Source: Halomarina litorea (lineage in GTDB: Archaea; Halobacteriota; Halobacteria; Halobacteriales; Haloarculaceae). Taken from it: a stretch of 64,000 nucleotides of DNA. The DNA is taken from positions 1,695,655-1,759,654 of the forward strand of contig NZ_CP100448.1 in the NCBI RefSeq assembly GCF_024227715.1, given 5' to 3'. The notes under the pieces were generated by a model. It was not told the origin of the DNA and did not search any database. It worked only from the letters and a program-made list of their open reading frames with translations. Position 1 is the first letter of the stretch. Every line of letters begins with the position of its first letter. Below, one piece after another: positions 1-64,000 of the stretch. A program made the position numbers and the translations under genes.

Positions 1-327
1 GCGGCGACCGGTCGGCGAGAGCGGGCCGTACGCACCGTCGAAGGTGCCCGTCGTCGTGTAGTACGTCATCACCGTCTCCCCCTCGCCCAGACCGAGGCGG
101 GGTTCGACGTGGAGGTCCGGGAACGCTCGGACCGAGTCACGGATGTGCCGTTCCAGCGCGTCACGGCCGCGAATCGGGTCCGGGGCCGCCGGGTCGTGGA
201 GGACGTAGTCGCGGTGGACCAGTTCGGGGATGGCGGTGTACTCGCGCCCGTTCCACACCTCCTCGGCGAACCGGCGGGCGATATCGACTGCGGCGTCGGT
301 GCTGGTGGGTGAGTGTCGCGAACTCAT
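1..327 (-). CDS. SnoaL-like ester cyclase family protein (3' end outside window)
   Basis: The reading frame runs leftward from an ATG at 327 and leaves the window, so only about 109 residues are visible. The translation has the NTF2/SnoaL-like pattern: an N-terminal helix with RRFAEEVWNGR, then a HRDYVLHDPA strand, an IRGRDALERHI segment and a SVRAFPDLHVE segment followed by GEGETVMTYYTTTGTFDG. This arrangement is characteristic of the ester cyclase (SnoaL) branch, in which the fold forms a small open cavity; the substrate cannot be read from sequence. No operon partner is visible. The family call is firm, the activity is not. Confidence 0.75.
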   Translation of the reverse strand, partial: MSSRHSPTSTDAAVDIARRFAEEVWNGREYTAIPELVHRDYVLHDPAAPDPIRGRDALERHIRDSVRAFPDLHVEPRLGLGEGETVMTYYTTTGTFDGAYGPLSPTGRR

Positions 328-377
328 CCGTCCCGGTAGGCCATGTCAAAAGATAACCCTGTCTGGTGGACGGGTCG

Positions 378-686
378 CTACCAGCCGGGTCGTTTCAGCC
401 CCGCCTCCTCGATGAGGCCCTTCCAGCGTTGCTGGACAGAGAGTCTGGAGACGCCGACGGCGTCGGCCACGTCGCCCTGCGAGCGTCGGTCGCCCTCGAT
501 GAGCGCGCCGACGTAGAGGCTGGCCGCGAGGGAGGGTTTCTTCGAGCGTTCGGATTCGGGGACCGTCGAGAGGAACAGGTCGACCGCTCGCGAGCGAGCC
601 GAAGACGCCAGTTCGAGGCGGTCGGCCGCCCGGTCGAGGTCGGCGAGCCACTGCTCGTTCTCGACCTGGTCACGGGCGCGGTACAT
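378..686 (-). CDS. Small transcription initiation factor IIB-like (cyclin-fold) protein
   Basis: A 102-residue protein beginning MYRARDQVENEQW. It resembles a single cyclin repeat of transcription factor B: a VDLFLSTVPESER helix, a SLAASLYVGALI helix and a terminal helix-turn-helix-like block with SQGDVADAVGVSRLSVQQRW. Full TFB has a zinc ribbon and two cyclin repeats, both missing apart from this one unit, so it is a TFB-derived short regulator and not a general factor. A start 9 codons upstream (713) is possible; the internal ATG at 686 matches where these short proteins normally begin. Its role, perhaps modulating TFB/TBP promoters, is inference. Confidence 0.7.
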   Translation of the reverse strand: MYRARDQVENEQWLADLDRAADRLELASSARSRAVDLFLSTVPESERSKKPSLAASLYVGALIEGDRRSQGDVADAVGVSRLSVQQRWKGLIEEAGLKRPGW

Positions 687-789
687 GGCTCTCCGTTCCC
701 GGGGAGCGTACATAAGCCCTCGCCGTGGGCCGAAAGTCGTCGGGCGGTAACGACAGGTTCTTCTGCCGGTTCACGGTACGTGTGGGTGC

Positions 790-873
790 GCGTGGGTAGC
801 CAAGCCAGGAAACGGCGCAGCGCTTAGGACGCTGTCTCTCAGGAGTCCGCCGGTTCAAATCCGGTCCCACGCA
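790..873 (+). tRNA. tRNA-Leu (anticodon UAG)
   Basis: An 84-nt class II tRNA. The acceptor arm pairs GCGTGGG (790-796) with CCCACGC (866-872) and A873 is the discriminator base, which is diagnostic for leucine tRNAs. The anticodon stem CAGCG/CGCTG encloses the loop CTTAGGA, giving TAG as anticodon, so it reads CUA/CUG-type leucine codons. A variable arm of leucine/serine length follows, then the T arm with GGTTCAAATCC. No intron is seen and CCA is not encoded. Two extra copies of the 3' end lie just downstream (see the repeat entry). Confidence 0.95.
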
Positions 874-1078
874 CTTCCTTCGCGAACGACAGTGAGCGAG
901 GAGTGCAACGGCCGGATTTGGAGCAGGGAGGTCCCGACAGGGTTCGACCGAGGTTCAAATCCGGTCCCACCCATGTTCTGTCCGAGCGAAGCGGGGACGA
1001 ACAGCGGGCGGGGCGATTTGAGCCAGACGAGACGAGCGCCAGCGAGTCTCGGCGAGGTTCAAATTCCGGTCCCACGCA
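852..1078 (+). repeat. Three copies of the tRNA-Leu 3' end (att-like remnants)
   Basis: The T-arm/acceptor sequence GGTTCAAATCCGGTCCCAC occurs inside the tRNA at 852-870, again exactly 100 nt later at 952-970, and a third time at 1056-1074 with one inserted T. The third copy also keeps the acceptor end GCA. Neither downstream copy has the D arm, anticodon arm or variable arm, so they are not tRNA genes. Copy 2 is preceded by an inverted partner (CCGGATTTG, 912-920) and copy 3 by a similar ATTTGAGCC near 1016-1024. Tyrosine integrases commonly use tRNA 3' ends as attB and regenerate them, leaving such tails; no integrase remains here. Confidence 0.8.
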
Positions 1079-1125
1079 CTCTGCGACGCGACTCACCACG
1101 AGAGCGTAGAGAGTGCCGAACTGCT

Positions 1126-1580
1126 TCAGGGTGCTTCCCAGTCCTCTTGGAGGTGTTCGTCCGCGACGACCCTGTCCCGGAACATGTCGATGATGTCCAT
1201 GAACTCCCGCAGTTCCCGTTCGGGGACGCCGACCTGATACAGCGTGGTCTTGATTTCGGTGCGCACCACGTCGAACTCCAATTCGGTGACCTCCAGTTCC
1301 TCATGTGCCTCCTTCATGCCGCGGCCGGGGTAGACCGCCGGGTCGCCGGGCCGCCAGAGTACTCGATGGCCCACGCCGTCACGAGGTACTTGAACCCGGG
1401 GTTGGGGAACTCCTCGTGGAAGTCGCGGACCGCGGGGTTCTGGTTGGCGGTGTCGTTCTCGTACAGTCGGTCGACGAGGTCGTCGACCGCGCCCGCGATG
1501 CCGTAGACGCCGCCGAAGCGTTCGTACAGCGACTCGCCTTCGTACTCGACGATGCGGTCTTCGTCGCCCGCCTCCCCCAT
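1126..1580 (-). pseudogene. Truncated hemoglobin (group I globin), frameshifted
   Basis: The N-terminal part starts at the ATG at 1580 and carries SLYERFGGVYGIAGAVDDLVDRLYEN and then PGFKYLVTAWAIEYSGGP, the B-E helix signature of truncated hemoglobins. The C-terminal part, with AVYPGRGMKEAHEELEVTE and ending GVPERELREFMDIIDMFRD, continues in a different frame. The switch lies at about 1335-1365 in a run of CGGCCCGGCGACCCGGCGG on the coding strand and needs one missing base (or two extra). Joined, the product would have normal globin length of about 150 residues. An AT-rich TATA-like stretch (1593-1606) sits at leaderless distance. It may be real decay or a sequencing error. Confidence 0.75.
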
Positions 1581-1858
1581 GCTGTACGTTATCCTTTTAC
1601 TATTAATCATTTGACACAATTCTGAACGCTCGCTAACAGTAGTGCGTGAACGTGCAAACGAGACGATAGGGAGGTCGCTGGGGGAGCGAGCGCTCAATGA
1701 AGTCTACGGGTGCGGAGACGTTCGGCGGGGAGTGGGTACCGTCTCCGACGAGGGGGACTGGCGGTCGGGGCCGGCCCGTCGCTGTGCGGGGAACGACGTG
1801 GGAGAGGAGAGACGAGCGGGGTGGGGGAACACGGTGGAGCGGTCGGGTCGGGGTGAAG

Positions 1859-2233
1859 CTACTCCCAGGCGGGTCGGTCGAGCGCCTTGCCGCACGCCCG
1901 TCGGACGCGCTCTGCGCGCATGCCGTCGGTGGTGAGGACGAGTGCGCCGGTCGGCGAGTACTCGACGAGTCCTGCCTCGGCCATCGCCGGGAGGTGGTTC
2001 TCTTCCAGGTCGGCGTGGACGAGGCGGTGGGTCTCGTCGGTGGTGGACTCCCCTCGCTCCCACGCGGCCAGTCGTGCCACGAGGTCGTGGACCGGCACCG
2101 GGTGGAAGTGCCGGACGAGGTCGGAGAGGACGTACCGACGCCGGTGGTTCGAGAGCGCCGAGAAGACGTTGTCGAGTTCGCGCTCTCGCTCGGGCGGAGA
2201 TGCTTCGCTCAGAGACTGGTTGATCATCGCCAT
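1859..2233 (-). CDS. DUF7344 winged-helix regulator
   Basis: The product has 124 residues from the ATG at 2233 (MAMINQSLSE). It contains the DUF7344 pattern: DNVFSALSNHRRRYVLSDLVRH as the first helix of an ArsR-like winged helix, VHDLVARLAAWERGES as the second, then HRLVHADLEENHLPAMAEAGLVEYSP as recognition helix and wing. Such proteins are abundant presumed DNA-binding regulators of haloarchaea with no known effector. The gene stands alone, with an AT-rich upstream stretch (2234-2340) likely holding its promoter. A longer start at 2263 is possible but adds residues not typical of the family. Confidence 0.75.
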   Translation of the reverse strand: MAMINQSLSEASPPERERELDNVFSALSNHRRRYVLSDLVRHFHPVPVHDLVARLAAWERGESTTDETHRLVHADLEENHLPAMAEAGLVEYSPTGALVLTTDGMRAERVRRACGKALDRPAWE

Positions 2234-2361
2234 CACCTGACACTGCGTGTTACAGACAATCAATCTCTACATTCGACATCACTACTGTTCATATCACTTC
2301 CGCCTTCCTGTCAATGAAATAAAATTTCCCCTCTGTGGGGTCGCACGCCGTCGGTCGCTCG

Positions 2362-2595
2362 TCAGTTCTTGTGCGTGAACAGCAACACGTCCCCCTCGTG
2401 TGCGCCGACACAGAGGTCGAGGAGGCGGTCGAGTTCGAGGCTGTCGTACTCCCCGCCGCAGACGACGAGGTCGTCGAACGGGCGGTCGCAGGCGGGACAG
2501 GCCACGCTCACCGTGTTGCGGTAGGTCCGCACGGTCCCGACCGTCGAGGTGGGAGTGAGCGAGGCGACGAGTTCGTCGAATTCGTCGTCGTCCAT
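2362..2595 (-). CDS. Small zinc-binding-type protein (DUF7385-like)
   Basis: A 77-residue acidic protein starting MDDDEFDELVASL. It has a VACPACDRPFDDLVVCGGEYDSL segment with one CxxC knuckle plus a later cysteine, then LDLCVGAHEGDVLLFTHK at the C terminus. This layout matches a haloarchaeal family annotated as DUF7385, sometimes called flagella cluster protein because of gene neighbourhood elsewhere; nothing in this window links it to archaella. Upstream in-frame ATG codons exist (2664), but the acidic MDDDEF start is the conserved one as far as I recall. Function unknown. Confidence 0.6.
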   Translation of the reverse strand: MDDDEFDELVASLTPTSTVGTVRTYRNTVSVACPACDRPFDDLVVCGGEYDSLELDRLLDLCVGAHEGDVLLFTHKN

Positions 2596-2709
2596 GCGCG
2601 AGGGGCGGTCCCGTAGCTGAAAGGTCTTTCCCACCGACCGGACGCCCTGAAATCGTGCGTGCACTCCTGCCGCGGCGCGCGTCAGACGAGCGCAAGACGC
2701 CCGGAAAGG

Positions 2710-2719
2710 TTTTTCATAG
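2710..2719 (+). promoter_or_regulatory. TATA-like box of dacZ
   Basis: TTTTTCATAG is centred about 26 nt before the ATG at 2740. That is the spacing expected if transcription starts at or next to the start codon, so dacZ and the overlapping channel gene probably form a leaderless bicistronic transcript. A purine-rich GGAAAGG just upstream could serve as BRE. Confidence 0.5.
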
Positions 2720-2739
2720 CTAGGGCAGAGATGCTATTT

Positions 2740-3552
2740 ATGTCTGCTCTGGGGGATTTGCTCGAGGATATCATCGAGGGGGTCGACGCCGTGTTTCTCT
2801 TCTCGCCGACCACCTCCTACTACGAGCGGTTCGTGGAACTGGAGGACATTCCGGTGGTGGTCGTCGCCCCCGACAACGCCGTCGGCGCGGAACGACACGT
2901 CGAACTCCCCCTCGACTTCGCGGATGTGAAAGAGCGCATCCGCTTTGGCATCGAGGGCGGCATCGACCACGACTACATCGACGACGGGGCCATCGTCGCC
3001 TGCGCCACGCGCCTGTTCGACGACAGCGTCGACACCGTCACGCGCGTCAACGCCGGGGAGTTCGCCCGTTCGGGCGTCTACGGCCTGTTCGTCGCCTCGC
3101 GTGCGGACCCCGGCGTCATCCGGGACGTCCTCGACGTGACCATCGAACTGGGTAAGAAGGGCCAGAAGGGCAAGCAGGTGGGCGCGCTGTTCGTCGTCGG
3201 CGACGCGGGCAAGGTGATGAACAAGTCCCGGTCGCTGTCGTACAACCCCTTCGAGAAGTCCCACGTCCACGTCGGCGACCCCATCGTGAACGTGATGCTG
3301 AAGGAGTTCTCTCGCCTCGACGGCGCGTTCGTCATCTCGGACTCGGGCAAGATCGTCAGCGCCTACCGCTACCTCGAACCCTCCGCGGAGGGCACCGACA
3401 TCCCGAAGGGCCTCGGCGCTCGCCACATGGCGGCGGCCGCCATCACGCGCGATACGAACGCCATCGCCATCGTCCTCTCGGAGAGCGACGGCCTCGTGCG
3501 GGCGTTCACGGGCGGGGAACTCATCCTCGAACTGGACCCGGAGGACTACTGA
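2740..3552 (+). CDS. dacZ: Diadenylate cyclase DacZ
   Basis: DacZ condenses two ATP into the second messenger cyclic di-AMP. The 270-residue protein has an N-terminal domain (about 1-120) typical of euryarchaeal DacZ and a C-terminal DisA_N/DAC domain with the catalytic DGA motif at 194-196 (SRLDGAFVISDSG) and the RH motif at 228-229 (LGARHMAAA). Both motifs are intact. Length is as expected for the family. The start at 2740 is chosen over an ATG 9 nt upstream because of the TATA spacing and the conserved MSALGDLLED. It overlaps the next gene by one base (TGATG), and that gene encodes an MscS-type channel, consistent with the known role of c-di-AMP in osmotic balance. Confidence 0.95.
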   Translation: MSALGDLLEDIIEGVDAVFLFSPTTSYYERFVELEDIPVVVVAPDNAVGAERHVELPLDFADVKERIRFGIEGGIDHDYIDDGAIVACATRLFDDSVDTVTRVNAGEFARSGVYGLFVASRADPGVIRDVLDVTIELGKKGQKGKQVGALFVVGDAGKVMNKSRSLSYNPFEKSHVHVGDPIVNVMLKEFSRLDGAFVISDSGKIVSAYRYLEPSAEGTDIPKGLGARHMAAAAITRDTNAIAIVLSESDGLVRAFTGGELILELDPEDY

Positions 3553-4331
3553 TGCAGGTCAGCAGGTTCGCACAGGACGTCCTGCGGTTCGTCTCTGACT
3601 CGCTCGCGCCCCTGCTGGTCCTCGTCGTCGGCCTCATCGCCGGCTTCCTCGTCGGGCGCTTCGTGCGCCGACTGATGGTCACCATCGGCCTCCCGCGCGC
3701 CGTCGAGGGGACGACGTTCGAGCGCACCGCCCAGCGACTCGGCACCTCGACGGTGAGCTTCATCGCCACGCTCGTCACCCTGTTCATCTACCTCGCGACC
3801 ATCGCGGCGGCCCTCGAACTCGCCGGTCTGCTGGAGACGCGCCTCTCGCTCATCGCCTTCGCGGGCTACCTCCCGCAGGTGTTCGCCGCCGTCCTCATCG
3901 TCATCGTCGGCCTCGTCGCCGGCGACAAGGCGGAGGTGGCGACCCGCGAGCGACTGGAGAGCGTCAAGCTCACCGAGGTGAACGTCCTCCCCCTCGCCGT
4001 CAAGTACAGCGTCTACTACATCGCGGCGCTCATCGCCCTCGCGGAACTGGGCCTCGCCATCGGCGCGTTGCTCGTCCTCCTCGGGGGGTACCTCTTCGCC
4101 GTCGTCGTCTTCGGCGGCCTCGCGCTGAAGGACGTCCTCGCCGCCGGCGCGTCGGGCGTCTACCTCCTGCTCACCCAGCCCTACGGCATCGGCGACGAGG
4201 TGCGCGTCGACGGCCACCGGGGCATCGTTCAGGAGGTGGACGTGTTCGTCACGACCATCGAGAGCGACACCGAGGAGTTCGTCCTCCCCAACCACCTCGT
4301 CTTCCGGTCGGGTATCGTCCGCTACCGCTGA
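3552..4331 (+). CDS. MscS-family mechanosensitive ion channel
   Basis: A 259-residue membrane protein with hydrophobic segments near 15-38, 72-95, 104-124, 150-172 and 176-205. The last pore-lining helix runs into GVYLLLTQPYGIGDEVRVDGHRGIVQEVDVF, the beta domain typical of small-conductance mechanosensitive channels, and ends with VLPNHLVFRSGIVRY. It is shorter than E. coli MscS and lacks most of the cytoplasmic alpha/beta cage. Its ATG overlaps the dacZ stop codon, so translation is probably coupled. The pairing suggests that ion or osmolyte release is tied to cyclic di-AMP; that link is inference. Confidence 0.9.
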   Translation: MQVSRFAQDVLRFVSDSLAPLLVLVVGLIAGFLVGRFVRRLMVTIGLPRAVEGTTFERTAQRLGTSTVSFIATLVTLFIYLATIAAALELAGLLETRLSLIAFAGYLPQVFAAVLIVIVGLVAGDKAEVATRERLESVKLTEVNVLPLAVKYSVYYIAALIALAELGLAIGALLVLLGGYLFAVVVFGGLALKDVLAAGASGVYLLLTQPYGIGDEVRVDGHRGIVQEVDVFVTTIESDTEEFVLPNHLVFRSGIVRYR

Positions 4332-4340
4332 CCCGTCGAA

Positions 4341-4868
4341 TCAGTCGTCGGGTCCTTCGACCCGCGAAACCTCCCGTGCGGGCACCCCCGCCACCGTCGT
4401 GTGTGCCGGCACGTCCGCCGCCACGAGCGAGTTCGCGGCCACCCGCGCCCCCTCGCCGATGTGGACGCCGGGGAGGACGATGGCCCCCGCGCCGACCATC
4501 GCGCGTTCGCCGACCACCACCTCCCCCGTCCGGTACTCCTCTTGCAGGAACTCGTGACAGAGGAGGGTCGCGTCGTAGCCGACGATGCAGTGGTCTCTCA
4601 GTACTACTAACTCCGGCCAGAACACGTCCGGCGTCGCCTCCAAGCCCCACGAGACGCCCTCACCGACGGTGACGCCCAGTCGCCGGAGCGCCCAGTTCTT
4701 CACCCGGAGGAAGGGCGCGAGGCGGGCGACGAGGACCAGCAGGTAGTTGAACACGATGCGCCCGAGGGACTTCGCCTCGGGCCAGTGCCACAGCGAGTTG
4801 CGCGGGCCGGGCGTGGGGTGGCTGGTGGTCCGGGCGTGGCGGCCACCGCCGTCGATGTCGTCGGTCAC
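4341..4868 (-). CDS. Left-handed beta-helix acyltransferase (hexapeptide family)
   Basis: The 175-residue protein has a short N-terminal extension, an amphipathic hydrophobic segment (FNYLLVLVARLAPFLR, about 39-54), and then imperfect hexapeptide repeats: VGYDATLLCHEF, VVVGERAMVGAGAIVLPGVHIGEGARVAANSLVAADVPAHTTVAGVPAR. The final AGVPAR is the usual cap of the coil in O-acetyl/acyl transferases. The histidine in LLCHEF is a candidate catalytic base. Substrate unknown; cell-envelope or glycan modification is common for the family. It is convergent with the channel gene. Confidence 0.8.
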   Translation of the reverse strand: MTDDIDGGGRHARTTSHPTPGPRNSLWHWPEAKSLGRIVFNYLLVLVARLAPFLRVKNWALRRLGVTVGEGVSWGLEATPDVFWPELVVLRDHCIVGYDATLLCHEFLQEEYRTGEVVVGERAMVGAGAIVLPGVHIGEGARVAANSLVAADVPAHTTVAGVPAREVSRVEGPDD

Positions 4869-5096
4869 AGTCGCGATTCGGCGGGCGGGATTATGAAGCC
4901 GTCCGCCACGCCACCCGTCTCGGCTTCGACTGCCTCACCGCTCGACCGCCCAGAACCGGACGCTCTGGGGCACCTTCCAGAGCACGTCGGGCAGTCGCTG
5001 TCGGCGGGGTCGTTCTCCACTGGCGACTCTCGAACGGCCTGCGAAATCAGTATTCCCCAGGGGCGGTTCGTGGTAGCACGCCGGGGCGTCGGACGG

Positions 5097-6392
5097 CTAC
5101 CCGCGCAGTTCCGCGACGTGGTCCAGACGGCGCTGGAGGAGGTCCTCGGTCCCGATGTCGTGCCTGACCCGGAGTCCGTCGCCGACGGCGGAGAGCGTCC
5201 CCTCCGCTATCTCCTCGGCCTCGGCGATGGTGTCGGCGACGCCGACGACGGCGAACGACCGCGAGGTGGTCGTGTAGATTCCGTCGTCGCGTTCGTCCAC
5301 GCTGGCGTAGAACAGCAGCGCTTCCCCCACCGAGTCCTCGTCGACGCTCACCTTCACGCCCCCTTCGGGGTCCTCGGGGTAGCCGGCGGGGACGGCGTAC
5401 TTGCACACCGTCGCCTCGGCACTGAAGACGAGTTCCGGGAGCGGTTCGCCCTCGCGGGCCGCCACGAGGACGTCCACGAGGTCCGTCTCGAGGACCGGGA
5501 GGGTGTTCATCGCCTCGGGGTCGCCGAAGCGGGCGTTGAACTCGACGACCTTCACGCCCTCGGCGGTGAGCATGAACTGGCCGTAGAGGACGCCCTTGTA
5601 GTCGTCGAGGGCGTCGACGGTGGCTTCGAGAATCGACACCGCCTCGCCGTAGTCCTCGTCGGAGTCCTCGTCGGTCATGAACGGGAGCGCGAAGTCGGCG
5701 TCGGAGTACGACCCCATCCCGCCCGTGTTCGGCCCCTCGTCGCCCTCGTAGGCGCGCTTGTGGTCCTGGACGGCGGGCGATATCTGCAGGTCGCCGTTGG
5801 CGACGAACGCCTGCACGGTGAACTCCTCGCCGACGAGTCGCTCTTCGAGGACGATTCGGTCGTGGCCCGACTCGCGGAGGTACGCCTTGGCCTCCTCCTT
5901 CGTCACCTGGTCGCCGGTGACCCGGACGCCCTTGCCCCCGGTGAGGCCCGCGGGCTTGACCGCGAGGTCACCGTCGTAGTCGTCGAGGTACTCGCAGGCC
6001 GCCTCCACGTCGTCGAACGTCTCGAAGTCGGGACAGCCCGGAATCCCCTCCTCGCGCATGAACCGCCGCTGGAAGGCCTTGTCCGTCTCGATGCGGGCCT
6101 GCTCGGCGTGCGGACCGAAGGCGTACACCCCGGCGTCGTCAAGTGCGTCGGCGACGCCTGCCGCGAGGGGTGCCTCCGGGCCGACGACGGCGAGGTCGGC
6201 GTCCACCGACTCGGCGTAGGCGACGACGGCCTCGGGGTCGGTCTCGTCCAGTTGCTCGACGCCCTCGGCGAGACGCGCGATACCGGGGTTACGATTCGAC
6301 GCGCAGGCGTAGAGGTCCGTGTCGTCCGCCAGCGAACGGGCGATGGCGTGTTCCCGGCCGCCGCCGCCGACGAGGAGTACGGTCTCGGTCAT
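5097..6392 (-). CDS. purD: Phosphoribosylamine-glycine ligase (GARS)
   Basis: The second step of purine synthesis joins 5-phosphoribosylamine and glycine with ATP. The 431-residue protein opens with TVLLVGGGGREHAIA, the N-terminal PurD signature, followed by an ATP-grasp domain (LAVKPAGLTGGKGVRV, about 135-150) and the NTGGMGSYSDADF and VVEFNARFGDPEAM motifs that bind ATP and metal. Length is standard. The ATG at 6392 is chosen because the coding signature begins right after it and a TATA-like box lies 28 nt upstream. purM lies 11 kb away, so the purine genes are not in one operon here. Confidence 0.95.
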   Translation of the reverse strand: MTETVLLVGGGGREHAIARSLADDTDLYACASNRNPGIARLAEGVEQLDETDPEAVVAYAESVDADLAVVGPEAPLAAGVADALDDAGVYAFGPHAEQARIETDKAFQRRFMREEGIPGCPDFETFDDVEAACEYLDDYDGDLAVKPAGLTGGKGVRVTGDQVTKEEAKAYLRESGHDRIVLEERLVGEEFTVQAFVANGDLQISPAVQDHKRAYEGDEGPNTGGMGSYSDADFALPFMTDEDSDEDYGEAVSILEATVDALDDYKGVLYGQFMLTAEGVKVVEFNARFGDPEAMNTLPVLETDLVDVLVAAREGEPLPELVFSAEATVCKYAVPAGYPEDPEGGVKVSVDEDSVGEALLFYASVDERDDGIYTTTSRSFAVVGVADTIAEAEEIAEGTLSAVGDGLRVRHDIGTEDLLQRRLDHVAELRG

Positions 6393-6414
6393 ACGCGGCA
6401 AGGGTAGACATACG

Positions 6415-6424
6415 AGTGTAAAGG
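6415..6424 (-). promoter_or_regulatory. TATA-like box of purD
   Basis: On the minus strand CCTTTACACT (with AAC before it as part of a BRE) is centred about 28 nt upstream of the purD ATG, which predicts a leaderless transcript. Confidence 0.45.
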
Positions 6425-6541
6425 TTGTTCTTCCGGCGACCGAATCTGTGCAGGTTCGTGCCCATCCGGTCGTCTGGTCGGCGCGCGACTCGCGCCGCCC
6501 GGACGGCCACCGATTTAGGGCTCGCATCCCGACGTAGGAGT

Positions 6542-8641
6542 ATGACCCCCACAGACAGGAACCGGCTGGACGAGGAGGCCAGTCCGTACCTCCGCCAGCA
6601 CGCGGACAACCCGGTCAACTGGCAGCCGTGGGACGAGGAGGCCCTCGCGGCCGCGAAGGAACGCGACGTGCCCATCTTCCTCTCCATCGGCTACTCGGCG
6701 TGTCACTGGTGTCACGTCATGGAGGAGGAGAGCTTCGAGGACGAGGACGTCGCCGAGACGCTCAACGAACACTTCGTCCCCATCAAGGTCGACCGGGAGG
6801 AGCGCCCGGACATCGACCAGTTGTACATCACCATCTGCCAACTGGTCCGCGGGAACGCGGGGTGGCCCCTCTCGGTGTGGCTCACGCCCGAGGGCAAACC
6901 GTTCTTCGTCGGGACGTACTTCCCGCCCGAACCGCGACAGGGGATGCCCGCGTTCGGCCAGTTGCTCGAAGATGTCGCCGCCTCGTGGCAGGACCCGGAG
7001 GACCGCCCGGAGATGGAGAACCGCGCCGAGCAGTGGACCCGCGCCATCGAGGGGGAACTCGAAGAGGTGCCCGACCCGCGGGACGTGCCCGAGGCGGGCT
7101 TCGTCGACCGGGTGGCACAGGCCGCCGTCAGGAGCGCCGACCGGGAACACGGCGGGTTCGGCGAGGGCCAGAAGTTCCCGCAACCGGGCCGAATCCACGC
7201 CCTCATGCGCGGGTTCGACGCCACCGGGCGGGGGGTGTACCGCGACGTGGTCGACGAGACGCTGACCGCGATGGCCCACGGCGGCCTCTACGACCACGTC
7301 GGCGGGGGCTTCCACCGCTACACGACCGACCGCGAGTGGATCGTCCCGCACTTCGAGAAGATGCTCTACGACCAGGCCGAAATCGGCCGGGCCATGCTGG
7401 AGGGTTACCGACTCACCGGTCGGGAGCGCTACGCCGACGCCGCCCGCGGGACCCTCGACTTCGTCGCCCGCGAACTCACCCACGACGAGGGCGGGTTCTT
7501 CTCGACGCTCGACGCCCGCTCCGGCGGCGAGGAGGGGACCTACTACGTCTGGACGCCCGAGACGGCCCACGACGCGATCAGCGACGAGACGACGGCGGAC
7601 CTGTTCTGCGCCCGCTACGGCGTCACCGACCGCGGGAACTTCGAGGACCGCCAGACGGTCCTCACCGTCTCGGCCACCGTCGAGGACCTCGCCGGGGAGT
7701 TCGACCTGTCGCCCGAGGCGGTCCGCGAGCGACTCGCCGACGCCCGCGAGGCGGCGTTCGTGGCCCGTGAACGACGTACGCGCCCCGCCCGCGACGAGAA
7801 GGTGCTCGCGGGGTGGAACGGCCTCATGATTTCGGCGTTCGCGGAGGGGTCCCTGACCTTCGGCGAGGGGTACGCCGAGACGGCCGCGGACGCCCTCGCG
7901 TTCGTTCGTGACCGACTCTGGGACGACGACGAGGAGGTCCTCTACCGGCGGTTCAAGGACGGCGAGACGGCCATCCGCGGGTATCTGGAGGACTACGCCT
8001 TCCTCGGTCGAGGGGCGCTGGACCTGTATCAGGCGACGGGCGACCCAGACCACCTCGCGTTCGCGCTCACCCTCGGGCGGGCCATCGAACGGGAGTTCTG
8101 GGACGCGGACTCGGGAACGCTCTACTTCACCGCCGCCAGCGGGGAGTCGCTGGTCGCCCGGCCGCAGGAGCGCACGGACCACTCGACGCCCTCCAGTTCG
8201 GGCGTCGCCGTCTCCCTGTTCCTCTCGCTCGACGCCTTCGCACCCCACGAGCGGTTCCGCGACGTCGCGGAGCGGACGCTGGAGACGAACGCGCAACTGG
8301 TCGAGTCGAACCCGCTCGGGCACGCCGGCCTCGCCCTCGCCGCCGACGAGTTCCGCGCGGGTCACGTCGAACTCACCGTCGCCGCCGACGCCCTGCCCGA
8401 CGACTGGCGCGAGGCGGTCGGCCGGACCTACCTCCCGCGCCGCCTGCTGACCGTGCGCCCGCCGACGGCGGACGGACTGGGCGAGTGGCTGGACAAACTG
8501 GGGCTGGACGAGGCACCGCCCATCTGGGCCGGACGGGAGGCGCGGAACGGACCGACCGTCTACCTCTGCGAGGACTTCACCTGCTCGCCACCGCAGTCTG
8601 ACATCGAGGACGCCCTCGACTGGCGGGGGAGCGACGAGTAG
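6542..8641 (+). CDS. Thioredoxin-fold/(alpha/alpha)6 protein, DUF255 (YyaL/SSP411 type)
   Basis: The 699-residue protein has an N-terminal thioredoxin-like domain with SACHWCHVM (Cys54-x2-Cys57) after the invariant [14 protein letters not shown], then a large helical domain related to N-acylglucosamine 2-epimerase/glycoside-hydrolase toroids, with [25 protein letters not shown] and [16 protein letters not shown]. This is the complete architecture of the DUF255 family (spermatogenesis-associated protein 20 homologues). Biochemical function is unsettled; a redox-linked role is suggested by the CxxC. The start at 6542 is supported by the N-terminal family signature and a TAGGAG purine stretch just before it. 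Confidence 0.9.
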
Positions 8642-8646
8642 TCCGG

Positions 8647-8877
8647 TCACGCCCGCCCGGGGAGACGCGGCGGGCGACTGAACAGGCCGTCGGCGACGAG
8701 TGCGGCACCGACGAGGGAGGCGGCGGTCAGCGCACTCCGCGTCGGGACCGGGAGGAACTGACTGGCCACGAGGGCGAGATAGAACGCCGCCGGGATGGCC
8801 GCCAGCAGGTGGTCGTAGCGCGTAAGCGAGGGTAGTCGACTGACGATGCCCGTGTCGGTGTCGTCACTCCCGGACAT
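8647..8877 (-). CDS. Small two-helix membrane protein
   Basis: A 76-residue protein starting MSGSDDTDTG. After a short acidic cytoplasmic stretch it has two hydrophobic segments, LLAAIPAAFYLALVASQF and ALTAASLVGAALVADGLF, followed by a basic tail with RPPRLPGRA. The pattern is seen in small haloarchaeal membrane proteins of unknown role. It is convergent with the DUF255 gene, 5 nt apart. Confidence 0.6.
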   Translation of the reverse strand: MSGSDDTDTGIVSRLPSLTRYDHLLAAIPAAFYLALVASQFLPVPTRSALTAASLVGAALVADGLFSRPPRLPGRA

Positions 8878-8944
8878 AGGACTCACCTCGGCGTCACCTT
8901 TCGACGCTCGGGAGAAAAAACCTGACGCCGGTGGCGCCCGGGCC

Positions 8945-9319
8945 CTACCGTTCGCCGCGGAGGTGTTCCGCGACGAACACCGCGATGGGCACGTCCGCGT
9001 CCTCGACGAAGCGGAGCTGCTCCTCCCCAGCGCGTTCGACCACCACGGTCGGGATGAACTCGATGCCGTACTCCTCGACGCCGGGGCCGACCTTCTCGCC
9101 GTCCTCCTTCTCGACGGGGAAGTGCTCGATGCGGTCGTCGCTCACGTCGGCGGCGTCGAGGGCGGCGGCGAAATCCGGTAACTGCTTCCGACAGTCCTTG
9201 CACCAGTCGCCGCCCCACACCTTGTACGTCACGTCGTCGTGTTCGCGGAGGGTTTCGACGGTGTCCTCGTACGCGCCGGCCGTCCAGACCGGGTTGGGCG
9301 ACATGGTCTCCAGTTGCAT
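8945..9319 (-). CDS. Thioredoxin-family protein
   Basis: The 124-residue protein has a redox-type motif WCKDC (GGDWCKDCRKQLP), with the cis-proline region GIEFIPTVVVER, both placed as in thioredoxins. The dipeptide between the cysteines is KD instead of the GP of classic thioredoxin, so its redox potential and partners probably differ. It ends with AVFVAEHLRGER, a short final helix. It is probably a cytoplasmic thiol-disulfide oxidoreductase. The thioredoxin reductase in this window (34366) is a possible electron donor, but that is only inference. Confidence 0.85.
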   Translation of the reverse strand: MQLETMSPNPVWTAGAYEDTVETLREHDDVTYKVWGGDWCKDCRKQLPDFAAALDAADVSDDRIEHFPVEKEDGEKVGPGVEEYGIEFIPTVVVERAGEEQLRFVEDADVPIAVFVAEHLRGER

Positions 9320-9373
9320 TACCCCCGATTGCCGACCGAACGGTTTAACGCCGACGTTCGCGGCGTATCCTCC

Positions 9374-9841
9374 TCACGCCTCCTCGTCTCGGCTGAGGCG
9401 GTCGCGCAGGGCGGTCAGGAGCAGGTGACGGTGACAGCGCTTCGAGTCGCCCTCGAAACAGACGAGCACGAGGTCCTCGCCGTCCCGCAGGCGTGCGTCG
9501 AGCGCGTCGAGGGCGTCCCGCGCCTCCGGGGAGTCGAGGTGGTCGCGGTAGCGGTCCTCGAAGCCCACCTCCTCCCACGCGGCGTTGTGCGCGCCCTCGT
9601 CGCACATCCCGGCCATCTTCAGGTCCTCGTAGCGGGTCTTCGTCTCGTCGAGGAGGGATTCTGGTGGACCGAGCGCGGGGACGTTCTCGTCGGTCAGCGC
9701 GTGGAACCACCCCGGCGGGCGTCGGACGACGCCGACGAGCGTCGCGTCCGGGAACGAGACGAGGTCGTGCTGGATGGCGGCGGCGTACGTCTCTTCGACG
9801 CTCCCTCCCTCGGTGTCGGTCCCGGCCGCTCCGTCGGTCAT
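9374..9841 (-). CDS. DUF488 family protein
   Basis: A 155-residue protein beginning MTDGAAGTDTEG. After a variable acidic N terminus it contains DLVSFPDATLVGVVRRPPGWFHALTDENVPAL and ends with DGEDLVLVCFEGDSKRCHRHLL, the cysteine-containing motif (CFE...CHR) conserved in DUF488. The family is a small fold with a cysteine motif reminiscent of nucleotide or thiol enzymes; no activity is established. An in-frame region further upstream is rejected because it overlaps the promoter of the cysteine synthase gene on the other strand. Confidence 0.8.
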   Translation of the reverse strand: MTDGAAGTDTEGGSVEETYAAAIQHDLVSFPDATLVGVVRRPPGWFHALTDENVPALGPPESLLDETKTRYEDLKMAGMCDEGAHNAAWEEVGFEDRYRDHLDSPEARDALDALDARLRDGEDLVLVCFEGDSKRCHRHLLLTALRDRLSRDEEA

Positions 9842-9950
9842 GTGGTGGTCGAGTCGGTGTCCCCACAAAGGTCTGTCGCCGCCGTGCGCTCGCCGTACAC
9901 CGGGTTGCGGGCTTCGCCACGCCTTTACTGGCGCGGGAGGTAGGCCGGGC

Positions 9951-10985
9951 ATGGACGACAGCGTCCTCGACACGGTCGGCTCGCCGCTGGTCCGGGTGGC
10001 CTCGCCGCCCGGCGCGACGGTGGCCGCGAAAGTGGAGTCGCGAAACCCCGGCGGGAGCGCGAAGGACCGCCCCGCGCTGGCGATGGTCGAGGCCGCCGAG
10101 GACGACGGCATCCTCGAACCGGGCGACAGCATCGTCGAGGCGACGAGCGGCAACACCGGCATCGGCATCGCGATGGTCGCCGCCGCGAAGGGCTACGACT
10201 GCACCATCGTCATGCCGGCCTCGAAGTCGCCCGAGCGCCAGCGCATCATGCGAGCGTACGGCGCGACGCTCGAACTCGTCGAGGGGACCATCTCGGACGC
10301 GAACGACCTCGCGGACCAGCTAGCCGAACAGGGGATGGTCCAGCTCTCGCAGTTCGACAACCCGGCGAACCCGGAGGCCCACTACCACACCACGGGCCCC
10401 GAAATCCTCGACCAGGTGGGCGACCGCTCCATCGACGCCCTCGTCGCCGGCGTCGGGACGGGCGGCACCATCTCCGGTATCGCTCGCCGCCTCCGCGAGG
10501 AACACCCCGACCTGGAGGTGGTCGCAGTCGAACCCGACGACAACGCGCCCCTCTCGGGGGGCGAGATGGGCGGCGACCGCTTCCAGGGGATGGGGCCGGG
10601 GTTCGTCTCGCCGAACCTCGACACCGACCTCGTGGACTCGGTGGAGACCGTCTCGCTCGAAGCCGCTGAGGAGGAGTGTCGCCGCCTCGCCAGCGAGGAG
10701 GGACTGCTGGTCGGCCAGTCGAGCGGCGCGTCGAACGTCGCCGCCCGCCGGGTGGCCGCCCGCCTCGCCGACCCGGACGCCGACTGCCCCGAGACACCGG
10801 ACGCCCCGGAACCGGACCGCGACTCCGAGCAGTTGCCACTCTCGCCGGAGGCGCGGGGCGAGGGGACCGACGGCGGGTCGGCGCAGAGAGGCGACGAGGA
10901 CTCCGACGACGGCGAGTGCCCCCTCGTCGTGACGGTGTTCTGGGACAGCGGCGAGCGCTACATGTCGACGGGGCTGTTCGACTGA
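9951..10985 (+). CDS. cysK: Cysteine synthase / PLP-dependent beta-family enzyme
   Basis: O-acetylserine (thiol) lyase type enzyme making cysteine from an activated serine and sulfide. The PLP lysine is K38 in NPGGSAKDRPA, the substrate loop is TSGNTG (65-70) and the phosphate-binding glycines are GTGGT (169-173). The protein has 344 residues, longer than the usual 300-310, because of an acidic low-complexity insert at about 276-322 before the conserved C-terminal strand (VVTVFWDSGERYMSTGLF). A TATA-like CTTTACTG (9923-9930) lies near -25. The last 28 nt overlap the convergent hydrolase gene. A cystathionine beta-synthase-like role cannot be excluded. Confidence 0.9.
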   Translation: MDDSVLDTVGSPLVRVASPPGATVAAKVESRNPGGSAKDRPALAMVEAAEDDGILEPGDSIVEATSGNTGIGIAMVAAAKGYDCTIVMPASKSPERQRIMRAYGATLELVEGTISDANDLADQLAEQGMVQLSQFDNPANPEAHYHTTGPEILDQVGDRSIDALVAGVGTGGTISGIARRLREEHPDLEVVAVEPDDNAPLSGGEMGGDRFQGMGPGFVSPNLDTDLVDSVETVSLEAAEEECRRLASEEGLLVGQSSGASNVAARRVAARLADPDADCPETPDAPEPDRDSEQLPLSPEARGEGTDGGSAQRGDEDSDDGECPLVVTVFWDSGERYMSTGLFD

Positions 10986-11878
10986 GCGCCCGCTCCGACC
11001 TGTTCTTCCAGCACGCGCGACCGGCTACGGAGCAACGTCCGCAGGTGGTCCGCGTCCGCGACTGTGTTCAACTCTCCGTTCGGGAGGCGCTCGGCGAGCG
11101 ACCGGGCGTCCGCGACCGGGACGTTCGTGTCGCGGTCGCCGTGCCAGCACCGGACGGGGGGTCCGATTCCGTCGAGCAGGTCCGTCCACGGCTGTTCGAG
11201 CAGGCGGAACTCCTCGACCGCTCCGGCGGCGCCGCCGGCGAACGCCTCGACGAAGTCCCGGCGGACCACCTCGGCAGCGTCGGCCGGGACCGCCCCGCAC
11301 CCGCCGGTCGTGTACTGCGAGACGACGGCCGACGGCGAGGTCCGCGCCGCGACCCACGCCTGCCCGCGGAACAGCGCCCTGAGGACCGGGGGCGTGCACT
11401 CGGCCATCGTCGCCAGTGCGCGCTGGACTGCGGGTGGGTTCTCCCGGCGCAGCGACGGCGGGACGGCTCCGGCGACGACGTCGACCTCACGGACACGCTC
11501 GGGGCGAGTCGCGGCGGCGGCCAGCGCGTGTGGCCCACCACCTGAGACCCCGACCAGCCCCGCCCGCGGGATGCCGGCGTCGTCCAGCACCGCGGCGACG
11601 AACTCGCCGGTATCCGTCAGTTCCCGTCGGCACCACGGCGGGGAACGCCCGTAGCCCGGCCGGTCGATGGCGAGGAGGCGGACGCCGAGGCGCGTCGCGT
11701 CTGCGTCGAACAGCGACCCGAGTAGGCGGGACCCGGGCGTCCCGTGGAGGAAGACCACCGGCGAACCGTCAGGGGGACCGTACTCCGTGTAGGCGACGTC
11801 GGGACGTCCGGCGACGGGGGCCGACCGGAGAACCGCCGCCGCCCGCGGCCCCGACTGTCGTGTCGTGTGCTCTGCCAT
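10958..11878 (-). CDS. Alpha/beta-hydrolase
   Basis: The 306-residue protein has the oxyanion-hole motif VVFLHGTPGSR, the nucleophile elbow GVSGGGPHA and a conventional acid/base pair: aspartate in HGDRDTNVP and histidine in DADHLRTL. These show a complete catalytic triad of the alpha/beta-hydrolase fold. The substrate is unknown; proline-iminopeptidase and esterase-like members share this layout. Its stop codon lies inside the 3' end of the convergent cysteine synthase gene (28-nt overlap). The ATG at 11878 precedes a variable lead of about 28 residues before the hydrolase core starts at AYTEYGPPDG. Confidence 0.85.
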   Translation of the reverse strand: MAEHTTRQSGPRAAAVLRSAPVAGRPDVAYTEYGPPDGSPVVFLHGTPGSRLLGSLFDADATRLGVRLLAIDRPGYGRSPPWCRRELTDTGEFVAAVLDDAGIPRAGLVGVSGGGPHALAAAATRPERVREVDVVAGAVPPSLRRENPPAVQRALATMAECTPPVLRALFRGQAWVAARTSPSAVVSQYTTGGCGAVPADAAEVVRRDFVEAFAGGAAGAVEEFRLLEQPWTDLLDGIGPPVRCWHGDRDTNVPVADARSLAERLPNGELNTVADADHLRTLLRSRSRVLEEQVGAGAQSNSPVDM

Positions 11879-11964
11879 CGAGGGGGGTTTCCGGCGCCAG
11901 CCACGAGTACCCGGCGCCGAACCTGTGCGGTGATTTATCCGATACCGGGCGCGACTCCCTGCCC

Positions 11965-12615
11965 GTGAGACGAGTCACCTTCGCCGTCGCCTACCCGCCC
12001 GATCTGCGCCACCCGCTACACTGCCGGTTGCTGGACGCGGACGGGGCGGAACGGGCGGAGCTACTGACCTGGGGGCCGACGGCGAATGTGACGGCGCTCC
12101 TCTGGGTCGACGGCGGGCGGGCGGTGGCCCGTGACCTCCTCGGGGCCGTTGGATCGCTCACGACGGCGCAGTTCGTCGCCGGCGACGGCGGAACCTACGC
12201 GTTCGTCCACCAGCGCGAGTACGGGTTCGACGACGCCGTGATGGCCCTCGTCTCGCGCTCCCGAGTGGCGTTCCTCCCGCCGGTGACGTTCCTCGATGGC
12301 GGGGTCGTCGAGTTCGATGCGGCCGGCGAGTCGGGCGCCCTGAGCGAGTTCTACGAGGGCCTGGACGAACTCGGATCCGTGACCGTCGAGCGGGTCGGTG
12401 ACGTCGAGCGCGGCCGGACGGCGCACCCGGAACGTCTCACCGACAGGCAGCGGTCGGCGCTGGAGACGGCCGTCGCCGCGGGCTACTACGACGTCCCCCG
12501 GACGGGGAGCGTCAGGGAGGTGGCCGCGGAACTCGACTGTGCGGCGAGTACTGCCGGGGAGCTCCTTCGGAAGGCGGAAGCGGCCGTCGTTAGCGGGTAC
12601 GTCGGGGTGGCGTAG
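11965..12615 (+). CDS. HTH-10 (bacterio-opsin activator type) regulator
   Basis: A 216-residue protein translated from a GTG. The first 150 residues form a HTH_10-associated sensor-like region (starts RRVTFAVAYPP). The C-terminal part has the HTH-10 signature: LTDRQRSALETAVAAGYYDVPRTGSVREVAAELDCAASTAGELLRKAEAAVV. The GTG is chosen because a TATA-like GATTTATCC (11932-11940) lies 29 nt upstream, giving a leaderless mRNA, and the family start (RRVTFxxxYP) follows directly. These proteins are transcription regulators related to Bat; the target is unknown. It is divergent from the hydrolase gene, with 86 nt between. Confidence 0.85.
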   Translation: MRRVTFAVAYPPDLRHPLHCRLLDADGAERAELLTWGPTANVTALLWVDGGRAVARDLLGAVGSLTTAQFVAGDGGTYAFVHQREYGFDDAVMALVSRSRVAFLPPVTFLDGGVVEFDAAGESGALSEFYEGLDELGSVTVERVGDVERGRTAHPERLTDRQRSALETAVAAGYYDVPRTGSVREVAAELDCAASTAGELLRKAEAAVVSGYVGVA

Positions 12616-12618
12616 CGG

Positions 12619-13098
12619 TCAGTCCAGCCGATCCGCGACGGCCTCCAACTGTGCTCGTCGCTCGGCCAGCGCCCCGTCCCGGAGGTCGACCTCCGCGTCC
12701 GTGGGGCAGGCCACCTCCGGGACTCCCGTGGTGTTCCCGTCCTCGTCGAGGGCGACGAAGGTGAAGAAAGAACTCGTCGTCTCGCGGTCCGGTTGGTCGC
12801 TCCGGGGGTTCTCCGCGTGGACGTCAACCTTCACGTCGAGGCTGGTCCGGCCCGTTGAGAAGACGTACCCCTCCACGACGACCACCTCGCCGAGTTCGAT
12901 GGGCGAGATGAAGTCCACGTGGTCCATCGAGGCGGTGACGACCTGGTTGCTGGCGAAGCGCATCGCGGCGACGGCGCCGCAGATGTCCATCCAGTTCAGG
13001 ACGGCACCCCCCAGCGCGCGTCCGAGGTTGTTCGTGTCGTTGGGCAGGAGGATTTCGGTCATCTCCGTGTACGAGTCGAGCAGTGGGACCGCGTCCAT
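12619..13098 (-). CDS. Acyl-CoA thioesterase (hotdog fold, YciA/BACH type)
   Basis: A 159-residue protein that should hydrolyse acyl-CoA to free acid and CoA. The hotdog signature is visible: MTEILLPNDTNNLGRALGGAVLNWMDICGAVAAMR, with the asparagine/aspartate pair used in this family, then VVTASMDHVDFISPIELGEVVVVEGYV and SFFTFVALDEDG. The length fits a single hotdog domain, which would assemble as a hexamer in known members. Chain-length preference cannot be read. The stop codon lies 3 nt from the convergent HTH-10 gene. Confidence 0.9.
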   Translation of the reverse strand: MDAVPLLDSYTEMTEILLPNDTNNLGRALGGAVLNWMDICGAVAAMRFASNQVVTASMDHVDFISPIELGEVVVVEGYVFSTGRTSLDVKVDVHAENPRSDQPDRETTSSFFTFVALDEDGNTTGVPEVACPTDAEVDLRDGALAERRAQLEAVADRLD

Positions 13099-13373
13099 AC
13101 TCGGGACTCGCCGCCCCCTCGGTTAGCCTTCACGGGTCGCCGGGACCGCGCTTCGCTCCACGGGTCCCGAAAACAACTGCTCGTCGGTGGACTCGCTGGG
13201 GTGAACTGGACGATTTATATTCATCCGCTCCATACCTGAACCGTTCTGTGTGATGGCCGACGCCGACCGACGGCGGGAGCGCCGCGTCCGGCGCACACCC
13301 GGCCCGAGTCTCACAGTCCGGAATCATCTCGAAACACGCGCGAACCAACAGAGCAGTGGAGTCGCCCACCTGA

Positions 13374-13624
13374 CCGGACGAGTACGTCGTCGAGGTGGAC
13401 GGTAGTGAGAACGTCAGCGATGCCGCCGTGGAGGCGCTGGCGGCCGTGAGCGACGAGACGTCGCCGTCGCTCCACGACATCGTCGACCCGGACGCGCTCG
13501 ACTCGCTGTTCGCCCCGCGGTTCGGCGGCACGAAGCGCGAGGGGGGTTCGTGGTGTTCGACCACGAGGAATACCGCTTCGTCGTCGACAGCGCCGCCGGC
13601 GTGAGCGTCCGCCGTCGCGCGTAG
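13374..13624 (+). pseudogene. HalOD1 output-domain remnant, frameshifted
   Basis: Reading in one frame gives DGSENVSDAAVEALAAVSDETSPSL then HDIVDPDALDSLF, which matches the HalOD1 core (a valine-rich helix followed by the DPDALDALF motif). After a run of six G at 13541-13546 the matching continuation GFVVFDHEEYRFVVDS is in the next frame, so one base appears to be missing. A TGA at 13371-13373 blocks upward extension; a GTG at 13395 could have been the start. A good TATA-like box, CGATTTATAT, lies at 13211-13220. HalOD1 domains are small haloarchaeal output domains of unknown activity. Confidence 0.6.
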
Positions 13625-13680
13625 TGCGGCACTTTTCGACTGCGATACTGGTATCAAGCCGGAGTTGGTACCGGAGGACA

Positions 13681-15387
13681 ATGAGCGAGCAGGCCACTGA
13701 ACGTGGCAGCGTCCGCGTCGTGGGAACCGCCCACGTCTCTGCGGACAGCGTCGAGGAGGTCGAGCGGGTCATCGAGAGCGAGCGCCCGGACGTCGTGGCC
13801 GTCGAACTGGACGAGGGCCGTTACCGACAGATGAAGGGCGACGGTCCCGAGGACCTCGACGCCGGCGACCTGCTCCGGGGTAACACCGTCTTTCAGTTTC
13901 TCGCGTACTGGATGCTCTCGTACGTCCAGGCGCGCCTCGGCGACGAGTTCGACATCAAACCCGGCGCGGACATGCTCGCGGCGGTCGAGACCGCAGAGGA
14001 ACACGGCCTCGACGTGGCGCTCGTCGACCGCGACATCCAGGTAACCATCCAGCGCTTCTGGGCGCGGCTCACCGGGACGGAGAAACTGAAGCTCGTCGGC
14101 GGACTGGCGATGAGCGTCGCCCCGCCGACGCAGGTGGGGGCGATGGTCGGCGCGGCCGCCGGCCTCTTCGTCGGCCTCCTCGCCGGGACCGTCGGCGCTG
14201 GGTTCCTCGGTCTGAACACTCTCGCCGCCGCGCTCGGGTCGAGCGCGGGCGTACTCGGCGGCCTCGTCGCCGGCGTCGGCATCGCGCTCCTCCTGCTCGT
14301 GTTCGTCGGGGGGCTGCTCCCCGGCGACTTCCTGACGCGGGCGGTGACGAGCCTCGTCGTCGGCCTCACCCTCGGCGTCGGCCTGTGGGTCACCGGCGGC
14401 CTCGCCGTCGGCCCGGTCGACCTCTCGGCCGACGCGCTGGCGACGCTCGGTCGCGGGTCGGCGACGCTCCTCGTCGGCGTCGGCCTGAGCGTCCTCTTTC
14501 TCGCGTCGGTCGGGACCCTGCTCGGGGCGGCCCTCGCTGCGAGCCTCGACTCCGAGGCCGCCGAGTACGAGGACTTCGACATGTCGTCGCTGACCGACCG
14601 GGACGTGGTGAGTGTGATGATGGAGGAGTTCCGGCGGTTCTCGCCGGGCGGGGCGGAGGCGCTCATCGACGAGCGGGACGCCTACATCGCCCACAACCTC
14701 GTCTCCCTGCGCGAGTCGGGCAAGCACGTCGTCGCCGTCGTCGGCGCGGGCCACCGCGCGGGCATCGAGCGCTACCTCGAGAACCCGGAGACGCTCCCGC
14801 CGATGGACTCCATCTCCGGGCGGACCGCGGGCAAGCGCTTCTCGCTGTACAAGGTGTTCGGCTACCTGTTCACCGTCGGCTTCGCCGTCGCCTTCCTCCT
14901 GCTGGCGATGGCGGGCGCACAGAACCGCTTCCTGCTGGAGCTGTTCGTCGCGTGGTTCCTGTTCAACGGCGTCTTCGCGTTCGGGCTGGCCCGCCTCGCG
15001 GGCGCCCACTGGACGAGCGCGGGCGTCGGCGGGGCAATCGCGTGGCTCACGAGCGTCAACCCGCTGCTCGCGCCGGGATGGTTCGCGGGCTACGTCGAAC
15101 TGCGCTACACGGAGGTGAACGTCGCCGACGTCTCCACGCTCAACGACCTCCTGAAGGACGAGGAGGCACCCCTCGGCGACCTCGTCGCCCGGATGCGGGC
15201 CGTCCCCCTGTTTCGCCTCATCCTCGTCGTCGCGCTGACGAACGTGGGCAGCATGATCGCGAGCGTCCTCTTCCCGTTCGTCGTCCTCCCGTACCTCTCA
15301 CAGGACGTGGGGAGCATCGCGGGCGTCGTCGACCTGATGGTACAGGGCGCGCGAAACAGCATCGACCTCATCCTGAACGCGCTATGA
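13681..15387 (+). CDS. TraB-family membrane protein
   Basis: The 568-residue protein starts with the TraB/PrgY signature: GTAHVS at 15-20 and VAVELDEGRYRQM at about 39-51, which form a TIKI/erythromycin-esterase-like fold with proposed metal-dependent protease activity. The ALVDRDIQVTIQRFW motif follows. The middle (about 140-290) is very rich in Gly, Val, Leu and holds several membrane spans, more than in bacterial homologues; four or five further spans fill the C terminus. A GGAGGA Shine-Dalgarno-like sequence is at 13673-13678. The gene overlaps the following M50 protease by 4 nt (ATGA), which suggests that the two membrane proteins work together. Confidence 0.85.
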   Translation: MSEQATERGSVRVVGTAHVSADSVEEVERVIESERPDVVAVELDEGRYRQMKGDGPEDLDAGDLLRGNTVFQFLAYWMLSYVQARLGDEFDIKPGADMLAAVETAEEHGLDVALVDRDIQVTIQRFWARLTGTEKLKLVGGLAMSVAPPTQVGAMVGAAAGLFVGLLAGTVGAGFLGLNTLAAALGSSAGVLGGLVAGVGIALLLLVFVGGLLPGDFLTRAVTSLVVGLTLGVGLWVTGGLAVGPVDLSADALATLGRGSATLLVGVGLSVLFLASVGTLLGAALAASLDSEAAEYEDFDMSSLTDRDVVSVMMEEFRRFSPGGAEALIDERDAYIAHNLVSLRESGKHVVAVVGAGHRAGIERYLENPETLPPMDSISGRTAGKRFSLYKVFGYLFTVGFAVAFLLLAMAGAQNRFLLELFVAWFLFNGVFAFGLARLAGAHWTSAGVGGAIAWLTSVNPLLAPGWFAGYVELRYTEVNVADVSTLNDLLKDEEAPLGDLVARMRAVPLFRLILVVALTNVGSMIASVLFPFVVLPYLSQDVGSIAGVVDLMVQGARNSIDLILNAL

Positions 15388-16001
15388 ACGTCAGATTCAG
15401 CTCCCGCGAACTGCTGGACCTCGCGATAGCGTGGGTCGCCCTCGGCATCGCGTTCTCGTTCTTCCTCCAGCGGAGCCTCGCGACCGGACTGCTCGCCGGG
15501 CGCTTCCCGGCGGGCGAGGCGCTCGTGACTCTCGCGCTCTCGATGGCGACGGTGGGCGTCGGCTTCCTGCTCCACGAACTCGCGCACAAGGTGGTCGCCA
15601 TCCGATTCGGCCAGATAGCGGAGTTCCGCGCCGACTACGGGATGCTCGCGCTCGCCATCGGGGCGGGGCTGGCGGGCTTCCTCTTCGCCGCGCCGGGGGC
15701 GGTCTACCACGGCGGCCGGCGCGTCACGGCCCGACAGAACGGCCTCATCGCCCTCGCGGGGCCGCTGACGAACGTCGTCCTCGTCGGCCTGTTCGTCCCC
15801 CTGCTGTTCGTCGGCCCGCTGGCGGCGGTGGGGCGCCTCGGCGTCGCCATCAACGCCCTGCTCGCCGGGTTCAACATGATTCCGTTCGGCCCGCTCGACG
15901 GGAAGAAGGTCCTCAGCTGGTCGAAGGCCGTCTTCGCCGCGTCGTTCCTGCTGTGTGCCGGCCTCGCCGCGTTCGGCCTCCTGTTCGTCGGACTGATCTG
16001 A
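15384..16001 (+). CDS. Site-2 protease family (M50) metalloprotease
   Basis: A 205-residue integral membrane protease. The zinc-binding motif is HELAHKVVAIRFG (HExxH, near residue 60), and the third ligand comes from the C-terminal NMIPFGPLDGKKV motif, where the aspartate is placed as in S2P enzymes. About six hydrophobic segments can be counted. Members cut membrane-spanning regulators or other membrane proteins. Its ATG sits inside the TraB stop region (ATGA overlap), so translation is likely coupled. There is no PDZ or CBS extension, so this is a minimal S2P. Confidence 0.9.
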   Translation: MNVRFSSRELLDLAIAWVALGIAFSFFLQRSLATGLLAGRFPAGEALVTLALSMATVGVGFLLHELAHKVVAIRFGQIAEFRADYGMLALAIGAGLAGFLFAAPGAVYHGGRRVTARQNGLIALAGPLTNVVLVGLFVPLLFVGPLAAVGRLGVAINALLAGFNMIPFGPLDGKKVLSWSKAVFAASFLLCAGLAAFGLLFVGLI

Positions 16002-16044
16002 CCGCGGGGAAAGACCTACCACCCCGTTCGGTGTACGGTCGATC

Positions 16045-16422
16045 ATGTCCCCGAACCGAACGGAGCCGCTGTTCGACCTGACCGTCACGCTCGCGAGTGC
16101 GGTGGTGTTCGCGGCGTACATGCTCGGCGTGTTCCTCGACCCCATGTCGGCCGCGACCGTCGGAGCCGCCGTCGTCGCGGGCCTCGCCGTCGTCCTCGCG
16201 CCGCGCGGTGCCAGAGTCGCCCCCGCCGTCGTCGGCGTTGCCGGCGTCCTCCTCGCGGGGTACGTCGTCCCGTGGGCCGTCTTCGAGGGTCTCGTCGTCG
16301 ACGCCGGCGCCTCGACCGAACCGTACCTCGCGGCCCTCGGGTCGCTGGCCGTCCTCGCGTCGCTGTTCGCCGTCCTCCGCGTCACCGCCCGTCCGGGGTC
16401 GCGGTCGGCCCCGCCGGTCTGA
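16045..16422 (+). CDS. Small membrane protein of unknown function
   Basis: A 125-residue protein with four predicted hydrophobic segments: about 12-31 (VTLASAVVFAAYMLGVFL), 37-52, 58-78 and 95-112. A short polar N terminus (MSPNRTEPLFD) and a basic C terminus (RPGSRSAPPV) suggest that both ends are cytoplasmic. I do not recognise the family. It lies 43 nt after the S2P gene on the same strand and may be in its transcript. Confidence 0.6.
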   Translation: MSPNRTEPLFDLTVTLASAVVFAAYMLGVFLDPMSAATVGAAVVAGLAVVLAPRGARVAPAVVGVAGVLLAGYVVPWAVFEGLVVDAGASTEPYLAALGSLAVLASLFAVLRVTARPGSRSAPPV

Positions 16423-16483
16423 AACCGCGGACCCGACTCCGCGCATCGGTGTGTTTTTGCCTCCCGTCGCCGCCCACTCCCTC

Positions 16484-17500
16484 ATGAGCGAGGACGCTGA
16501 CCGCGAGGGCACGGGGAACGACGGACGCGGGGACGAGAGCGAGGGGATGACCTACTCGGACGCGGGCGTCGACATCGCCGACAGCGAGGCGGCGACGGCC
16601 GCACTCGTCTCCGCGGTGGGGGAGTTCGAGGGCGACTACGCCGGTCTGCTGGACATCGGCGACCGCTACCTCGCGCTCGCGACCGACGGCGTCGGCACGA
16701 AGTTGCTCGTCGCGGAGGCGATGGGCGACTACACCACCATCGGCATCGACTGCATCGCGATGAACGCGAACGACCTCGTCGCGGCGGGCGTCGACCCCGT
16801 CGCGTTCGTGGACTACCTCGCCGTGGACGTGCCCGACGACGACGTGGCCGAACAGGTCGGGACGGGCCTCTCTGCGGGCGCGGCCGAGGCAGGCGTCACC
16901 CTCGTCGGTGGCGAGACGGCCGTGATGCCCGAGGTCATCAAGGGACTGGACCTCGCGGGCACCTGCGCCGGTCTCGCCCCCAAGGACGCCGTCTTCTCCG
17001 GCGCGGCCGAGGTGGGCGACGCCCTCGTGGGCTTCCCGGCCTCGGGCATCCACTCGAACGGCCTGACGCTGGCGCGGAAGGCCGCGACGAAGAACCACGA
17101 CTTCACCGACGCGTTCCCCCTCGACGAGTCGAAGACGGTCGGCGAGGTCCTCCTGGAACCGACGCGCATCTACGCGGACCTGCTCGACCCCCTCCGGGAG
17201 CACGACGCGAACGCCGCCGCGCACGTCACCGGCGGCGGGTGGACGAACCTCTCGCGGATGGGGGCGTTCCGCTACGTCGTCGAGGACGCCCTCGACCCGC
17301 ACCCCGTCTTCGAGTTCGTCCAGCGCGAGGGGGACGTCGACGACGAGGAGATGTACCGGACGTTCAACATGGGGACGGGCTTCGTCGCCGCCCTCGCACC
17401 CGAGGACGCCGAGGCGCTGACCGACGAGACCGACGGCGAGGTCGTCGGGCGCGTGGCCGAGGGGTCCGGCATCGAGGTGGCTGGCCTGTCCCTCGAGTGA
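16484..17500 (+). CDS. purM: Phosphoribosylformylglycinamidine cyclo-ligase (AIR synthetase)
   Basis: PurM closes the imidazole ring, converting FGAM to AIR with ATP in the fifth step of purine synthesis. The protein has 338 residues with the markers MTYSDAGVDI, ATDGVGTKLL, GIDCIAMNANDLVAAG and VTLVGGETAVMPEV. The chosen ATG gives an acidic leader of 21 residues; the second ATG at 16547 (MTYSDAGVD) corresponds to the usual family start and is equally possible. No other purine gene is adjacent. Confidence 0.95.
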   Translation: MSEDADREGTGNDGRGDESEGMTYSDAGVDIADSEAATAALVSAVGEFEGDYAGLLDIGDRYLALATDGVGTKLLVAEAMGDYTTIGIDCIAMNANDLVAAGVDPVAFVDYLAVDVPDDDVAEQVGTGLSAGAAEAGVTLVGGETAVMPEVIKGLDLAGTCAGLAPKDAVFSGAAEVGDALVGFPASGIHSNGLTLARKAATKNHDFTDAFPLDESKTVGEVLLEPTRIYADLLDPLREHDANAAAHVTGGGWTNLSRMGAFRYVVEDALDPHPVFEFVQREGDVDDEEMYRTFNMGTGFVAALAPEDAEALTDETDGEVVGRVAEGSGIEVAGLSLE

Positions 17501-17506
17501 GCGGGG

Positions 17507-17800
17507 CTATCCGTCGGTGCCGAACGCACGGCGGACCGACTGAACGCCCGCGACGGTCAGCGACAGGCCGGTGAGGAGCAGTGCGACCCGGACTGGCGCG
17601 CCCGGTGAACTGGTGACACACTCCGCGTAGCCCGCCCCCTGCGAGCAGAGGCGTGCCGGGAACGTCGCGCCCAGCACGAGCGCGAGCGTCCCCCCGAGGA
17701 GGAGCGCCGTCCCCATCGCGAGGCGCGTCCCGCCCCGCCGCCGTCGCTCCAGTCGACACCACGCGGCCGCCAGTTTGCGCCGGTCGGTTCCGGGGTCCAT
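17507..17800 (-). CDS. Small membrane protein of unknown function
   Basis: A 97-residue protein with a basic N-terminal region (DRRKLAAAWCRLERRRRGG) and two hydrophobic segments, about 29-46 and 72-88, separated by a loop with two cysteines (RLCSQGAGYAECVT). The loop cysteines could form an extracellular disulfide if the loop is outside. Family not recognised. It is divergent from the downstream SLC13-type transporter gene by 80 nt and nearly touches purM. Confidence 0.55.
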   Translation of the reverse strand: MDPGTDRRKLAAAWCRLERRRRGGTRLAMGTALLLGGTLALVLGATFPARLCSQGAGYAECVTSSPGAPVRVALLLTGLSLTVAGVQSVRRAFGTDG

Positions 17801-17880
17801 GGCACCCCGTGGTGAGTGATGTCAACACAAAACACTGTCGGCGCTGAACCATTTATCTCTCCCACCACTCTGGGTGACGC

Positions 17881-19719
17881 ATGGCCCCGCCGCCCACCAC
17901 GGATATGCTGGTCGTCTTCGGCGTCGTCCTCGCCGCCGTGACGCTGTTCGTCACCGAGCGCATCCCGCCGGACATCACGGCCATCGGCGTCGTCGTGGCG
18001 CTGGTCGCGCTCGGTCCGTGGACAGGCATCGCCCCCGACGACGCCATCTCGGGGTTCTCGAACGCGGCCACCGTCACCATCCTCGCCATGTACATCCTGA
18101 GCGCGGGCGTCCAGGAGACGGGGGCCATCCAGCGACTCGGCGCGCGGGTCGCCGTGTTCACGAGGGGGAACGCCCGGCGACTCCTCGGGACGACAGTGGG
18201 CTTGACGGGGACGCTCGCGGGGTTCATCAACAACACGCCGGTCGTCGCCATGTTCATCCCGATGGTGACCGACCTCGCAGACGAGAGCCACCTCTCGCCG
18301 TCGAAACTGCTGATTCCCCTCTCCTATGCCTCGATGCTCGGTGGCGTCCTGACGCTCATCGGCACCGCGACGAACATCCTCGCGAGCGACGTGGCGGCCG
18401 GACTCGGCGTGCCGAACACGCCCTTCTCGATGTTCCAGTTCACCCCGCTCGGCGTCCTCGTCCTCGTCGTCGGCATCGCGTACCTCATGACCGTGGGCCA
18501 GTGGCTCCTCCCCGAGCGAATCCACCCGGTCGACCTCACGGCCGAGTTCGACCTCGACGACTACCTCTGGCGGGTGTACGTCCGCCGGAACTCCCCGCTC
18601 GTGGGCCAGACCGTCGCCGAGGCCCTCCCGCGCATCGACGCGGACGTGGACGTCATCCAGATCGTCCGGGGCGCGGAGACGTACGTCGCGCCCGCAAGCG
18701 ACCGCGAGATAGAGCCACAGGACGTGCTGACGGTGCGGGGGAGCGACGACGCGGTGGCCGCGTTCGTCGGCCTCGCGTCGCTCCGTCGCCTCCCGCGCGC
18801 GGACGTGACGGAGGACGAACTCGCCGACCCCGAACGACGCGGGACGCTCGTCGAGGTGGTGGTGCCGTCGGACTCGTCGCTCGTGGGGCGCACCGTCGCG
18901 GAGGCCCGCCTGCGAGAACGGTTCAGCACGACGGTCCTCGCGGTCCGTCGCGGGAGGGAGGTGGTCCACGAGGACCTCGCGACCGTCACGCTGAACGACG
19001 GTGACGGGTTGCTCCTGCACACGACCAAGGCGATGGTCGAGGTGCTCGACGAGGACCCGGCGTTCGCCGTCACGGAGACGGCCGGGCAGGAAGACCCCTT
19101 CGAGGCGGTCCGGAACGTGCCGTTCTTCCAGACGGACGCGCCCGTCGCCATCGCCATCGTCGGGGGGGTCATCCTGCTGGCGGCGCTGGACGTGTTCCCC
19201 ATCGTCATCGCGGCGCTCGCGGGCGTCGTCGCGATGGTGCTGACGGACGTCCTGAAACCCGCACAGGCCTACGAGTCGGTCAACTGGGAGGTCATCTTCC
19301 TCTTGGCGGGCGTCATCCCCCTCGGCCTCGCCCTCCAGAACTCCGGCGGCGCGGAGTACCTCGCGCTCCTCCTCGTCGAGAACGCCTCGGCGCTCCCCGT
19401 GCTGGTCGTCCTGGGCCTGTTCTACCTGCTGACGGGCCTGCTGGCGAACGTCATCACGCCCGTCGCGAGCGTCGTCCTGATGATTCCCGTCGCCGTCGAC
19501 ACCGCCGTCCGCCTCGGGGCCAGCCAGTTCGCGTTCGTGCTGGCCGTCACCTTCGCCGCCTCGACGGCGTTCATGACCCCCATCGGCTACCAGACCAACC
19601 TGATGGTGTACTCGCCCGGCGGCTACCACTTCACCGACTACGTCCGCGTCGGCGGTCCGCTCCAGTTCCTGCTCGCGGTGGTGACGCCCCTCGCCATCGG
19701 ACTGTTCTGGGGTGTCTGA
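17881..19719 (+). CDS. SLC13-family anion transporter with two TrkA-C (RCK_C) domains
   Basis: The 612-residue protein has a divalent-anion/sodium symporter core split around a cytoplasmic insert. The first half carries TGTLAGFINNTPVVAMFIPMV and the repeat is MLTDVLKPAQ...LLVENASALPVLVVLG; the TPIGYQTNLMVYSPGGY motif near 565-580 is typical of SLC13/CitT proteins. The insert (about 215-385) holds two RCK_C units, each ending with LTVRGSDDAV and LLLHTTKAMV, which in other transporters bind nucleotides including c-di-AMP. The substrate (sulfate, dicarboxylate or similar) is unknown. TATA-like ATTTATCTC is at 17851-17859. Confidence 0.85.
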   Translation: MAPPPTTDMLVVFGVVLAAVTLFVTERIPPDITAIGVVVALVALGPWTGIAPDDAISGFSNAATVTILAMYILSAGVQETGAIQRLGARVAVFTRGNARRLLGTTVGLTGTLAGFINNTPVVAMFIPMVTDLADESHLSPSKLLIPLSYASMLGGVLTLIGTATNILASDVAAGLGVPNTPFSMFQFTPLGVLVLVVGIAYLMTVGQWLLPERIHPVDLTAEFDLDDYLWRVYVRRNSPLVGQTVAEALPRIDADVDVIQIVRGAETYVAPASDREIEPQDVLTVRGSDDAVAAFVGLASLRRLPRADVTEDELADPERRGTLVEVVVPSDSSLVGRTVAEARLRERFSTTVLAVRRGREVVHEDLATVTLNDGDGLLLHTTKAMVEVLDEDPAFAVTETAGQEDPFEAVRNVPFFQTDAPVAIAIVGGVILLAALDVFPIVIAALAGVVAMVLTDVLKPAQAYESVNWEVIFLLAGVIPLGLALQNSGGAEYLALLLVENASALPVLVVLGLFYLLTGLLANVITPVASVVLMIPVAVDTAVRLGASQFAFVLAVTFAASTAFMTPIGYQTNLMVYSPGGYHFTDYVRVGGPLQFLLAVVTPLAIGLFWGV

Positions 19720-19927
19720 ACCCCGGTCGGAAAGCGACCCTCCCGTAGTCCGGTACGGCCCGCGGGGACGAGCAACAAAGTATATGTGTCGCTGGTCGAA
19801 GATTCACTCACGGACAGGTGCGGGCGGGTTCGCGTTCGTCCTCTCGGGCAAGGGCGGGCAGTCGACTGACCGTCGCTTCGGACGGCGGCCACTCGGCAGT
19901 CCGGTCGCGCCACGAGATCACGTCGCC

Positions 19928-20650
19928 ATGACGACAACGAACGACGACACGGACGGCCCCTCGCCTATCGCGGTACTCGACGGCCGAGTCTCGCGCGAGA
20001 CAGCGGGTACCGCCCTCGACCTCGACGCGTTCTACGGCCTCCTCGCCGAGGAGCGCCGTCGCCGCCTCCTCTGTCACCTCCGGCGCGAGGCGGACGACGG
20101 CGCCCGCTTCGCCGACCTCGTGGGCCTCCTCGCCGCCGAGGACGACGGCCTGCGTCGGCGCGAGGCGGCGACCGTCCTCTTTCACGTCGACCTCCCCGCG
20201 CTCTCGGAGGCGGGCGTCCTCGAGTTCGACCCCGCCGAGGCGGTCGTCCTCGCGCGACACGACACCGTCGAGTGGCTCCTCGCGTGGGTCGACCGGGTCG
20301 AGGGGACCCTCGACGAGGACCGCCACTGCACGCTCGACGAGTGGTTCGACCTGCTCGCGGACCCGTGGCGTCGCCGCGCGCTCTCCCTGCTCTGGGACCA
20401 CCACACCGTGAGCCTCGCCGACGTCGCCGACGAGGTGGCGGTCGCCGACCACGGGACGCCCATCACCGACGTCCCCGCCGCGTCGGTCCTCGACGTGTAC
20501 CTGTCGCTGTACCACGACCACGTCCCGCCGCTAGCGGAGGCGGGCGTCGTCGAGTACGACCAGGAGACGGACACGCTCGCCCTCGAACGGGGGGCGCTGC
20601 CCGTCACCGCGCCGCTCCCCGGTGACGGCGGACGGACCGAACGCCAGTAG
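19928..20650 (+). CDS. Tandem DUF7344 winged-helix regulator
   Basis: A 240-residue protein with two DUF7344-like units. The first has LDLDAFYGLLAEERRRRLLCHLRR, followed by LFHVDLPALSEAGVLEFDP. The second has CTLDEWFDLLADPWRRRALSLLWDHH, followed by SLYHDHVPPLAEAGVVEYDQETD. The repeat spacing shows an ancient duplication. Such proteins are assumed to bind DNA; the double unit could recognise a two-half-site operator as a monomer. The ATG at 19928 begins a short polar leader (MTTTNDDTDG). Target unknown. Confidence 0.75.
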   Translation: MTTTNDDTDGPSPIAVLDGRVSRETAGTALDLDAFYGLLAEERRRRLLCHLRREADDGARFADLVGLLAAEDDGLRRREAATVLFHVDLPALSEAGVLEFDPAEAVVLARHDTVEWLLAWVDRVEGTLDEDRHCTLDEWFDLLADPWRRRALSLLWDHHTVSLADVADEVAVADHGTPITDVPAASVLDVYLSLYHDHVPPLAEAGVVEYDQETDTLALERGALPVTAPLPGDGGRTERQ

Positions 20651-20721
20651 GCGGTCGGGCCGGTGCGGTCGCTCGCGATTCAGCGTCGAGAGAGGACGGT
20701 GCGACGGTCGGGACTGCCTGC

Positions 20722-21423
20722 TCAGAGGACCTCGTCGAAGTCCTTGTGCCCGTGGATGTCCACGCCCTCGTCGGTGACCTCGGCGAGGAAGACGCCGTTG
20801 CCCGACCCGGTGTCGCGCTCGACGGCCGCCTTGACGGCGCTCGCGGCCACCTTCTTCGCCTCCTCGTTCGAGAGGTCGTCGGTGTACTCGCGTTCGAGCG
20901 TCCCGTAGGCGACGGTGAGGCCGGACCCGGTGACGGTGTAGTCGTCCTTCATGACGCCGCCGGCGGGGTCGATGGAGTAGACGTGGTGGCCCTCGTCGTC
21001 GACGCCGCCGAGGATGGGGTTGATGGCGAAGAAGGGGCCGCCGCGGGCGTAGTTGCCAGCGACGGTCGAGAGCGCCTGCATGCTCATGTACTCGCCGCGG
21101 CGGGCCTCGTAGAGGTCCACCTCGACGCGTAGGTTGCGGATGAACGACTGGGCGCCGCCGACGCTCCCGACGAGCGTGAGGGCGGCCGTGGGGTGGATCT
21201 GTTCGACCTTCTGGACGTTCTTGTTCGAGACGAACCGCCCGCCGAGGGAGGCGCGCATGTCCGTCGCGATGATGACGCCGTCGGTGGTGGTGAGACCGAC
21301 GGTGGTCGTGCCGGTCTGATTGACCTTCTCGGCGTCCTTCTCGGTCACGTTCGGCAACTCGCCGAGCTCTGGTTCGTAGATGGGCGGCGTGTAGTCTCGC
21401 CGGTCCTCGATGCCGGAGTGCAT
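20722..21423 (-). CDS. psmB: Proteasome beta subunit
   Basis: This is the catalytic subunit of the archaeal 20S core particle. The 233-residue precursor has a propeptide of about 38 residues (DYTPPIYEPELGELPNVTE) that would be cut at NQTG/TTTVGL, freeing Thr39 as the nucleophile. The lysine and aspartate of the active site are present (TDMRASLGGRFVSNKNVQK). The C-terminal helices end HGHKDFDEVL. TATA-like ATCTATTT (21450-21457 on this strand) is 30 nt from the ATG, so the mRNA is probably leaderless. The alpha subunit and activator genes are not in the window; the CDC48-type ATPase at 47522 could act with it. Confidence 0.95.
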   Translation of the reverse strand: MHSGIEDRRDYTPPIYEPELGELPNVTEKDAEKVNQTGTTTVGLTTTDGVIIATDMRASLGGRFVSNKNVQKVEQIHPTAALTLVGSVGGAQSFIRNLRVEVDLYEARRGEYMSMQALSTVAGNYARGGPFFAINPILGGVDDEGHHVYSIDPAGGVMKDDYTVTGSGLTVAYGTLEREYTDDLSNEEAKKVAASAVKAAVERDTGSGNGVFLAEVTDEGVDIHGHKDFDEVL

Positions 21424-21851
21424 TACGACGTGGTACCCGTCCGGCGCGGAAATAGATTACCCAACGGGCGCGCCGAGCGCTACCCGCTCCCGGACGGACC
21501 CGGGAGACGCGTCGCTCGACGAGCAACGATTCGCCCCTCGCGTGGGGAGGCCGGTGAGACGGCAAGACGGTGCTCCCATACTCACCGGCCTCCCCGTCAC
21601 CGACCTACTGGGCTTTCTCGGGGGTGGGGTAATACCTTGCGCCTTTCAAGCTCAACGGAACCCCCCGAAATCGGGTAGGGCCCCGTTCAGTCTCACGGGA
21701 GGTGGAGACGCGGGGTGCCAGTTCGGTCCACCCGTACGTATATACGAGTCGCCTTGCCACCGACTGGCCCGACCGGGCGCGAGGTGACGGCCGCAGCGAC
21801 AGACGGCGTCGCTCGCGAGGTGGGGTCTCCGAAGAGTGGTGTGTGTCCCGT
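21424..21851. other. Noncoding stretch between psmB and a small membrane protein gene
   Basis: About 430 nt without a convincing gene on either strand. The first 40 nt hold the psmB promoter. A long hairpin sits at 21544-21595. Beyond it the sequence (about 21600-21720) is rich in C/G runs with CCCCCCGAAATCGGG near 21662-21676 and other self-complementary pieces. A structured RNA is conceivable; I find no match by eye to RNase P RNA, 7S RNA or a tRNA. Confidence 0.4.
21544..21595. terminator. 15-bp perfect hairpin (terminator or RNA structure)
   Basis: GGGGAGGCCGGTGAG at 21544-21558 is the exact reverse complement of CTCACCGGCCTCCCC at 21581-21595, with a 22-nt loop. The stem is 15 bp without mismatch, far more than expected by chance in an intergenic region. 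No T-run follows on either strand, so if it terminates transcription it is not the usual archaeal oligo-T type. It lies about 120 nt upstream of the psmB start and about 256 nt downstream of the membrane protein gene at 21852, on whose transcript it would be read. Confidence 0.5.
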
Positions 21852-22025
21852 TCAGTTCGGGAGGCCTCGCTCGGTTGCGTCGGCGAGCCGCCGGACCACC
21901 CGGTGGAAGGGGAAGGGGATGCCGACGCGGCGGGCGACGAGTGCCACCGGCAGCAGGAGGATGCCGACGAACAGGCAGGACTGGTACAGGGCGAGTAGCA
22001 GTAGTGACCGGAGCCGTGGGAACAT
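21852..22025 (-). CDS. Small single-pass membrane protein
   Basis: A 57-residue protein with a basic N terminus (MFPRLRSL), one long hydrophobic stretch (LLLLALYQSCLFVGILLLPVALVARRVG, about residues 8-35) and a basic amphipathic tail with HRVVRRLADATERGLPN. The length and pattern match small haloarchaeal membrane proteins; I cannot name a family. The start is the ATG at 22025; in-frame ATG codons further upstream exist, but the sequence before it is charged and low-scoring. A GAGGTGG purine stretch lies about 15-20 nt upstream. Confidence 0.55.
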   Translation of the reverse strand: MFPRLRSLLLLALYQSCLFVGILLLPVALVARRVGIPFPFHRVVRRLADATERGLPN

Positions 22026-22284
22026 TGCTTTGCTCACCACCTCGCATTCCGACCGGTAGTAAAGCTCTTGTGGCAATCGCCGGGGACGGTATCGCACCAC
22101 ACGGCTCCGTCGTAGTGCGATTCAACCCCACCTGCGTGTGGCACAACTCGACTGGACCGGCGCCGACAGGGAAGAGTACTATCCGCTCGGGAGCCGTCGA
22201 CTATCGGCATAAGTTATCTCGATACTCGGCGTGACGTGCGCGGCGAACCACAAGGCCCGATAGGGTGGATGCCGGACCACCGGT

Positions 22285-22644
22285 ATGAGCAACTATCTCG
22301 TCGCGCTGGAAGCGGCGTGGCTGGTCCGTGACGTGGACGGTATCGACGACGCCATCGGCGTGGCCGTGAGCGAGGCCGGCAAGCGCCTCAACGAGAAGGA
22401 CCTCGACTACGTGGAAGTCGAGGTGGGGGGGACGCCCTGCCCGGCCTGCGGGGAGACGTTCGACTCGGCGTTCATCGCCGCCGACACCGCCCTCGTCGGC
22501 CTCCTCCTGGAGATGAAGGTGTTCAACGCCGACGGCGAACAGCACGCCCACCGCATCGCCAAGAGCGAAATCGGCGGCGCCCTCCGGAACGTCCCGCTGA
22601 AGGTCATCGAGACGTTCCCCATCGACGACGAGGACGAGGACTGA
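22285..22644 (+). CDS. DUF555 (UPF0212) family protein
   Basis: The 119-residue protein begins with [17 protein letters not shown] and continues with [16 protein letters not shown] and a [35 protein letters not shown] block. The CPAC knuckle and these strings are the hallmark of DUF555, a family conserved across Euryarchaeota and of unknown function. The acidic C terminus (PIDDEDED) is a halophile feature. The ATG at 22285 fits the family start exactly. Confidence 0.9.
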
Positions 22645-22660
22645 ACCGGACGAGAGAGAG

Positions 22661-23863
22661 TCAGCCGAGGTACGTGCGGGCCGCCCCCGCGACGATGCGG
22701 GCCACCTCGACCACCTCGTCGGTGTAGACGAACTCCCCCGCCGAGTGGATGTTCTCGCCGTCCGGTCCGACGATGACCGTCGGGAGGCCCGCCCGGTCGC
22801 CGAAGTAGTTGAAGTCGCCGACGCTGGAGAAGTACGCGACGTCGGGGTCGACTCCGGTCACGCCGTTCGTCGCGTCTGCGAGCGACCGCACCAGCGAGTG
22901 GTCCTCGCTCGTGACGTACGGGCCGTAGTAGATGTCCTCGGCGGGAGCCTCGCGGAACCCGATTTCCACGTCGCTCGCGAGGTTCAGGTCCGCGACGACC
23001 GACTCGGCCTGTTCTCTGACCACCGCCTTCGTCTCGCCGGGGACGACGTGGCGGTCGACCATCAGTCGGGCGGACTCCGGCACCGAGAGGGTCTGGCTCC
23101 CCCCTTCGAGGAGGAGGGGACAGACCGACCCGTCGCCGAGGTCGGGGTGGGAGTCGACGGCCATCTCCGAGAGGGCTTCGGCCACTCGCCCGGCGTCCAC
23201 GACGGCGTTGACGCCCTTCCCGGGCTGTGAGCCGTGGGCCGCCCTCCCGGTCACCTCGACGTCGTAGAGGTAGCGCCCGCGCGCACCGAGAATCAACGCA
23301 GGGTTCTCGACGTCCGACTGCGCGAGAACCGGTCCGGGTTCGGTGACGATGGCCGCGTCGCAGTCGTCGGTGTAGCCGTCCCGGATGAGGGCGTCGGCCC
23401 CCAGTCCGTAGGGACCCTCCTCGTCGACGACGGCGGTGAGGAGGACGTCGCCCGAGAGGTCAGACTCCGCGAGTGCCTCGAAGGCGACCATGACCGCGGC
23501 GAGGCCGCCCTTCATGTCGCAGGCGCCCTGTCCGTACAGCTTGCCGTCCTCGATTCGCCCCGAACAGGGGTCTTCCTCCCACGCCTCGACGAGCTTCACC
23601 GTGTCCACGTGGGCGTTCAGGAGGAGCGTCGGGGCCTCGGGGTCGCTCCCCTCCAGTCGGGCGACGACGTTGTCGCCCTCGTAGCCCGTAATCTGCGGTT
23701 CCGAGACGTGGTGGTACTCGGGGTCGAGGCCGCGTTCGTCCAGCCACTCGTAGACGAACTCGCTGATCTCGGCCTCCTCGAAGTACGGACTCGGGATCCG
23801 CACGAGGTCCTGCAGGAGGTCGATGGTGGTCCGGGGGTCGATTCCGAGTTCGGTCTCGGACAT
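22661..23863 (-). CDS. M20 family metallopeptidase (ArgE/DapE type)
   Basis: A 400-residue zinc amidohydrolase. The metal ligands are visible: H85 and D87 in NAHVDTVK, the bridging D117 in GQGACDMKGG, the catalytic E148/E149 in VVDEEGPYGLGAD, and a late histidine in GENIHSAGEF. The dimerisation domain lies between about 190 and 300 (RGRYLYDVEVTGRAAHGSQPGKGVNAV). Typical reactions are removal of N-acyl or peptide groups from amino acids. The amino-acid permease gene lies 2 nt upstream on the same strand, so the two probably form an operon for uptake and processing of an acylated amino acid or peptide. Confidence 0.9.
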   Translation of the reverse strand: MSETELGIDPRTTIDLLQDLVRIPSPYFEEAEISEFVYEWLDERGLDPEYHHVSEPQITGYEGDNVVARLEGSDPEAPTLLLNAHVDTVKLVEAWEEDPCSGRIEDGKLYGQGACDMKGGLAAVMVAFEALAESDLSGDVLLTAVVDEEGPYGLGADALIRDGYTDDCDAAIVTEPGPVLAQSDVENPALILGARGRYLYDVEVTGRAAHGSQPGKGVNAVVDAGRVAEALSEMAVDSHPDLGDGSVCPLLLEGGSQTLSVPESARLMVDRHVVPGETKAVVREQAESVVADLNLASDVEIGFREAPAEDIYYGPYVTSEDHSLVRSLADATNGVTGVDPDVAYFSSVGDFNYFGDRAGLPTVIVGPDGENIHSAGEFVYTDEVVEVARIVAGAARTYLG

Positions 23864-23865
23864 CT

Positions 23866-25419
23866 CTAATCACCCGCCCCCGGCGCGGGTGTCGTGTCGT
23901 CGGTCACGTCGCGGTCCTCGCGGATGTCGGGGTTCCACTCGTCGCTGGGGACGCCCGGCAGGGTGTCGAGGATGGCGGAGACGTCGGTGCCGTACGCCTC
24001 CCCTCGGCGGCGGTACACCTCGAAGATGCCGAGGCCCACGAGGAGCCACGGGACGTAGATGCTGAGCGTCGGGACGGCGCCGTTGACCATCGCCCCCGCC
24101 GCGAGGACGTCACCGGACCCGAGGGCACCGACGACGCTCCCCCAGTCGACGGAGAGGACGCCCAGCCAGTTGGCTGCCTGCGTCAACAGACCGGCGGAGC
24201 CGAGGACCGCCACCCCGACCGAGAGGTAGAACCACGACCCCGGCTGGAACGCCGCGCGTCGGGCGATGTCGGCGCGCTTCACGTAGACGTAGCCCGCCGT
24301 GAGCGAGACGGTGAGGTACGCGATGAGGTAGCTGAACGTGGCGATGGCGAGCGCCTTGTCGAGGCCGCCCGACCAGAACGTGAGGGCGCTGGCGACGAGG
24401 TAGAGCGCCAGCAGCGACCAGTGCGGCGTCCGGAAGCGGTCGTTGACGGCGGAGAACTGCTTGGGGAACACCTCGTCCCACGACCACGAGTAGGGCATCT
24501 TGATGCCCGCGGCCATGACGGCGTGGACGCTGGAGGCGGTGGCCAGTAGACCGCCGATGGCGACGATGGCGACGCCGATGTCGCCGAGGAACGCCTCCGC
24601 CGCCGTGGCGAGGGGGCGTTCGGAGTTCGCGAGGACGGTGTAGTCGCCCACGATGCCGTAGATGACTGCCGCCGTCAGCATGTAGAGCGTGATGAGGATG
24701 GCCGTCCCGCCGACCATCGCCAGCGGGAGGTTCCGTCCCGGGTTTCTCACTTCGGCACCCATCTGCCCCGCGACGGCGATGCCGATATAGGCGTAGAACA
24801 GCGGGACGGCGGCGGCGACGAAGCCGTCGAACCCGCCGGTGAAGAACGGCCGGTAGTTCGCCGTGTCGATGGAGAACAGCCCCGGCACGACGAGCACGAG
24901 GATGGAGAGGACGAGGAGGCCGAAGATGACGTTCTGCGAGACGCTGTACCCCTTCGTCCCCACGAGGTTGACGAGGAACAGGGCGGTGAGGAGCGCGAAG
25001 CCGACGCCCACGGTGAAGTCGATACCGAACGGGAGGGTGGTGTTCGGGTAGAACACCTTGAGGTAGCTCCCGAATCCGATGGCGAGGACGGCGTCCGCGG
25101 CCATGTAGCCGAGCCACTTCGACCACGTGACGACGAACCCCGGCAGGCGGCTCCGGAAGGTCCGGGAGATGTACGTGTACGACCCCGCCGCGCCGGGGAA
25201 GATGGTGGCCATCCAGCTGTAGTTCGTCGCGATGGCCATCGCGAGCAGGCCCGAGAACGCCACCACGAGGATGACGCTCGGACCGGTGGTGCTGCTCGCC
25301 GTCCCGAGGGTGACGAACAGCCCCGCACCGAGCGTCCCGGCGACGACGGTGGCCACCGCCCCGAGCGGCCCCATGTCGCGGGCGAGGCTGTTGTCGGCCG
25401 GTTCAGTGGGTGAAGACAT
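23866..25419 (-). CDS. APC-family amino acid permease
   Basis: The 517-residue integral membrane protein has about 12 hydrophobic segments. TM1 contains the APC glycine motif (VVAGTLGAGLFVTLGTASSTTGPS) that binds the substrate carboxylate, and SKWLGYMAADAVLAIGFGSY follows TM3. It should be a proton- or sodium-coupled uptake carrier; specificity is unclear. The C-terminal 45 residues are acidic and cytoplasmic. It is the first gene of a two-gene operon with the M20 peptidase (2-nt gap). A 91-nt gap separates its start from the HTH-10 regulator upstream on the same strand. Confidence 0.9.
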   Translation of the reverse strand: MSSPTEPADNSLARDMGPLGAVATVVAGTLGAGLFVTLGTASSTTGPSVILVVAFSGLLAMAIATNYSWMATIFPGAAGSYTYISRTFRSRLPGFVVTWSKWLGYMAADAVLAIGFGSYLKVFYPNTTLPFGIDFTVGVGFALLTALFLVNLVGTKGYSVSQNVIFGLLVLSILVLVVPGLFSIDTANYRPFFTGGFDGFVAAAVPLFYAYIGIAVAGQMGAEVRNPGRNLPLAMVGGTAILITLYMLTAAVIYGIVGDYTVLANSERPLATAAEAFLGDIGVAIVAIGGLLATASSVHAVMAAGIKMPYSWSWDEVFPKQFSAVNDRFRTPHWSLLALYLVASALTFWSGGLDKALAIATFSYLIAYLTVSLTAGYVYVKRADIARRAAFQPGSWFYLSVGVAVLGSAGLLTQAANWLGVLSVDWGSVVGALGSGDVLAAGAMVNGAVPTLSIYVPWLLVGLGIFEVYRRRGEAYGTDVSAILDTLPGVPSDEWNPDIREDRDVTDDTTPAPGAGD

Positions 25420-25510
25420 GTGCGAATGGGTGGCAATCGCCCGGCTTACCTCCCCTCCCTAGCATGGATGGGTCCTCGTCGGAACGACAGGTCGCAGCGC
25501 GCGGGCCGGA

Positions 25511-26227
25511 CTACTCCTCCCCGCCGCCGAGGAGTTTCGCCTCGGCCTTCCGCAGGTGTTCGAGGAGCGTCGGCTTCGAGACGCCCAGTTCGTCGGCGAG
25601 GTCCGCCGCCGACACCTCGCGGGGCCACTCGTAGTAGCCCCGCTTGCGCGCGAGGTCGAACACCTCGCGCTGGCGCTCGGAGAGGACGTCCGGGGTGAGC
25701 ATCCCGCTGCCGACGCCGTCCGAGAGCGGGGCGATGTGCTCGACGCGGACGTCGGCGTCCATCTCGTCACGTATCTCGTCGAGCGCCGCCCGAACCGCCG
25801 TCCGGTCCCGGTCGACCACGACGGTCCAGTACTCGCGCCCGCCGACCATCCGCACCGGTTCGTCGGGGATGAACCCCCGCGAGACGAGGGCGTCGTTGAT
25901 GCTGTTGTCGAGGTCGTAGACGACGACGAGTCCCTGCGTCGCGCTCCCGGGCGCGAGTGCCTCGTCGTCGACGGTCCGGGGGCCGTCGACGCTCCAGACG
26001 GCCTCCGTGAGCGGCGAGTCCTCGATAGCGGCCAGCAGGGCGTCGAGGTCCGCCGTCGAGTCGGCGTACGCCGTGAACCGCCCGCGGGCCCGCCCCTCGA
26101 CGTGGTGGACGCCGTGACCGAGCAGTCCCGCCGGTACCGCCTCGGTCACCTCCAGCGTCCAGCAGTTCGGGTGCCAGATGTCGAGGGTCAGGCGACTCCC
26201 GCCACCCGCCGTCGGCCCGTCGTCCAT
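25511..26227 (-). CDS. HTH-10 (bacterio-opsin activator type) regulator
   Basis: A 238-residue protein. The N-terminal part (DIWHPNCWTLEVTEAVPAGLLGHGVHHVEG) is the HTH_10-associated sensor region of one Bat-like subfamily; the C-terminal part is the DNA-binding domain LSERQREVFDLARKRGYYEWPREVSAADLADELGVSKPTLLEHLRKAEAKLL. The chosen start is ATG 26227 (MDDGPTAGG); a 24-codon longer start at 26299 is possible but basic and unlike homologues. The position directly upstream of the permease-peptidase operon, on the same strand, suggests that it regulates that operon. Confidence 0.85.
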   Translation of the reverse strand: MDDGPTAGGGSRLTLDIWHPNCWTLEVTEAVPAGLLGHGVHHVEGRARGRFTAYADSTADLDALLAAIEDSPLTEAVWSVDGPRTVDDEALAPGSATQGLVVVYDLDNSINDALVSRGFIPDEPVRMVGGREYWTVVVDRDRTAVRAALDEIRDEMDADVRVEHIAPLSDGVGSGMLTPDVLSERQREVFDLARKRGYYEWPREVSAADLADELGVSKPTLLEHLRKAEAKLLGGGEE

Positions 26228-26305
26228 GGTCCACTCTACCACGGCGTGCGGTGCTGAAAAGTCTATCCGACGGCGTCGCACCCTGTCGCCGACCTGCATA
26301 GTCAG

Positions 26306-26329
26306 AACCCTTTTGTATAACTAAGGGTT
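26306..26329. promoter_or_regulatory. Palindrome around the HTH-CBS promoter
   Basis: AACCCTT (26306-26312) and AAGGGTT (26323-26329) are perfect inverted arms separated by TTGTATAACT, which itself contains the likely TATA element. A second, smaller palindrome ATAAC/GTTAT overlaps the right side (26317-26331). The site lies 11-34 nt before the ATG at 26340. A binding protein would cover the TATA box, so repression, perhaps autoregulation by the encoded HTH protein, is a reasonable inference. Confidence 0.5.
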
Positions 26330-26339
26330 ATCGTCTGCC

Positions 26340-26885
26340 ATGGACCTGCCGACGCCCGAGGACCTGCGCGAACGTCGGACGGAACTGGAACTGACACAGA
26401 GCGAACTGGCGGAGCGTGCGGGGGTCTCACAGCCACTCATCGCCCGCATCGAGGGCGACGACGTCGACCCCCGCCTCTCGACGCTCCGGCGCATCGTCAA
26501 CGCACTGGACGAGGCGGAGGGGAGCATCCTCCGCGCCGAGGACATCATGCACGGCCCCGTCGTCGCCGTCGCACCGGACGACAGCGTGCGCGCCGCCGTC
26601 GAGACGATGAGCGACGAGGGCTACTCGCAGGTCCCCGTCGCACGCGACGGCTACCCCGTCGGCATCCTCTCGAACGGCGACGTGCGCCGCGTCGACGACA
26701 ACGAGGGCCTCGGCGACCTCCCCATCGCCGACGTGATGCGCGAGTCCATCACCACCGTCGCGCCAGACGCGACGCTGGACGAGATAGACAACCACCTCGA
26801 CCACCACGACGCAGTCATCGTCATCGACAACGGCGAGATGGCCGGCATCATCACCGAGGCGGACGTGGCCGTCCATCTACAATAG
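26340..26885 (+). CDS. HTH (XRE) regulator with paired CBS domains
   Basis: A 181-residue protein. Residues about 8-62 form a Cro/C1-type helix-turn-helix ([45 protein letters not shown]). Two CBS motifs follow: [23 protein letters not shown]...[19 protein letters not shown] and [18 protein letters not shown]...[22 protein letters not shown] pairs bind adenosyl ligands such as AMP, ATP or c-di-AMP, so this looks like a nucleotide-sensing transcription regulator. This fusion is widespread in archaea. Start fixed by the family signature and the adjacent promoter palindrome. Confidence 0.9.
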
Positions 26886-26902
26886 CACCGTTTTCTTCGT
26901 CG

Positions 26903-27038
26903 GGGTCGCTCCGCGACCCGCTCCTCGAAAACCCTCTCCCAGCAAGCGCGCGGGACCGGAGGTCCCGCTGGCAACCAGAACGCGGAGCGTTCTGGTGACG
27001 AAGCTTCTGGGAGCCTGCGAGACGCTTCGCGTCTCGCA
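26903..27038. repeat. Four perfect short hairpins in a row
   Basis: The 306-nt gap after the HTH-CBS gene contains no gene but has four inverted repeats, each with a 3-nt loop: 26903-26919 (GGGTCGC, loop TCC), 26950-26968 (GCGGGACC, loop GGA), 26975-26995 (CCAGAACGC, loop GGA) and 27016-27038 (TGCGAGACGC, loop TTC). Stem lengths are 7, 8, 9 and 10 bp with no mismatch. The arms differ in sequence, so they are not copies of one element. A TTTTCTTC run at 26891-26898 just before them could end the HTH-CBS transcript. Confidence 0.7.
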
Positions 27039-27191
27039 ATGGCACGAAAAACTGCCGCTCGCTCGTTCCACTCGCTCGCGGGTGCCGCGCTGGCGTTCTC
27101 CGCACCGGCCCGCTGACCGTACTCGCAGCGCGGGCCGCACCCGCCTGCTGCCACCTCCCTCCTTTTGTCCCGTTCCCTCTCATCGACTGAC

Positions 27192-27538
27192 ATGACGATA
27201 CGCCACGACGGGTTCGTCACCTACCTCGACCCCGGCCGGTACGGCGTGCTCACCGGCGAGTGGGAACCCGACACCGAAGCCGTGGGCCACCCCGACGGGC
27301 GGGACTACCGGGCGCGGGAGGTGACCTCGTCTGCGTCACCCACGACCACCACCACGACTCCGACGGCGTCGAGCGAGTGGCGGGCGAGGACGCGTTCTTC
27401 CCCGACGACCCGCTCGAACGGACGGTATCGGGCGTCCCCGACGCGCGCCTGAAACTGTTCGCCGGCGCCGTGGCCGACGTCGGCGAGGAACGGAAACGGG
27501 AGTTCGACGACAGCGTGCGCGCCTTCCCCCGTGACTGA
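27192..27538 (+). pseudogene. MBL-fold metal-dependent hydrolase remnant
   Basis: The first frame (from ATG 27192) has MTIRHDGF, then directly YLDPGRYGVLTGEWEPDTE, where a normal family member has about 15 more residues between. After a frame change at about 27300-27320 the text continues DLVCVTHDHHHDSDGVERVAGEDA, the HxHxDH-like zinc motif of the metallo-beta-lactamase fold. It then jumps to a short tail with LKLFAGAVADVGEERKREFDDSVRAFP and stops. The remaining zinc ligands and most of the fold are absent, so the gene is decayed by deletions plus a one-base loss. Confidence 0.65.
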
Positions 27539-27590
27539 CGCGGAACGGCGTCGCCCGAAGCTAGACGTAGCCCGGTCGTCAACTGTGACC

Positions 27591-27668
27591 ATGGACAGCG
27601 ACCCGGCTGCGGCGACGGAAGCGGTGACGACCGGACTGACCGAACGCGAACGCCGGGGTGGGCGATGA
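27591..27668 (+). CDS. Possible 25-residue upstream ORF
   Basis: ATG at 27591 opens a 25-codon frame (MDSDPAAATEAVTTGLTERERRGGR) whose stop overlaps the start of the next gene (ATGA). It has no recognisable domain. It may be a leader, a truncated remnant, or chance; the ATGA junction is the only evidence. Confidence 0.15.
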   Translation: MDSDPAAATEAVTTGLTERERRGGR

Positions 27669-29290
27669 CCCCGCGGGACGGCCCGGCAGCGGGCGACCGG
27701 ACGACGCGGCGTCCAGACGGGAGCGTCCACCTCGTCGAGGTGGGACGGTACGCCTCCGGGGAGTTCGCCGCCGACGCGGCCGAGATCCTCGCCCACGACC
27801 CCGAGACGGACTACCTGTTCGTCGTCAACGCCGAGGCTGGCGGCGTGGACGTCCTCGCTATCGACGACCCCGGCACACCGGCGAAGGTGGAGACGCTCTC
27901 CCTCTCGGAGGCGTGGGACGGGGCGGGCGAGGTGAACAACGTCGCCCACGACGACGGTCTGCTGGCCGTGGCGACGAATGCCGCCGACCCGCAGGATCCC
28001 GGCCGAGTGGTGTTCTTCGACGCCCGCGACCTGACGGCCCGCGGGTCCGCCAAGGTGGGGGCGATGCCCGACATGGTGACGTTCCACCCCGAGGGCGAAC
28101 GGGTCCTCGTCGCCTGCGCCGCCGAACCCGACGAGGACTGGGAACGCGACCCGCCCGCTGCCGTCGCCGTCGTCGACGCCAGCGACCCGGACGACCCGAC
28201 CGCCGAGGTGGTCGACTTCACCGCCCTCGACGGCCGGGAGAACGAACTGCGCGAACGGGGGGTCCGCCTGTTCGGTCCCGGCGACCACAACGAGATCCGT
28301 GCCTCTCGGAACGTCCAACCCGAGTACCTCACGCTCTCGGGCGACGGGAGGACGGCGTACGTCGTCCTCCAGCCGAACAACGCCATCGCCGTCCTCGACG
28401 TCGAAGCGAGGGAGTGGACCGACGTCCACCCGCTGGGGGCCAAGGACCACCGCCGGCCCGGCAACGAACTCGACGCGAGCGACGCTGACGGTGGGGTCTG
28501 CGTCCGCAACTGGCCCGTCTACGGGATGTACCAGCCCGACGCGGCGGCGCTGTACGAGGCGGACGGCGAGGAGTACCTCGTCACCGCAAACGAGGGGACC
28601 CGCCGCGACGACCCAGGCTACAGTGAGGTGGCCCGGGTGGGGGACCTGGACCTCGATCCCGACGCCTTCGACCTCTCGACCGTCGCCGGCGTCGACTCCG
28701 TCGCGGACCTCGCGCGCCCCGAGAACCTCGGCAACCTGACCGTGACGACCGAACGCGGGGACGTCGACGGCGACGGGCGCTTCGAGGACCTCTACTCCTT
28801 TGGCGGGCGGTCGTTCGCGATCTGGACGACCGACGGCGATCTGGTGTACGACAGCGGCGCGGCGTTCGAACTGCTCGTGGCGATGCACCACCCCGGCTAC
28901 TTCAACGCCGACGGCCTCGACAACGAACCGCTCGCCCGGAGCACCGACATGGGACCGGAGCCGGAAGGCATCGCTCTCGGCGAAGTAGACGGTCGCACGT
29001 ACGCCTTCGTCGGCCTCGAACGCATCGCCAGCCTCGTCGTCTACGACGTTACTGACCCCCGTCGGCCGCGGTTCGCCCAGTACCTCAACGCGCGGGACTT
29101 CGACGTCGACCCCGAGGACGACATCGGTAGCGGCCCGCGCGAGGCGAGCGCGGCGGGGGACCTCGGCCCGGAGGGGGTGACGTTCGTCGACGGCGAGGCG
29201 AGTCCGCTCGACGACCCGCTGGTCGCGGTCGGCAACGAACTCAGCGGAACGACGACGCTCTATCGGGTGCGTTCGACCGGCGGGGAGTGA
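27665..29290 (+). CDS. Choice-of-anchor I type beta-propeller protein
   Basis: A 541-residue acidic protein. It contains repeated propeller blades with LFVVNAEAGGVDVLAIDDPGTP, VEPEYLTLSGDGRTAYVVLQPNNAIAVLDVE-like text (actual: VQPEYLTLSGDG), EYLVTANEGTRRDD and YAFVGLERIASLVVYDVTDPRRP. These strings match the choice-of-anchor I domain, often found in secreted proteins next to esterase or phosphatase domains. Unlike most relatives this copy has no signal peptide or anchor visible: the N terminus is MTPRDGPAAGDRTTRRPDG. Either it is cytoplasmic, or the true start and leader have been lost; the region upstream is decayed. Function unknown. Confidence 0.75.
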   Translation: MTPRDGPAAGDRTTRRPDGSVHLVEVGRYASGEFAADAAEILAHDPETDYLFVVNAEAGGVDVLAIDDPGTPAKVETLSLSEAWDGAGEVNNVAHDDGLLAVATNAADPQDPGRVVFFDARDLTARGSAKVGAMPDMVTFHPEGERVLVACAAEPDEDWERDPPAAVAVVDASDPDDPTAEVVDFTALDGRENELRERGVRLFGPGDHNEIRASRNVQPEYLTLSGDGRTAYVVLQPNNAIAVLDVEAREWTDVHPLGAKDHRRPGNELDASDADGGVCVRNWPVYGMYQPDAAALYEADGEEYLVTANEGTRRDDPGYSEVARVGDLDLDPDAFDLSTVAGVDSVADLARPENLGNLTVTTERGDVDGDGRFEDLYSFGGRSFAIWTTDGDLVYDSGAAFELLVAMHHPGYFNADGLDNEPLARSTDMGPEPEGIALGEVDGRTYAFVGLERIASLVVYDVTDPRRPRFAQYLNARDFDVDPEDDIGSGPREASAAGDLGPEGVTFVDGEASPLDDPLVAVGNELSGTTTLYRVRSTGGE

Positions 29291-29354
29291 GCGCGGCCGC
29301 TCGGCGTCCCACCGGAGTCCGGAAAACGCGGTCGTTCGTTCGTCGGTGGCCGAC

Positions 29355-29621
29355 TCAGATGCGGCCGACGTTCTCGACCTTCACGCTCTCGACGCCCTCG
29401 ACGCCCTCGAAGGCCTCCTCGACGGCCTCCGTGCCGCCGGCGTCGTCGGGGACGATGACGGTCGGGAGCAGGGCGACGAGGCCGAACGCGACGTCGTCGC
29501 GTTCGAAGCCGTTGATCTTCGCGCCCTCCGGAAGGGAGTCCTCCAGACGCTCCTGAAGGGCGTCCAGGTCCACGTCGGGACTCTGCGGCATGACCTTGAG
29601 TTTCGCGGCGACCTTCCCCAT
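29355..29621 (-). CDS. ef1b: Translation elongation factor 1-beta
   Basis: The 88-residue archaeal guanine nucleotide exchange factor for EF-1 alpha. It starts [22 protein letters not shown] and ends with the [22 protein letters not shown] helix-strand. Length and sequence match the archaeal family (about 88-90 residues) precisely. It lies 2 nt downstream of the zinc-ribbon gene on the same strand, so both probably come from the promoter at about 29827. Confidence 0.95.
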
Positions 29622-29623
29622 GG

Positions 29624-29800
29624 TTATGGCCCCGTGAACCCGCAGTCCGGGCACTCGTAGAGGTTGCTCTGCTTGCGGCACTTCGAGCAGCGGTAGATCT
29701 GGTGCCCGCAGTCGGGGCACTTGAAGGCGGCCGCAGTCGTCCCCGAGATGTTGATACCGCAGGAGACGCACTTGCGCGCCTGTCGCTGTTCTGCGCTCAT
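29624..29800 (-). CDS. Small double zinc-ribbon protein (HVO_2753-like)
   Basis: A 58-residue protein beginning [10 protein letters not shown] with four CxxC pairs: CVSC (11-14), CPDC (28-31), CSKC (38-41) and CPDC (50-53). The pattern, length and linkage to EF-1 beta match the Haloferax volcanii small zinc-finger protein HVO_2753, for which two zinc-binding sites and a role in biofilm and swarming have been reported. The stop TAA precedes the EF-1 beta ATG by 2 nt. A strong TATA-like element lies 27 nt upstream. It is easily missed because it is short. Confidence 0.9.
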
Positions 29801-29821
29801 GGTTCACCTGAACGGACGGCG

Positions 29822-29832
29822 CGGTTTAATTG
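29822..29832 (-). promoter_or_regulatory. TATA-like box of the zinc-ribbon/EF-1 beta operon
   Basis: On the minus strand CAATTAAACCG is centred 27 nt upstream of the ATG at 29800; a second AT-rich block, TTTAAC, lies a little further up at about 29835-29840. A leaderless transcript is predicted for both genes. Confidence 0.5.
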
Positions 29833-29848
29833 TTGTTAAAGGGGGACG

Positions 29849-30346
29849 TCACTCGGTGACGTGGCACACGAGCGTCCCGCCGTCGCGCTCGAAGCGCGTC
29901 CCGAACACCCCGGAGCGCCGTTCCATCCGGTCGCGGGACCACGCGCCGCTGCGTCGCTCGCCCGGTGGACGGCGTAGTCCCGCACCTCCGTTGGGGCGAG
30001 GCGGAGCGTTTCGACGCCCATCGGGCCGAGTTCCACCCCGAAGCAGAACCCCCGGTCGTTGCGCAAGACGGGGTCGACGGCGTAGTCGTCGACGAAGTCG
30101 CCTGTGTCGTACAGGACGAGCGACCCCCCGTACACCTCGACGCCCTGGAAGACGTGCGCGCTGTGGCCGTGGACGAGGTCGACCCCCTCGTCGGCCAGCC
30201 ACCGGTCGCTGGGCGCGATGTCGACGTGGGCCGTCCCCGGACTGTCCGCGCCGGCCGCGAACTCGAGGGTGTTGTCGGTGAACGCGACGATTGCGACCCG
30301 AACGTCCCCGACCGGGAACGTCGCCGGTCACCCCGAGCGTGACCAT
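29849..30346 (-). pseudogene. CapA-family (poly-gamma-glutamate synthesis) remnant
   Basis: From ATG 30346 the frame gives MVTLGVTGDVP, the normal CapA start, and then breaks. The next frame continues VGDVRVAIVAFTDN, VDIAPSDRWLADEGVDLVHG, HSAHVFQGVEVYGGSLVLYD and FVDDYAVDPVLRND, which is the C-terminal half of CapA metallophosphatases. The roughly 150 residues between, including most metal ligands, are missing. Near 29940 a second shift returns to the first frame for RMERRSGVFGTRFERDGGTL and a TGA at 29849. So one large deletion and two frame changes make this a clear pseudogene. Confidence 0.75.
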
Positions 30347-30534
30347 ACCGGGGGGTAGGCGGTCAGCGAACGTACGGCGTTCGGTAGCACGACGCACCGC
30401 CAGGGATATGGCGCCGCGCCGGCATCACGGGGTATGTGCTTCCCCCAGACGGGTCTCCGCCGGGACGGACGTGCGGCCGACCGACGACGCCAGCAGCGGC
30501 CGACCGCCGCGGGGCGCCGCGTGGGCGAACGCTG

Positions 30535-31560
30535 ATGCTCGATCTCGACGGGGCCGCCGGCGGCGGGCAGGTGGTCAGGACCGCCCTCGTGCTCTCGGCC
30601 GCGACGGGCGAACCGGTCGAACTCGCGAACGTCCGGGGGGCGCGCCCGAACCCCGGCCTGCGACCGCAGCACCTCGCGGCCGTGGAGGCGCTCGCGGCAG
30701 TCTGTGACGCCGAGGTGACGGGCGCGAGCGAGGGGAGCGAGACGGTCAGGTTCGACCCGGGCGACCTCCACGGCGGGGAGGTCGAAGCCGACATCGGGAC
30801 GGCCGGGAGCGTCACGCTCCTGTTCGACGCCCTGCTCCCCCTCGCGCCGGTCCTGTCCGACCCCCTGACTGTCGTCGCCACGGGCGGGACCGACGTGAAG
30901 TGGGCACCGCCGCTGGACTATATCCGGCGGGTGAAACTGCCCTTGCTCACGGGCGTCGGCCTCGACGCCATCGTCACCCCCGACCGACGCGGGTTCTACC
31001 CGGCGGGCGGCGGGCGGGTGACGCTCTCGCTCGCGCCGTCGTCGCTCTCCCCCATCGACCTCACCGACCGGGGGGACCTGCGCTCGGTCGAGGTGTACTC
31101 GACGGCGAGCGAGTCGCTCGTCGAGAGCGAGGTGGCGGGCCGGCAGGCACAGGGCGCGATGGCGGCGCTCGACGAGATGGGCGTCCCCTGCGAGGTGGCG
31201 GCCGTCGAGTACGCCGAGACGCGGTCGACGGGGTCGGTCGTCGTCCTCGACGCCGCGTACGGGGGGACCCGCGCCGGGTTCGACGCCCTCGGCGAACGTG
31301 GCGTCCCCGCCGAGGACGTGGGCCGGGCCGCCGTCGAGGACTTCGCCGCCTTCCACGTCGGGTTCGGGTGCGTGGACGGCTACATGGCCGACCAGGTGCT
31401 CCCCTTCCTCGCGTTCGCCGGCGGCGAGGTGCTCGTCCCGGAGGTGACGGACCACGTCGCGACCCACCTCGCCGTCCTCGACGCCTTCGGCTGTGCGGTC
31501 GAACGGACCGAGCGGGACGGACAGGGGGTCCTGCTGTCGGTCACCGATACGCTCGGGTAG
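30535..31560 (+). CDS. rtcA: RNA 3'-terminal phosphate cyclase
   Basis: RtcA turns a 3'-phosphate RNA end into a 2',3'-cyclic phosphate using ATP through an adenylated histidine. The 341-residue protein has LDGAAGGGQVVRTALVLSAATG, NVRGARPNPGLRPQHLAAV and GFGCVDGYMADQVLPFLA; the active-site histidine is in the late VTDHVATHLAVL segment. The N terminus MLDLDGAAGGGQ fixes the ATG at 30535. Length agrees with the family. No rtcB or ligase partner is nearby. Confidence 0.95.
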   Translation: MLDLDGAAGGGQVVRTALVLSAATGEPVELANVRGARPNPGLRPQHLAAVEALAAVCDAEVTGASEGSETVRFDPGDLHGGEVEADIGTAGSVTLLFDALLPLAPVLSDPLTVVATGGTDVKWAPPLDYIRRVKLPLLTGVGLDAIVTPDRRGFYPAGGGRVTLSLAPSSLSPIDLTDRGDLRSVEVYSTASESLVESEVAGRQAQGAMAALDEMGVPCEVAAVEYAETRSTGSVVVLDAAYGGTRAGFDALGERGVPAEDVGRAAVEDFAAFHVGFGCVDGYMADQVLPFLAFAGGEVLVPEVTDHVATHLAVLDAFGCAVERTERDGQGVLLSVTDTLG

Positions 31561-31609
31561 AGTCACTCCCGCGAGGCCCAGACGAGGGCGCCGCGCGGCG
31601 AGAGGTCTC

Positions 31610-33001
31610 CTACTGCGGCGCGAACTTCGTCCCGTAGCGCGTCACGCCCTCCTGCGTGTAGATGCGCCGAATCACGCCCCGCACCGTGTCGCCCACCTCG
31701 GCCTCGCCGACGAGTTGGCCGGGGAGGCTCACCGACTCGCCCTCGCGGTCGAACCGGACGAGGGCGACGCCGAATGCGCCGCCTCTCGACTGCTGTGCCG
31801 CGAACTCGGGGGGCGCGCCGCCGCGCCCGATGGTCGTCACCGCCTCGATGGTCCCCTCCCCGGGCAACTCGACCGGGTCGAACTCGACGAGGTCGGTGCA
31901 GCCGGGACACGCACCCTCCGGCGGGAAGGCGAGCGCGCCGCACTCGGGGCACTCTCCGGCGACGAGGCGGTGGCGCTGTGGGGTGGAGCGCCGCCACGTC
32001 GGCACCGAGACGTACGCCGCGCCGGTGTCGAGGCCCTCGCGGGTAATCTCGCCGCGCAGGCGGAGGTACTCGGCGTAGGTCACCGATTCGCCCGCGTCCA
32101 GTTCGAGCGTCGCGGGCACCTCGCCGTCCGCCTCGACTCGGAGGGCGTCCGCGCCCGCACCGCTCCCGAAGGCGGCGGCGAGGACCGTCCTGTGTCCGTC
32201 TGCGAGCGCCCGCGCCAGCGAGAGGGGGACGCTCGCCGCCCCCGTGTCGCCCAGTTCGCTCACCGTCTCGCAGGCGGCGACGACCGAGGCTTCGACGCCC
32301 AGCGCGCCCGTCGCGCGGTAGGGGAGTTTCCCGTCGGGCGACTGGACGGCCACCGCGTCAGCGTCGTCCGTCTCGACGCCGGCCGCGGCCTTCGCCAGCG
32401 TCTCGGTGAACGCCTGCCGGTCGTAGCTGGTGACGCCGAGGCCCGTCACCTCCTCATCGCCGGTCCGCCGGAAGCGCGTGCCGGGGTACGGACTGACGTG
32501 CTCGTTCGCCTGCGTGACCTCCGCGGTCCCGTCGCGGGTACAGAGGAACGCGGCGGCACCGGCACCCGCGCCCTGCCCCTCGGCGCTGTCCGGCGCACCT
32601 CTCGGGGCGTCGCTGACGACGACCAGCGCCGTCCCGTCGGTCGGTGCGGCGAGCAGGGCGCGCGTCCCGGCGCGCGTGCTCCCGGTGAACGTGTGGTGGC
32701 GTGCGCCCTCCCCGACGCCGAGCATCGACCCGAGGCGGGGCGTGAGGTCCTCCTCCGCCAGCGGCGGCGTCGTGGAGGCGAACGCCAGCCACTCGACGGC
32801 CTCCCCGTCGACGTCGGCCGCATCGAGGGCGTTGCGGCCAGCGGCGGCGGCCATCGTCAAGGTGTCCTCGTCGGCGGCCGGGACTGCCACGGACTCGACG
32901 CCGGAGGCCTCGAAGCGACCCCACGCCTCGGCGAACTCCTCGCTCGACACGCGGCGCTCGGGCGCGTACGCGCCGACGGCGCTGATTCGCAGGCCAGTCA
33001 T
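31610..33001 (-). CDS. HMG-CoA synthase-like protein fused to a DUF35 zinc-ribbon/OB domain
   Basis: The 463-residue protein has a thiolase-fold domain of the HMG-CoA synthase branch (about 1-335, starting LRISAVGAYAPERRVSSEEFAEAWG) and a C-terminal DUF35 unit: zinc ribbon CPECGALAFPPEGACPGC (about 345-365) and an OB fold with GEGTIEAVTTIGRGGAPPEF. The position of the catalytic cysteine reads GSTRAGTRALL, so the cysteine appears replaced by threonine and this domain may be non-catalytic. Its ATG overlaps the stop of the thiolase gene by 4 nt. In archaea a thiolase, HMGS and DUF35 form a channelling complex; here two of the parts are fused. Confidence 0.8.
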   Translation of the reverse strand: MTGLRISAVGAYAPERRVSSEEFAEAWGRFEASGVESVAVPAADEDTLTMAAAAGRNALDAADVDGEAVEWLAFASTTPPLAEEDLTPRLGSMLGVGEGARHHTFTGSTRAGTRALLAAPTDGTALVVVSDAPRGAPDSAEGQGAGAGAAAFLCTRDGTAEVTQANEHVSPYPGTRFRRTGDEEVTGLGVTSYDRQAFTETLAKAAAGVETDDADAVAVQSPDGKLPYRATGALGVEASVVAACETVSELGDTGAASVPLSLARALADGHRTVLAAAFGSGAGADALRVEADGEVPATLELDAGESVTYAEYLRLRGEITREGLDTGAAYVSVPTWRRSTPQRHRLVAGECPECGALAFPPEGACPGCTDLVEFDPVELPGEGTIEAVTTIGRGGAPPEFAAQQSRGGAFGVALVRFDREGESVSLPGQLVGEAEVGDTVRGVIRRIYTQEGVTRYGTKFAPQ

Positions 33002-34230
33002 GCGCTCTCACCCCCGTCCTCGCCGTCTCGCGGTCTACGACCGCTCGACCCTCCCGAGGAACGTGGTTCCTCGCGTTCAAATACGTGGACGACTGCAGCC
33101 CCGCCCGACCCGCCGACGTTGTGTGTCAGGCCGTATCTCGGACCGTCGAGCTGTCTGTCCCCCGCCTCGCCCGAGAGCTGTTTGAACGCCTCGGTGACCT
33201 GTCCGGCGCCCGTCGCGCCGATGGGGTGGCCCTTGCTCTTCAGGCCGCCCGAGGTGTTGACGGGAATCTCGCCGTCCGGTCGCGTCGCGCCCGAGGCGAC
33301 GAACTCGCCGGCCTCGCCCGGTTCGCAGAACCCGAGGTCCTCGTAGGCCATCAGCTCCGCGATGGCGAAGCAGTCGTGGACCTCCGCGAAGTCGAGGTCC
33401 GCGGGGCCGACACCGGCCATGTCGTAGGCGTCCGACGCGGCGCGCTGGCTCGCGGGCACCCCGGTGTAGGTGTCGCGCTGGAACAGGCCGACGGCGTCGG
33501 AGGCCGCCCCGACTCCCGCGACGCGGATTCTGGTGTCGGTGAACTCGTCGACGACGTCCTCGCTCACGAGGAGGACGCAGGCCGCGCCGTCGGTCGTCGG
33601 ACAGCAGTGATACAGGTTGAGTGGGTCCGCGACGGTGGGGGCGTTCATCGCGTCCTCCAGCGAGCACTCGAAGCGGAGCTGTGCGTGGGGGTTCTTCGCC
33701 CCGTTGGCGTGGTTCTTGACCGCGACCTGCGAGAGGTGCTCCTTCGTGGTGCCGTACTCGGCCATGTGCGCGCTGGCCATCTGGGCGTACACCCCGGCGA
33801 ACGTCGTCCCGGAGAGACGTTCCCACTCCGTCTCGCCGGAGACGCCGAGCCAGTAGCGGACCGCCTCGCTGGACACGTCGGTCATGACCTCGACGCCACT
33901 GGCGAGGACCACGTCGGCCATCCCCGAGCGGATGGCCTGTACGCCCTGCCGGACCGCGTAGCCCGAGGCGGCACAGGCGTTCTCGACGCGCGTACACGGG
34001 ACGCCCTCCAGACCGACGTGTTCGGTGACGGCGGGACCGGGCAGGCCCAGTTGGCGGCCGCCGACGCCGAGCGTTCCGACGACGGCCTCGTCGATGTCGT
34101 CCGTGTCCATGCCCTTCGGGACGCTGTCGCGGGCGGCCTCGAAGGCCGTCGCGAACAGCGACCGGTAGCTCTCGTCGGGGAACGTGCCGAAGTCGGACTG
34201 GCCCGCCCCGACCACGTATGCCTCTGTCAT
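32998..34230 (-). CDS. Thiolase-family acetyl-CoA acetyltransferase
   Basis: A 410-residue SCP2-type thiolase. The nucleophilic cysteine is in VENACAASGYAVRQG, the histidine in AEVHDCFAIAEL and the second cysteine/histidine region in SKGHPIGATGAGQV. The C terminus has THNVGGSGGAAVVHVF followed by a 30-residue charged tail rich in Gly, Arg, Asp. It would catalyse the Claisen condensation or cleavage of acyl-CoA. It is the first gene of an operon with the HMGS-like/DUF35 fusion (ATGA overlap), so the pair probably acts on the same acyl-CoA. The ATG at 34230 fits the MTEAYVVGAGQSDFG start. Confidence 0.9.
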   Translation of the reverse strand: MTEAYVVGAGQSDFGTFPDESYRSLFATAFEAARDSVPKGMDTDDIDEAVVGTLGVGGRQLGLPGPAVTEHVGLEGVPCTRVENACAASGYAVRQGVQAIRSGMADVVLASGVEVMTDVSSEAVRYWLGVSGETEWERLSGTTFAGVYAQMASAHMAEYGTTKEHLSQVAVKNHANGAKNPHAQLRFECSLEDAMNAPTVADPLNLYHCCPTTDGAACVLLVSEDVVDEFTDTRIRVAGVGAASDAVGLFQRDTYTGVPASQRAASDAYDMAGVGPADLDFAEVHDCFAIAELMAYEDLGFCEPGEAGEFVASGATRPDGEIPVNTSGGLKSKGHPIGATGAGQVTEAFKQLSGEAGDRQLDGPRYGLTHNVGGSGGAAVVHVFEREEPRSSGGSSGRRPRDGEDGGESA

Positions 34231-34365
34231 GGTTCGTGCCTTCGTGCGGGGGAGTATGACGGTGGGGGTTTCCGGCGGGTTTCGACGCCACCTCGCCGTC
34301 GCGGACGGTTGCGGGGCGCACACTCGTGCGAAAGCTACAATGCCCGAACGTGGCTAGCGGAGGTA

Positions 34366-35412
34366 ATGACGGACGACACTCCCCACCGTCGGCTCATCGT
34401 CGCGGGATCCGGCATCGCCGGCCTCTCGGCGGCCATCTACGCCGCGCGCTCGAACAACGAACCGCTCGTGCTGGAGGGGACCGAACCCGGCGGGCAGTTG
34501 ACGCTCACGACGGACGTGGCCAACTACCCCGGCTTCACGGAGGGTATCTCCGGCCCGGAACTCGTCCAGAACATGAAGGAGCAGGCGACGAAGTTCGGTG
34601 CCGAGGTGAAACACGGCGTCATCACCCGCGTCGCGCGCGACGAGAGCGGCCTGTTCCACGTCGAACTGAAGAACGGCGACGCCTACACGGCCGACGCGTT
34701 CATCGCCGCCTCGGGGGCCAGCGCGCGCACCCTCGGCGTCCCCGGCGAGGACGACCTGATGGGCTACGGCGTCTCCACCTGTGCCACCTGCGACGGCGCG
34801 TTCTTCCGCGACGAGGACATGCTGGTCGTCGGCGGGGGTGACGCCGCCATGGAGGAAGCCACCTTCCTCACGAAGTTCGCCGACACCGTCTACGTCGCCC
34901 ACCGCCGCGAGGAGTTCCGCGCCGAGGACTACTGGATCGACCGCGTCCAGGAGAAGGTCGACGCGGGCGACATCGAACTCCTGACGAACACGGAACTGCT
35001 GGAGATTCACGGCTCGGCCGAGGCGGGCGTCGACCACGTCCGACTCGCCCGGAACCCGACGGGACACCCGAGCGAGAGACTCGACGACCCCGAGACCGAA
35101 CAGTTCGACTTCGAGGTCGGTGCCGTCTTCCTCGCCATCGGCCACACGCCCAACACGGGCTATCTCGCCGAGACGGGCGTCGAACTCGACGACGAGGGTT
35201 ACATCGTCACGCAGGGCGGACGCGGCGGGAACCAGACGGCCACGGCCGTCCCCGGCCTGTTCGGCGCGGGCGACGTGGTGGACTTCCACTACCAGCAGGC
35301 CGCCACCGCGGGCGGGATGGGCGTGATGGCCGCCCTCGATGCCGACGACTACCTGGAGGACCTCGAACGCGAACGCGGCAAGCGGGTCGCGTCGGCGGAG
35401 TCGGACGACTGA
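34366..35412 (+). CDS. trxB: Thioredoxin-disulfide reductase
   Basis: An FAD/NAD(P)H flavoenzyme of 348 residues. FAD binding: GSGIAG (14-19) and PGGQLTLTTDVANYPGF. Redox centre: CATC at 139-142 (STCATCDGAFF). NAD(P)H domain: VVGGGDAAMEEA (from 154). C-terminal FAD motif: GLFGAGDVVDFHYQQAATA. The second nucleotide motif is followed by HRREEFRAEDYW, close to the HRR pattern that usually indicates NADPH. A GGAGGT (34359-34364) lies only 1 nt before the ATG, too close for a normal Shine-Dalgarno, so initiation may not use it. Confidence 0.95.
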   Translation: MTDDTPHRRLIVAGSGIAGLSAAIYAARSNNEPLVLEGTEPGGQLTLTTDVANYPGFTEGISGPELVQNMKEQATKFGAEVKHGVITRVARDESGLFHVELKNGDAYTADAFIAASGASARTLGVPGEDDLMGYGVSTCATCDGAFFRDEDMLVVGGGDAAMEEATFLTKFADTVYVAHRREEFRAEDYWIDRVQEKVDAGDIELLTNTELLEIHGSAEAGVDHVRLARNPTGHPSERLDDPETEQFDFEVGAVFLAIGHTPNTGYLAETGVELDDEGYIVTQGGRGGNQTATAVPGLFGAGDVVDFHYQQAATAGGMGVMAALDADDYLEDLERERGKRVASAESDD

Positions 35413-35470
35413 GCGACTCCGACGAAACTACAGCAGAAAGGTACTTGCTTCTTTACGATTATATATTCTC

Positions 35471-36052
35471 GTGTTCGAAGTCTCGCGACAGCCAGCGGCC
35501 CGGCCGACGCTGACCGGTGGTCTCGTCGGTGCGACCGGTGTACTCGTCCTCGCGACGGTCCTCACGGCACCGCTCGGCGTCCGCCACCCGCTCACCCTCC
35601 CGGTACAGTTCCTCGCGGCGTCGTCGCTACTCGCTGCGACGGTCACCCTCGTGCGAACGCTCCCCGTGACCACGTCGGACCACGTGGGGACGGTCACGAC
35701 AGGGGTCGGGGCAGTCCTGTTACTCGTGTACTCGGCCGTCGGTCTCGCCGGCCTGAACGAGTTCGGGTCGGCCTCGCTGCTCGCGGTCGGACTCGGCCGA
35801 CTGTCGCTGGCCGTCGGCGCGCCGTCGCTCGGCTACTGGCTCTACCGGACCGACGTGCTCGGTCGGCCCGGAGCGCTCGCCCTTGGCGCGGCGCTCCCGG
35901 CGGGCGTCGTGCTCACGGTCCTGCTGGACGTGCTCGCCGTCACCCCGCTCGGGGTGACGATATCGGCCGTCGGGCTGGCGGGACTCGCGCTGTACGGCCT
36001 CGGGTGGTGCGCGGTGGGCGTTCGACTCGCCGCCCGGACACCACAGGGATAA
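35471..36052 (+). CDS. Multi-span membrane protein of unknown function
   Basis: A 193-residue protein from a GTG. About six hydrophobic segments follow the short polar start FEVSRQPAARPTLTGG. No catalytic or binding motif is recognised. The AT-rich block TTTACGATTATATATT (35452-35467) lies immediately before the GTG. It holds a TATA-like element, close to the start, so a downstream start at an inner codon cannot be excluded. It follows trxB by 58 nt on the same strand but probably has its own promoter. Confidence 0.55.
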   Translation: MFEVSRQPAARPTLTGGLVGATGVLVLATVLTAPLGVRHPLTLPVQFLAASSLLAATVTLVRTLPVTTSDHVGTVTTGVGAVLLLVYSAVGLAGLNEFGSASLLAVGLGRLSLAVGAPSLGYWLYRTDVLGRPGALALGAALPAGVVLTVLLDVLAVTPLGVTISAVGLAGLALYGLGWCAVGVRLAARTPQG

Positions 36053-36076
36053 GGGGCCTCGCGGCGAAGCCGACGC

Positions 36077-36367
36077 ATGACGACGAAAGACGACACGGTC
36101 GAGATTCATATCGACGGACCGGACGGCGAGGACCAGGTCACGCTCCCCGCACGACTGCTCGACATGCTCGCGGAGGGCGAGGAGAGCAGCGCGAAGGTCG
36201 TCGGCGACCTCGCACTGATGTCCTGTGCCCAGCGCATCCACGCGACCGTCCATCACGCGGAGGGCGAGGTCGACGACGAACTGCAGGCCGTCGAGGACAC
36301 CACGCTCGATCTCTTCGAGGAGCGCTTCGGCATGACCTTCGGCGAGGCGACGGGTCACCAGCACTGA
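36077..36367 (+). CDS. Small conserved haloarchaeal protein (DUF7545-like)
   Basis: A 96-residue acidic soluble protein starting MTTKDDTVEIHIDGPDGEDQVTLPARLLDMLAEGEES. The rest is helical: KVVGDLALMSCAQRIHATVHH, EVDDELQAVEDTTLDLFEERFGMTFGEATGH. Several histidines and a single cysteine are present, but no clear metal site. I associate this pattern with DUF7545 of Halobacteria; the match is from memory. Function unknown. Confidence 0.6.
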   Translation: MTTKDDTVEIHIDGPDGEDQVTLPARLLDMLAEGEESSAKVVGDLALMSCAQRIHATVHHAEGEVDDELQAVEDTTLDLFEERFGMTFGEATGHQH

Positions 36368-36467
36368 ACTGAACTGAACGACGCGATTCTCCCGATTCCA
36401 CAGAGCCTCCCCGAGCGACGCGAACCGGCGGACCGAAGACGACGGGTCGGCCACGTCGCCGGCACGC

Positions 36468-36925
36468 ATGGAGATTCGTCCCCTGCCACCCGAGGAAGCC
36501 CCCGTCCGCCGGTACGTCGGGGGCCTCTGGCACCCCTACCACCGCGAACTCGAAGCGACCGTCGAGAGTCACTCGCTGGCGGACGAGGACTTCCGGACGT
36601 GGGTCGCCGTCGACGGGGAGGGGACCTCACCGACGAGGCCACGCCCCTCGCGGGATTCGTCACGGCGCAGGCGGACCGCTGCCCGGCCGTCTTCGACCGC
36701 CCGGACCGGACGGTCGTGGGCGACATCTACGTCCGGGAACCGTACCGCGGGTCGGGCCTCGCGGAGACCCTCGTGAGTCGGGTCGCGGACCACGCCCGCG
36801 AGGCGGGGTGCACGGAACTCGCCCTCGGCGTGGACGCGGACAACGACCGGGCGCTCGCGTTCTACGAGCGGCTGAGCTTCGCGCCCCATCGCCTGCGACT
36901 GACCCGGCCCGTCGGGGAGTTGTGA
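36468..36925 (+). pseudogene. GNAT-family N-acetyltransferase, frameshifted
   Basis: The first frame from ATG 36468 gives MEIRPLPPEEAPVRRYVGGLW, HPYHRELEATVESH and DFRTWVAVDGEG, then loses sense. The second frame picks up at about 36620 with DLTDEATPLAGFVTAQADRC, VVGDIYVREPYRGSGLAETL and VDADNDRALAFYERLSF, including the acetyl-CoA pyrophosphate loop RGSGLA. The switch lies in GGGGAGGGG (36616-36624) and needs one missing base. Apart from that every GNAT element is in place, so a sequencing error or a very recent mutation is likely. Substrate unknown. Confidence 0.75.
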
Positions 36926-36932
36926 GTCCGGG

Positions 36933-38258
36933 TCAGTCGCTCCGGGTTGCGGTCCCCGCTCTCTCCCCCCGGACGGTCCTGACGAGTCGCACGAGGACAG
37001 CGAGCGTCGCCACCCCGACGACGGCGGCGAACGCGAGGACGAAGTAGTCCAGCGGGCCGTCGGCGCTCGCCACCGTCCCGCGCAGTTGCGCGAGGACGAC
37101 GACGGTGACGACGGCGAAGACGAGGCCGCCCGCCGCGTTGAGCAGGGGGCCGTTCGTCTCGGGGACGGCGCGGGGGTCGTTCAGGAGGGAGAGCACGACG
37201 GCCAGCGCGAACACCGTCCCGACGAGACCGAGGGCGAGGACGAACACCAGTTGGCCAAAGAACGCGCCGCCGACGAACACGCCCGCCGCCGAGAGCAGGG
37301 CCGTCGTCGCGACGAGTCCCCGGTACTTGGGGTCGTCCACGTCCGTCCCCCAGCCGAGTTTGTCCACGAGCAGGGAGGGCGGGACGACGGTGTTGCCCCC
37401 GAGAGTGGAGACGGCGGCACCGAGGAGGCCGAACAGAAACAGGCGTTCCGCGAGCGGGCCCGCGACGGGTTCGAGGGCGTGGGCCGCTCCGAGTCGGCCG
37501 ATTGCGGGGTCCGAGAGCACGCTGGCGGCGACGAGGAAGATGGCGACGCTGTAGAGGCCGAAGGCGATGCCCATCGACCCCACGACGTCCGCCGTGGCCG
37601 CGTCGTGGTCCCTGCGGGTCCACCCGCGAGCGCGCATCGCGTAGGAGTGCATCGTGATGAGCGTGATGTGGACCGCACCGCCGAGGACGCCCGCGACGAC
37701 GAGTTCGCTCCCCGCGGGGAGCGTGGGGACCAGACCGCCCGCCGCCCCGCCCGCGTCGATGGGGACGACGAACAGCGAGGCGACGAATGCGAGGACGACG
37801 CCGCCCACCACGAGTTTCGCGCCGAGTTCGGCGGCCCGGTAGCCGCCCCCCGCGAGACCCACCGCGAGGAGGACGGCCCACGCGATTCCCGCCGGAACCA
37901 CGTCGACGCCCGTCAGGTCGGCCGTCACCTGCGCGAGACCCTTCATGATGACGAGCTGGGCGATGCCCGCGACGAGCACCACGTCGAGGACGAGGAGCCA
38001 CGCCCAGGCGTCGCCGAGGTGGTCCTCGACGACGCCGACGATGCCGCGTTCGGTGAGGAGACCGAGTCGGGCCGCGAGGTACTGCGTGAGCGTGCCGAAC
38101 AGTGCCGAGAGGACCACGACCCAGAGGAGGGCGTATCCGTACCCTGCGCCCGCGGTGAGGAGACTCGCCATCGTCGCCGGCCCCGCCGCGATGGCCCCCG
38201 CGAGCCACGAGGGACCCATCGCGTCGAACCCGTGCCGGAGTCGGTTCGGGAGCGTCAT
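36933..38258 (-). CDS. Nramp-superfamily transporter lacking the DPGN motif
   Basis: The 441-residue membrane protein has 11 hydrophobic segments and aligns with Nramp by eye: TM1 begins GPSWLAGAIA, and AGAGYGYALLWVVVLSALFGTLTQYLAARLG matches TM2-TM3. The metal-binding DPGN of TM1 is replaced by AGPATM, while TM6 has ITMHSYAMRA instead of the typical MPHN. Proteins with this loss include Nramp-related magnesium and other non-classical carriers, so the substrate may not be Mn/Fe. TATA-like AATTTATC (38284-38291) is 29 nt from the ATG. The 3' end is convergent with the GNAT gene, 7 nt apart. Confidence 0.85.
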   Translation of the reverse strand: MTLPNRLRHGFDAMGPSWLAGAIAAGPATMASLLTAGAGYGYALLWVVVLSALFGTLTQYLAARLGLLTERGIVGVVEDHLGDAWAWLLVLDVVLVAGIAQLVIMKGLAQVTADLTGVDVVPAGIAWAVLLAVGLAGGGYRAAELGAKLVVGGVVLAFVASLFVVPIDAGGAAGGLVPTLPAGSELVVAGVLGGAVHITLITMHSYAMRARGWTRRDHDAATADVVGSMGIAFGLYSVAIFLVAASVLSDPAIGRLGAAHALEPVAGPLAERLFLFGLLGAAVSTLGGNTVVPPSLLVDKLGWGTDVDDPKYRGLVATTALLSAAGVFVGGAFFGQLVFVLALGLVGTVFALAVVLSLLNDPRAVPETNGPLLNAAGGLVFAVVTVVVLAQLRGTVASADGPLDYFVLAFAAVVGVATLAVLVRLVRTVRGERAGTATRSD

Positions 38259-38309
38259 GTCACCTCACTCACCACCCGGTGGCGATAAATTGAGTGGTAT
38301 CACCGAGTG

Positions 38310-38972
38310 TTACGGTGCGACCGACCAGTGGAGGACGACGCCCTCGTCCAGTCGCTCCACGTCGTCGAGGGCGAGGCGGGGGAACCGCTCCGGGTCGACG
38401 AACCCCTCGCCGTCGGCCGGCGTGGGGGCGTCCCGTCCCCCGATGACCAGCGGACCGACGAACTCGGAGAGACGGTCGACGAGACCCACCTCGAACAGCG
38501 AGAACAGCAGTTCGCCACCACCCTCGACCATCAGGTCCGCGATTCCCTCGGTCTCCAGTCCCGCGAAGGCGTCGCGGAGGTCGACCCGGTCCTCGCCCGC
38601 GACGACCAGCGTCGCGCCCGCCGATTCGAGGGCCTCCACCCTCTCATCGGGGGCCGCCTCGCTCACGAGGACGTAGGTGGGCGCGTCGCCCCGCAGGATT
38701 GCGGCGTCGGGTGGCGTCCGCGCACGCGAGTCTGCGACGACCCGGGCGGGGACGCCCGATTTGCCCACCCGTTCGCGGTGGTCCGCGTCGAACCGGACGA
38801 GCGAGGGGTCGTCGGCGAGGACGGTCCCCACGCCGACGAGGACGGCGTCGCTCTCCCCTCGCAGGCGGTCCACGCGCGCGAAGTCCTCGTCGCCGGAGAT
38901 GCGCACCTGTTCTCTCTCCCGGTGCGAGAGTTTCCCGTCGGCACTGACGGCGACGTTGGCGTGGACGTGCAT
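38310..38972 (-). CDS. arfC: 2,5-diamino-6-ribosylaminopyrimidinone 5'-phosphate reductase
   Basis: A 220-residue RibD C-terminal-like reductase that uses NADPH to reduce the ribosyl side chain to ribityl in riboflavin and F420 precursor synthesis. Motifs: MHVHANVAVSADGKLS at the start, SGDEDFARVDRLRGESDAVLVGVGTVLADDPSL, and LMVEGGGELLFSLFEVGLVDRL with the NADPH-binding EGGG. It lacks a deaminase domain, as expected for the archaeal enzyme. The ATG at 38972 coincides with the family start. Confidence 0.9.
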   Translation of the reverse strand: MHVHANVAVSADGKLSHREREQVRISGDEDFARVDRLRGESDAVLVGVGTVLADDPSLVRFDADHRERVGKSGVPARVVADSRARTPPDAAILRGDAPTYVLVSEAAPDERVEALESAGATLVVAGEDRVDLRDAFAGLETEGIADLMVEGGGELLFSLFEVGLVDRLSEFVGPLVIGGRDAPTPADGEGFVDPERFPRLALDDVERLDEGVVLHWSVAP

Positions 38973-39126
38973 GCTCCGGATACCGCGACCGGGCGAAAAC
39001 GGCTTTCGGTGACGGCCCCCGTGACGTTCCGCCGACACGACTGGTCCGGGCGCGGTAGCTACCCGTTTCCCGTCAATCAGCTATATCGCTACGTGTTACC
39101 AACGCGGTCTCTAGGGTGTTGTAAAT

Positions 39127-39738
39127 ATGGCGACAGAATGGGCCCTCGCGGGCGACTACGTCGAGGCGTGCAACTGCGACGTGGTCTGTCAGTGTGTTTG
39201 GCTCGAACCGCCCGACGGCGACGTGTGTACCGCGTCGCTGGCGTGGCACGTCAGGGAAGGGAACTTCGGCGACGTCGACCTCGGTGGGCTCTCGGTGGCG
39301 ATGCTCATCCGGTCGGAGGAGGGAGTCATGTTCGACCCGGACGTCGGATGGGACGTCGTCCTGCTGGTGGACGAGCGGGCGAGCGACGAACAGCGGTCTG
39401 CGCTGGAGGACATCTACCTCGGCCGGGCCGGCGGTGTCTGGGGAGTGGTCGCCGACACGCACTTCGAGGAGACGGAGGTGGCGACGGCCCCGTTCACCTT
39501 CGACCGCGACGGCGGCGAGTTCTCCGTGGAGGTGGGCGACGCCGTGACGATGGGGACGGAGGCGAAGACGGGGTTCAACGACGAGTTCGGCACCATCGCC
39601 CCGCATCCCCTCACGTCGAGCCTCGAGATGCACACCGGAAAGTCGACGGAGGCGACGGCCTCGTTCGGCGAGCGCTTCGACTGGGACGTCGGCGGGAACA
39701 ACGCGTTCTTCTGTGACTTCGAACTGGCGAACGCCTGA
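39127..39738 (+). CDS. DUF1326 domain protein
   Basis: The 203-residue soluble protein starts with the conserved DUF1326 block: WALAGDYVEACNCDVVCQCVW, giving four closely spaced cysteines (15, 17, 21, 23) that look like a metal site. The rest has IRSEEGVMFDPDVGWDVVLLVD and AGGVWGVVADTHFEETEVATAPF, all typical of the family, and ends with FDWDVGGNNAFFCDF. No activity is known. The partner gene DUF2182 starts 7 nt after the stop, a pairing also seen in bacteria. TATA-like CTATATC (39081-39087) precedes the gene by about 45 nt. Confidence 0.85.
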   Translation: MATEWALAGDYVEACNCDVVCQCVWLEPPDGDVCTASLAWHVREGNFGDVDLGGLSVAMLIRSEEGVMFDPDVGWDVVLLVDERASDEQRSALEDIYLGRAGGVWGVVADTHFEETEVATAPFTFDRDGGEFSVEVGDAVTMGTEAKTGFNDEFGTIAPHPLTSSLEMHTGKSTEATASFGERFDWDVGGNNAFFCDFELANA

Positions 39739-39745
39739 GCGAGTC

Positions 39746-40552
39746 ATGGAACTCCCACGATACGCCGGCCGCGTCCGCACGACGGGCGTCGACGGGACCG
39801 CACTCGTCGCGGTCGCCGTCTACCTCGTCGTGGCGCTCGCGTGGGACGCGATGGTGTTCCGGTGGCTCCCGATGCCCGGCGCGGACGGGTCGTCGATGTC
39901 GATGGACATGGCCGCCCCCGGCGTCCCCGAGGCGATGGCTACGGGCAGCGGCGCGACCGGGTGGGCGCTCTACCTCCTGATGTGGGGCGTGATGATGATC
40001 GCGATGATGTACCCGTCGTCGGTGCCGCTGGTCCGCCTGTACTACCGCACGCTGACCGGCGTCTCGACCCGAGCGAAGTCCCTGCGGGTCGGCGCGTTCC
40101 TCGGGACCTACACGCTCGTCTGGACGGCGACGGGGCTGGTCCCACTGGCGGCCAACCGGGTCGTGCCGATAACTGCCGTGGGCGGAAGCGAGGTACTCCT
40201 CGGGGGGACCCTGTTGCTCCTCGCGGGCTACCAGCTCTCGTCGTACAAGGACCGCTGCCTGCGCCACTGTCGGCTCCCGCTCGGGTACCTGATGCAGCAC
40301 CACCGGCCGGGGGTCCGCGGCGCGAGTCGGATGGGACTCGAACACGCCTGGTTCTGCCTCGGGTGTTGCTGGGCGCTGTTCGCGTTCATGGTCGTCGTCG
40401 GGACGATGAACCTCGTCTGGATGGTGCTCATCACCGCCGTCCTCTCGCTCGAACGGACCGTGAGCTGGGGTGACACGCTGGCGAGGGGCGTCGGCGTCGC
40501 CGCGGGCGTGGCGGGGTGCGCCGTCCTCTTCGCGACGCTACTCGGCGGGTGA
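39746..40552 (+). CDS. DUF2182 metal-binding-type membrane protein
   Basis: A 268-residue protein with about seven hydrophobic segments. Between TM1 and TM2 is a methionine-rich loop (LPMPGADGSSMSMDMAAPG) that could bind copper. The family signature follows: YLLMWGVMMIAMMYPSSVPLVRLYYR, and later CLRHCRLPLGYLMQHH and GLEHAWFCLGCCWALFAFM, with paired cysteines and histidines at the membrane face. DUF2182 is called a predicted metal-binding integral membrane protein. Together with the cysteine-rich DUF1326 protein just upstream it probably handles a soft metal; that is inference. Confidence 0.85.
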   Translation: MELPRYAGRVRTTGVDGTALVAVAVYLVVALAWDAMVFRWLPMPGADGSSMSMDMAAPGVPEAMATGSGATGWALYLLMWGVMMIAMMYPSSVPLVRLYYRTLTGVSTRAKSLRVGAFLGTYTLVWTATGLVPLAANRVVPITAVGGSEVLLGGTLLLLAGYQLSSYKDRCLRHCRLPLGYLMQHHRPGVRGASRMGLEHAWFCLGCCWALFAFMVVVGTMNLVWMVLITAVLSLERTVSWGDTLARGVGVAAGVAGCAVLFATLLGG

Positions 40553-40598
40553 GGTCGGCCGCCCCGGACGACCCTCCACTCCGCCACCGGCGCGAACG

Positions 40599-40606
40599 AT
40601 TTTTAG
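40599..40606 (+). promoter_or_regulatory. TATA-like box of the rpa1 operon
   Basis: ATTTTTAG is centred 29 nt upstream of the rpa1 ATG at 40631. This is the position for a leaderless transcript that would read rpa1, rpap1 and rpe. Confidence 0.5.
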
Positions 40607-40630
40607 GGAGAACGGCCAAACCCACGGACG

Positions 40631-41902
40631 ATGGACATCGAAGCCACTGCCGAGGAACTCGCCTCCGACCTCGGCGTCGACAAAGAGGAGGTTCACGACG
40701 ACCTGCGGAAACTGGTCGAGTACGACGTCCCGATGGAGGAGGCGGTCCAGAGCCTCCGACGCAAGTACGGTGGCGGGGGCGGCGGCGGGGCCGCACCCAC
40801 CACGAAGGACGTCGCCGACATCACCACCGACGACGCGAGCGTGACCGTCACCGCGCGCGTCCTCACCGTCGGCACCCGGACAATCCGGTATCAGGGCGAC
40901 GACTTCACCATCTACGAGGGTGAACTCGCCGACGAGACGGGCGTCATCGACTACACCGCGTGGAACGACTTCGGTCTCGAACCGGGCGACACCGTCACCG
41001 CGGGCAACGCCGGCGTCCGCGAGTGGGACGGTCGTCCCGAACTCAACCTCGGGGACTCCACCAGCGTCTCGAAGAGCGAGGACCCGCTTCACGTCCCCTA
41101 CGAGGTGGGCGGGGAGCGCTCACTCGCCGACCTCGAACCCGGCGACCGCGGGCGCACCCTCGAAGTCCGCGTCGTCGAAGTCGAGGAGCGGACCATCGAC
41201 GGCCGCGACGGCGAGACGGACATCCTCTCGGGCGTGCTGGCCGACGAGACGGCCCGCCTGCCCTTTACCGACTGGAACCCGCGTCCGGAAATCGAGGAGG
41301 GGACCTCCCTCCGCATCGAGGACGTCTACATCCGGGAGTTCCGGGGGGTGCCCTCGGTGAACCTCTCAGAGTTCTCGGTCGTCACGCCTCTCGACGGCGA
41401 CGTGGAGGTCAGCGACTCCGCCCGCCGGATGGGTATCGGCGAGGCCGTCACGGGCGGCGGGGCCTTCGACGTCGAACTCGTCGGGAGTCTCCTCGACGTG
41501 CGCGACGGCTCCGGCCTCATCCAGCGCTGCCCCGAGTGCAACCGCGTCATCCAGAACGGGCAGTGTCGCTCCCACGGCGAGGTCGACGGCGAGGACGACC
41601 TGCGCGTGAAGGCCATCCTCGACGACGGGACGGGCACCGTCACCGTCGTCCTCGACCGCGTCCTGACCGAGATGGTGTACGAGGGAACCCTCGAAGACGC
41701 CCTCGACCACGCGCGCGACGAGATGGACAAGGAAGTCGTCGCAGACACCATCGCCGAGAGGGTGGTGGGCGACGAGTACCGCGTCCGGGGGTCGCTCTCG
41801 GTCGACGAGTACGGCGCGAACCTCGACGCGACGGAGTTCGAGCGCGTCACCGAGGACCCGACCGACCGTGCGCGTGCGCTGCTCTCGGAGGTGTCCCGAT
41901 GA
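40631..41902 (+). CDS. rpa1: Replication protein A (single-stranded DNA-binding)
   Basis: The 423-residue RPA coats single-stranded DNA in replication and repair. A short N-terminal helical domain (DIEATAEELASDLGVDKEEVHDDLRKL) and a Gly-rich linker precede OB folds near 65-150 (VTARVLTVGTRTIRYQGDDFTIYEGELADETG) and 165-255 (RTLEVRVVEVEERTIDG, GVLADETARLPFTDW). A third OB has the zinc finger CPECNRVIQNGQCRSHGEV. The layout matches euryarchaeal RPA1. The stop overlaps the start of rpap1 (ATGA), so expression is coupled. Confidence 0.95.
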   Translation: MDIEATAEELASDLGVDKEEVHDDLRKLVEYDVPMEEAVQSLRRKYGGGGGGGAAPTTKDVADITTDDASVTVTARVLTVGTRTIRYQGDDFTIYEGELADETGVIDYTAWNDFGLEPGDTVTAGNAGVREWDGRPELNLGDSTSVSKSEDPLHVPYEVGGERSLADLEPGDRGRTLEVRVVEVEERTIDGRDGETDILSGVLADETARLPFTDWNPRPEIEEGTSLRIEDVYIREFRGVPSVNLSEFSVVTPLDGDVEVSDSARRMGIGEAVTGGGAFDVELVGSLLDVRDGSGLIQRCPECNRVIQNGQCRSHGEVDGEDDLRVKAILDDGTGTVTVVLDRVLTEMVYEGTLEDALDHARDEMDKEVVADTIAERVVGDEYRVRGSLSVDEYGANLDATEFERVTEDPTDRARALLSEVSR

Positions 41903-43545
41903 GTGCGCCCGGCAACCGCGAAGTCGCCCACCGCCTCTTCGCGGCCGAGTTCGACGACGCGGAGTACTCCTACTCCGAGAGCGACGAGGAGCGCGCGCCG
42001 AACTACGTCGTCTCGCCGACGGGCGCGCGCGTCAACCGCCTGTTCGTCACGGGCGTCCTGACCGAGGTGTCGCAGGCCGGCGACAGCATCCTGCGGGCGC
42101 GCGTCGTCGACCCGACAGGCGCGTTCGTCGTCTACGCGGGCCAGTACCAGCCCGAGGCGATGGCGTTCCTCGATCGGACCACGCCCCCGGCGTTCGTCGC
42201 CGTGACGGGCAAGGCGCGGACGTTCCAGCCCGACGACTCCGACGTCGTCTACACGAGCGTCCGTCCCGAGAGCATCAGCGCGGTGGACGCCGACGCGCGC
42301 GACCGGTGGACCGTCACCGCCGCCGAGCGAACCCTCGAACGAATCGGGACGTTCGCGGCCGCCCTCGATTCGGGCCTGACCGGCGACGCCCTCCAGCGGG
42401 CGCTCGTCCAGTCGGGCGTCGACGAGAGCCTCGCGACGGGCATCCCCATCGCGATGGAACAGTACGGCACCACGCGGGCGTACCTCGCCGCGCTTCAGGA
42501 GACGGCGCTGCAGGCGGTCAGGCACGTCACCGGCGACGTGGAGGAGGTCGCGGACGTCGAACTCGCCCCCGACGAGGGTGGGGACGCGGCGTTCACGCCC
42601 GCGATGCCGGTCGATGTCGACACCGGGGGCATCGAGGCCGAGGAGCCGACGGAGCCAACGGAGCCAACGAAAACGACGGAGACGACGGACGGAGCGAGCG
42701 ACGCGGCCGAGGGCGAGACGGACCTCTCGGAGGCCGAGGTGTCCGCGACGGACGCGACCCCGGAAGCGGGCATCGAGACGCCCGACCCCGACGCCGACGT
42801 CGAGGCGTCCGCGGGCGAGGCCGACCCCGACGCGGACCAGACGGCGACCCGCGAGGAGCCGGGGGATGCGGAACCCTCCCAGCCGGCCGACACCACCGCG
42901 ACGACCGAACCGCCCGAGGAACCGGCGGATCTCGACGGAACGACGGACACCGAGGAGACGAGCGGCAAGGCGGGCGGCGAGGGCGAACCCGCCGAACCGG
43001 GCGAGTTCGAGATGGACGAGGAGACCCGCCGTGAGGTCGAGGAGGAGTTCGGGACCGACTTCTCGACGGGCAACGAGGTGGCTCCCGCCGGCGAGGCGGA
43101 CATCGAGACGCCCGACCCCGACTCCGAACCCGAGGGGACCGACGCCGAGGAGGACCTCGAACCGGACGAACCGACCTTCGAGGCCGTCGAACCGGAGGCG
43201 ACGGACGAGGGCCCCGAACCGGAGGGTGACGCCGCATCCGCCCCCGAATCGCAGGGCCCCGCCCGCGAACCGCCGGAAGCGTCCAGCGAGGAACCGCCCG
43301 CCGCGGAGGCGGGGGGCGACGAGAGCGGGGACGACGAACCCGCCGAGGACGTGGACCTCGAGACGGCTCTCCTCGACGCGATGCGTGACCTCGACGAGGG
43401 CGACGGTGCTGACAGGGAGGAACTCGTCGCGCGGGTGAGCGAGGAGACGGGCGCGGACGCCGCGGCCGTCGAGGACGCTATCCAGGACGCCCTGATGAGT
43501 GGGCAGTGCTACGAGCCACAGGACGGGCGACTGACGCCCATCTGA
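41899..43545 (+). CDS. rpap1: RPA-associated protein with long acidic tail
   Basis: The 548-residue protein has an OB fold in about the first 150 residues (NREVAHRLFAAEFDDAEYSYSESDEERAPNYVVSPTGARVNRLFVTGVLTE), as in COG3390 proteins. From about residue 230 to 490 it is a low-complexity acidic region full of Glu, Asp, Thr, Pro, with a recurring IETPDPD unit; it should be disordered. A short folded tail (VDLETALLDAMRDLDEGDGADREELVARVSEETG) closes it and looks like a winged helix. In Haloferax, RPAPs are needed for RPA function. Here the acidic region is unusually long. It overlaps rpa1 and rpe at both ends. Confidence 0.9.
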   Translation: MSAPGNREVAHRLFAAEFDDAEYSYSESDEERAPNYVVSPTGARVNRLFVTGVLTEVSQAGDSILRARVVDPTGAFVVYAGQYQPEAMAFLDRTTPPAFVAVTGKARTFQPDDSDVVYTSVRPESISAVDADARDRWTVTAAERTLERIGTFAAALDSGLTGDALQRALVQSGVDESLATGIPIAMEQYGTTRAYLAALQETALQAVRHVTGDVEEVADVELAPDEGGDAAFTPAMPVDVDTGGIEAEEPTEPTEPTKTTETTDGASDAAEGETDLSEAEVSATDATPEAGIETPDPDADVEASAGEADPDADQTATREEPGDAEPSQPADTTATTEPPEEPADLDGTTDTEETSGKAGGEGEPAEPGEFEMDEETRREVEEEFGTDFSTGNEVAPAGEADIETPDPDSEPEGTDAEEDLEPDEPTFEAVEPEATDEGPEPEGDAASAPESQGPAREPPEASSEEPPAAEAGGDESGDDEPAEDVDLETALLDAMRDLDEGDGADREELVARVSEETGADAAAVEDAIQDALMSGQCYEPQDGRLTPI

Positions 43546-44300
43546 TGCTGGAACCGGTCCCGGGTGAACCGGCCGCCGTCGCGGTCTGCGACGGGACGCG
43601 GGTGCTCGTGCTCGCGGACTACCACGCGGGACTGGAGGTCGCCCTGCGCTACGACGGCGTCGAACTCAGGAGCCGCGCCCGGGAGCGCCGCGAGGCGGTG
43701 CTGACCTTGCTGGAGCGAACCGGGGCCGACCGCGTCGTCTTCCTCGGTGACCTCGCCAACGCCATCGGGAACCCCTCGACGGAGGAGCGAACCGAGTTGG
43801 CGACGCTCCTCGGAGCCGTCGCGGGGCGGGTCCCGGTGACCGTCGTGAAGGGCAACCACGACGGCGACATCGAGGACGTGGCCGACGAGGTGGACGCCCA
43901 CCACCCTGTCGCGGTGACGTCGACCGACGGCGTCCGGATGGGCGACGTGGGCTTCGTCCACGGGCACACGTGGCCCGCAGTCGAGGTGCTGGAAGCCGAC
44001 GTCGTGGCGATGGGCCACGAACACCCGATGGTCAGACTGGAAGACGAGGTGGGCGGGGCGCGCGCCGAACGGGCGTGGCTCCGGGGGAAGCTGGTACCGG
44101 ACCCGTTCGAGGACCACCACGGCGCGTCACTCGACATCGACGGCGAACTCGTCGTCTGTCCGGGGTTCAACGACCTGCTCGGCGGGACGTGGACGAACAC
44201 CGGACAGGGCTTTCTCTCGCCGTACCTCCCGGACGGGTTCCGGGACGCGCAGGCGTACCTGCTCGACGGGACCCGATTGGGGAACTACGAGCAGGTGTGA
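43545..44300 (+). CDS. rpe: Calcineurin-type phosphoesterase of the rpa operon
   Basis: A 251-residue metallophosphoesterase. Metal-binding motifs are visible in order: VLADYHAGLE (DxH variant), VVFLGDLANAIG (GDxxN-like), VVKGNHDGDIE (GNHD), VHGHTWP and MGHEHPMVRL (GHxH). These form a two-metal site in the fold. The gene follows rpap1 with a one-base overlap (TGATG), as in the haloarchaeal rpa1-rpap1-rpe operon. The natural substrate, possibly nucleic-acid ends, is not known. Confidence 0.9.
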   Translation: MLEPVPGEPAAVAVCDGTRVLVLADYHAGLEVALRYDGVELRSRARERREAVLTLLERTGADRVVFLGDLANAIGNPSTEERTELATLLGAVAGRVPVTVVKGNHDGDIEDVADEVDAHHPVAVTSTDGVRMGDVGFVHGHTWPAVEVLEADVVAMGHEHPMVRLEDEVGGARAERAWLRGKLVPDPFEDHHGASLDIDGELVVCPGFNDLLGGTWTNTGQGFLSPYLPDGFRDAQAYLLDGTRLGNYEQV

Positions 44301-44393
44301 GCGGGGGATCGGGCCGCCGCCCGACACGCCGGTAGCGGCCCGGAACCGGTGCAAGCGGTGGTCTTAATCGGCCCGAACCCCAATCCCGAACCA

Positions 44394-47246
44394 GTGACGG
44401 CCTCCGAGCAACGGCCGGGGATGGACGCGTTCACGCACCTCGGAAGCGAGGTGCGGAGTGCGCTCTCGAAGCGGGGATTCGCCACGCCCACGGAGCCACA
44501 GCGCCGGGCGATTCCGACACTCGCGGCGGGCGACCACGCCCTCGTCATCGCCCCGACGGGGACCGGGAAGACGGAGACGGCGATGCTGCCCGTCCTGAAC
44601 GCAATCGTCGAGCAACGACACGGCGAGGGCGTCCCGTTCGGCATCTCGGCGCTCTACATCACGCCGCTGCGGGCGCTCAACCGCGACATGCGCGAGCGAC
44701 TGGAGTGGTGGGGCGAGGAGTTGAACCTCGACGTGGACGTCCGCCACGGCGATACCACCCAGTACCAGCGACAGAAGCAGGCAGAGAACCCGCCAGACGT
44801 GCTGGTGACGACGCCCGAGACGCTACAGGCGATGCTCACCGGCGAGAAACTCAGGCGAGCGCTCTCGGACGTCTCGCACGTCGTCGTCGACGAGGTACAC
44901 GAACTCGCCGCCGCCAAGCGGGGCGCGCAGTTGACCATCGGGATGGAGCGACTGCGGGAACTCGCCGGCCCCTTCCAGCGAGTCGGACTGTCGGCGACGG
45001 TGGGCGACCCGGAGGAGGTGGGGAAGTTCCTCACCGGCGACCGGGGCTGTGAGATAATCGAGGTGGACGTCGGGAGCAAACTCGACCTGCGGGTGCTCCA
45101 ACCCGAGATAACGCCCGAGGACGAGCGACTGGCGGGTCGGCTGATGACCACGGAGTCCATCGCCAGCCACGTCCGCGCGATTCGAGACATCATCGAGTCC
45201 CACGACTCGACGCTCGTGTTCGTCAACACCCGACAGACCGCCGAGGCACTCGGGTCGCGGTTCAAGGAACTCGACACGAACATCGGCATCCACCACGGGT
45301 CGCTCTCGAAGGAGGCGCGCATCGAGGTCGAAGACCAGTTCAAGGCCGGGGAACTCGACGCGCTGCTGTGCACCTCCTCGATGGAACTGGGCATCGACGT
45401 GGGGCGCATCGACCACGTCGTCCAGTACCAGTCCCCCCGCGAGGTGTCCCGTCTCCTCCAGCGAGTGGGGCGGGCGGGCCACCGCCGGGACGTGGTGTCG
45501 GCGGGGACGGTCATCGCGACGATGCCCGACGACGTCTTCGAGTCGCTGGCCATCGCTCGCCGGGCGCAGTCGGGCCACGTCGAACCGGCGGACATCCACC
45601 ACGGCAGTCTCGACACCGTCGCCAACCAGATCGCGGGCCTACTGATGGACTTCGGGGAAATCGGCGCGATGCGGGCCTACGAGATAATCACCCGCGCGTA
45701 CCCCTTCCGCGAGGTGACGAGAGAGCAGTTCCGCGAGGTGATTCGGGAACTCTCGAACAACCGCATCCTCTGGCTGGAGGAGGACGCGGATAGACTGGAG
45801 AAGTCCAGCGGGACGTGGCAGTACTTCTACGCCAACCTCTCGATGATTCCCGACGAGGCGACCTACGCCGTCGAGGACATGGCCTCCGGTCGGCAGGTCG
45901 GCACCCTCGACGAGCGGTTCGTCGTCAACTTCGCCGACCCGGGCGAGGTGTTCATCCAGCGCGGCGAGATGTGGCGCATCACCGAGGTGGACGAGGAAGA
46001 GGAGGAAGTGAAGGTGTCGCCCGTCGAGGACCCCGGCGGCGAGGTTCCCTCGTGGGTCGGACAGGAGATACCGGTCCCCTACGACGTGGCACAGGACGTC
46101 GCGGACCTGCGGGCGCGGGCCAGAGACCGGTTCGAAGAGGGGCAGCGTCGAGAGGAGGTGGCCCGGTGGGTCACGGAGGAGTACCCCACCGACGCCCACA
46201 CCGCGAGCGAGGCGCTGAAACAGGTCGAACGGCACACGATGGCGATGCCGTCGGCCGACCGCGTCGTCGTGGAGTTTCAGGGCCGCGACGTGGTGCTGAA
46301 CGCCGCCTTCGGCCACAAGATAAACGAGACGCTCGGGCGGGTGCTGTCGGCGCTCATCGGCCAGCAGACCGGGTCGTCGGTGGGAATGGAGATAGACCCC
46401 TACCGCATCGAACTGGAGGTGCCCCGTGGAGTTCGGGCCTCGAACGTCGTCGACGTACTGGAGGACACCGACCCGGACCACCTGGGAGCGCTCATCGAGT
46501 TGAGCCTGAAGAACGCCGACGCGCTGAAGTTCAAACTCGCGCAGGTGGCGGCGAAGTTCGGCGCGCTCAAACGCTACCGGGGGCGCGGGAGTTCGAACCA
46601 GTTCGGTCGCGGGCGCCTCCTGGAGGCCCTGCGCGACACGCCCGTCTACGACGAGGCGGTCCGCGAGATACTCCACGAGGACCTCGCGGTGCCCGAGGCG
46701 AGCGACGTCCTCCGGCGGATACAGGACGGCCGTATCGCAATCGAGGTTGTCGGCGAGCGCACCCCCATCGGGACGGGCGGACGCTCGTCGGGACAGGAAC
46801 TGCTCGCCCCGGAGAACGCCGACGCGAGCGTCATCGAGACGGTGAAAGAGCGCATCCGGGACGACCGGATGCTCCTCTTCTGCCTGCACTGCAAGGACTG
46901 GAAGCGCAAACAGCAGGTCAAACGCATCCCGGACGAACTCTCGTGCCCCAAGTGCGGGTCGACGCGCGTCGCGGCGCTGAACCCGTGGGCGGACGAGGTG
47001 ATAGACGCCATCACGAGCGAGGAGAAAGACGAGGAACAGGCGAAGATGACCCGCCGGGCCTACCAGTCGGCGAACCTCGTCCAGAGCCACGGCAAGCAGG
47101 CCGTCGTGGCTCTCGCCGCCCGTGGCGTCGGCCCGCACAACGCCGCGCGCATCATCGCGAAACTCCGCGAGAACGAGGAGGACTTCTACCGCGACATCAT
47201 CAGTGAGGAGAAGCGCTACGCCCGGACGCAGTCGTTCTGGGACTGA
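44394..47246 (+). CDS. lhr: Lhr-type ATP-dependent DNA helicase
   Basis: A large SF2 helicase of 950 residues. Walker A: IAPTGTGKTE (52-61). DExH box: VVDEVHELAAAKRGAQ. Motif VI: QRVGRAGHRRD. The C-terminal half holds the Lhr winged helix and beta-barrel (TYAVEDMASGRQVGTLDERFV) and ends with a zinc ribbon CLHC...CPKC about 75 residues from the end. Lhr enzymes unwind DNA or RNA:DNA in repair. The GTG at 44394 is chosen because CTTAATCG (44363-44370) is a good TATA-like box 28 nt upstream; ATG 44421 is the alternative. It follows rpe by 93 nt. Confidence 0.9.
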   Translation: MTASEQRPGMDAFTHLGSEVRSALSKRGFATPTEPQRRAIPTLAAGDHALVIAPTGTGKTETAMLPVLNAIVEQRHGEGVPFGISALYITPLRALNRDMRERLEWWGEELNLDVDVRHGDTTQYQRQKQAENPPDVLVTTPETLQAMLTGEKLRRALSDVSHVVVDEVHELAAAKRGAQLTIGMERLRELAGPFQRVGLSATVGDPEEVGKFLTGDRGCEIIEVDVGSKLDLRVLQPEITPEDERLAGRLMTTESIASHVRAIRDIIESHDSTLVFVNTRQTAEALGSRFKELDTNIGIHHGSLSKEARIEVEDQFKAGELDALLCTSSMELGIDVGRIDHVVQYQSPREVSRLLQRVGRAGHRRDVVSAGTVIATMPDDVFESLAIARRAQSGHVEPADIHHGSLDTVANQIAGLLMDFGEIGAMRAYEIITRAYPFREVTREQFREVIRELSNNRILWLEEDADRLEKSSGTWQYFYANLSMIPDEATYAVEDMASGRQVGTLDERFVVNFADPGEVFIQRGEMWRITEVDEEEEEVKVSPVEDPGGEVPSWVGQEIPVPYDVAQDVADLRARARDRFEEGQRREEVARWVTEEYPTDAHTASEALKQVERHTMAMPSADRVVVEFQGRDVVLNAAFGHKINETLGRVLSALIGQQTGSSVGMEIDPYRIELEVPRGVRASNVVDVLEDTDPDHLGALIELSLKNADALKFKLAQVAAKFGALKRYRGRGSSNQFGRGRLLEALRDTPVYDEAVREILHEDLAVPEASDVLRRIQDGRIAIEVVGERTPIGTGGRSSGQELLAPENADASVIETVKERIRDDRMLLFCLHCKDWKRKQQVKRIPDELSCPKCGSTRVAALNPWADEVIDAITSEEKDEEQAKMTRRAYQSANLVQSHGKQAVVALAARGVGPHNAARIIAKLRENEEDFYRDIISEEKRYARTQSFWD

Positions 47247-47521
47247 CCCTCTCGGCCGACGGGTCGGTCAGTGTACCGTCGTCGACGGCGGGCGCGTGGG
47301 TGTTCTCGTAGTAGTCGCGGTACTCACCGCGGGTCGTCCCTCCTTGCGGGACAGACAGACGGTCGCGTTGTACATCGCGCGAACAGTTGGGCGTCTGTCT
47401 CGATAAACGCGTATGGAGATCATCATTAATTCAGTTAGCTACGGTGCGCGTGACCCCGGACCGACCCGGGGGTAGACCCGAATTGCGCCGGAATCGACCG
47501 ACGGCGTGGCAGTCCTCGCCC

Positions 47522-49783
47522 TCAGTCCCGGCGCGGGTCCGCGGCCGCCATCCCTCGTTCGAAGTGTTCGCGGGTGATGCGAATCTCGTCGGCGCGGTCG
47601 TTCGCCTCCTCGGGGCCGACCTCCTCGGCGAGGTCGCGGATGGCGCGAAGCGAGGCCTGCCGGACGAGGGCTTCGAGGTCCGCGCCGGAGAACCCCTCCG
47701 TCTCGGCGGCGAGGTCGTCGAGGTCGACGTCTTCCTCGATGGGCTTTCCCTCGGTGTGGACCGCGAGGATGGCCCGGCGAGCGTCGTGGTCCGGCAGGGG
47801 CACCTCGACGTGTGACTCCAGCCTCCCCGGTCTGAGCAGGGCGGGGTCGAGCGCCTCGTACCGGTTGGTCGCCGCGAGGACGATGAGGTTCGGGTTGTCC
47901 TGTAGCCCGTCGAGTTCCGTGAGCAGTTGCGAGACGACCCGTTCGGTCACGTCCTGTTCGCCACCGCGTCTGCCCGCGAGGGCGTCTATCTCGTCGAAGA
48001 AGACGATGGTGGGGGCGGTCTGGCGGGCGCGGTCGAACAGTTCGCGGATGGCCTTCTCGGACTCACCGACGTACTTGTCGATGAGTTCCGGTCCGGCGAC
48101 GTGGATGAAGTTCACCTGGCTCTCGCCCGCGATGGCCCGCGCGAGCAGGGTCTTGCCCGTCCCCGGCGGCCCGTACATGAGGATGCCCGTCGGCGGGTTC
48201 GTCCGGGTGGCCTCGAACAGGCGTTCGTAGGAGAGTGGCCACATCACCGACTCGCGGAGGGTGGCCTTCACCTCGTCCAGTCCGCCCACGTCGTCGAACG
48301 TGGTGAGTGGGGTCTCGACGACGTACTCGCGCATGGCGCTCGGGTCGACGGCCGCCATCGCGGACTCGAAGTCCGCGCGCGTCACGGAGAGTTCTGGTTC
48401 TGGGGCCGTTTCGTCGCTCCCCTCGTCTCCGCCACCCGCCTCGCCGTCACTCGCTTCGTCCGGTTCGGCGGCCCCCTCGCGGTCGCGCGTCTCGCGGTCG
48501 TGGCGGTAGCGCCGCAGGGAGGCCATCGCGGCCTCGGTGGCGAGGGTGCGGATGTCCGCGCCGACGAACCCGTGGGTGCGTTCCGCGAGCAAGTCGAGGT
48601 CCACGTCCCCCGCGAGGGGCATCCCGCGCGTGTGGACGTCGAGGATCTCCCGGCGGCCCGTCTCGTTGGGCACGCCGATTTCGATCTCCCTGTCGAAGCG
48701 ACCCCCTCGGCGGAGCGCGGGGTCGAGCGAGTCCACCCGGTTGGTCGCGCCGATGACGACTACCTCGTCGCGCCCCGCGAGCCCGTCGAGTTCCGTCAGA
48801 AGCTGGGCGACGACGCGGTTCTCCATGTCGGCGTCCTCGTCGCGGGCGCCCGCGATGGAGTCGATCTCGTCGATGAAGAGGATAGCCGGGGAGTGCTCGC
48901 GCGCCTCGGCGAACTTCTCGCGGATGCGCTCTTCCGAGTCGCCCTTGTACTTCGAGACGACCTCCGGGCCGGAGATGTCCGTGAAGTAGGCGTCGACCTC
49001 GTTGGCGACGGCCTTCGCGATGAGGGTCTTCCCGGTGCCGGGCGGCCCGTGGAGGAGGACGCCCTTCGGCGGGTCGACGCCGAGGCGACGGAACAGGTCC
49101 GGTTCCGAGAGGGGGAGTTCGATCATCTCCCGGATGAGGTCGAGTTCCTCGTCGAGGCCGCCGATGTCCTCGTAGGTCACGTCGGTCTTCGTGGGCCGGG
49201 AGGGCGTGGACTCGACCTCGCCGGAGGACCCCGACCCTCCGGCACCGCCGCCCCCGGACCCCGACCGGCCCATCGAGGTCCCGGCGGTTCGCTCGACGGG
49301 GTCGCCGCCGGGACGGACCGTCACCCGCGTCGAGTCGGTGACGCGGACGGTCCCCTCGGGGTCGGTGGCGACGATTTCGGCGTAGTCGTCGATGCGTTCG
49401 AGGCGGACGCGTTCGTCGGCGCGGATGGGTCGGTCGAGGAGGTGGCGCTTGACGTAGTCCGCGAGGTCGTCGTGGGGGGGCGTGCGGGGGAGTTCGACGG
49501 TGACCCGCGAGGCGTCCTCGACGGTCTCGGCGCGGACGGTGACGACGTCGCCGACGTTGACGCCCGCGTTCCGACGCGTGTCGGCGTCCATCCGGATGAC
49601 GCCGTCCTCGCCGCCGGGCCACACCTTCGCGACCGTTTCCCGGTCGCCCTCGACGACGACCGTCTCGCCGCTGAGGATGCTCAGCGTCCGGCAGGTGGCG
49701 TTCGAGAGGCGGGCGATGCCGCGTCCGGCGTCACGCTTCTCCGCGCCCTGCACGGTGAGGTCCACGCCGGGCTTCTTGCTCAT
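47522..49783 (-). CDS. cdc48: CDC48/p97-type AAA ATPase
   Basis: A 753-residue double AAA ATPase. An N-terminal double-psi barrel domain (about 1-165) precedes a Gly/Ser linker, then D1 (GPPGTGKTLIAKAVANEV; Walker B ILFIDEIDSIAG) and D2 (GPPGTGKTLLARAIAGES; FFDEIDALAGRRG). Both modules have sensor and arginine-finger segments. An acidic insert of about 30 residues lies between them. The protein unfolds protein substrates, possibly feeding the proteasome whose beta subunit is in this window. The ATG at 49783 fits the N-domain start (KKPGVDLTVQGAEKRDAGRGIARL). Confidence 0.95.
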   Translation of the reverse strand: MSKKPGVDLTVQGAEKRDAGRGIARLSNATCRTLSILSGETVVVEGDRETVAKVWPGGEDGVIRMDADTRRNAGVNVGDVVTVRAETVEDASRVTVELPRTPPHDDLADYVKRHLLDRPIRADERVRLERIDDYAEIVATDPEGTVRVTDSTRVTVRPGGDPVERTAGTSMGRSGSGGGGAGGSGSSGEVESTPSRPTKTDVTYEDIGGLDEELDLIREMIELPLSEPDLFRRLGVDPPKGVLLHGPPGTGKTLIAKAVANEVDAYFTDISGPEVVSKYKGDSEERIREKFAEAREHSPAILFIDEIDSIAGARDEDADMENRVVAQLLTELDGLAGRDEVVVIGATNRVDSLDPALRRGGRFDREIEIGVPNETGRREILDVHTRGMPLAGDVDLDLLAERTHGFVGADIRTLATEAAMASLRRYRHDRETRDREGAAEPDEASDGEAGGGDEGSDETAPEPELSVTRADFESAMAAVDPSAMREYVVETPLTTFDDVGGLDEVKATLRESVMWPLSYERLFEATRTNPPTGILMYGPPGTGKTLLARAIAGESQVNFIHVAGPELIDKYVGESEKAIRELFDRARQTAPTIVFFDEIDALAGRRGGEQDVTERVVSQLLTELDGLQDNPNLIVLAATNRYEALDPALLRPGRLESHVEVPLPDHDARRAILAVHTEGKPIEEDVDLDDLAAETEGFSGADLEALVRQASLRAIRDLAEEVGPEEANDRADEIRITREHFERGMAAADPRRD

Positions 49784-49917
49784 GAACCCCCTCGGACGGG
49801 AGGGACCTTCACACTTGTCCGAGCGGGAGACTCTACGACCCGCTGTCGGGTCGAACGTCCGGACCAGAGGGCTCAGCCGGAGTAACGCCTTTGTCGGATG
49901 CCACCACACGCGTTAAC

Positions 49918-50052
49918 ATGGTAACGCAGGTCGAGCGTGACGATATGACGTGGCACAACTGTGAGGCCTGTGGACTGATGTTCGACAACAGCGAGGACGC
50001 CGAGCGTCACGAGGAACACTGCGACGCCGAGGAACCCTCCTACCTCCAGTAG
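49918..50052 (+). CDS. C2HC zinc-finger miniprotein (DUF7128-like)
   Basis: A 44-residue protein: it begins MVTQVERDDMTW, then HNCEACGLMFDNSEDAERH with EEHCDAEEPSYLQ. The C-x2-C-x12-H-x4-C arrangement is a single C2H2-like zinc finger. Such miniproteins are common in Halobacteria, and I associate this one with DUF7128. Start: ATG at 49918, with GTTAAC just upstream; MTWHNC at 49945 is an alternative. It is divergent from the CDC48-type gene (134 nt) and may share its promoter region. Function unknown. Confidence 0.75.
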   Translation: MVTQVERDDMTWHNCEACGLMFDNSEDAERHEEHCDAEEPSYLQ

Positions 50053-50100
50053 GCGACCCGCCGCGAGGCTGGACGCCCGGGGATCGGACCGGCCGGACCG

Positions 50101-50634
50101 TCAGCCCCACCCGCCGGTCTCGTCCGACCCGTCAGTTCCGTCGTCCCCGTCCTGCGCCGACCGTTCCTCGGCTGGAGCGCCGGTCTCGCCGTCCGACACG
50201 CGGTCGCTCGACTCTGGGACGATCTCCCACGAGCGCTCGCTGAGTTCGTCCTCCTCGAAGACGAACACCCGTCCCCGGGCGGCCTCCGGGTCGGCGTCGA
50301 CCTCGGCGCGGTAGTCGCCCACGCGGGCCTCGACGCCGGGGAAGACCGTCGTCTCCTCGCCCGCCTCGAGGATGACGCGCCCGACACCGGTGTCCGCCAG
50401 AATCTCGTCGGCAGTCTTGCGGTCGTTGATGTAGACGACGACGCCCTCCGTCTCGGTGGGGTCGGTCACGAGGACGTGGACGTCCTTCCCGGGGCCAGTG
50501 AGGACGGGGCCCGTCGTCGCCTCGGGGACGCCGTGGTAGAAGACCGAACGACCGTCGACGTACTCGACGTACACCCCCTCCGGTTCGAGCGACACGGAGA
50601 GCGTCTCGGGGGCCACGTCGTTGCGAAGGCTCAT
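50101..50634 (-). CDS. DUF5796 family protein
   Basis: A 177-residue protein. The folded part covers about 1-130 with LEPEGVYVEYVDGRSVFYHGVPEATTG, VLVTDPTETEGVVVYINDRKTADEILADTGVGRVILEAG and VEARVGDYRAEVDADPEA; the C terminus is an acidic disordered tail (DDGTDGSDETGGWG). These strings are characteristic of the haloarchaeal DUF5796 family. Function unknown. It is divergent from shikimate kinase with a 110-nt gap. Confidence 0.8.
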   Translation of the reverse strand: MSLRNDVAPETLSVSLEPEGVYVEYVDGRSVFYHGVPEATTGPVLTGPGKDVHVLVTDPTETEGVVVYINDRKTADEILADTGVGRVILEAGEETTVFPGVEARVGDYRAEVDADPEAARGRVFVFEEDELSERSWEIVPESSDRVSDGETGAPAEERSAQDGDDGTDGSDETGGWG

Positions 50635-50744
50635 ACCTCGGTGTGGAACCCGAGCGCGCAAAAGGGCCGCGCTGTCCGCCCGCCCCGATTCGCGGGCCTG
50701 TCACTATCAGCAGTCGTAAGTGCGCCCGCACGAGAGAAGTGGGC

Positions 50745-51611
50745 GTGACTCGCATCGGACGGGCGAGCGCGCCCGCGGCGGGCACCGTCCTCAACGCCCT
50801 CGCGACGGGCGTGGGGTCGGCGTTCGCCATCGACATGGAGACCACGGCGACCGTCGACCTCGATTCGGGGACGGACGGCGTCACCGGCGAGATAGCGGGC
50901 GCACCGGACGCCGACACCCGCCTCGTCGAACGATGCGTCGAGTCCGTCGTCGACCGGTTCGGGGACGGCGAGGACTGGGGCGGTCGGGTCCGCACCGAGA
51001 GCGAGGTGCCGATGGCCGCCGGCCTGAAGAGTTCGAGCGCCGCCGCCAACGCGACGGTGCTGGCGACGCTCGACGCACTCGACGCCTCGGACGACATCGA
51101 GCGAATCGACGCCTGCCGCCTCGGCGTCGACGCCGCCCGCGACGTGGGCGTCACCGTCACCGGGGCGTTCGACGACGCCAGCGCCTCGATGCTCGGCGGC
51201 CTCACCGTCACGGACAACTCGTCGGACGGACTGCTCCACCGCGACGACCCCGACTGGGACGTGCTGGTGTGGGCACCGCCGGAGCAGGCGTTCAGCGCGG
51301 ACGCGGACGTCGCCCGGTGCGAGCAGGTCGCGCCGATGGCCGACCTCGCCGCCGACCTCGCCCTCGACGGCGAGTACGGTCGGGCAATGACCGTCAACGG
51401 ACTGGCGTTCTGTGCGGCACTCGACTACCCGACGGCCCCCGTCGTCGCCGCGATGACGCGAAGCGAGGGCGTGTCGCTGTCGGGGACCGGCCCGAGTTTC
51501 GTGGCGGTCGGCGAGCGGGCGGCACTGGAATCGGTGCGAGACGACTGGAACACCTACGAGGGAGACACATGGCTGACGACGACACAGACAGCGGGCGCAC
51601 GGACGAGATGA
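50745..51611 (+). CDS. aroK: Shikimate kinase (archaeal GHMP type)
   Basis: Phosphorylates shikimate at the 3-hydroxyl in aromatic amino acid synthesis. The 288-residue protein is of the GHMP-kinase fold, unrelated to bacterial AroK: ASAPAAGTVLNALATGVGSAFAID at the N terminus, and the ATP loop ESEVPMAAGLKSSSAAANATVLA. The last motif is SLSGTGPSFVAVG. Translation is taken from GTG 50745. The 3' end overlaps the chorismate mutase gene by 43 nt, so the two form an operon for the shikimate/chorismate pathway. Confidence 0.95.
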   Translation: MTRIGRASAPAAGTVLNALATGVGSAFAIDMETTATVDLDSGTDGVTGEIAGAPDADTRLVERCVESVVDRFGDGEDWGGRVRTESEVPMAAGLKSSSAAANATVLATLDALDASDDIERIDACRLGVDAARDVGVTVTGAFDDASASMLGGLTVTDNSSDGLLHRDDPDWDVLVWAPPEQAFSADADVARCEQVAPMADLAADLALDGEYGRAMTVNGLAFCAALDYPTAPVVAAMTRSEGVSLSGTGPSFVAVGERAALESVRDDWNTYEGDTWLTTTQTAGARTR

Positions 51612-51913
51612 GCCTCGACGAACTGCGCGACGAGATTCGAAACATCGACCGGGAGATCGTCGAACTCATCGCCCAGCGAACCTACGTCGCCGATACCATC
51701 GCAGGGGTCAAACGCGACCAGGGACTGTCGACGACCGACGAGGGACAAGAGGCGGCGGTGATGGACCGCGCCGGCGAGAACGCCGAACGCTTCGAGGTGG
51801 ACGCCAACATGGTGAAGGCCATCTTCCGGTTGCTCATCGAACTGAACAAGATCGAGCAACGACACACTACGGAAATCGACGGACTGCGCGGTGATGGGGA
51901 GTCTGACGAATAG
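51569..51913 (+). CDS. aroQ: Chorismate mutase (AroQ type)
   Basis: Converts chorismate to prephenate on the way to Phe and Tyr. The 114-residue helical protein has the AroQ pattern: LDELRDEIRNIDREIVELIAQRTYVADTIAGVKRDQGL, with the active-site arginine and lysine, then FEVDANMVKAIFRLLIELNKIEQR. It starts 43 nt inside the shikimate kinase gene in another frame, an unusually long overlap that implies coupled translation. ATG 51569 is followed by an acidic leader; an ATG 13 codons later (MSLDELRDE) is the alternative and would shorten the overlap to almost nothing. Confidence 0.9.
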   Translation: MADDDTDSGRTDEMSLDELRDEIRNIDREIVELIAQRTYVADTIAGVKRDQGLSTTDEGQEAAVMDRAGENAERFEVDANMVKAIFRLLIELNKIEQRHTTEIDGLRGDGESDE

Positions 51914-52097
51914 CGGCTTAAATAGAGCTTATACGCAATCGACGGAGAATCGTGAGACGGGGCGACAGTCGGAAACCGCGACTGGGGTGTCGGTACAAGA
52001 CGGTGCTTCTCCGTCTTCGTCGACCGTGTGTACGTATCGGCGGAACGCAGACCGCGAGCGGGATCTCGTTTGTGACAATTGTTACTTATCTGAATAA
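51891..52097 (+). CDS. Possible small zinc-knuckle protein or remnant
   Basis: A 68-codon frame starting inside the 3' end of aroQ. Its end reads TVCTYRRNADRERDLVCDNC YLSE, which resembles haloarchaeal zinc-knuckle miniproteins, but the first knuckle has Arg where a second cysteine is expected (CTYR). A TATA-like TTAAATAG lies at about 51916-51923. It is more likely a degenerate fragment than a working gene. Confidence 0.25.
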   Translation: MMGSLTNSGLNRAYTQSTENRETGRQSETATGVSVQDGASPSSSTVCTYRRNADRERDLVCDNCYLSE

Positions 52098-52418
52098 TAT
52101 CTGGACTGAAAGAGTGCAATCCCTGTGATGTGACCCAACCCACGAGTTTTGTCCGACCAACTGGACGAGACCCGACTGAAACGCCCACCGGTCGTCCGGC
52201 GTGGGTGGGTTCTGTTCACACTGCCAACAGCTCTCAGGCGCGTACCGTGATCGTGTCGAAGTTCCGAAGACCGATCGAATAGTGCGCTCCCATCTCCAGG
52301 AGATGGAACACTACACCCGCATCGCCATCAACGGTCAGGACCACGGACGGGCCTATCGCGCGACTGAGTAGGCGGTACACCGTGTCGAGAGTGTATCTCT
52401 GCTACTTGTGCCGGTTCA
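51914..52418. other. AT-richer gap without a firm gene
   Basis: About 500 nt between aroQ and the cupin gene. Composition drops from about 70% to near 55% G+C at 51914-52110, with AT-rich blocks such as ATAATAT near 52094. It holds only two weak small frames (listed separately). No RNA gene or repeat was recognised. It marks the left edge of the lower-G+C accessory region. Confidence 0.5.
52201..52371 (+). CDS. Possible 56-residue ORF with a CxxC knuckle
   Basis: From GTG 52201 the frame reads VGGFCSHCQQLSGAYRD and continues to HLQEMEHYTRIAINGQDHGRAYRATE, stopping at 52371. There is a single CSHC knuckle and a histidine-rich helix, but no family match, no clear promoter and no upstream ribosome-binding site. 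It could be a remnant of a zinc-binding protein. Low confidence. Confidence 0.2.
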   Translation: MGGFCSHCQQLSGAYRDRVEVPKTDRIVRSHLQEMEHYTRIAINGQDHGRAYRATE

Positions 52419-52976
52419 TCAGCACTCGACCGATGTGACCCATATCGTCGCCGGTTTGCCATCAGGTACGCCGAGGAACGTTCCGTACGCGACCGCCTGT
52501 TCGGTGGTACTCGGATTCCTCGCGACGTGGACGTTCCCCTATCCGGGGTCGATGAGCGCCTCGCCTGCCGTGTAGGTTCGAGCGACGCAGTCACGCTCGT
52601 TGGTGAGTTCGAGTTCCCTCTCGGTGATGGTCACGAGAATCGGCCCCGGGTGGGTGTGCCACCCGGAGGGAACCTCCGGGTGCCACGTCACCTTCGCGAG
52701 GACGACACTGGACGCATCGAACGGGAGCAGCGACGTGATTGGCCCCCGGTCGCTCCCGTCGTAGTCGACCACGAACCCCGCAGCGACGCTGTCCGGGGAG
52801 GTCGCGTGAGGGGCGAGTACTTCGACGCTGAATCCCTCGGGTTCGTCCACCCCACCTGTACTTACTGAGCTGCCGTCGGAGCGGGACTGACCCGCTGCTA
52901 CCGGCGCGTTCAACATGAGCGCGCCGACCACGACAGCGCTGGTGTTCAGTACCGTCCGACGCAACACACTGTCCAT
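52419..52976 (-). pseudogene. Exported cupin-domain protein interrupted by an in-frame TAG
   Basis: From ATG 52976 the product starts with a Sec-type signal (RRTVLNTSAVVVGALMLNAPVAAGQ, cleavage after AAG or APVAA) and continues with a cupin: VTWHPEVPSGWHTHPGPILVTITEREL, with His residues of the metal site, and YTAGEALIDPG. There a TAG stops it (52539-52541). The same frame then continues for 39 codons with GNVHVARNPSTTEQAVAYGT and FLGVPDGKPATIW to a TGA at 52419-52421, which is exactly the missing C-terminal half of the cupin. One nonsense change, perhaps CAG to TAG, explains it. Confidence 0.75.
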
Positions 52977-53047
52977 CGAATCCGTTGCGGTGCTCGTCTG
53001 CAACAGGACGAACGCGACCACCGGAGAGTAACTCAATCGAGACGACG

Positions 53048-53449
53048 CTACAGTGCTTGCTGCATGGGGTGTGTGTCAGCGTACTCGACGAACCGGGTCA
53101 CCCCACCGTTCTCGATGGTCAGGACGTGAGCGAACGCCGCCTCGACAGCGGTACCAGACGCCGCAGCTATCGCGTCGATAATTCCGGTCACCACGACCGT
53201 GTCACCAGCATCGATGAACTGCTTGTTTACGAGCGCGAACTCGCTCCAGTCCTCGGCGAGCGGCTGGAAGACGTGCTCCGCGATGGCCTGTGACCCGGTG
53301 TAGGTCCCGCCGTAGGGTCCCCCTTCGACGGCGACCCACTCGATGTCCTCGGTCCATCCCGCCATCGTCGCCTCCATGTCACCCTCGGCGAACGCGGCGT
53401 ACAGCGACTCGACCAGTTCGACGTTCGATTGTGCGGTAGTGCTTGACAT
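53048..53449 (-). CDS. SnoaL-like/NTF2-fold protein (ketosteroid isomerase-like)
   Basis: A 133-residue single-domain protein with the family pattern: NVELVESLYAAFAEGDMEATMAGWTEDIEWVAVEGGPYGGTYTGSQAIAEHVFQPLAEDW, then a run of strands (FALVNKQFIDAGDTVVVTGI and FAHVLTIENGGVTRFVEYADT). Aspartate and glutamate residues in the cavity are compatible with an isomerase or cyclase, but no substrate can be assigned. The ATG at 53449 begins MSSTTAQSN; one 6 codons upstream is possible. It lies in the lower-G+C region beside the cupin gene, on the same strand. Confidence 0.8.
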   Translation of the reverse strand: MSSTTAQSNVELVESLYAAFAEGDMEATMAGWTEDIEWVAVEGGPYGGTYTGSQAIAEHVFQPLAEDWSEFALVNKQFIDAGDTVVVTGIIDAIAAASGTAVEAAFAHVLTIENGGVTRFVEYADTHPMQQAL

Positions 53450-53579
53450 GACGATTCGATGTCCCATGGCGATGTGACGAGAAAACGGTTTGTGCTGACG
53501 TTTCAGAGCTTCTCGACGGATATTTAGTCCGACTATCGGTCAGACTAGTTCGGGGGGAATGCGCTGTCGACGGGTTGTG

Positions 53580-53939
53580 TCAGGCGGAGGAGGCTACTCC
53601 CACACGGGAACGTACGCACACCCGTCCATGAACAGCGCGGGCGGTGTCGGGAGTCGGCTGTTCGACACGAATATCGCCGAGGAGTGTCCGGTCGAACGGA
53701 TGGTTGCGTGCTATCGTCCGTTCGGCCTGTTCGGACGTGATGATGAGCGTGCGTTCGCCGTCCGGAGCGACGACCCACACGTCATGGAAGGGGTCGAGGC
53801 CGTCTGGCGTCGTGTGAAAATCGTACGCCCACACGCAGTAGCCACTCGTGAAGCACGTGCCCGGGAGCAGCGTTCCTCCGAATGCCTGTAGCTGGGAGGT
53901 GGGTTCGAGTGTTCGTTTGGGAGTTGACTGCGTTGCCAT
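53580..53939 (-). CDS. Hypothetical protein
   Basis: A 119-residue frame beginning MATQSTPKRTLEPTSQLQAFGGTLLPGTC. The central part, SGYCVWAYDFHTTPDGLDPFHDVWVVAPDGERTLIITSEQAERTI, looks like a folded alpha/beta domain, and LLGDIRVEQPTPD follows. No family is recognised. Composition is lower in G+C than the window average, as for its neighbours. The gene is probably real given its length and sense, but function and history are unknown. Confidence 0.5.
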   Translation of the reverse strand: MATQSTPKRTLEPTSQLQAFGGTLLPGTCFTSGYCVWAYDFHTTPDGLDPFHDVWVVAPDGERTLIITSEQAERTIARNHPFDRTLLGDIRVEQPTPDTARAVHGRVCVRSRVGVASSA

Positions 53940-54231
53940 GCCCCCATCATACGAACCCCGTCAGGGTATGGATTTGTTACCGATTGGTAGATTCTCTGGT
54001 TATCTGTATATGAGGGTGATGACGGTGATATACCCACACACGCTCTTTCTACCAGTAGGTGCCCGACGCGACAGACACGTACCGCGTACGTAACAGACGA
54101 CTCCGACCGGATAGACCACGTACTTTCAGTTCCAATCTGTTTGCAGAGGAGGAATTCGGCGACGCGAGCTCGACGGTATCGACGGGTGTCGGTCGAAATC
54201 TGTGGCTACGTCCCAGTAGTTGTTCGTGGTG
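53940..54231. other. AT-rich gap
   Basis: About 290 nt at near 50% G+C, with many AT-rich pieces such as GGTTATCTGTATATGAGG near 53998-54015 on both strands. No gene, tRNA or inverted repeat is convincing. It probably holds the promoter for the hypothetical gene at 53939 and a 3' region for the serine hydrolase operon. Confidence 0.45.
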
Positions 54232-55476
54232 TCAGCCTCGAGTACGAGCCGAGGTCGTCTTCGGACCCCGGCGTTCGATGCACTCGTAGACGGCGTTCCT
54301 GAGTTCCACTTCTCGGGGGTCGTCCTTCAGGTGGAGGCCCATCCGGTTCGGGGTGTAGGCGAAACCCAGCCCCACATCGGGGTCCGCGAACCCGAACGAC
54401 CCGCCAGCACCGGGCGTGCCGAACGCGGAGTCGGATGTCCCGAACCGGAAGTCGGGTGACGGTTTCGAGTACCCCATCGCGTACGCCGTCTCGATGCCGA
54501 TGACGACGTCACTCGTCTCACCGGACGGTGGTACCGGGGGTGCAGTCAGTTCGGCGAACACTGACCCGCCGAGTCCCAATGCTCTTCCGCCTGTCGCCAG
54601 GTCGCCGTACAGTTGTGCCATCGAGCGAGCGGTCCCGATACCGTTGGCCGAGGGAATCTCGACGGCGCGGAACGCACGACTGTTCAGGTCTGCCGGGCGT
54701 CGCGTGCCGAGGACGTTCAATGCCCGGCTCGTCACCGACCAGGGGTTGAAGAACGACAGGACGAACCGGGGTGACATCGTGCGGAGGTTCCGGAACATGT
54801 CCAGCGGTCCGAACGCATCGAGGGCGGCTACGCGCTCGTCTGGTACGTGTTCGGGCAGCCCGATGTAGAACGTGAGGTCGAGCGGTTCCGCCACCTCCTC
54901 GGCGAAGAACCGGCCCAACGTCCGCCCGTCGGTGTGTCGGAGCAGTTCGCTTGCGTACCAGCCCAGCGTGAACGCGTGATACCCTTGGCGCGTCCCGGGC
55001 TCCCAGTCGAGGTCCTCCCTCGCGAGTAGCTCCGAGAGGAACTCCACGTCGGCGATTTGTTCGGGTGACAGCCGCCCATCGAGCGTCGCGAGCCCCGCCT
55101 GGTGGCTCAACAACTGCCGGACCGTCACGTCACCCTTCCCGCCCTGCGCGAACGCCGGCCAGTGGTCGGCGATACGGTCGTCGAGCGCGAACAGTCCACG
55201 GGAGAGGGCGACGGCAATGGCCGCAGCCGCCATCCCTTTCGTCCCCGAGGCCACGAGGACCATTGTCTCGGCCTCCCATGGGTGTTCACGGGCGGTGTCC
55301 CGGTGGCCACCCCAGAGGTCCACGACGGGGTCGCCGTAGTGGTAGACGGCGAGGGCCGCGCCGAGTTCGTCTCGCTCGGCGAAGTTCCCCGCGAACACCT
55401 CGCGGACCGGTTCGAAGCCGGGCGCAACGGTGCCGTGAACCGCCACGGCATCGGCAGCCGAAGATGCAGTCGTCAT
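54232..55476 (-). CDS. Serine hydrolase (beta-lactamase/EstB family)
   Basis: A 414-residue protein of the class C beta-lactamase-like esterase group. The nucleophile motif SxxK is SGTK in MVLVASGTKGMAAA, the second motif is YHA in RQGYHAFTLGWY (YxN position), and GAGGSFGFADP near 370 corresponds to the third (KTG-like) motif. No signal peptide is visible, which suggests a cytoplasmic esterase rather than an antibiotic resistance enzyme. It overlaps the DUF4188 gene upstream by 4 nt (ATGA), forming an operon. Substrate unknown. Confidence 0.85.
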   Translation of the reverse strand: MTTASSAADAVAVHGTVAPGFEPVREVFAGNFAERDELGAALAVYHYGDPVVDLWGGHRDTAREHPWEAETMVLVASGTKGMAAAAIAVALSRGLFALDDRIADHWPAFAQGGKGDVTVRQLLSHQAGLATLDGRLSPEQIADVEFLSELLAREDLDWEPGTRQGYHAFTLGWYASELLRHTDGRTLGRFFAEEVAEPLDLTFYIGLPEHVPDERVAALDAFGPLDMFRNLRTMSPRFVLSFFNPWSVTSRALNVLGTRRPADLNSRAFRAVEIPSANGIGTARSMAQLYGDLATGGRALGLGGSVFAELTAPPVPPSGETSDVVIGIETAYAMGYSKPSPDFRFGTSDSAFGTPGAGGSFGFADPDVGLGFAYTPNRMGLHLKDDPREVELRNAVYECIERRGPKTTSARTRG

Positions 55477-55982
55477 TTCGCTGCTCCCGACTGGCGTTCG
55501 TCCGGTCCCGAGCGGTTCGTCGTCATGCCGAGGCGGCGCGTGTGGGCAGCCATCGGGACGAGGGTCGTCAGACCGCCCAACCCTTTCGGGGGCATGTCTC
55601 GGTAGAAGGTCTCGTAGTTGCCGTCCTCGATGAGGTAGATTTCAGCCCAGAAGCCGACTTCACCGTTTCGCAGGTTCTCGTTGACCCACCTCCAGGCGGG
55701 AACGTGCATGTCGTTCGGGTTCTGTGCGAACCGCTGGAGGTCTTCGAGTGACCGCCAGTACTGAATCGAGCCGCCACCGCGGAGTCCCTGCAACGCTGGC
55801 TGGTAGCCGAGGAACCCGCTGTCCGGGTCGGTCGCCAGTTCCTCGAACATCGCACCGATCTTTCGCCCTGCGAGGAACCACTTGTGGATGGCACGGAGCC
55901 TGTTGAGCCGAAATCCGTTGATGTACAGTACGAAGTCGCCATCGATCTCCGCAGCCATTCGGCCACTGATTACGTGTCCCAT
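55473..55982 (-). CDS. DUF4188 family protein (monooxygenase-like)
   Basis: A 169-residue protein: VISGRMAAEIDGDFVLYINGFRLNRLRAIHKWFLAGRKIGAMFEEL, then GFLGYQPALQGLRGGGSIQYWRSLEDLQRFAQNPNDMHVPAWRWVNE and VGFWAEIYLIEDGNYETFYRDMPPKGLG. These are the conserved blocks of DUF4188, a dimeric alpha-beta barrel related to heme-containing aldoxime dehydratases and antibiotic monooxygenases. The histidine in DMHVP might bind heme if present; unproven. First gene of an operon with the serine hydrolase; a detoxification role would suit the pair. Confidence 0.85.
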   Translation of the reverse strand: MGHVISGRMAAEIDGDFVLYINGFRLNRLRAIHKWFLAGRKIGAMFEELATDPDSGFLGYQPALQGLRGGGSIQYWRSLEDLQRFAQNPNDMHVPAWRWVNENLRNGEVGFWAEIYLIEDGNYETFYRDMPPKGLGGLTTLVPMAAHTRRLGMTTNRSGPDERQSGAAK

Positions 55983-56529
55983 CTTCTCATGTAGACCCTT
56001 TGAAGGGATAATCGTGACTGTCGATGTCTACAGTTGTTGTCGCTCGAGCGAATCTCCGATCTCCCCCCCGTTCGAGAGTGGAACCTACGATTCTCCGTTG
56101 ACAGACAGCCGCTCTCCGTCTATCGTTCGGCGCGTGCCGCCTCTGCTCCGAGGTTCCCTGTCGCGACCCCGGGGGGTTGATGCAGACATCGAATCCGACA
56201 GATATCGAACGGCTGGTAGCAACACAGTTCGCGCTATCCACTCCTCCACGAGCGTTTCAACGTTCTCGGACGTCTCGCGGTACGCGGCAGCTAGTTCGTC
56301 CTCGTCGGGCCGGTCGGACTCGACTGACGTTGCTACTGAACCTCGCTGAACCGTTCGCCGTCGCGTGAGCCGTTCCGTGCCATCGGTATCAGGTACCGTG
56401 GCCGAGGAGTCACACAGTGACTGCCGGTGAGTGCTGAGGTTGGAAACGAAGCCGTGAGTAACCACCCAGCGACGCGGGAACCGACGGACGAGATTCGCGT
56501 CTACCGGTCCTGAGTCCCCTCCGGTCGGG
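55983..56529. other. Gap with gene debris
   Basis: About 550 nt with no firm gene. On the minus strand, 56235-56340 encodes DRPDEDELAAAYRETSENVETLVEEW, which resembles the antitoxin-like small proteins of haloarchaeal toxin-antitoxin loci, but no start, no toxin and no full-length frame are found. The rest is without recognisable signal. This is the right edge of the lower-G+C region. Confidence 0.4.
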
Positions 56530-56874
56530 CTACTGCCCGGTCGCGTCGCCGATCTTCCCGACGACGCTCGTGAACGCACCGCTGAAGAACTCGACCATCG
56601 CCTCGCCGGCGGCCTCGTCGTCCTCGTCGACGGCCCCCTCGAGCGCCTGCGCGTACGCGCGGAACACCTCGCGGTAGGTGTCGGCCATCCCCGCGCCGAC
56701 CGCGATGATCCCTCGCTCGCGGGCGCTGTCGAGGTTCGACTGCAACGCGTCGTGGGCCGCGTCGTCCTCGCTCTGCTCGTCCAGGTAGTGGGCCAGCGCG
56801 TTGCGGACCACCGCCCGTTCTCGCTCCGACAGGTGTACCGTCACCCGCTGGTGGGACTGGTCCGGTTCGGTCAT
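56530..56874 (-). CDS. Hypothetical acidic helical protein
   Basis: A 114-residue protein starting MTEPDQSHQRVTVHLSERERAVVRNALAHYLDEQS. It seems all-helical: DDAAHDALQSNLDSARERGIIAVGAGMADTYREVFRAYAQALEG, and EAMVEFFSGAFTSVVGKIGDATGQ. The opening resembles a DNA-binding or coiled-coil module (VTVHLSERERAVVRNAL), but no family is recognised. It belongs to the high-G+C core by composition and begins the normal region right of the accessory island. Confidence 0.55.
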   Translation of the reverse strand: MTEPDQSHQRVTVHLSERERAVVRNALAHYLDEQSEDDAAHDALQSNLDSARERGIIAVGAGMADTYREVFRAYAQALEGAVDEDDEAAGEAMVEFFSGAFTSVVGKIGDATGQ

Positions 56875-56966
56875 ACCCGTGGGTCCGGGCGGGCGGGTAA
56901 AGTCTCCCTCGTCCCACCCCTGCCGTTCACCCAACACCTAACTGACCTGTCCCGGAAGTGTCCGGT

Positions 56967-57392
56967 ATGGCCCCCCCACCGACCGCCCCCCTCCGGAATC
57001 CGCACTCCAACGAGCAGATGCGCGAACCGCGTCGTCCCGACCCGACGCCCGACACCACCCCGCCGGGCATCACGCTCGCCTGCCTGGTTCGGCTGGCGGT
57101 GGTCGCACTCGGCGTCTCGGCCGGATTCGACCTGCTCGCCGGGTCGACGTCACTGCTCGGCGGCGCGTTGCTCGTCGTCTCGGCGGTCGAACTCCCCGTC
57201 GTCTGGGGGCTCTGGCGACTCCGCGCGTGGGCGTGGCGCACCGCCCTCGCCCTCTACGCCGTCGCCCTCGTCGTGACCGTCGCGGCGGGGTTGCTGGTCG
57301 TCCCCGCCCTGACGGCACTCGTGGCCGGGTACGTCTATTCGAAACGCGGGGCGTACCGCCGAGAGCGACCCGCGGCCGAGTCGCGTCGCTGA
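56967..57392 (+). CDS. Small multi-span membrane protein
   Basis: A 141-residue protein with a Pro-rich N-terminal tail (APPPTAPLRNPHSNEQMREP) and four hydrophobic segments at about 33-52, 55-72, 78-95 and 97-120. The C terminus is basic (YVYSKRGAYRRERPAAESRR), so it is probably cytoplasmic. It has the appearance of a DoxX-like or hypothetical four-helix protein, but no motif confirms this. Confidence 0.55.
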   Translation: MAPPPTAPLRNPHSNEQMREPRRPDPTPDTTPPGITLACLVRLAVVALGVSAGFDLLAGSTSLLGGALLVVSAVELPVVWGLWRLRAWAWRTALALYAVALVVTVAAGLLVVPALTALVAGYVYSKRGAYRRERPAAESRR

Positions 57393-57399
57393 CCTCGGC

Positions 57400-57762
57400 T
57401 CACGCCTCCTCGACGTCTACGACCTCGGCGTCGAAGTCGTGCCACGGGTTCCCGTCGGGGTTCAGCGCCGCCTCCAGGAGCCGTGTCGCCTCCCCTCCAG
57501 CCCCCTCTGCGTCGTCCGACTCGACGGTCGCGCGCCAGGTCCCCTCGGCGTCGAACTCGACCGTCGTCTCGTCGTCCTCCGGGTCGCCACCGTCGACGGT
57601 CTCCACGGAGTAGTCCTCCCAGGTCCCCTCCACGTCCCCCTCGTCGAGGGCCACCTGCAGGTGGTCGAGTGCGATGTCGGCCGGGGACCGGTCGCCGATG
57701 TTCGCCGGGGAGACCTGTTCGTGCCACGTTCCCTCGAACTCGAGTGTCACGTCGTACTCCAT
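57400..57762 (-). CDS. Hypothetical acidic protein with an internal duplication
   Basis: A 120-residue soluble protein made of two similar halves. The first half has VTLEFEGTWHEQVSPANIG and ADIALDHLQVALDEGD; the second has TVEFDAEGTWRATVESDDA and GEATRLLEAALNPDGN. Both therefore contain an EF/EFD-x-GTW strand followed by a helix, about 55 residues apart. No family is known to me. The start is the ATG at 57762. It is convergent with the preceding membrane protein gene (7 nt apart). Confidence 0.55.
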   Translation of the reverse strand: MEYDVTLEFEGTWHEQVSPANIGDRSPADIALDHLQVALDEGDVEGTWEDYSVETVDGGDPEDDETTVEFDAEGTWRATVESDDAEGAGGEATRLLEAALNPDGNPWHDFDAEVVDVEEA

Positions 57763-57853
57763 CGTGCCCACCGAGAGCCACGCAGAGGGGATAACGCTGT
57801 GGCCGGACTGGGACAAGGGCCGACGGGGAACGGCCCTCGCCAGCGCGTTCGTC

Positions 57854-58534
57854 TCAGTACTCCCAGCGGCGCGTCACCCGCGCTGCGACCTCCGGGTGGG
57901 CCTCCCGCAGGGCGTCGGCGTCCCGTTCGCCGTCGACGTTGACCACGTGGACCTCCCCGCGCCGGTCGGAGTAGACGTCCTGGAAGTCGTAGACGACGCC
58001 GACGACGGTGACGCCCTCGGGGACGTCGTCGCTCTCGACGAGCGAATCGACCTGCCGGTCGACGTTGTACTCCACGAGGTGGTTCACCGCGTCCTCGCGG
58101 TCGAGGTCGTCGGGGAGGGCGTCGATCCCCGACTGGAGGTGGGGTTCGAGCAGTGCGAGGCAGTGTTCGATGCCGGGCGGTTCCTCGATGCCGCCGGTCA
58201 GGTCGTCGTAGGCCGCCGTGACCGCCCCGCACCCGGTGTGGCCGACGACGACGGCGAGGTCGGTCCCGGTGTGCGCGAGAGGGTAGAGGACGTCGCCCGA
58301 GACGACGGTCCCGGCGTCCGTTCGCTGGACGACGCGGTTCCCGATGTTGCTACACGTGAAGATTCCGCCCGGTTCGTCGTTGCCCCACATGTGGTCCTGC
58401 AGGACTCGCGAGTCCGAACAGCAGACCGTGACCGCGTTCGGGTGCTGTGCGTCCTGGACGTCGCCGAAGCGCGACTGGAACTCGCTGGCGTGGTCGGCGT
58501 TCCGTTCGAGCAGTTCGACGAATCGCTCGTGCAT
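57854..58534 (-). CDS. Beta-class carbonic anhydrase
   Basis: Catalyses CO2 hydration at a zinc site. The 226-residue enzyme has C39 and the D41/R43 dyad in VCCSDSRV, and H99/C102 in VGHTGCGAV, which give the Cys2-His ligand set. TCSNIGNRV (60-68) is also conserved. A start four codons upstream (MHPR) is possible. It is divergent from the phosphatase gene on the right, separated by about 140 nt. It probably supplies bicarbonate for carboxylation or helps pH control. Confidence 0.95.
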   Translation of the reverse strand: MHERFVELLERNADHASEFQSRFGDVQDAQHPNAVTVCCSDSRVLQDHMWGNDEPGGIFTCSNIGNRVVQRTDAGTVVSGDVLYPLAHTGTDLAVVVGHTGCGAVTAAYDDLTGGIEEPPGIEHCLALLEPHLQSGIDALPDDLDREDAVNHLVEYNVDRQVDSLVESDDVPEGVTVVGVVYDFQDVYSDRRGEVHVVNVDGERDADALREAHPEVAARVTRRWEY

Positions 58535-58674
58535 ACGTGGGTGCATCTCCCGGAGCGACTATAGCGTTCGCGTCTTCGCAGTTGTCGCCGGGGGAGCGCG
58601 ATCCCACCCACCGTCGTAACCGCTATCCCGTCGTTCCGGCTATCGTGAACCGACGGCACGACCACACAACACCG

Positions 58675-59139
58675 ATGACGGACACCACCACGGACCCGGG
58701 GAGCGAGCACCGAGCGGAACCCACCCGAATTGCCTTCGTCTGCGTCCAGAACGCCGGCCGGAGCCAGATGTCCCACGCGTTCGCCGAACGCGAGGTCGAA
58801 CGTCGCGGCCTCGACGGGCGCGTCGATCTCCTGACCGGCGGGACCCACCCCGCGGACCGCGTCCACCCCGCGGTCGTCGACGTGATGGACGAGGTGGGCG
58901 TCGACCTCTCCGGGCGAACCCCGCGCGAGCTATCGGACGAGGAACTGCGCTCGTGCGACCACGTGGCGACGATGGGGTGTTCGACGCTCGACCTCGGGAC
59001 GGCGACGGGCGTCGAGGTGCGCGACTGGGACCTCGACGACCCCGACGGGAGGGGACTGGACGAGGTTCGCGAGATTCGTGACGAGGTCGAGCGTCGGGTG
59101 CGGGCGCTGTTCGACGAGCTAGCGCCCGCGACGAACTGA
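58675..59139 (+). CDS. Low-molecular-weight protein-tyrosine-phosphatase / arsenate reductase-like
   Basis: A 154-residue protein of the LMW-PTP fold. The catalytic P-loop is CVQNAGRS (Cys23 to Arg29, CX5R), just after the first strand RIAFV. The C-terminal part has the aspartate used as general acid: VRDWDLDDPDGRG. The family includes arsenate reductases (ArsC) and protein phosphatases. The additional cysteines of thioredoxin-type ArsC are not clearly present beyond those in the ATMGCSTL and RSCDHVATMG regions, so either function is possible. Start ATG 58675 is preferred; a GTG at 58645 adds 10 residues. Confidence 0.85.
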   Translation: MTDTTTDPGSEHRAEPTRIAFVCVQNAGRSQMSHAFAEREVERRGLDGRVDLLTGGTHPADRVHPAVVDVMDEVGVDLSGRTPRELSDEELRSCDHVATMGCSTLDLGTATGVEVRDWDLDDPDGRGLDEVREIRDEVERRVRALFDELAPATN

Positions 59140-59221
59140 GTCGAACAGGCCGGGGGGTACCCGCCGTCCGACACGGTACGCCGGCACCAGCGTTACCCGG
59201 CCGACACACCAACCGGAGGGC

Positions 59222-60253
59222 ATGACCGACGGAGACGACGCAAACGACGGGGGGCGGTCGGACGACGGGACTGGCGACGGCGACTCCCTCGCCGACCGGT
59301 TCGAGGGGGTGCGAGCCAGCCTCGACGGTGCGGCCGAGGTCGCCGGAGCGACCGTCCGACGGGGCGGTGAGGCGCTGGACGACTCGACGGCGGACGCGAG
59401 GCGAGACGCCGCCGCCGGTGTCGGGACCGTCGCCGACCGGGTACGGGCGGGCCTCGAGACGACGCGCCGGTCGGCCGAGGCCCTCGTGAGCGACGAGGGC
59501 GGCGAGGTGCCGACCGACCCCCTCCCGGTCGAGCGGGCCCCCGGACTCGACGCGACGGGGCGCTCAGTGCGGCGAGCGGGTGACAGCGCCCGCTCGCTGG
59601 TGCTCGACGGCGCGCTCCCGGTTCGGCGGGCGGCCGCCGACGCCGGCCTGCGCGCACGGGCCGGCGTGCGCGTCGGACTGGCGGAGGTCACCCACACGGT
59701 CCGCAACGCGGACACGAGGGAGGTGGCACTCTGGGGCGTCGGGACCAGCCTCGCGCTCTCGAACCCGGCCATCGCCGCGTCCTACTCGACGTACGCGCTG
59801 CTCTCGGCGGCCATGGCCGCCGGGATGGGTATCGGCGCGTACGTCAGTTCTCACGAGGACACGCCGCTCGACGACGTCGACCCGCTCACGCTCGGGCGGG
59901 ACGCCCGGCGGGGGTCGCGTGCGGGTCGGCGACTCGGGGGGACGGCGGCGCTGGCGGGGGCGGCGTCCGTCGTCGGCAGTCGGGTCGCCGACGAGACGGC
60001 GACCGGCACCGAGGGGAGCGGGTACGGCGACTGGCTGGCGAACGCGGACGTCGAGGCCGTCCTGGCGGGCGCGCGCCGGGCCGCGGAACACGAGCGGGGG
60101 GACCCGTGGGCGCCGGTCTTCGGCGCCGGACTCGGGCTCCTCGCGGGCTACGTCGACGACGGTGACGACGAGGAACTCCGCCGACTGCTCGACGACGACC
60201 TGCGGCGGGAGTTCGACGAGCGGACGGGAGCGCTGGAGATAGAGGAGGAATGA
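59222..60253 (+). CDS. Hypothetical Ala/Arg-rich membrane-associated protein
   Basis: A 343-residue protein. The N-terminal 25 residues are highly acidic. The region 25-150 is a long string of heptad-like Ala/Arg/Asp helices (VRASLDGAAEVAGATVRRGG), and hydrophobic segments occur at about 175-200 (LSNPAIAASYSTYALLSAAMAAGMGIG) and around 240-255 and 295-310. The C terminus (LRRLLDDDLRREFDERTGALEIEEE) is again charged. The pattern suggests a membrane-bound coiled-coil protein. No family is recognised. It follows the phosphatase gene by 82 nt on the same strand. Confidence 0.5.
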   Translation: MTDGDDANDGGRSDDGTGDGDSLADRFEGVRASLDGAAEVAGATVRRGGEALDDSTADARRDAAAGVGTVADRVRAGLETTRRSAEALVSDEGGEVPTDPLPVERAPGLDATGRSVRRAGDSARSLVLDGALPVRRAAADAGLRARAGVRVGLAEVTHTVRNADTREVALWGVGTSLALSNPAIAASYSTYALLSAAMAAGMGIGAYVSSHEDTPLDDVDPLTLGRDARRGSRAGRRLGGTAALAGAASVVGSRVADETATGTEGSGYGDWLANADVEAVLAGARRAAEHERGDPWAPVFGAGLGLLAGYVDDGDDEELRRLLDDDLRREFDERTGALEIEEE

Positions 60254-60284
60254 GCCGCTGAGGGGCGTCGGCCGGCCCCGCCGG

Positions 60285-60716
60285 TCACGACTCGTTCGCG
60301 GTCACGCCCGACCCGCCTACCGACACCTCGCCTTTGAGCGTCTCCGGGTGGTAGTGGTCGTGGTAGGCGACGAGTTTCGGTTCGGCCCGGAAGGCGACGG
60401 TCCGCTGTTCGCCCCGCTCTTTCGCCGTCTTCGAGTCGTGGACGACCTCCCCCTTCTCGTCGAGGAGGGCGAGCTTGTGGGTCGCGCCGTCCTCGTTGAG
60501 CCAGACGAGTTCGTACGTCTCGCCGGTCTTCAGCGCGAGGGTGGGGTTGGTCGCCCCGCGAATCGCCTCGGGCGTCTCGCCGACCCAGCCCTCCTCGGTG
60601 GCCCGGAGTTCGACGGTCGTCACCATCTCGCTCGCGTCGAGACAGCCGCCGCCGACGGCGGCGACGAGTGCGCTCCCCGAGAGCGCGAGCGTTCGGCGTC
60701 TGGTGTAGGTCGTCAT
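60285..60716 (-). CDS. Cupredoxin-like Tat lipoprotein
   Basis: A 143-residue protein. The leader has twin arginines and a lipobox-like end: TRRRTLALSGSALVAAVGGGC, so it is likely exported by Tat and anchored by a lipid at Cys25. The mature part has cupredoxin-like strands (VTTVELRATEEGWVGETPEAIRG, YELVWLNEDGATHKLALLDE) and ends YHDHYHPETLKGEV. Several His residues could bind copper, but a canonical cysteine ligand is absent. It starts 6 nt downstream of the FNT channel gene, so both belong to one operon. Function unknown. Confidence 0.75.
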   Translation of the reverse strand: MTTYTRRRTLALSGSALVAAVGGGCLDASEMVTTVELRATEEGWVGETPEAIRGATNPTLALKTGETYELVWLNEDGATHKLALLDEKGEVVHDSKTAKERGEQRTVAFRAEPKLVAYHDHYHPETLKGEVSVGGSGVTANES

Positions 60717-60722
60717 GGTCGT

Positions 60723-61541
60723 TCAGTCCGTGATGGCCGCGTCCTCGCCTTCCGTCCCGTAGACGACGTGGCTGTAGTTCAGGAGCGTCACGAAGACGAC
60801 GCCCCCGACGACGTTCCCGACCGTCGTCACGCCGAGGAACTGCGCCCACTGGGCCAGCGAGACGTCCGCGCCGGCGAGCATCCCGGCGACGACTTCGATG
60901 TTCCCCGCGACGCAGTGGGGCAGGTGGCCGAAGCCGATGGGGAACGTACAGACGACGATGACGAGGATGCGACTGACCGAGTCGCGGACCGACGTGAGGA
61001 CCCACGAGAGCAGGCCCATCAGCCAGCCGGCGAGGATGGCGCCGGTGAACACGCCCACCGTCGAGAGGTCGATGAACGTGCGCGCGGTCGAGACGAACGC
61101 CGCGGTGTCGACGAGGTGGAGTTCCGGGCCGGCGACGACGAGGAAGCCGGCGAACAGCGCGCCGCCGACGATGTTACCGGCGTAGACGAGCCCCCACAAC
61201 TGGCCGAGGTCCCCGAGTCCGGCCTCCCCATCGAGGACCGGGAGGACCGCGAGCGTCGTGTGCTCGGTGAACAACTCGGTCTGGGCCATGATGGTCAGGA
61301 CGAACCCGAAGGTGTAGACGAGCGACTTCACCAGGTGGGTGACGCCCTCGCCCATGACGCTCCCGAGCACCGTCGTGACCGCGAGCAGGCCGAAGACGCT
61401 GATACCGAGGTTGAGACCGCAGGAGAGCGCCGAGAGGAACTGGCCGAACGCCGGCCGCTCCAGCTCCGCCAGCCCCTCCTCGATCTGCAACTCGAGGATG
61501 TTCTCGTAGTGTCTGGGGGTGTCCAGCTCCTCCGAACCCAT
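60723..61541 (-). CDS. Formate/nitrite transporter (FNT) family channel
   Basis: A 272-residue integral membrane protein with six or seven hydrophobic segments. The two FNT repeat signatures are recognisable: SALSCGLNLGISVFGLLAVTTVLG and FPIGFGHLPHCVAGNIEVVAGM, the latter carrying the Gly/His motif of the selectivity region (typical members read GFEHSIANM). VYAGNIVGGALFAGFLVV is TM3-TM4. FNT proteins conduct formate, nitrite, hydrosulfide or lactate. Here the usual FEHSVANM is replaced by FGHLPHCVAGN, so specificity cannot be guessed. First gene of an operon with the cupredoxin-like lipoprotein. Confidence 0.85.
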   Translation of the reverse strand: MGSEELDTPRHYENILELQIEEGLAELERPAFGQFLSALSCGLNLGISVFGLLAVTTVLGSVMGEGVTHLVKSLVYTFGFVLTIMAQTELFTEHTTLAVLPVLDGEAGLGDLGQLWGLVYAGNIVGGALFAGFLVVAGPELHLVDTAAFVSTARTFIDLSTVGVFTGAILAGWLMGLLSWVLTSVRDSVSRILVIVVCTFPIGFGHLPHCVAGNIEVVAGMLAGADVSLAQWAQFLGVTTVGNVVGGVVFVTLLNYSHVVYGTEGEDAAITD

Positions 61542-61668
61542 GTGCCCCCCACTACTCGGGTCCGCCTGATGGTCGGCGTGCACGCACGTGCAGGCCGAGC
61601 GGGGTCGAGGGGGGCGACCCTCATCAGTTACCCATCGAACACTTGTCGGCACCGGGCATCGCCCCCGT

Positions 61669-63345
61669 GTGACACACGAGCGACGGGACGACGACGGACC
61701 GGGCGGCGTCGGGAGACGGGGCGTTCTCAGGGGACTCGCCCTCGCGGCGCTGGCCGGTGCAGGGACCGAGAGCGTCCGGGCCGCGGCGAACGACGGCGCG
61801 GGGTACGACCAGCGACCCGTGAGTATCGACTCCTTCGACGGGACGACACTGGCGGGGAGCCTCTACGAACCGACCGGGCCGGGACCGTTCCCGGCCATGC
61901 TGATGACCCACGGGTGGGGCGGCGACCACACGAGCGAACGGGTCCGGCGGCTGGCAGACCTGTACGCCTCCAACGGCTACGTCGTCCTCGCGTACGACTC
62001 GCGGGGGTTCGGCGAGTCGGGCGGGGGCGTCGGCGTCGACGGGCCGAACGAGGTGGGCGACGCCCGGGCGCTCGTCTCGTGGCTCGCCGAGTACGACTCG
62101 GTGGCGAACGACGGCCCCGACGACCCGAAGGTGGGCATGGACAACGTCTCCTACGCGGGCGGCATCCAGTTGAACACCGCCGCCGTCGATGACCGCATCG
62201 ACGCCATCGTCCCGCGGTGGGCGTGGAACGACCTCCCCTACGCGCTGGCACCCAACGGCGTCATCAAGGCCGGGTGGGACACCCTCCTGTTTGCCACCGG
62301 CGTCACCGGAGCGCGCGGGGTCACCTCCGGCGACGGCTACCCGCAGGAGGAGGACATCCTGAACGGCCTCGACCTCGAAGTGTACGAGGCGAACCTGCTC
62401 GGGTCCGCGACGAACGAGTTCCCCGAGGAATCGACCGAGTACTACCGCGCCCGGTCGCCCTCGACGAAACTCGACGGCGTCGACACCCCGACGCTGGTGA
62501 TTTCGGGGTGGCCCGACACGTTGTTCGTCCCGAACGAGGCCCTGTGGAACTACGGTGGCCTCAGAGAGCGGGGCGTCGAGACGCGCCTCGTCCTCTTCGA
62601 GGGAGGTCACACGCTGACCGACGCCGCCGGTTCCGACCAGCGTTCCGTCCTCGACGACGCCGCCCTCGCGTGGGTGGACGAACACGTCGCGGGGCGGGGA
62701 CCGGCGGACCTCCCGCCGGTGACGTTCTACGAGGTGCAGTCGGGCGAGTGGCGAACGACGAGCGACGTCCCGCCGGGGAACGCCGGGGCGGAGACGTTCG
62801 ACCTCGCGGACGCTGGTTCGGGCGTCTCGCTCGGCGACTCGACGCTCGTGGCGAACAGCGTCGCGCCCACCTCCACGAGTCAACTCTCGCTGGAGAACGG
62901 CGACCACGTCCCCGGTACGGCGGCGGACTTCGACTTTACCCTCGACTCCGAGACGGAGGTGTTCGGCGCGCCGGCCCTCTCGCTCACCCTCGACGCCGTC
63001 GGGACGGAGGCGCACCTCTACGCCAAGGTGTACCGGGTGGTCGACGGCGAGGCCACCCTGATAGACAACCAGGTGACGCCTCTCCGGTTCGACGGCCCCG
63101 GCCGTCACGAGGTGGACGTGGAGATGACGGCCTTCCAGCGGCGGTTCGCGGCCGGCGAGACCCTCCGGGTGACGCTGGCGACGACTGACGGCGGGTTCTA
63201 CAACTCGCGGGAGTGTGCGGGGGTCAACGTCCGCCACGCGCCGGGCGAGTCCACGGTCACGTTCCCCGTCGTCGGCGCGACGGGAGACCCTCCCGACGTG
63301 CCGGGGATGACGCCGGAGACGCCCGGCGGTCGCCCGTCCGGGTAG
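61669..63345 (+). CDS. Tat-exported CocE/NonD-type hydrolase
   Basis: A 558-residue protein from a GTG. The leader has twin arginine (VGRRGVLRGLALAALAGAG) indicating Tat export. The catalytic domain has an alpha/beta hydrolase core: MLMTHGWGGDHTSERVRR, LAYDSRGFGESGGGVG, the nucleophile in VSYAGGIQLN (normally GxSYGG), VISGWPDTLFVPNEALWN (acid) and FEGGHTLTDA (base). The C-terminal jelly-roll domain (about 400-540) is the X-Pro dipeptidyl-peptidase type. The family contains cocaine esterase and peptidases. The glutamine/asparagine environment near the serine (DNVSYAG) departs from the usual GxSY. Confidence 0.85.
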   Translation: MTHERRDDDGPGGVGRRGVLRGLALAALAGAGTESVRAAANDGAGYDQRPVSIDSFDGTTLAGSLYEPTGPGPFPAMLMTHGWGGDHTSERVRRLADLYASNGYVVLAYDSRGFGESGGGVGVDGPNEVGDARALVSWLAEYDSVANDGPDDPKVGMDNVSYAGGIQLNTAAVDDRIDAIVPRWAWNDLPYALAPNGVIKAGWDTLLFATGVTGARGVTSGDGYPQEEDILNGLDLEVYEANLLGSATNEFPEESTEYYRARSPSTKLDGVDTPTLVISGWPDTLFVPNEALWNYGGLRERGVETRLVLFEGGHTLTDAAGSDQRSVLDDAALAWVDEHVAGRGPADLPPVTFYEVQSGEWRTTSDVPPGNAGAETFDLADAGSGVSLGDSTLVANSVAPTSTSQLSLENGDHVPGTAADFDFTLDSETEVFGAPALSLTLDAVGTEAHLYAKVYRVVDGEATLIDNQVTPLRFDGPGRHEVDVEMTAFQRRFAAGETLRVTLATTDGGFYNSRECAGVNVRHAPGESTVTFPVVGATGDPPDVPGMTPETPGGRPSG

Positions 63346-63362
63346 GGGTCGGGGAGGCAGGC

Positions 63363-64000
63363 TCAGAACTCGCTCGCCAGTGCGTCCAGCGCCTCGTGGT
63401 GGCGAATCGTGTGCGGGGCGGTCAGCGGCGAGACGCTGATCCGACCCTCGAAGACCGCCCGACGGTCGGTGCCGTCGGGGTCCGGGATGGTCCCCTCGGC
63501 CATGCGCTCCCAGATGCGGTCGTGGAGCGTCACCTCGCCGTCGTCGTACTCGGCGTCCATCTCGTACACCGTCGAGGGGTCCGTCACCTCCATCGCGCTC
63601 TCGGTCCCGTCGCGGGCCAGCGGGGCGTTCACGTTCAGGTAGTCGGCCTCCTCGAAGACGCCCGCCTCGAACGCCTCGCCGACGAGAAAGCGGGTCGCGC
63701 GGGCGGCCTCGCGGTAGTCGTCCTCGTCGGGCGAGTACGACCAGAACTCCTCGTCGCCCGTCGGGATGTACATGGAGACGGCGATGGCGGGACGCCCGAA
63801 GAAGGCCGCCTCGACGGCGGCGCTGACGGTTCCCGACCGGCCGAGGGTGTACTGGCCGAGGTTCGCCCCCCGGTTGCACCCCGAGACGACGAGGTCCACG
63901 TCGGGGACGAGCGACTGGATGCCGGCGACGACGCAGTCGGCGGGCGTCCCGTGGACGGCGTAGCCGAGTTCGGCCTCGTCGACGGCGACGCGAGAGGAGA
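63363..64000 (-). CDS. surE: 5'/3'-nucleotidase SurE (5' end outside window)
   Basis: The frame runs leftward from beyond the window end and stops at 63363. The visible part carries YAVHGTPADCVVAGIQSLVPDVDLVVSGCNRGANLGQ, the SurE signature, followed by SGTVSAAVEAAFFGRPAIAVSMYI and VFEEADYLNVNAPL. The N-terminal metal-binding DD motif lies to the right of 64000. The enzyme removes phosphate from nucleoside monophosphates. It is convergent with the CocE-type gene, about 17 nt away. Confidence 0.9.
   Translation of the reverse strand, partial: SSRVAVDEAELGYAVHGTPADCVVAGIQSLVPDVDLVVSGCNRGANLGQYTLGRSGTVSAAVEAAFFGRPAIAVSMYIPTGDEEFWSYSPDEDDYREAARATRFLVGEAFEAGVFEEADYLNVNAPLARDGTESAMEVTDPSTVYEMDAEYDDGEVTLHDRIWERMAEGTIPDPDGTDRRAVFEGRISVSPLTAPHTIRHHEALDALASEF

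Follow-up and report, generated by a model that had tools for sequence, protein, structure and literature searches.

The interrupted cupin gene in the window (the whole stretch of 64,000 nucleotides from Halomarina litorea that was analysed) is very probably an ordinary pseudogene, namely a 5′-truncated duplicate that has been left to decay. It has an uninterrupted relative, it carries lesions in the form of an in-frame TAG and a lost 5′ end, and its evolution is close to neutral, with an omega point estimate of 0.54. The reading frame lies on the minus strand, from 52976 to 52419, and translates as MDSVLRRTVLN...GEALIDPG, followed by a single in-frame TAG (minus strand, 52541–52539), then by GNVHVARNPSTTEQAVAYGTFLGVPDGKPATIWVTSVEC and a natural TGA. 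A sequence-only reading had described one cupin frame split by this TAG, and its coordinates and peptides are confirmed by translation and by in-register alignment, to which we add the minus strand. The openness of the frame is no proof by itself, since a stretch of 39 open codons past the TAG has a chance probability of about 0.28; both sides of the stop are, in addition, in register with a paralogue in the same genome (89.3% over 590 bases, with zero gaps), and the same 183 codons align to the homologue of Halomarina oriensis. The frame may start at the ATG at 52976, ahead of a twin-arginine motif, which would give 145 residues up to the TAG, or alternatively at the TTG at 53036, which would give 165.

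The paralogue, at C1:1068270-1068818, 680 kb away, is free of internal stops, shares 86% protein identity with the window copy, and is the only other match in the host genome (3.88 Mb, 6 contigs, 98.4% complete). In blastn, the window copy and the paralogue locus have 590 bases in common, running from 52999 to 52410 of the window with 63 mismatches and no gap, and we take this minus-strand segment (52410–52999) to be the whole extent of the decayed duplicate. Its homology sets in 43 bases past the likely ATG of the paralogue, and the window copy thus lacks the paralogue's upstream region and its first 14 codons, the ATG among them; the place where these belong (53000–53047, minus strand) has no blastn similarity to it. 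The paralogue and the H. oriensis homologue (NZ_WSZK01000015.1) belong to the same gene family as the window copy and keep the same register over 183 codons, but differ from it in having a common upstream region, an ATG, no internal stop, and constraint on their sequence. The intact genes of the two species have 743 bases in common at 83%, the sequence before the ATG included, and both carry TGACTAGTTTAT upstream of the ATG, a motif that is missing from the 120 bases inspected at the window copy. The sequence-only reading, in which a single codon stands between the frame and a full protein, is thus incomplete: the upstream region and 14 codons are missing as well, and the window branch carries 23 other nonsynonymous changes, some of them at conserved sites. 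Counting against decay, the frame itself is cleaner than would be expected of an old pseudogene: all 183 codons are in frame, with no frameshift, and there is no indel over the 590 bases. Duplication of a larger segment together with neighbouring genes was considered and not seen, as around the gene only the 590 bases are common with the 16 kb about the paralogue; six more blastn matches to these 16 kb are short and lie 9 to 43 kb off within the window. For the 507 bases flanking the copy, no further location in the genome was found at E 0.01, and a search of plasmid records, which may not include those of the host or of very close genomes, gave no relative.

The homologues bear directly on the origin of the TAG. 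A family-wide search gave a match in 11 of 146 genomes, the host included, and the 12 further matches that it listed are all free of internal stops; within the genus, a match was obtained in one of the seven remaining genomes, that taken to be H. oriensis, at about 79–80% amino acid identity. Across 18 aligned homologues (L010 was omitted, being judged the same gene as L003 by an equal blast match), the column of the TAG holds eight CAG codons, two GTG codons and eight gaps, and TAG in none. Six of the eight homologues with CAG (L004–L009) were partly selected for glutamine, because the locus search used the peptide DPGQGNVH, in which the stop was read as Q. The paralogue and H. oriensis, which were also found by the family-wide search and are free of this bias, both have CAG, and the other ten aligned homologues, from the family-wide search, have a gap (eight) or valine (two). 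Of the three options that had been put forward for the TAG, namely a nonsense mutation, an error and programmed read-through, a nonsense mutation from CAG to TAG in a dispensable duplicate fits best, given that both the paralogue and H. oriensis have CAG here. A natural gene end at this point is ruled out, as all 18 aligned homologues continue past it; homologues ending here had been named as a finding that would speak against an interrupted frame. As a side observation, one genome of the family search (G130, 75% complete) holds two cupin copies, L011 and L020, both without internal stops, so that more than one duplication of the cupin gene may have occurred within the family.

Selection on the window copy is relaxed both before and after the stop, whereas the paralogue and the H. 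oriensis gene evolve under constraint. Within the limits set by the use of a single outgroup, a length of 182 codons and the presence of doublet changes inside codons, parsimony polarisation with H. oriensis as outgroup assigns 24 nonsynonymous and 9 synonymous changes to the window branch (10, 12 and 11 at the three codon positions) and 3 nonsynonymous and 8 synonymous changes to that of the paralogue, with 7 changes unpolarised (4 synonymous, 3 nonsynonymous). The two branches differ (Fisher p=0.012; p=0.035 or 0.009 when the seven unpolarised changes are assigned to one or the other branch), and the window branch is no different from the neutral site ratio (p=0.84), whereas the paralogue branch departs from it (p=0.0015). 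The ratio of nonsynonymous to synonymous changes on the window branch is 16:6 before the stop and 7:3 after it, which compare with the paralogue's 3:8 at p=0.024 and p=0.086, respectively. Pairwise dN/dS is 0.45 between window copy and paralogue and 0.12 between paralogue and H. oriensis. A three-taxon codon model, which shares the limits given above, places omega at 0.54 on the window branch and at 0.096 on the other branches (2dlnL 13.47, p=0.00024), and omega=1 on the window branch is not rejected (p=0.20). Before the stop, omega is 0.505 against 0.131 on the others (p=0.011; omega=1, p=0.20), and after it the estimate, from 39 codons, is unstable, at 4.3 against 0.01 (p=0.0004), with omega=1 again not rejected (p=0.73). 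Among 33 random changes, 0.87 stops would be expected, and one is observed. The point estimate of 0.54 nevertheless leaves room for weak constraint, or for a functional period before decay, and the p=0.011 of the codon model before the stop and the p=0.086 of the simple counts after it likewise stand on the side against decay.

The same pattern bears on the idea that programmed or tolerated read-through of the TAG, by pyrrolysine, a suppressor tRNA or near-cognate decoding, gives a full cupin, a reading that we regard as extremely improbable. In its favour, the frame stays open and keeps its register before as well as after the stop, and the literature lends it some general plausibility: the accessible part of one study argues that read-through of in-frame stops is widespread in bacteria (PMC7918605), and the accessible part of a review states that the majority of interrupted archaeal genes are functional and gives selenocysteine and pyrrolysine as the demonstrated cases of read-through in Archaea (PMC8211752). 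The likeness to the bacterial candidates consists in a stop inside a recognisable gene; as described in that part of the study, those candidates keep a dN/dS below 1 and have a stop common to species, whereas selection on the window copy is relaxed past the stop, the opposite of that criterion, and no aligned homologue shares the stop (PMC7918605). The decoding machinery for which the sequence-only reading had proposed a search did not emerge either. The best PylS match in the genome reaches 22.6 bits (E 8.8e-5) against a cut-off of 178, and in a control some match was found in 13 of 14 genomes, with the cut-off passed by one. None of the 42 tRNAs found has a CUA anticodon, 39 of them having been read by ARAGORN and three intron-bearing ones by eye (UCU, UUG and CAU), in a census that is incomplete because tRNA-Trp is not among the 42. 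TAG also terminates three of the eight nearby genes looked at. Programmed read-through is thus left unsupported, with selection relaxed before and after the stop, no pyrrolysine system found, and no amber-reading tRNA among the 42.

At the level of the protein, the window copy has likewise lost features that its relatives retain. The paralogue scores 36.7 bits against Cupin_2 (PF07883), whose cut-off is 27.2, and the read-through window frame 17.3; no family match was obtained for the read-through window copy at E 0.001. At 26 columns with agreement in at least 17 of the 18 homologues, the window copy deviates five times, with F changed to S and with changes at both G before SGWHTH, at the G of EGEL and at a P near the end; the two close relatives, L002 and L003, each show 0 of 26 deviations, in columns with agreement in at least 16 of the other 17. 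These losses also weigh on the view that a mistake in sequencing or assembly produced the TAG and that the window holds an intact second cupin, which we consider very improbable. An error would agree with a single base change and a copy free of frameshifts, but one mistake would leave unexplained the 5′ loss, the neutral-like pattern of the 32 other changes on the window branch and the conserved residues that have been lost. The TAG base itself may be a read error, but these remaining signs of decay would all stand, and they rule out an error in sequencing as a complete account.

The predicted model of the paralogue (mean pLDDT 76, pTM 0.65; residues 1–60 below 50, blocks from residue 111 at 90–97) finds its best fold matches among cupins, such as TM1459 and Mn hydroxynitrile lyase, with TM-scores of 0.6–0.7 when normalised to target length and of about 0.4 when normalised to query length. 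By sequence, the paralogue matches 2fqp, 4bif and 8oz8 (the latter two being Mn hydroxynitrile lyase) at E values of 2.8e-6 to 0.0012, and TM1459, first by fold, is weak by sequence (E about 0.3); the NCBIfam mandelonitrile lyase family is far from reached, at 28.3 bits against a cut-off of 140. The place of the stop corresponds to residue 168 of the paralogue, past which lie His172 and the model's strands 172–175 and 183–190. The part of the window frame beyond the TAG (52419–52538, minus strand) accordingly covers the GNVH histidine, which we take to be that of cupin motif 2 and a metal-binding residue of the motif, as well as the counterparts of the last predicted barrel strands. The suggestion that a product truncated in its barrel would be inactive is likely, judging from the two strands lost in the predicted model.

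Whether a shortened product might nevertheless matter has been considered in two forms. In the first, the truncated product would have a new role, for example as a shortened secreted protein, and only the part before the stop would count. The twin-arginine motif is present with an ATG ahead of it, and the sequence suggests that the product of the cupin gene is exported (the paralogue scores 14.8 bits against the Pfam TAT signal, under the cut-off of 22.7). The changes before the stop (16:6) look as neutral as those after it (7:3), however, and the predicted barrel would miss two strands, so we give this form next to no credence. In the second, for which we see a very slight chance, the copy would be expressed via the transcript of the upstream gene, a short exported or an occasional read-through product would have a weak, lineage-specific role, and the TAG would be recent and adaptive. 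It also counts against the decay reading that the twin-arginine motif is kept with an ATG in front, so that the cell could make a short product, with that transcript as one source. The neighbour upstream, on the same strand, is a SnoaL/NTF2-like gene (53048–53467, minus strand; Pfam SnoaL_2, 50.7 bits), whose TAG stop codon lies 48 bases ahead of the cupin segment.

The genomic setting of the copy was compared with six of the seven other genomes of the genus, by tblastn at E 1e-5 in stretches fetched around chorismate mutase. The genes for a GHMP kinase, DUF5796 and chorismate mutase, to the left of the copy, occur together in all six stretches; an AAA ATPase gene occurs in four of them. For seven window proteins, from the cupin copy up to 57.4 kb, none of the six gave a tblastn match, and similarity resumes near 57.75 kb in at least three, which places the copy within a variable segment (about 51914–57750, mostly of lower GC) between the chorismate mutase gene (51566–51913, plus strand), its conserved left edge, and conserved genes on the other side. 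The esterase gene of this segment is not private to the host, as relatives at 83–85% occur elsewhere in four of the seven congeners. A 56% identical relative of this esterase/beta-lactamase-family gene (L088, G055:C12:300974-302179, minus strand) contains one in-frame TGA. The esterase and an af470-like monooxygenase gene overlap by four bases (55473–55476, minus strand), which suggests one transcript. A frame of 119 residues at 53580–53939 (minus strand) resembles the N-terminal part of a protein of 233 residues (G000:C1:499604), with 40–42% identity across some 90 residues. The remainder of that protein has no good match in the window, and the frame is therefore probably a second truncated gene in the segment. 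Direct repeats in 51500–58000 comprise three short families, all at 56.2–57.7 kb, and a 17-base inverted pair with one arm within the cupin copy and the other at 55473–55489 is taken as chance. A promoter and terminator scan for sites of the sigma-70 type gave three promoter-like and two terminator-like sites, which were left unused for this archaeon.

Taken as a decaying duplicate, the copy would have the following history. A 5′-truncated duplicate of a probably exported cupin gene would have inserted into a variable part of the chromosome and decayed since, with the paralogue elsewhere retaining the function. One C-to-T transition would have turned a CAG codon into the TAG, just ahead of the presumed motif 2 histidine, so that any product from the ATG at 52976 would stop after its 145 residues, lacking that histidine and the last barrel strands, and should be unstable or inactive. 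We infer the order of these events and the lack of expression and activity, as well as the origin of the copy, be it within the host genome or from a close relative. Among the matches listed in searches of the literature on haloarchaeal pseudogenes, archaeal recoding and Halomarina genomes, as far as the accessible text of these sources goes, the locus is not named. With one paralogue and one outgroup, it makes a tidy case for separating decay from read-through, because selection can be read separately on each side of the stop. The consequence for annotation is that the window copy should be marked as a pseudogene and not as a recoded gene, and the finding means little beyond that.
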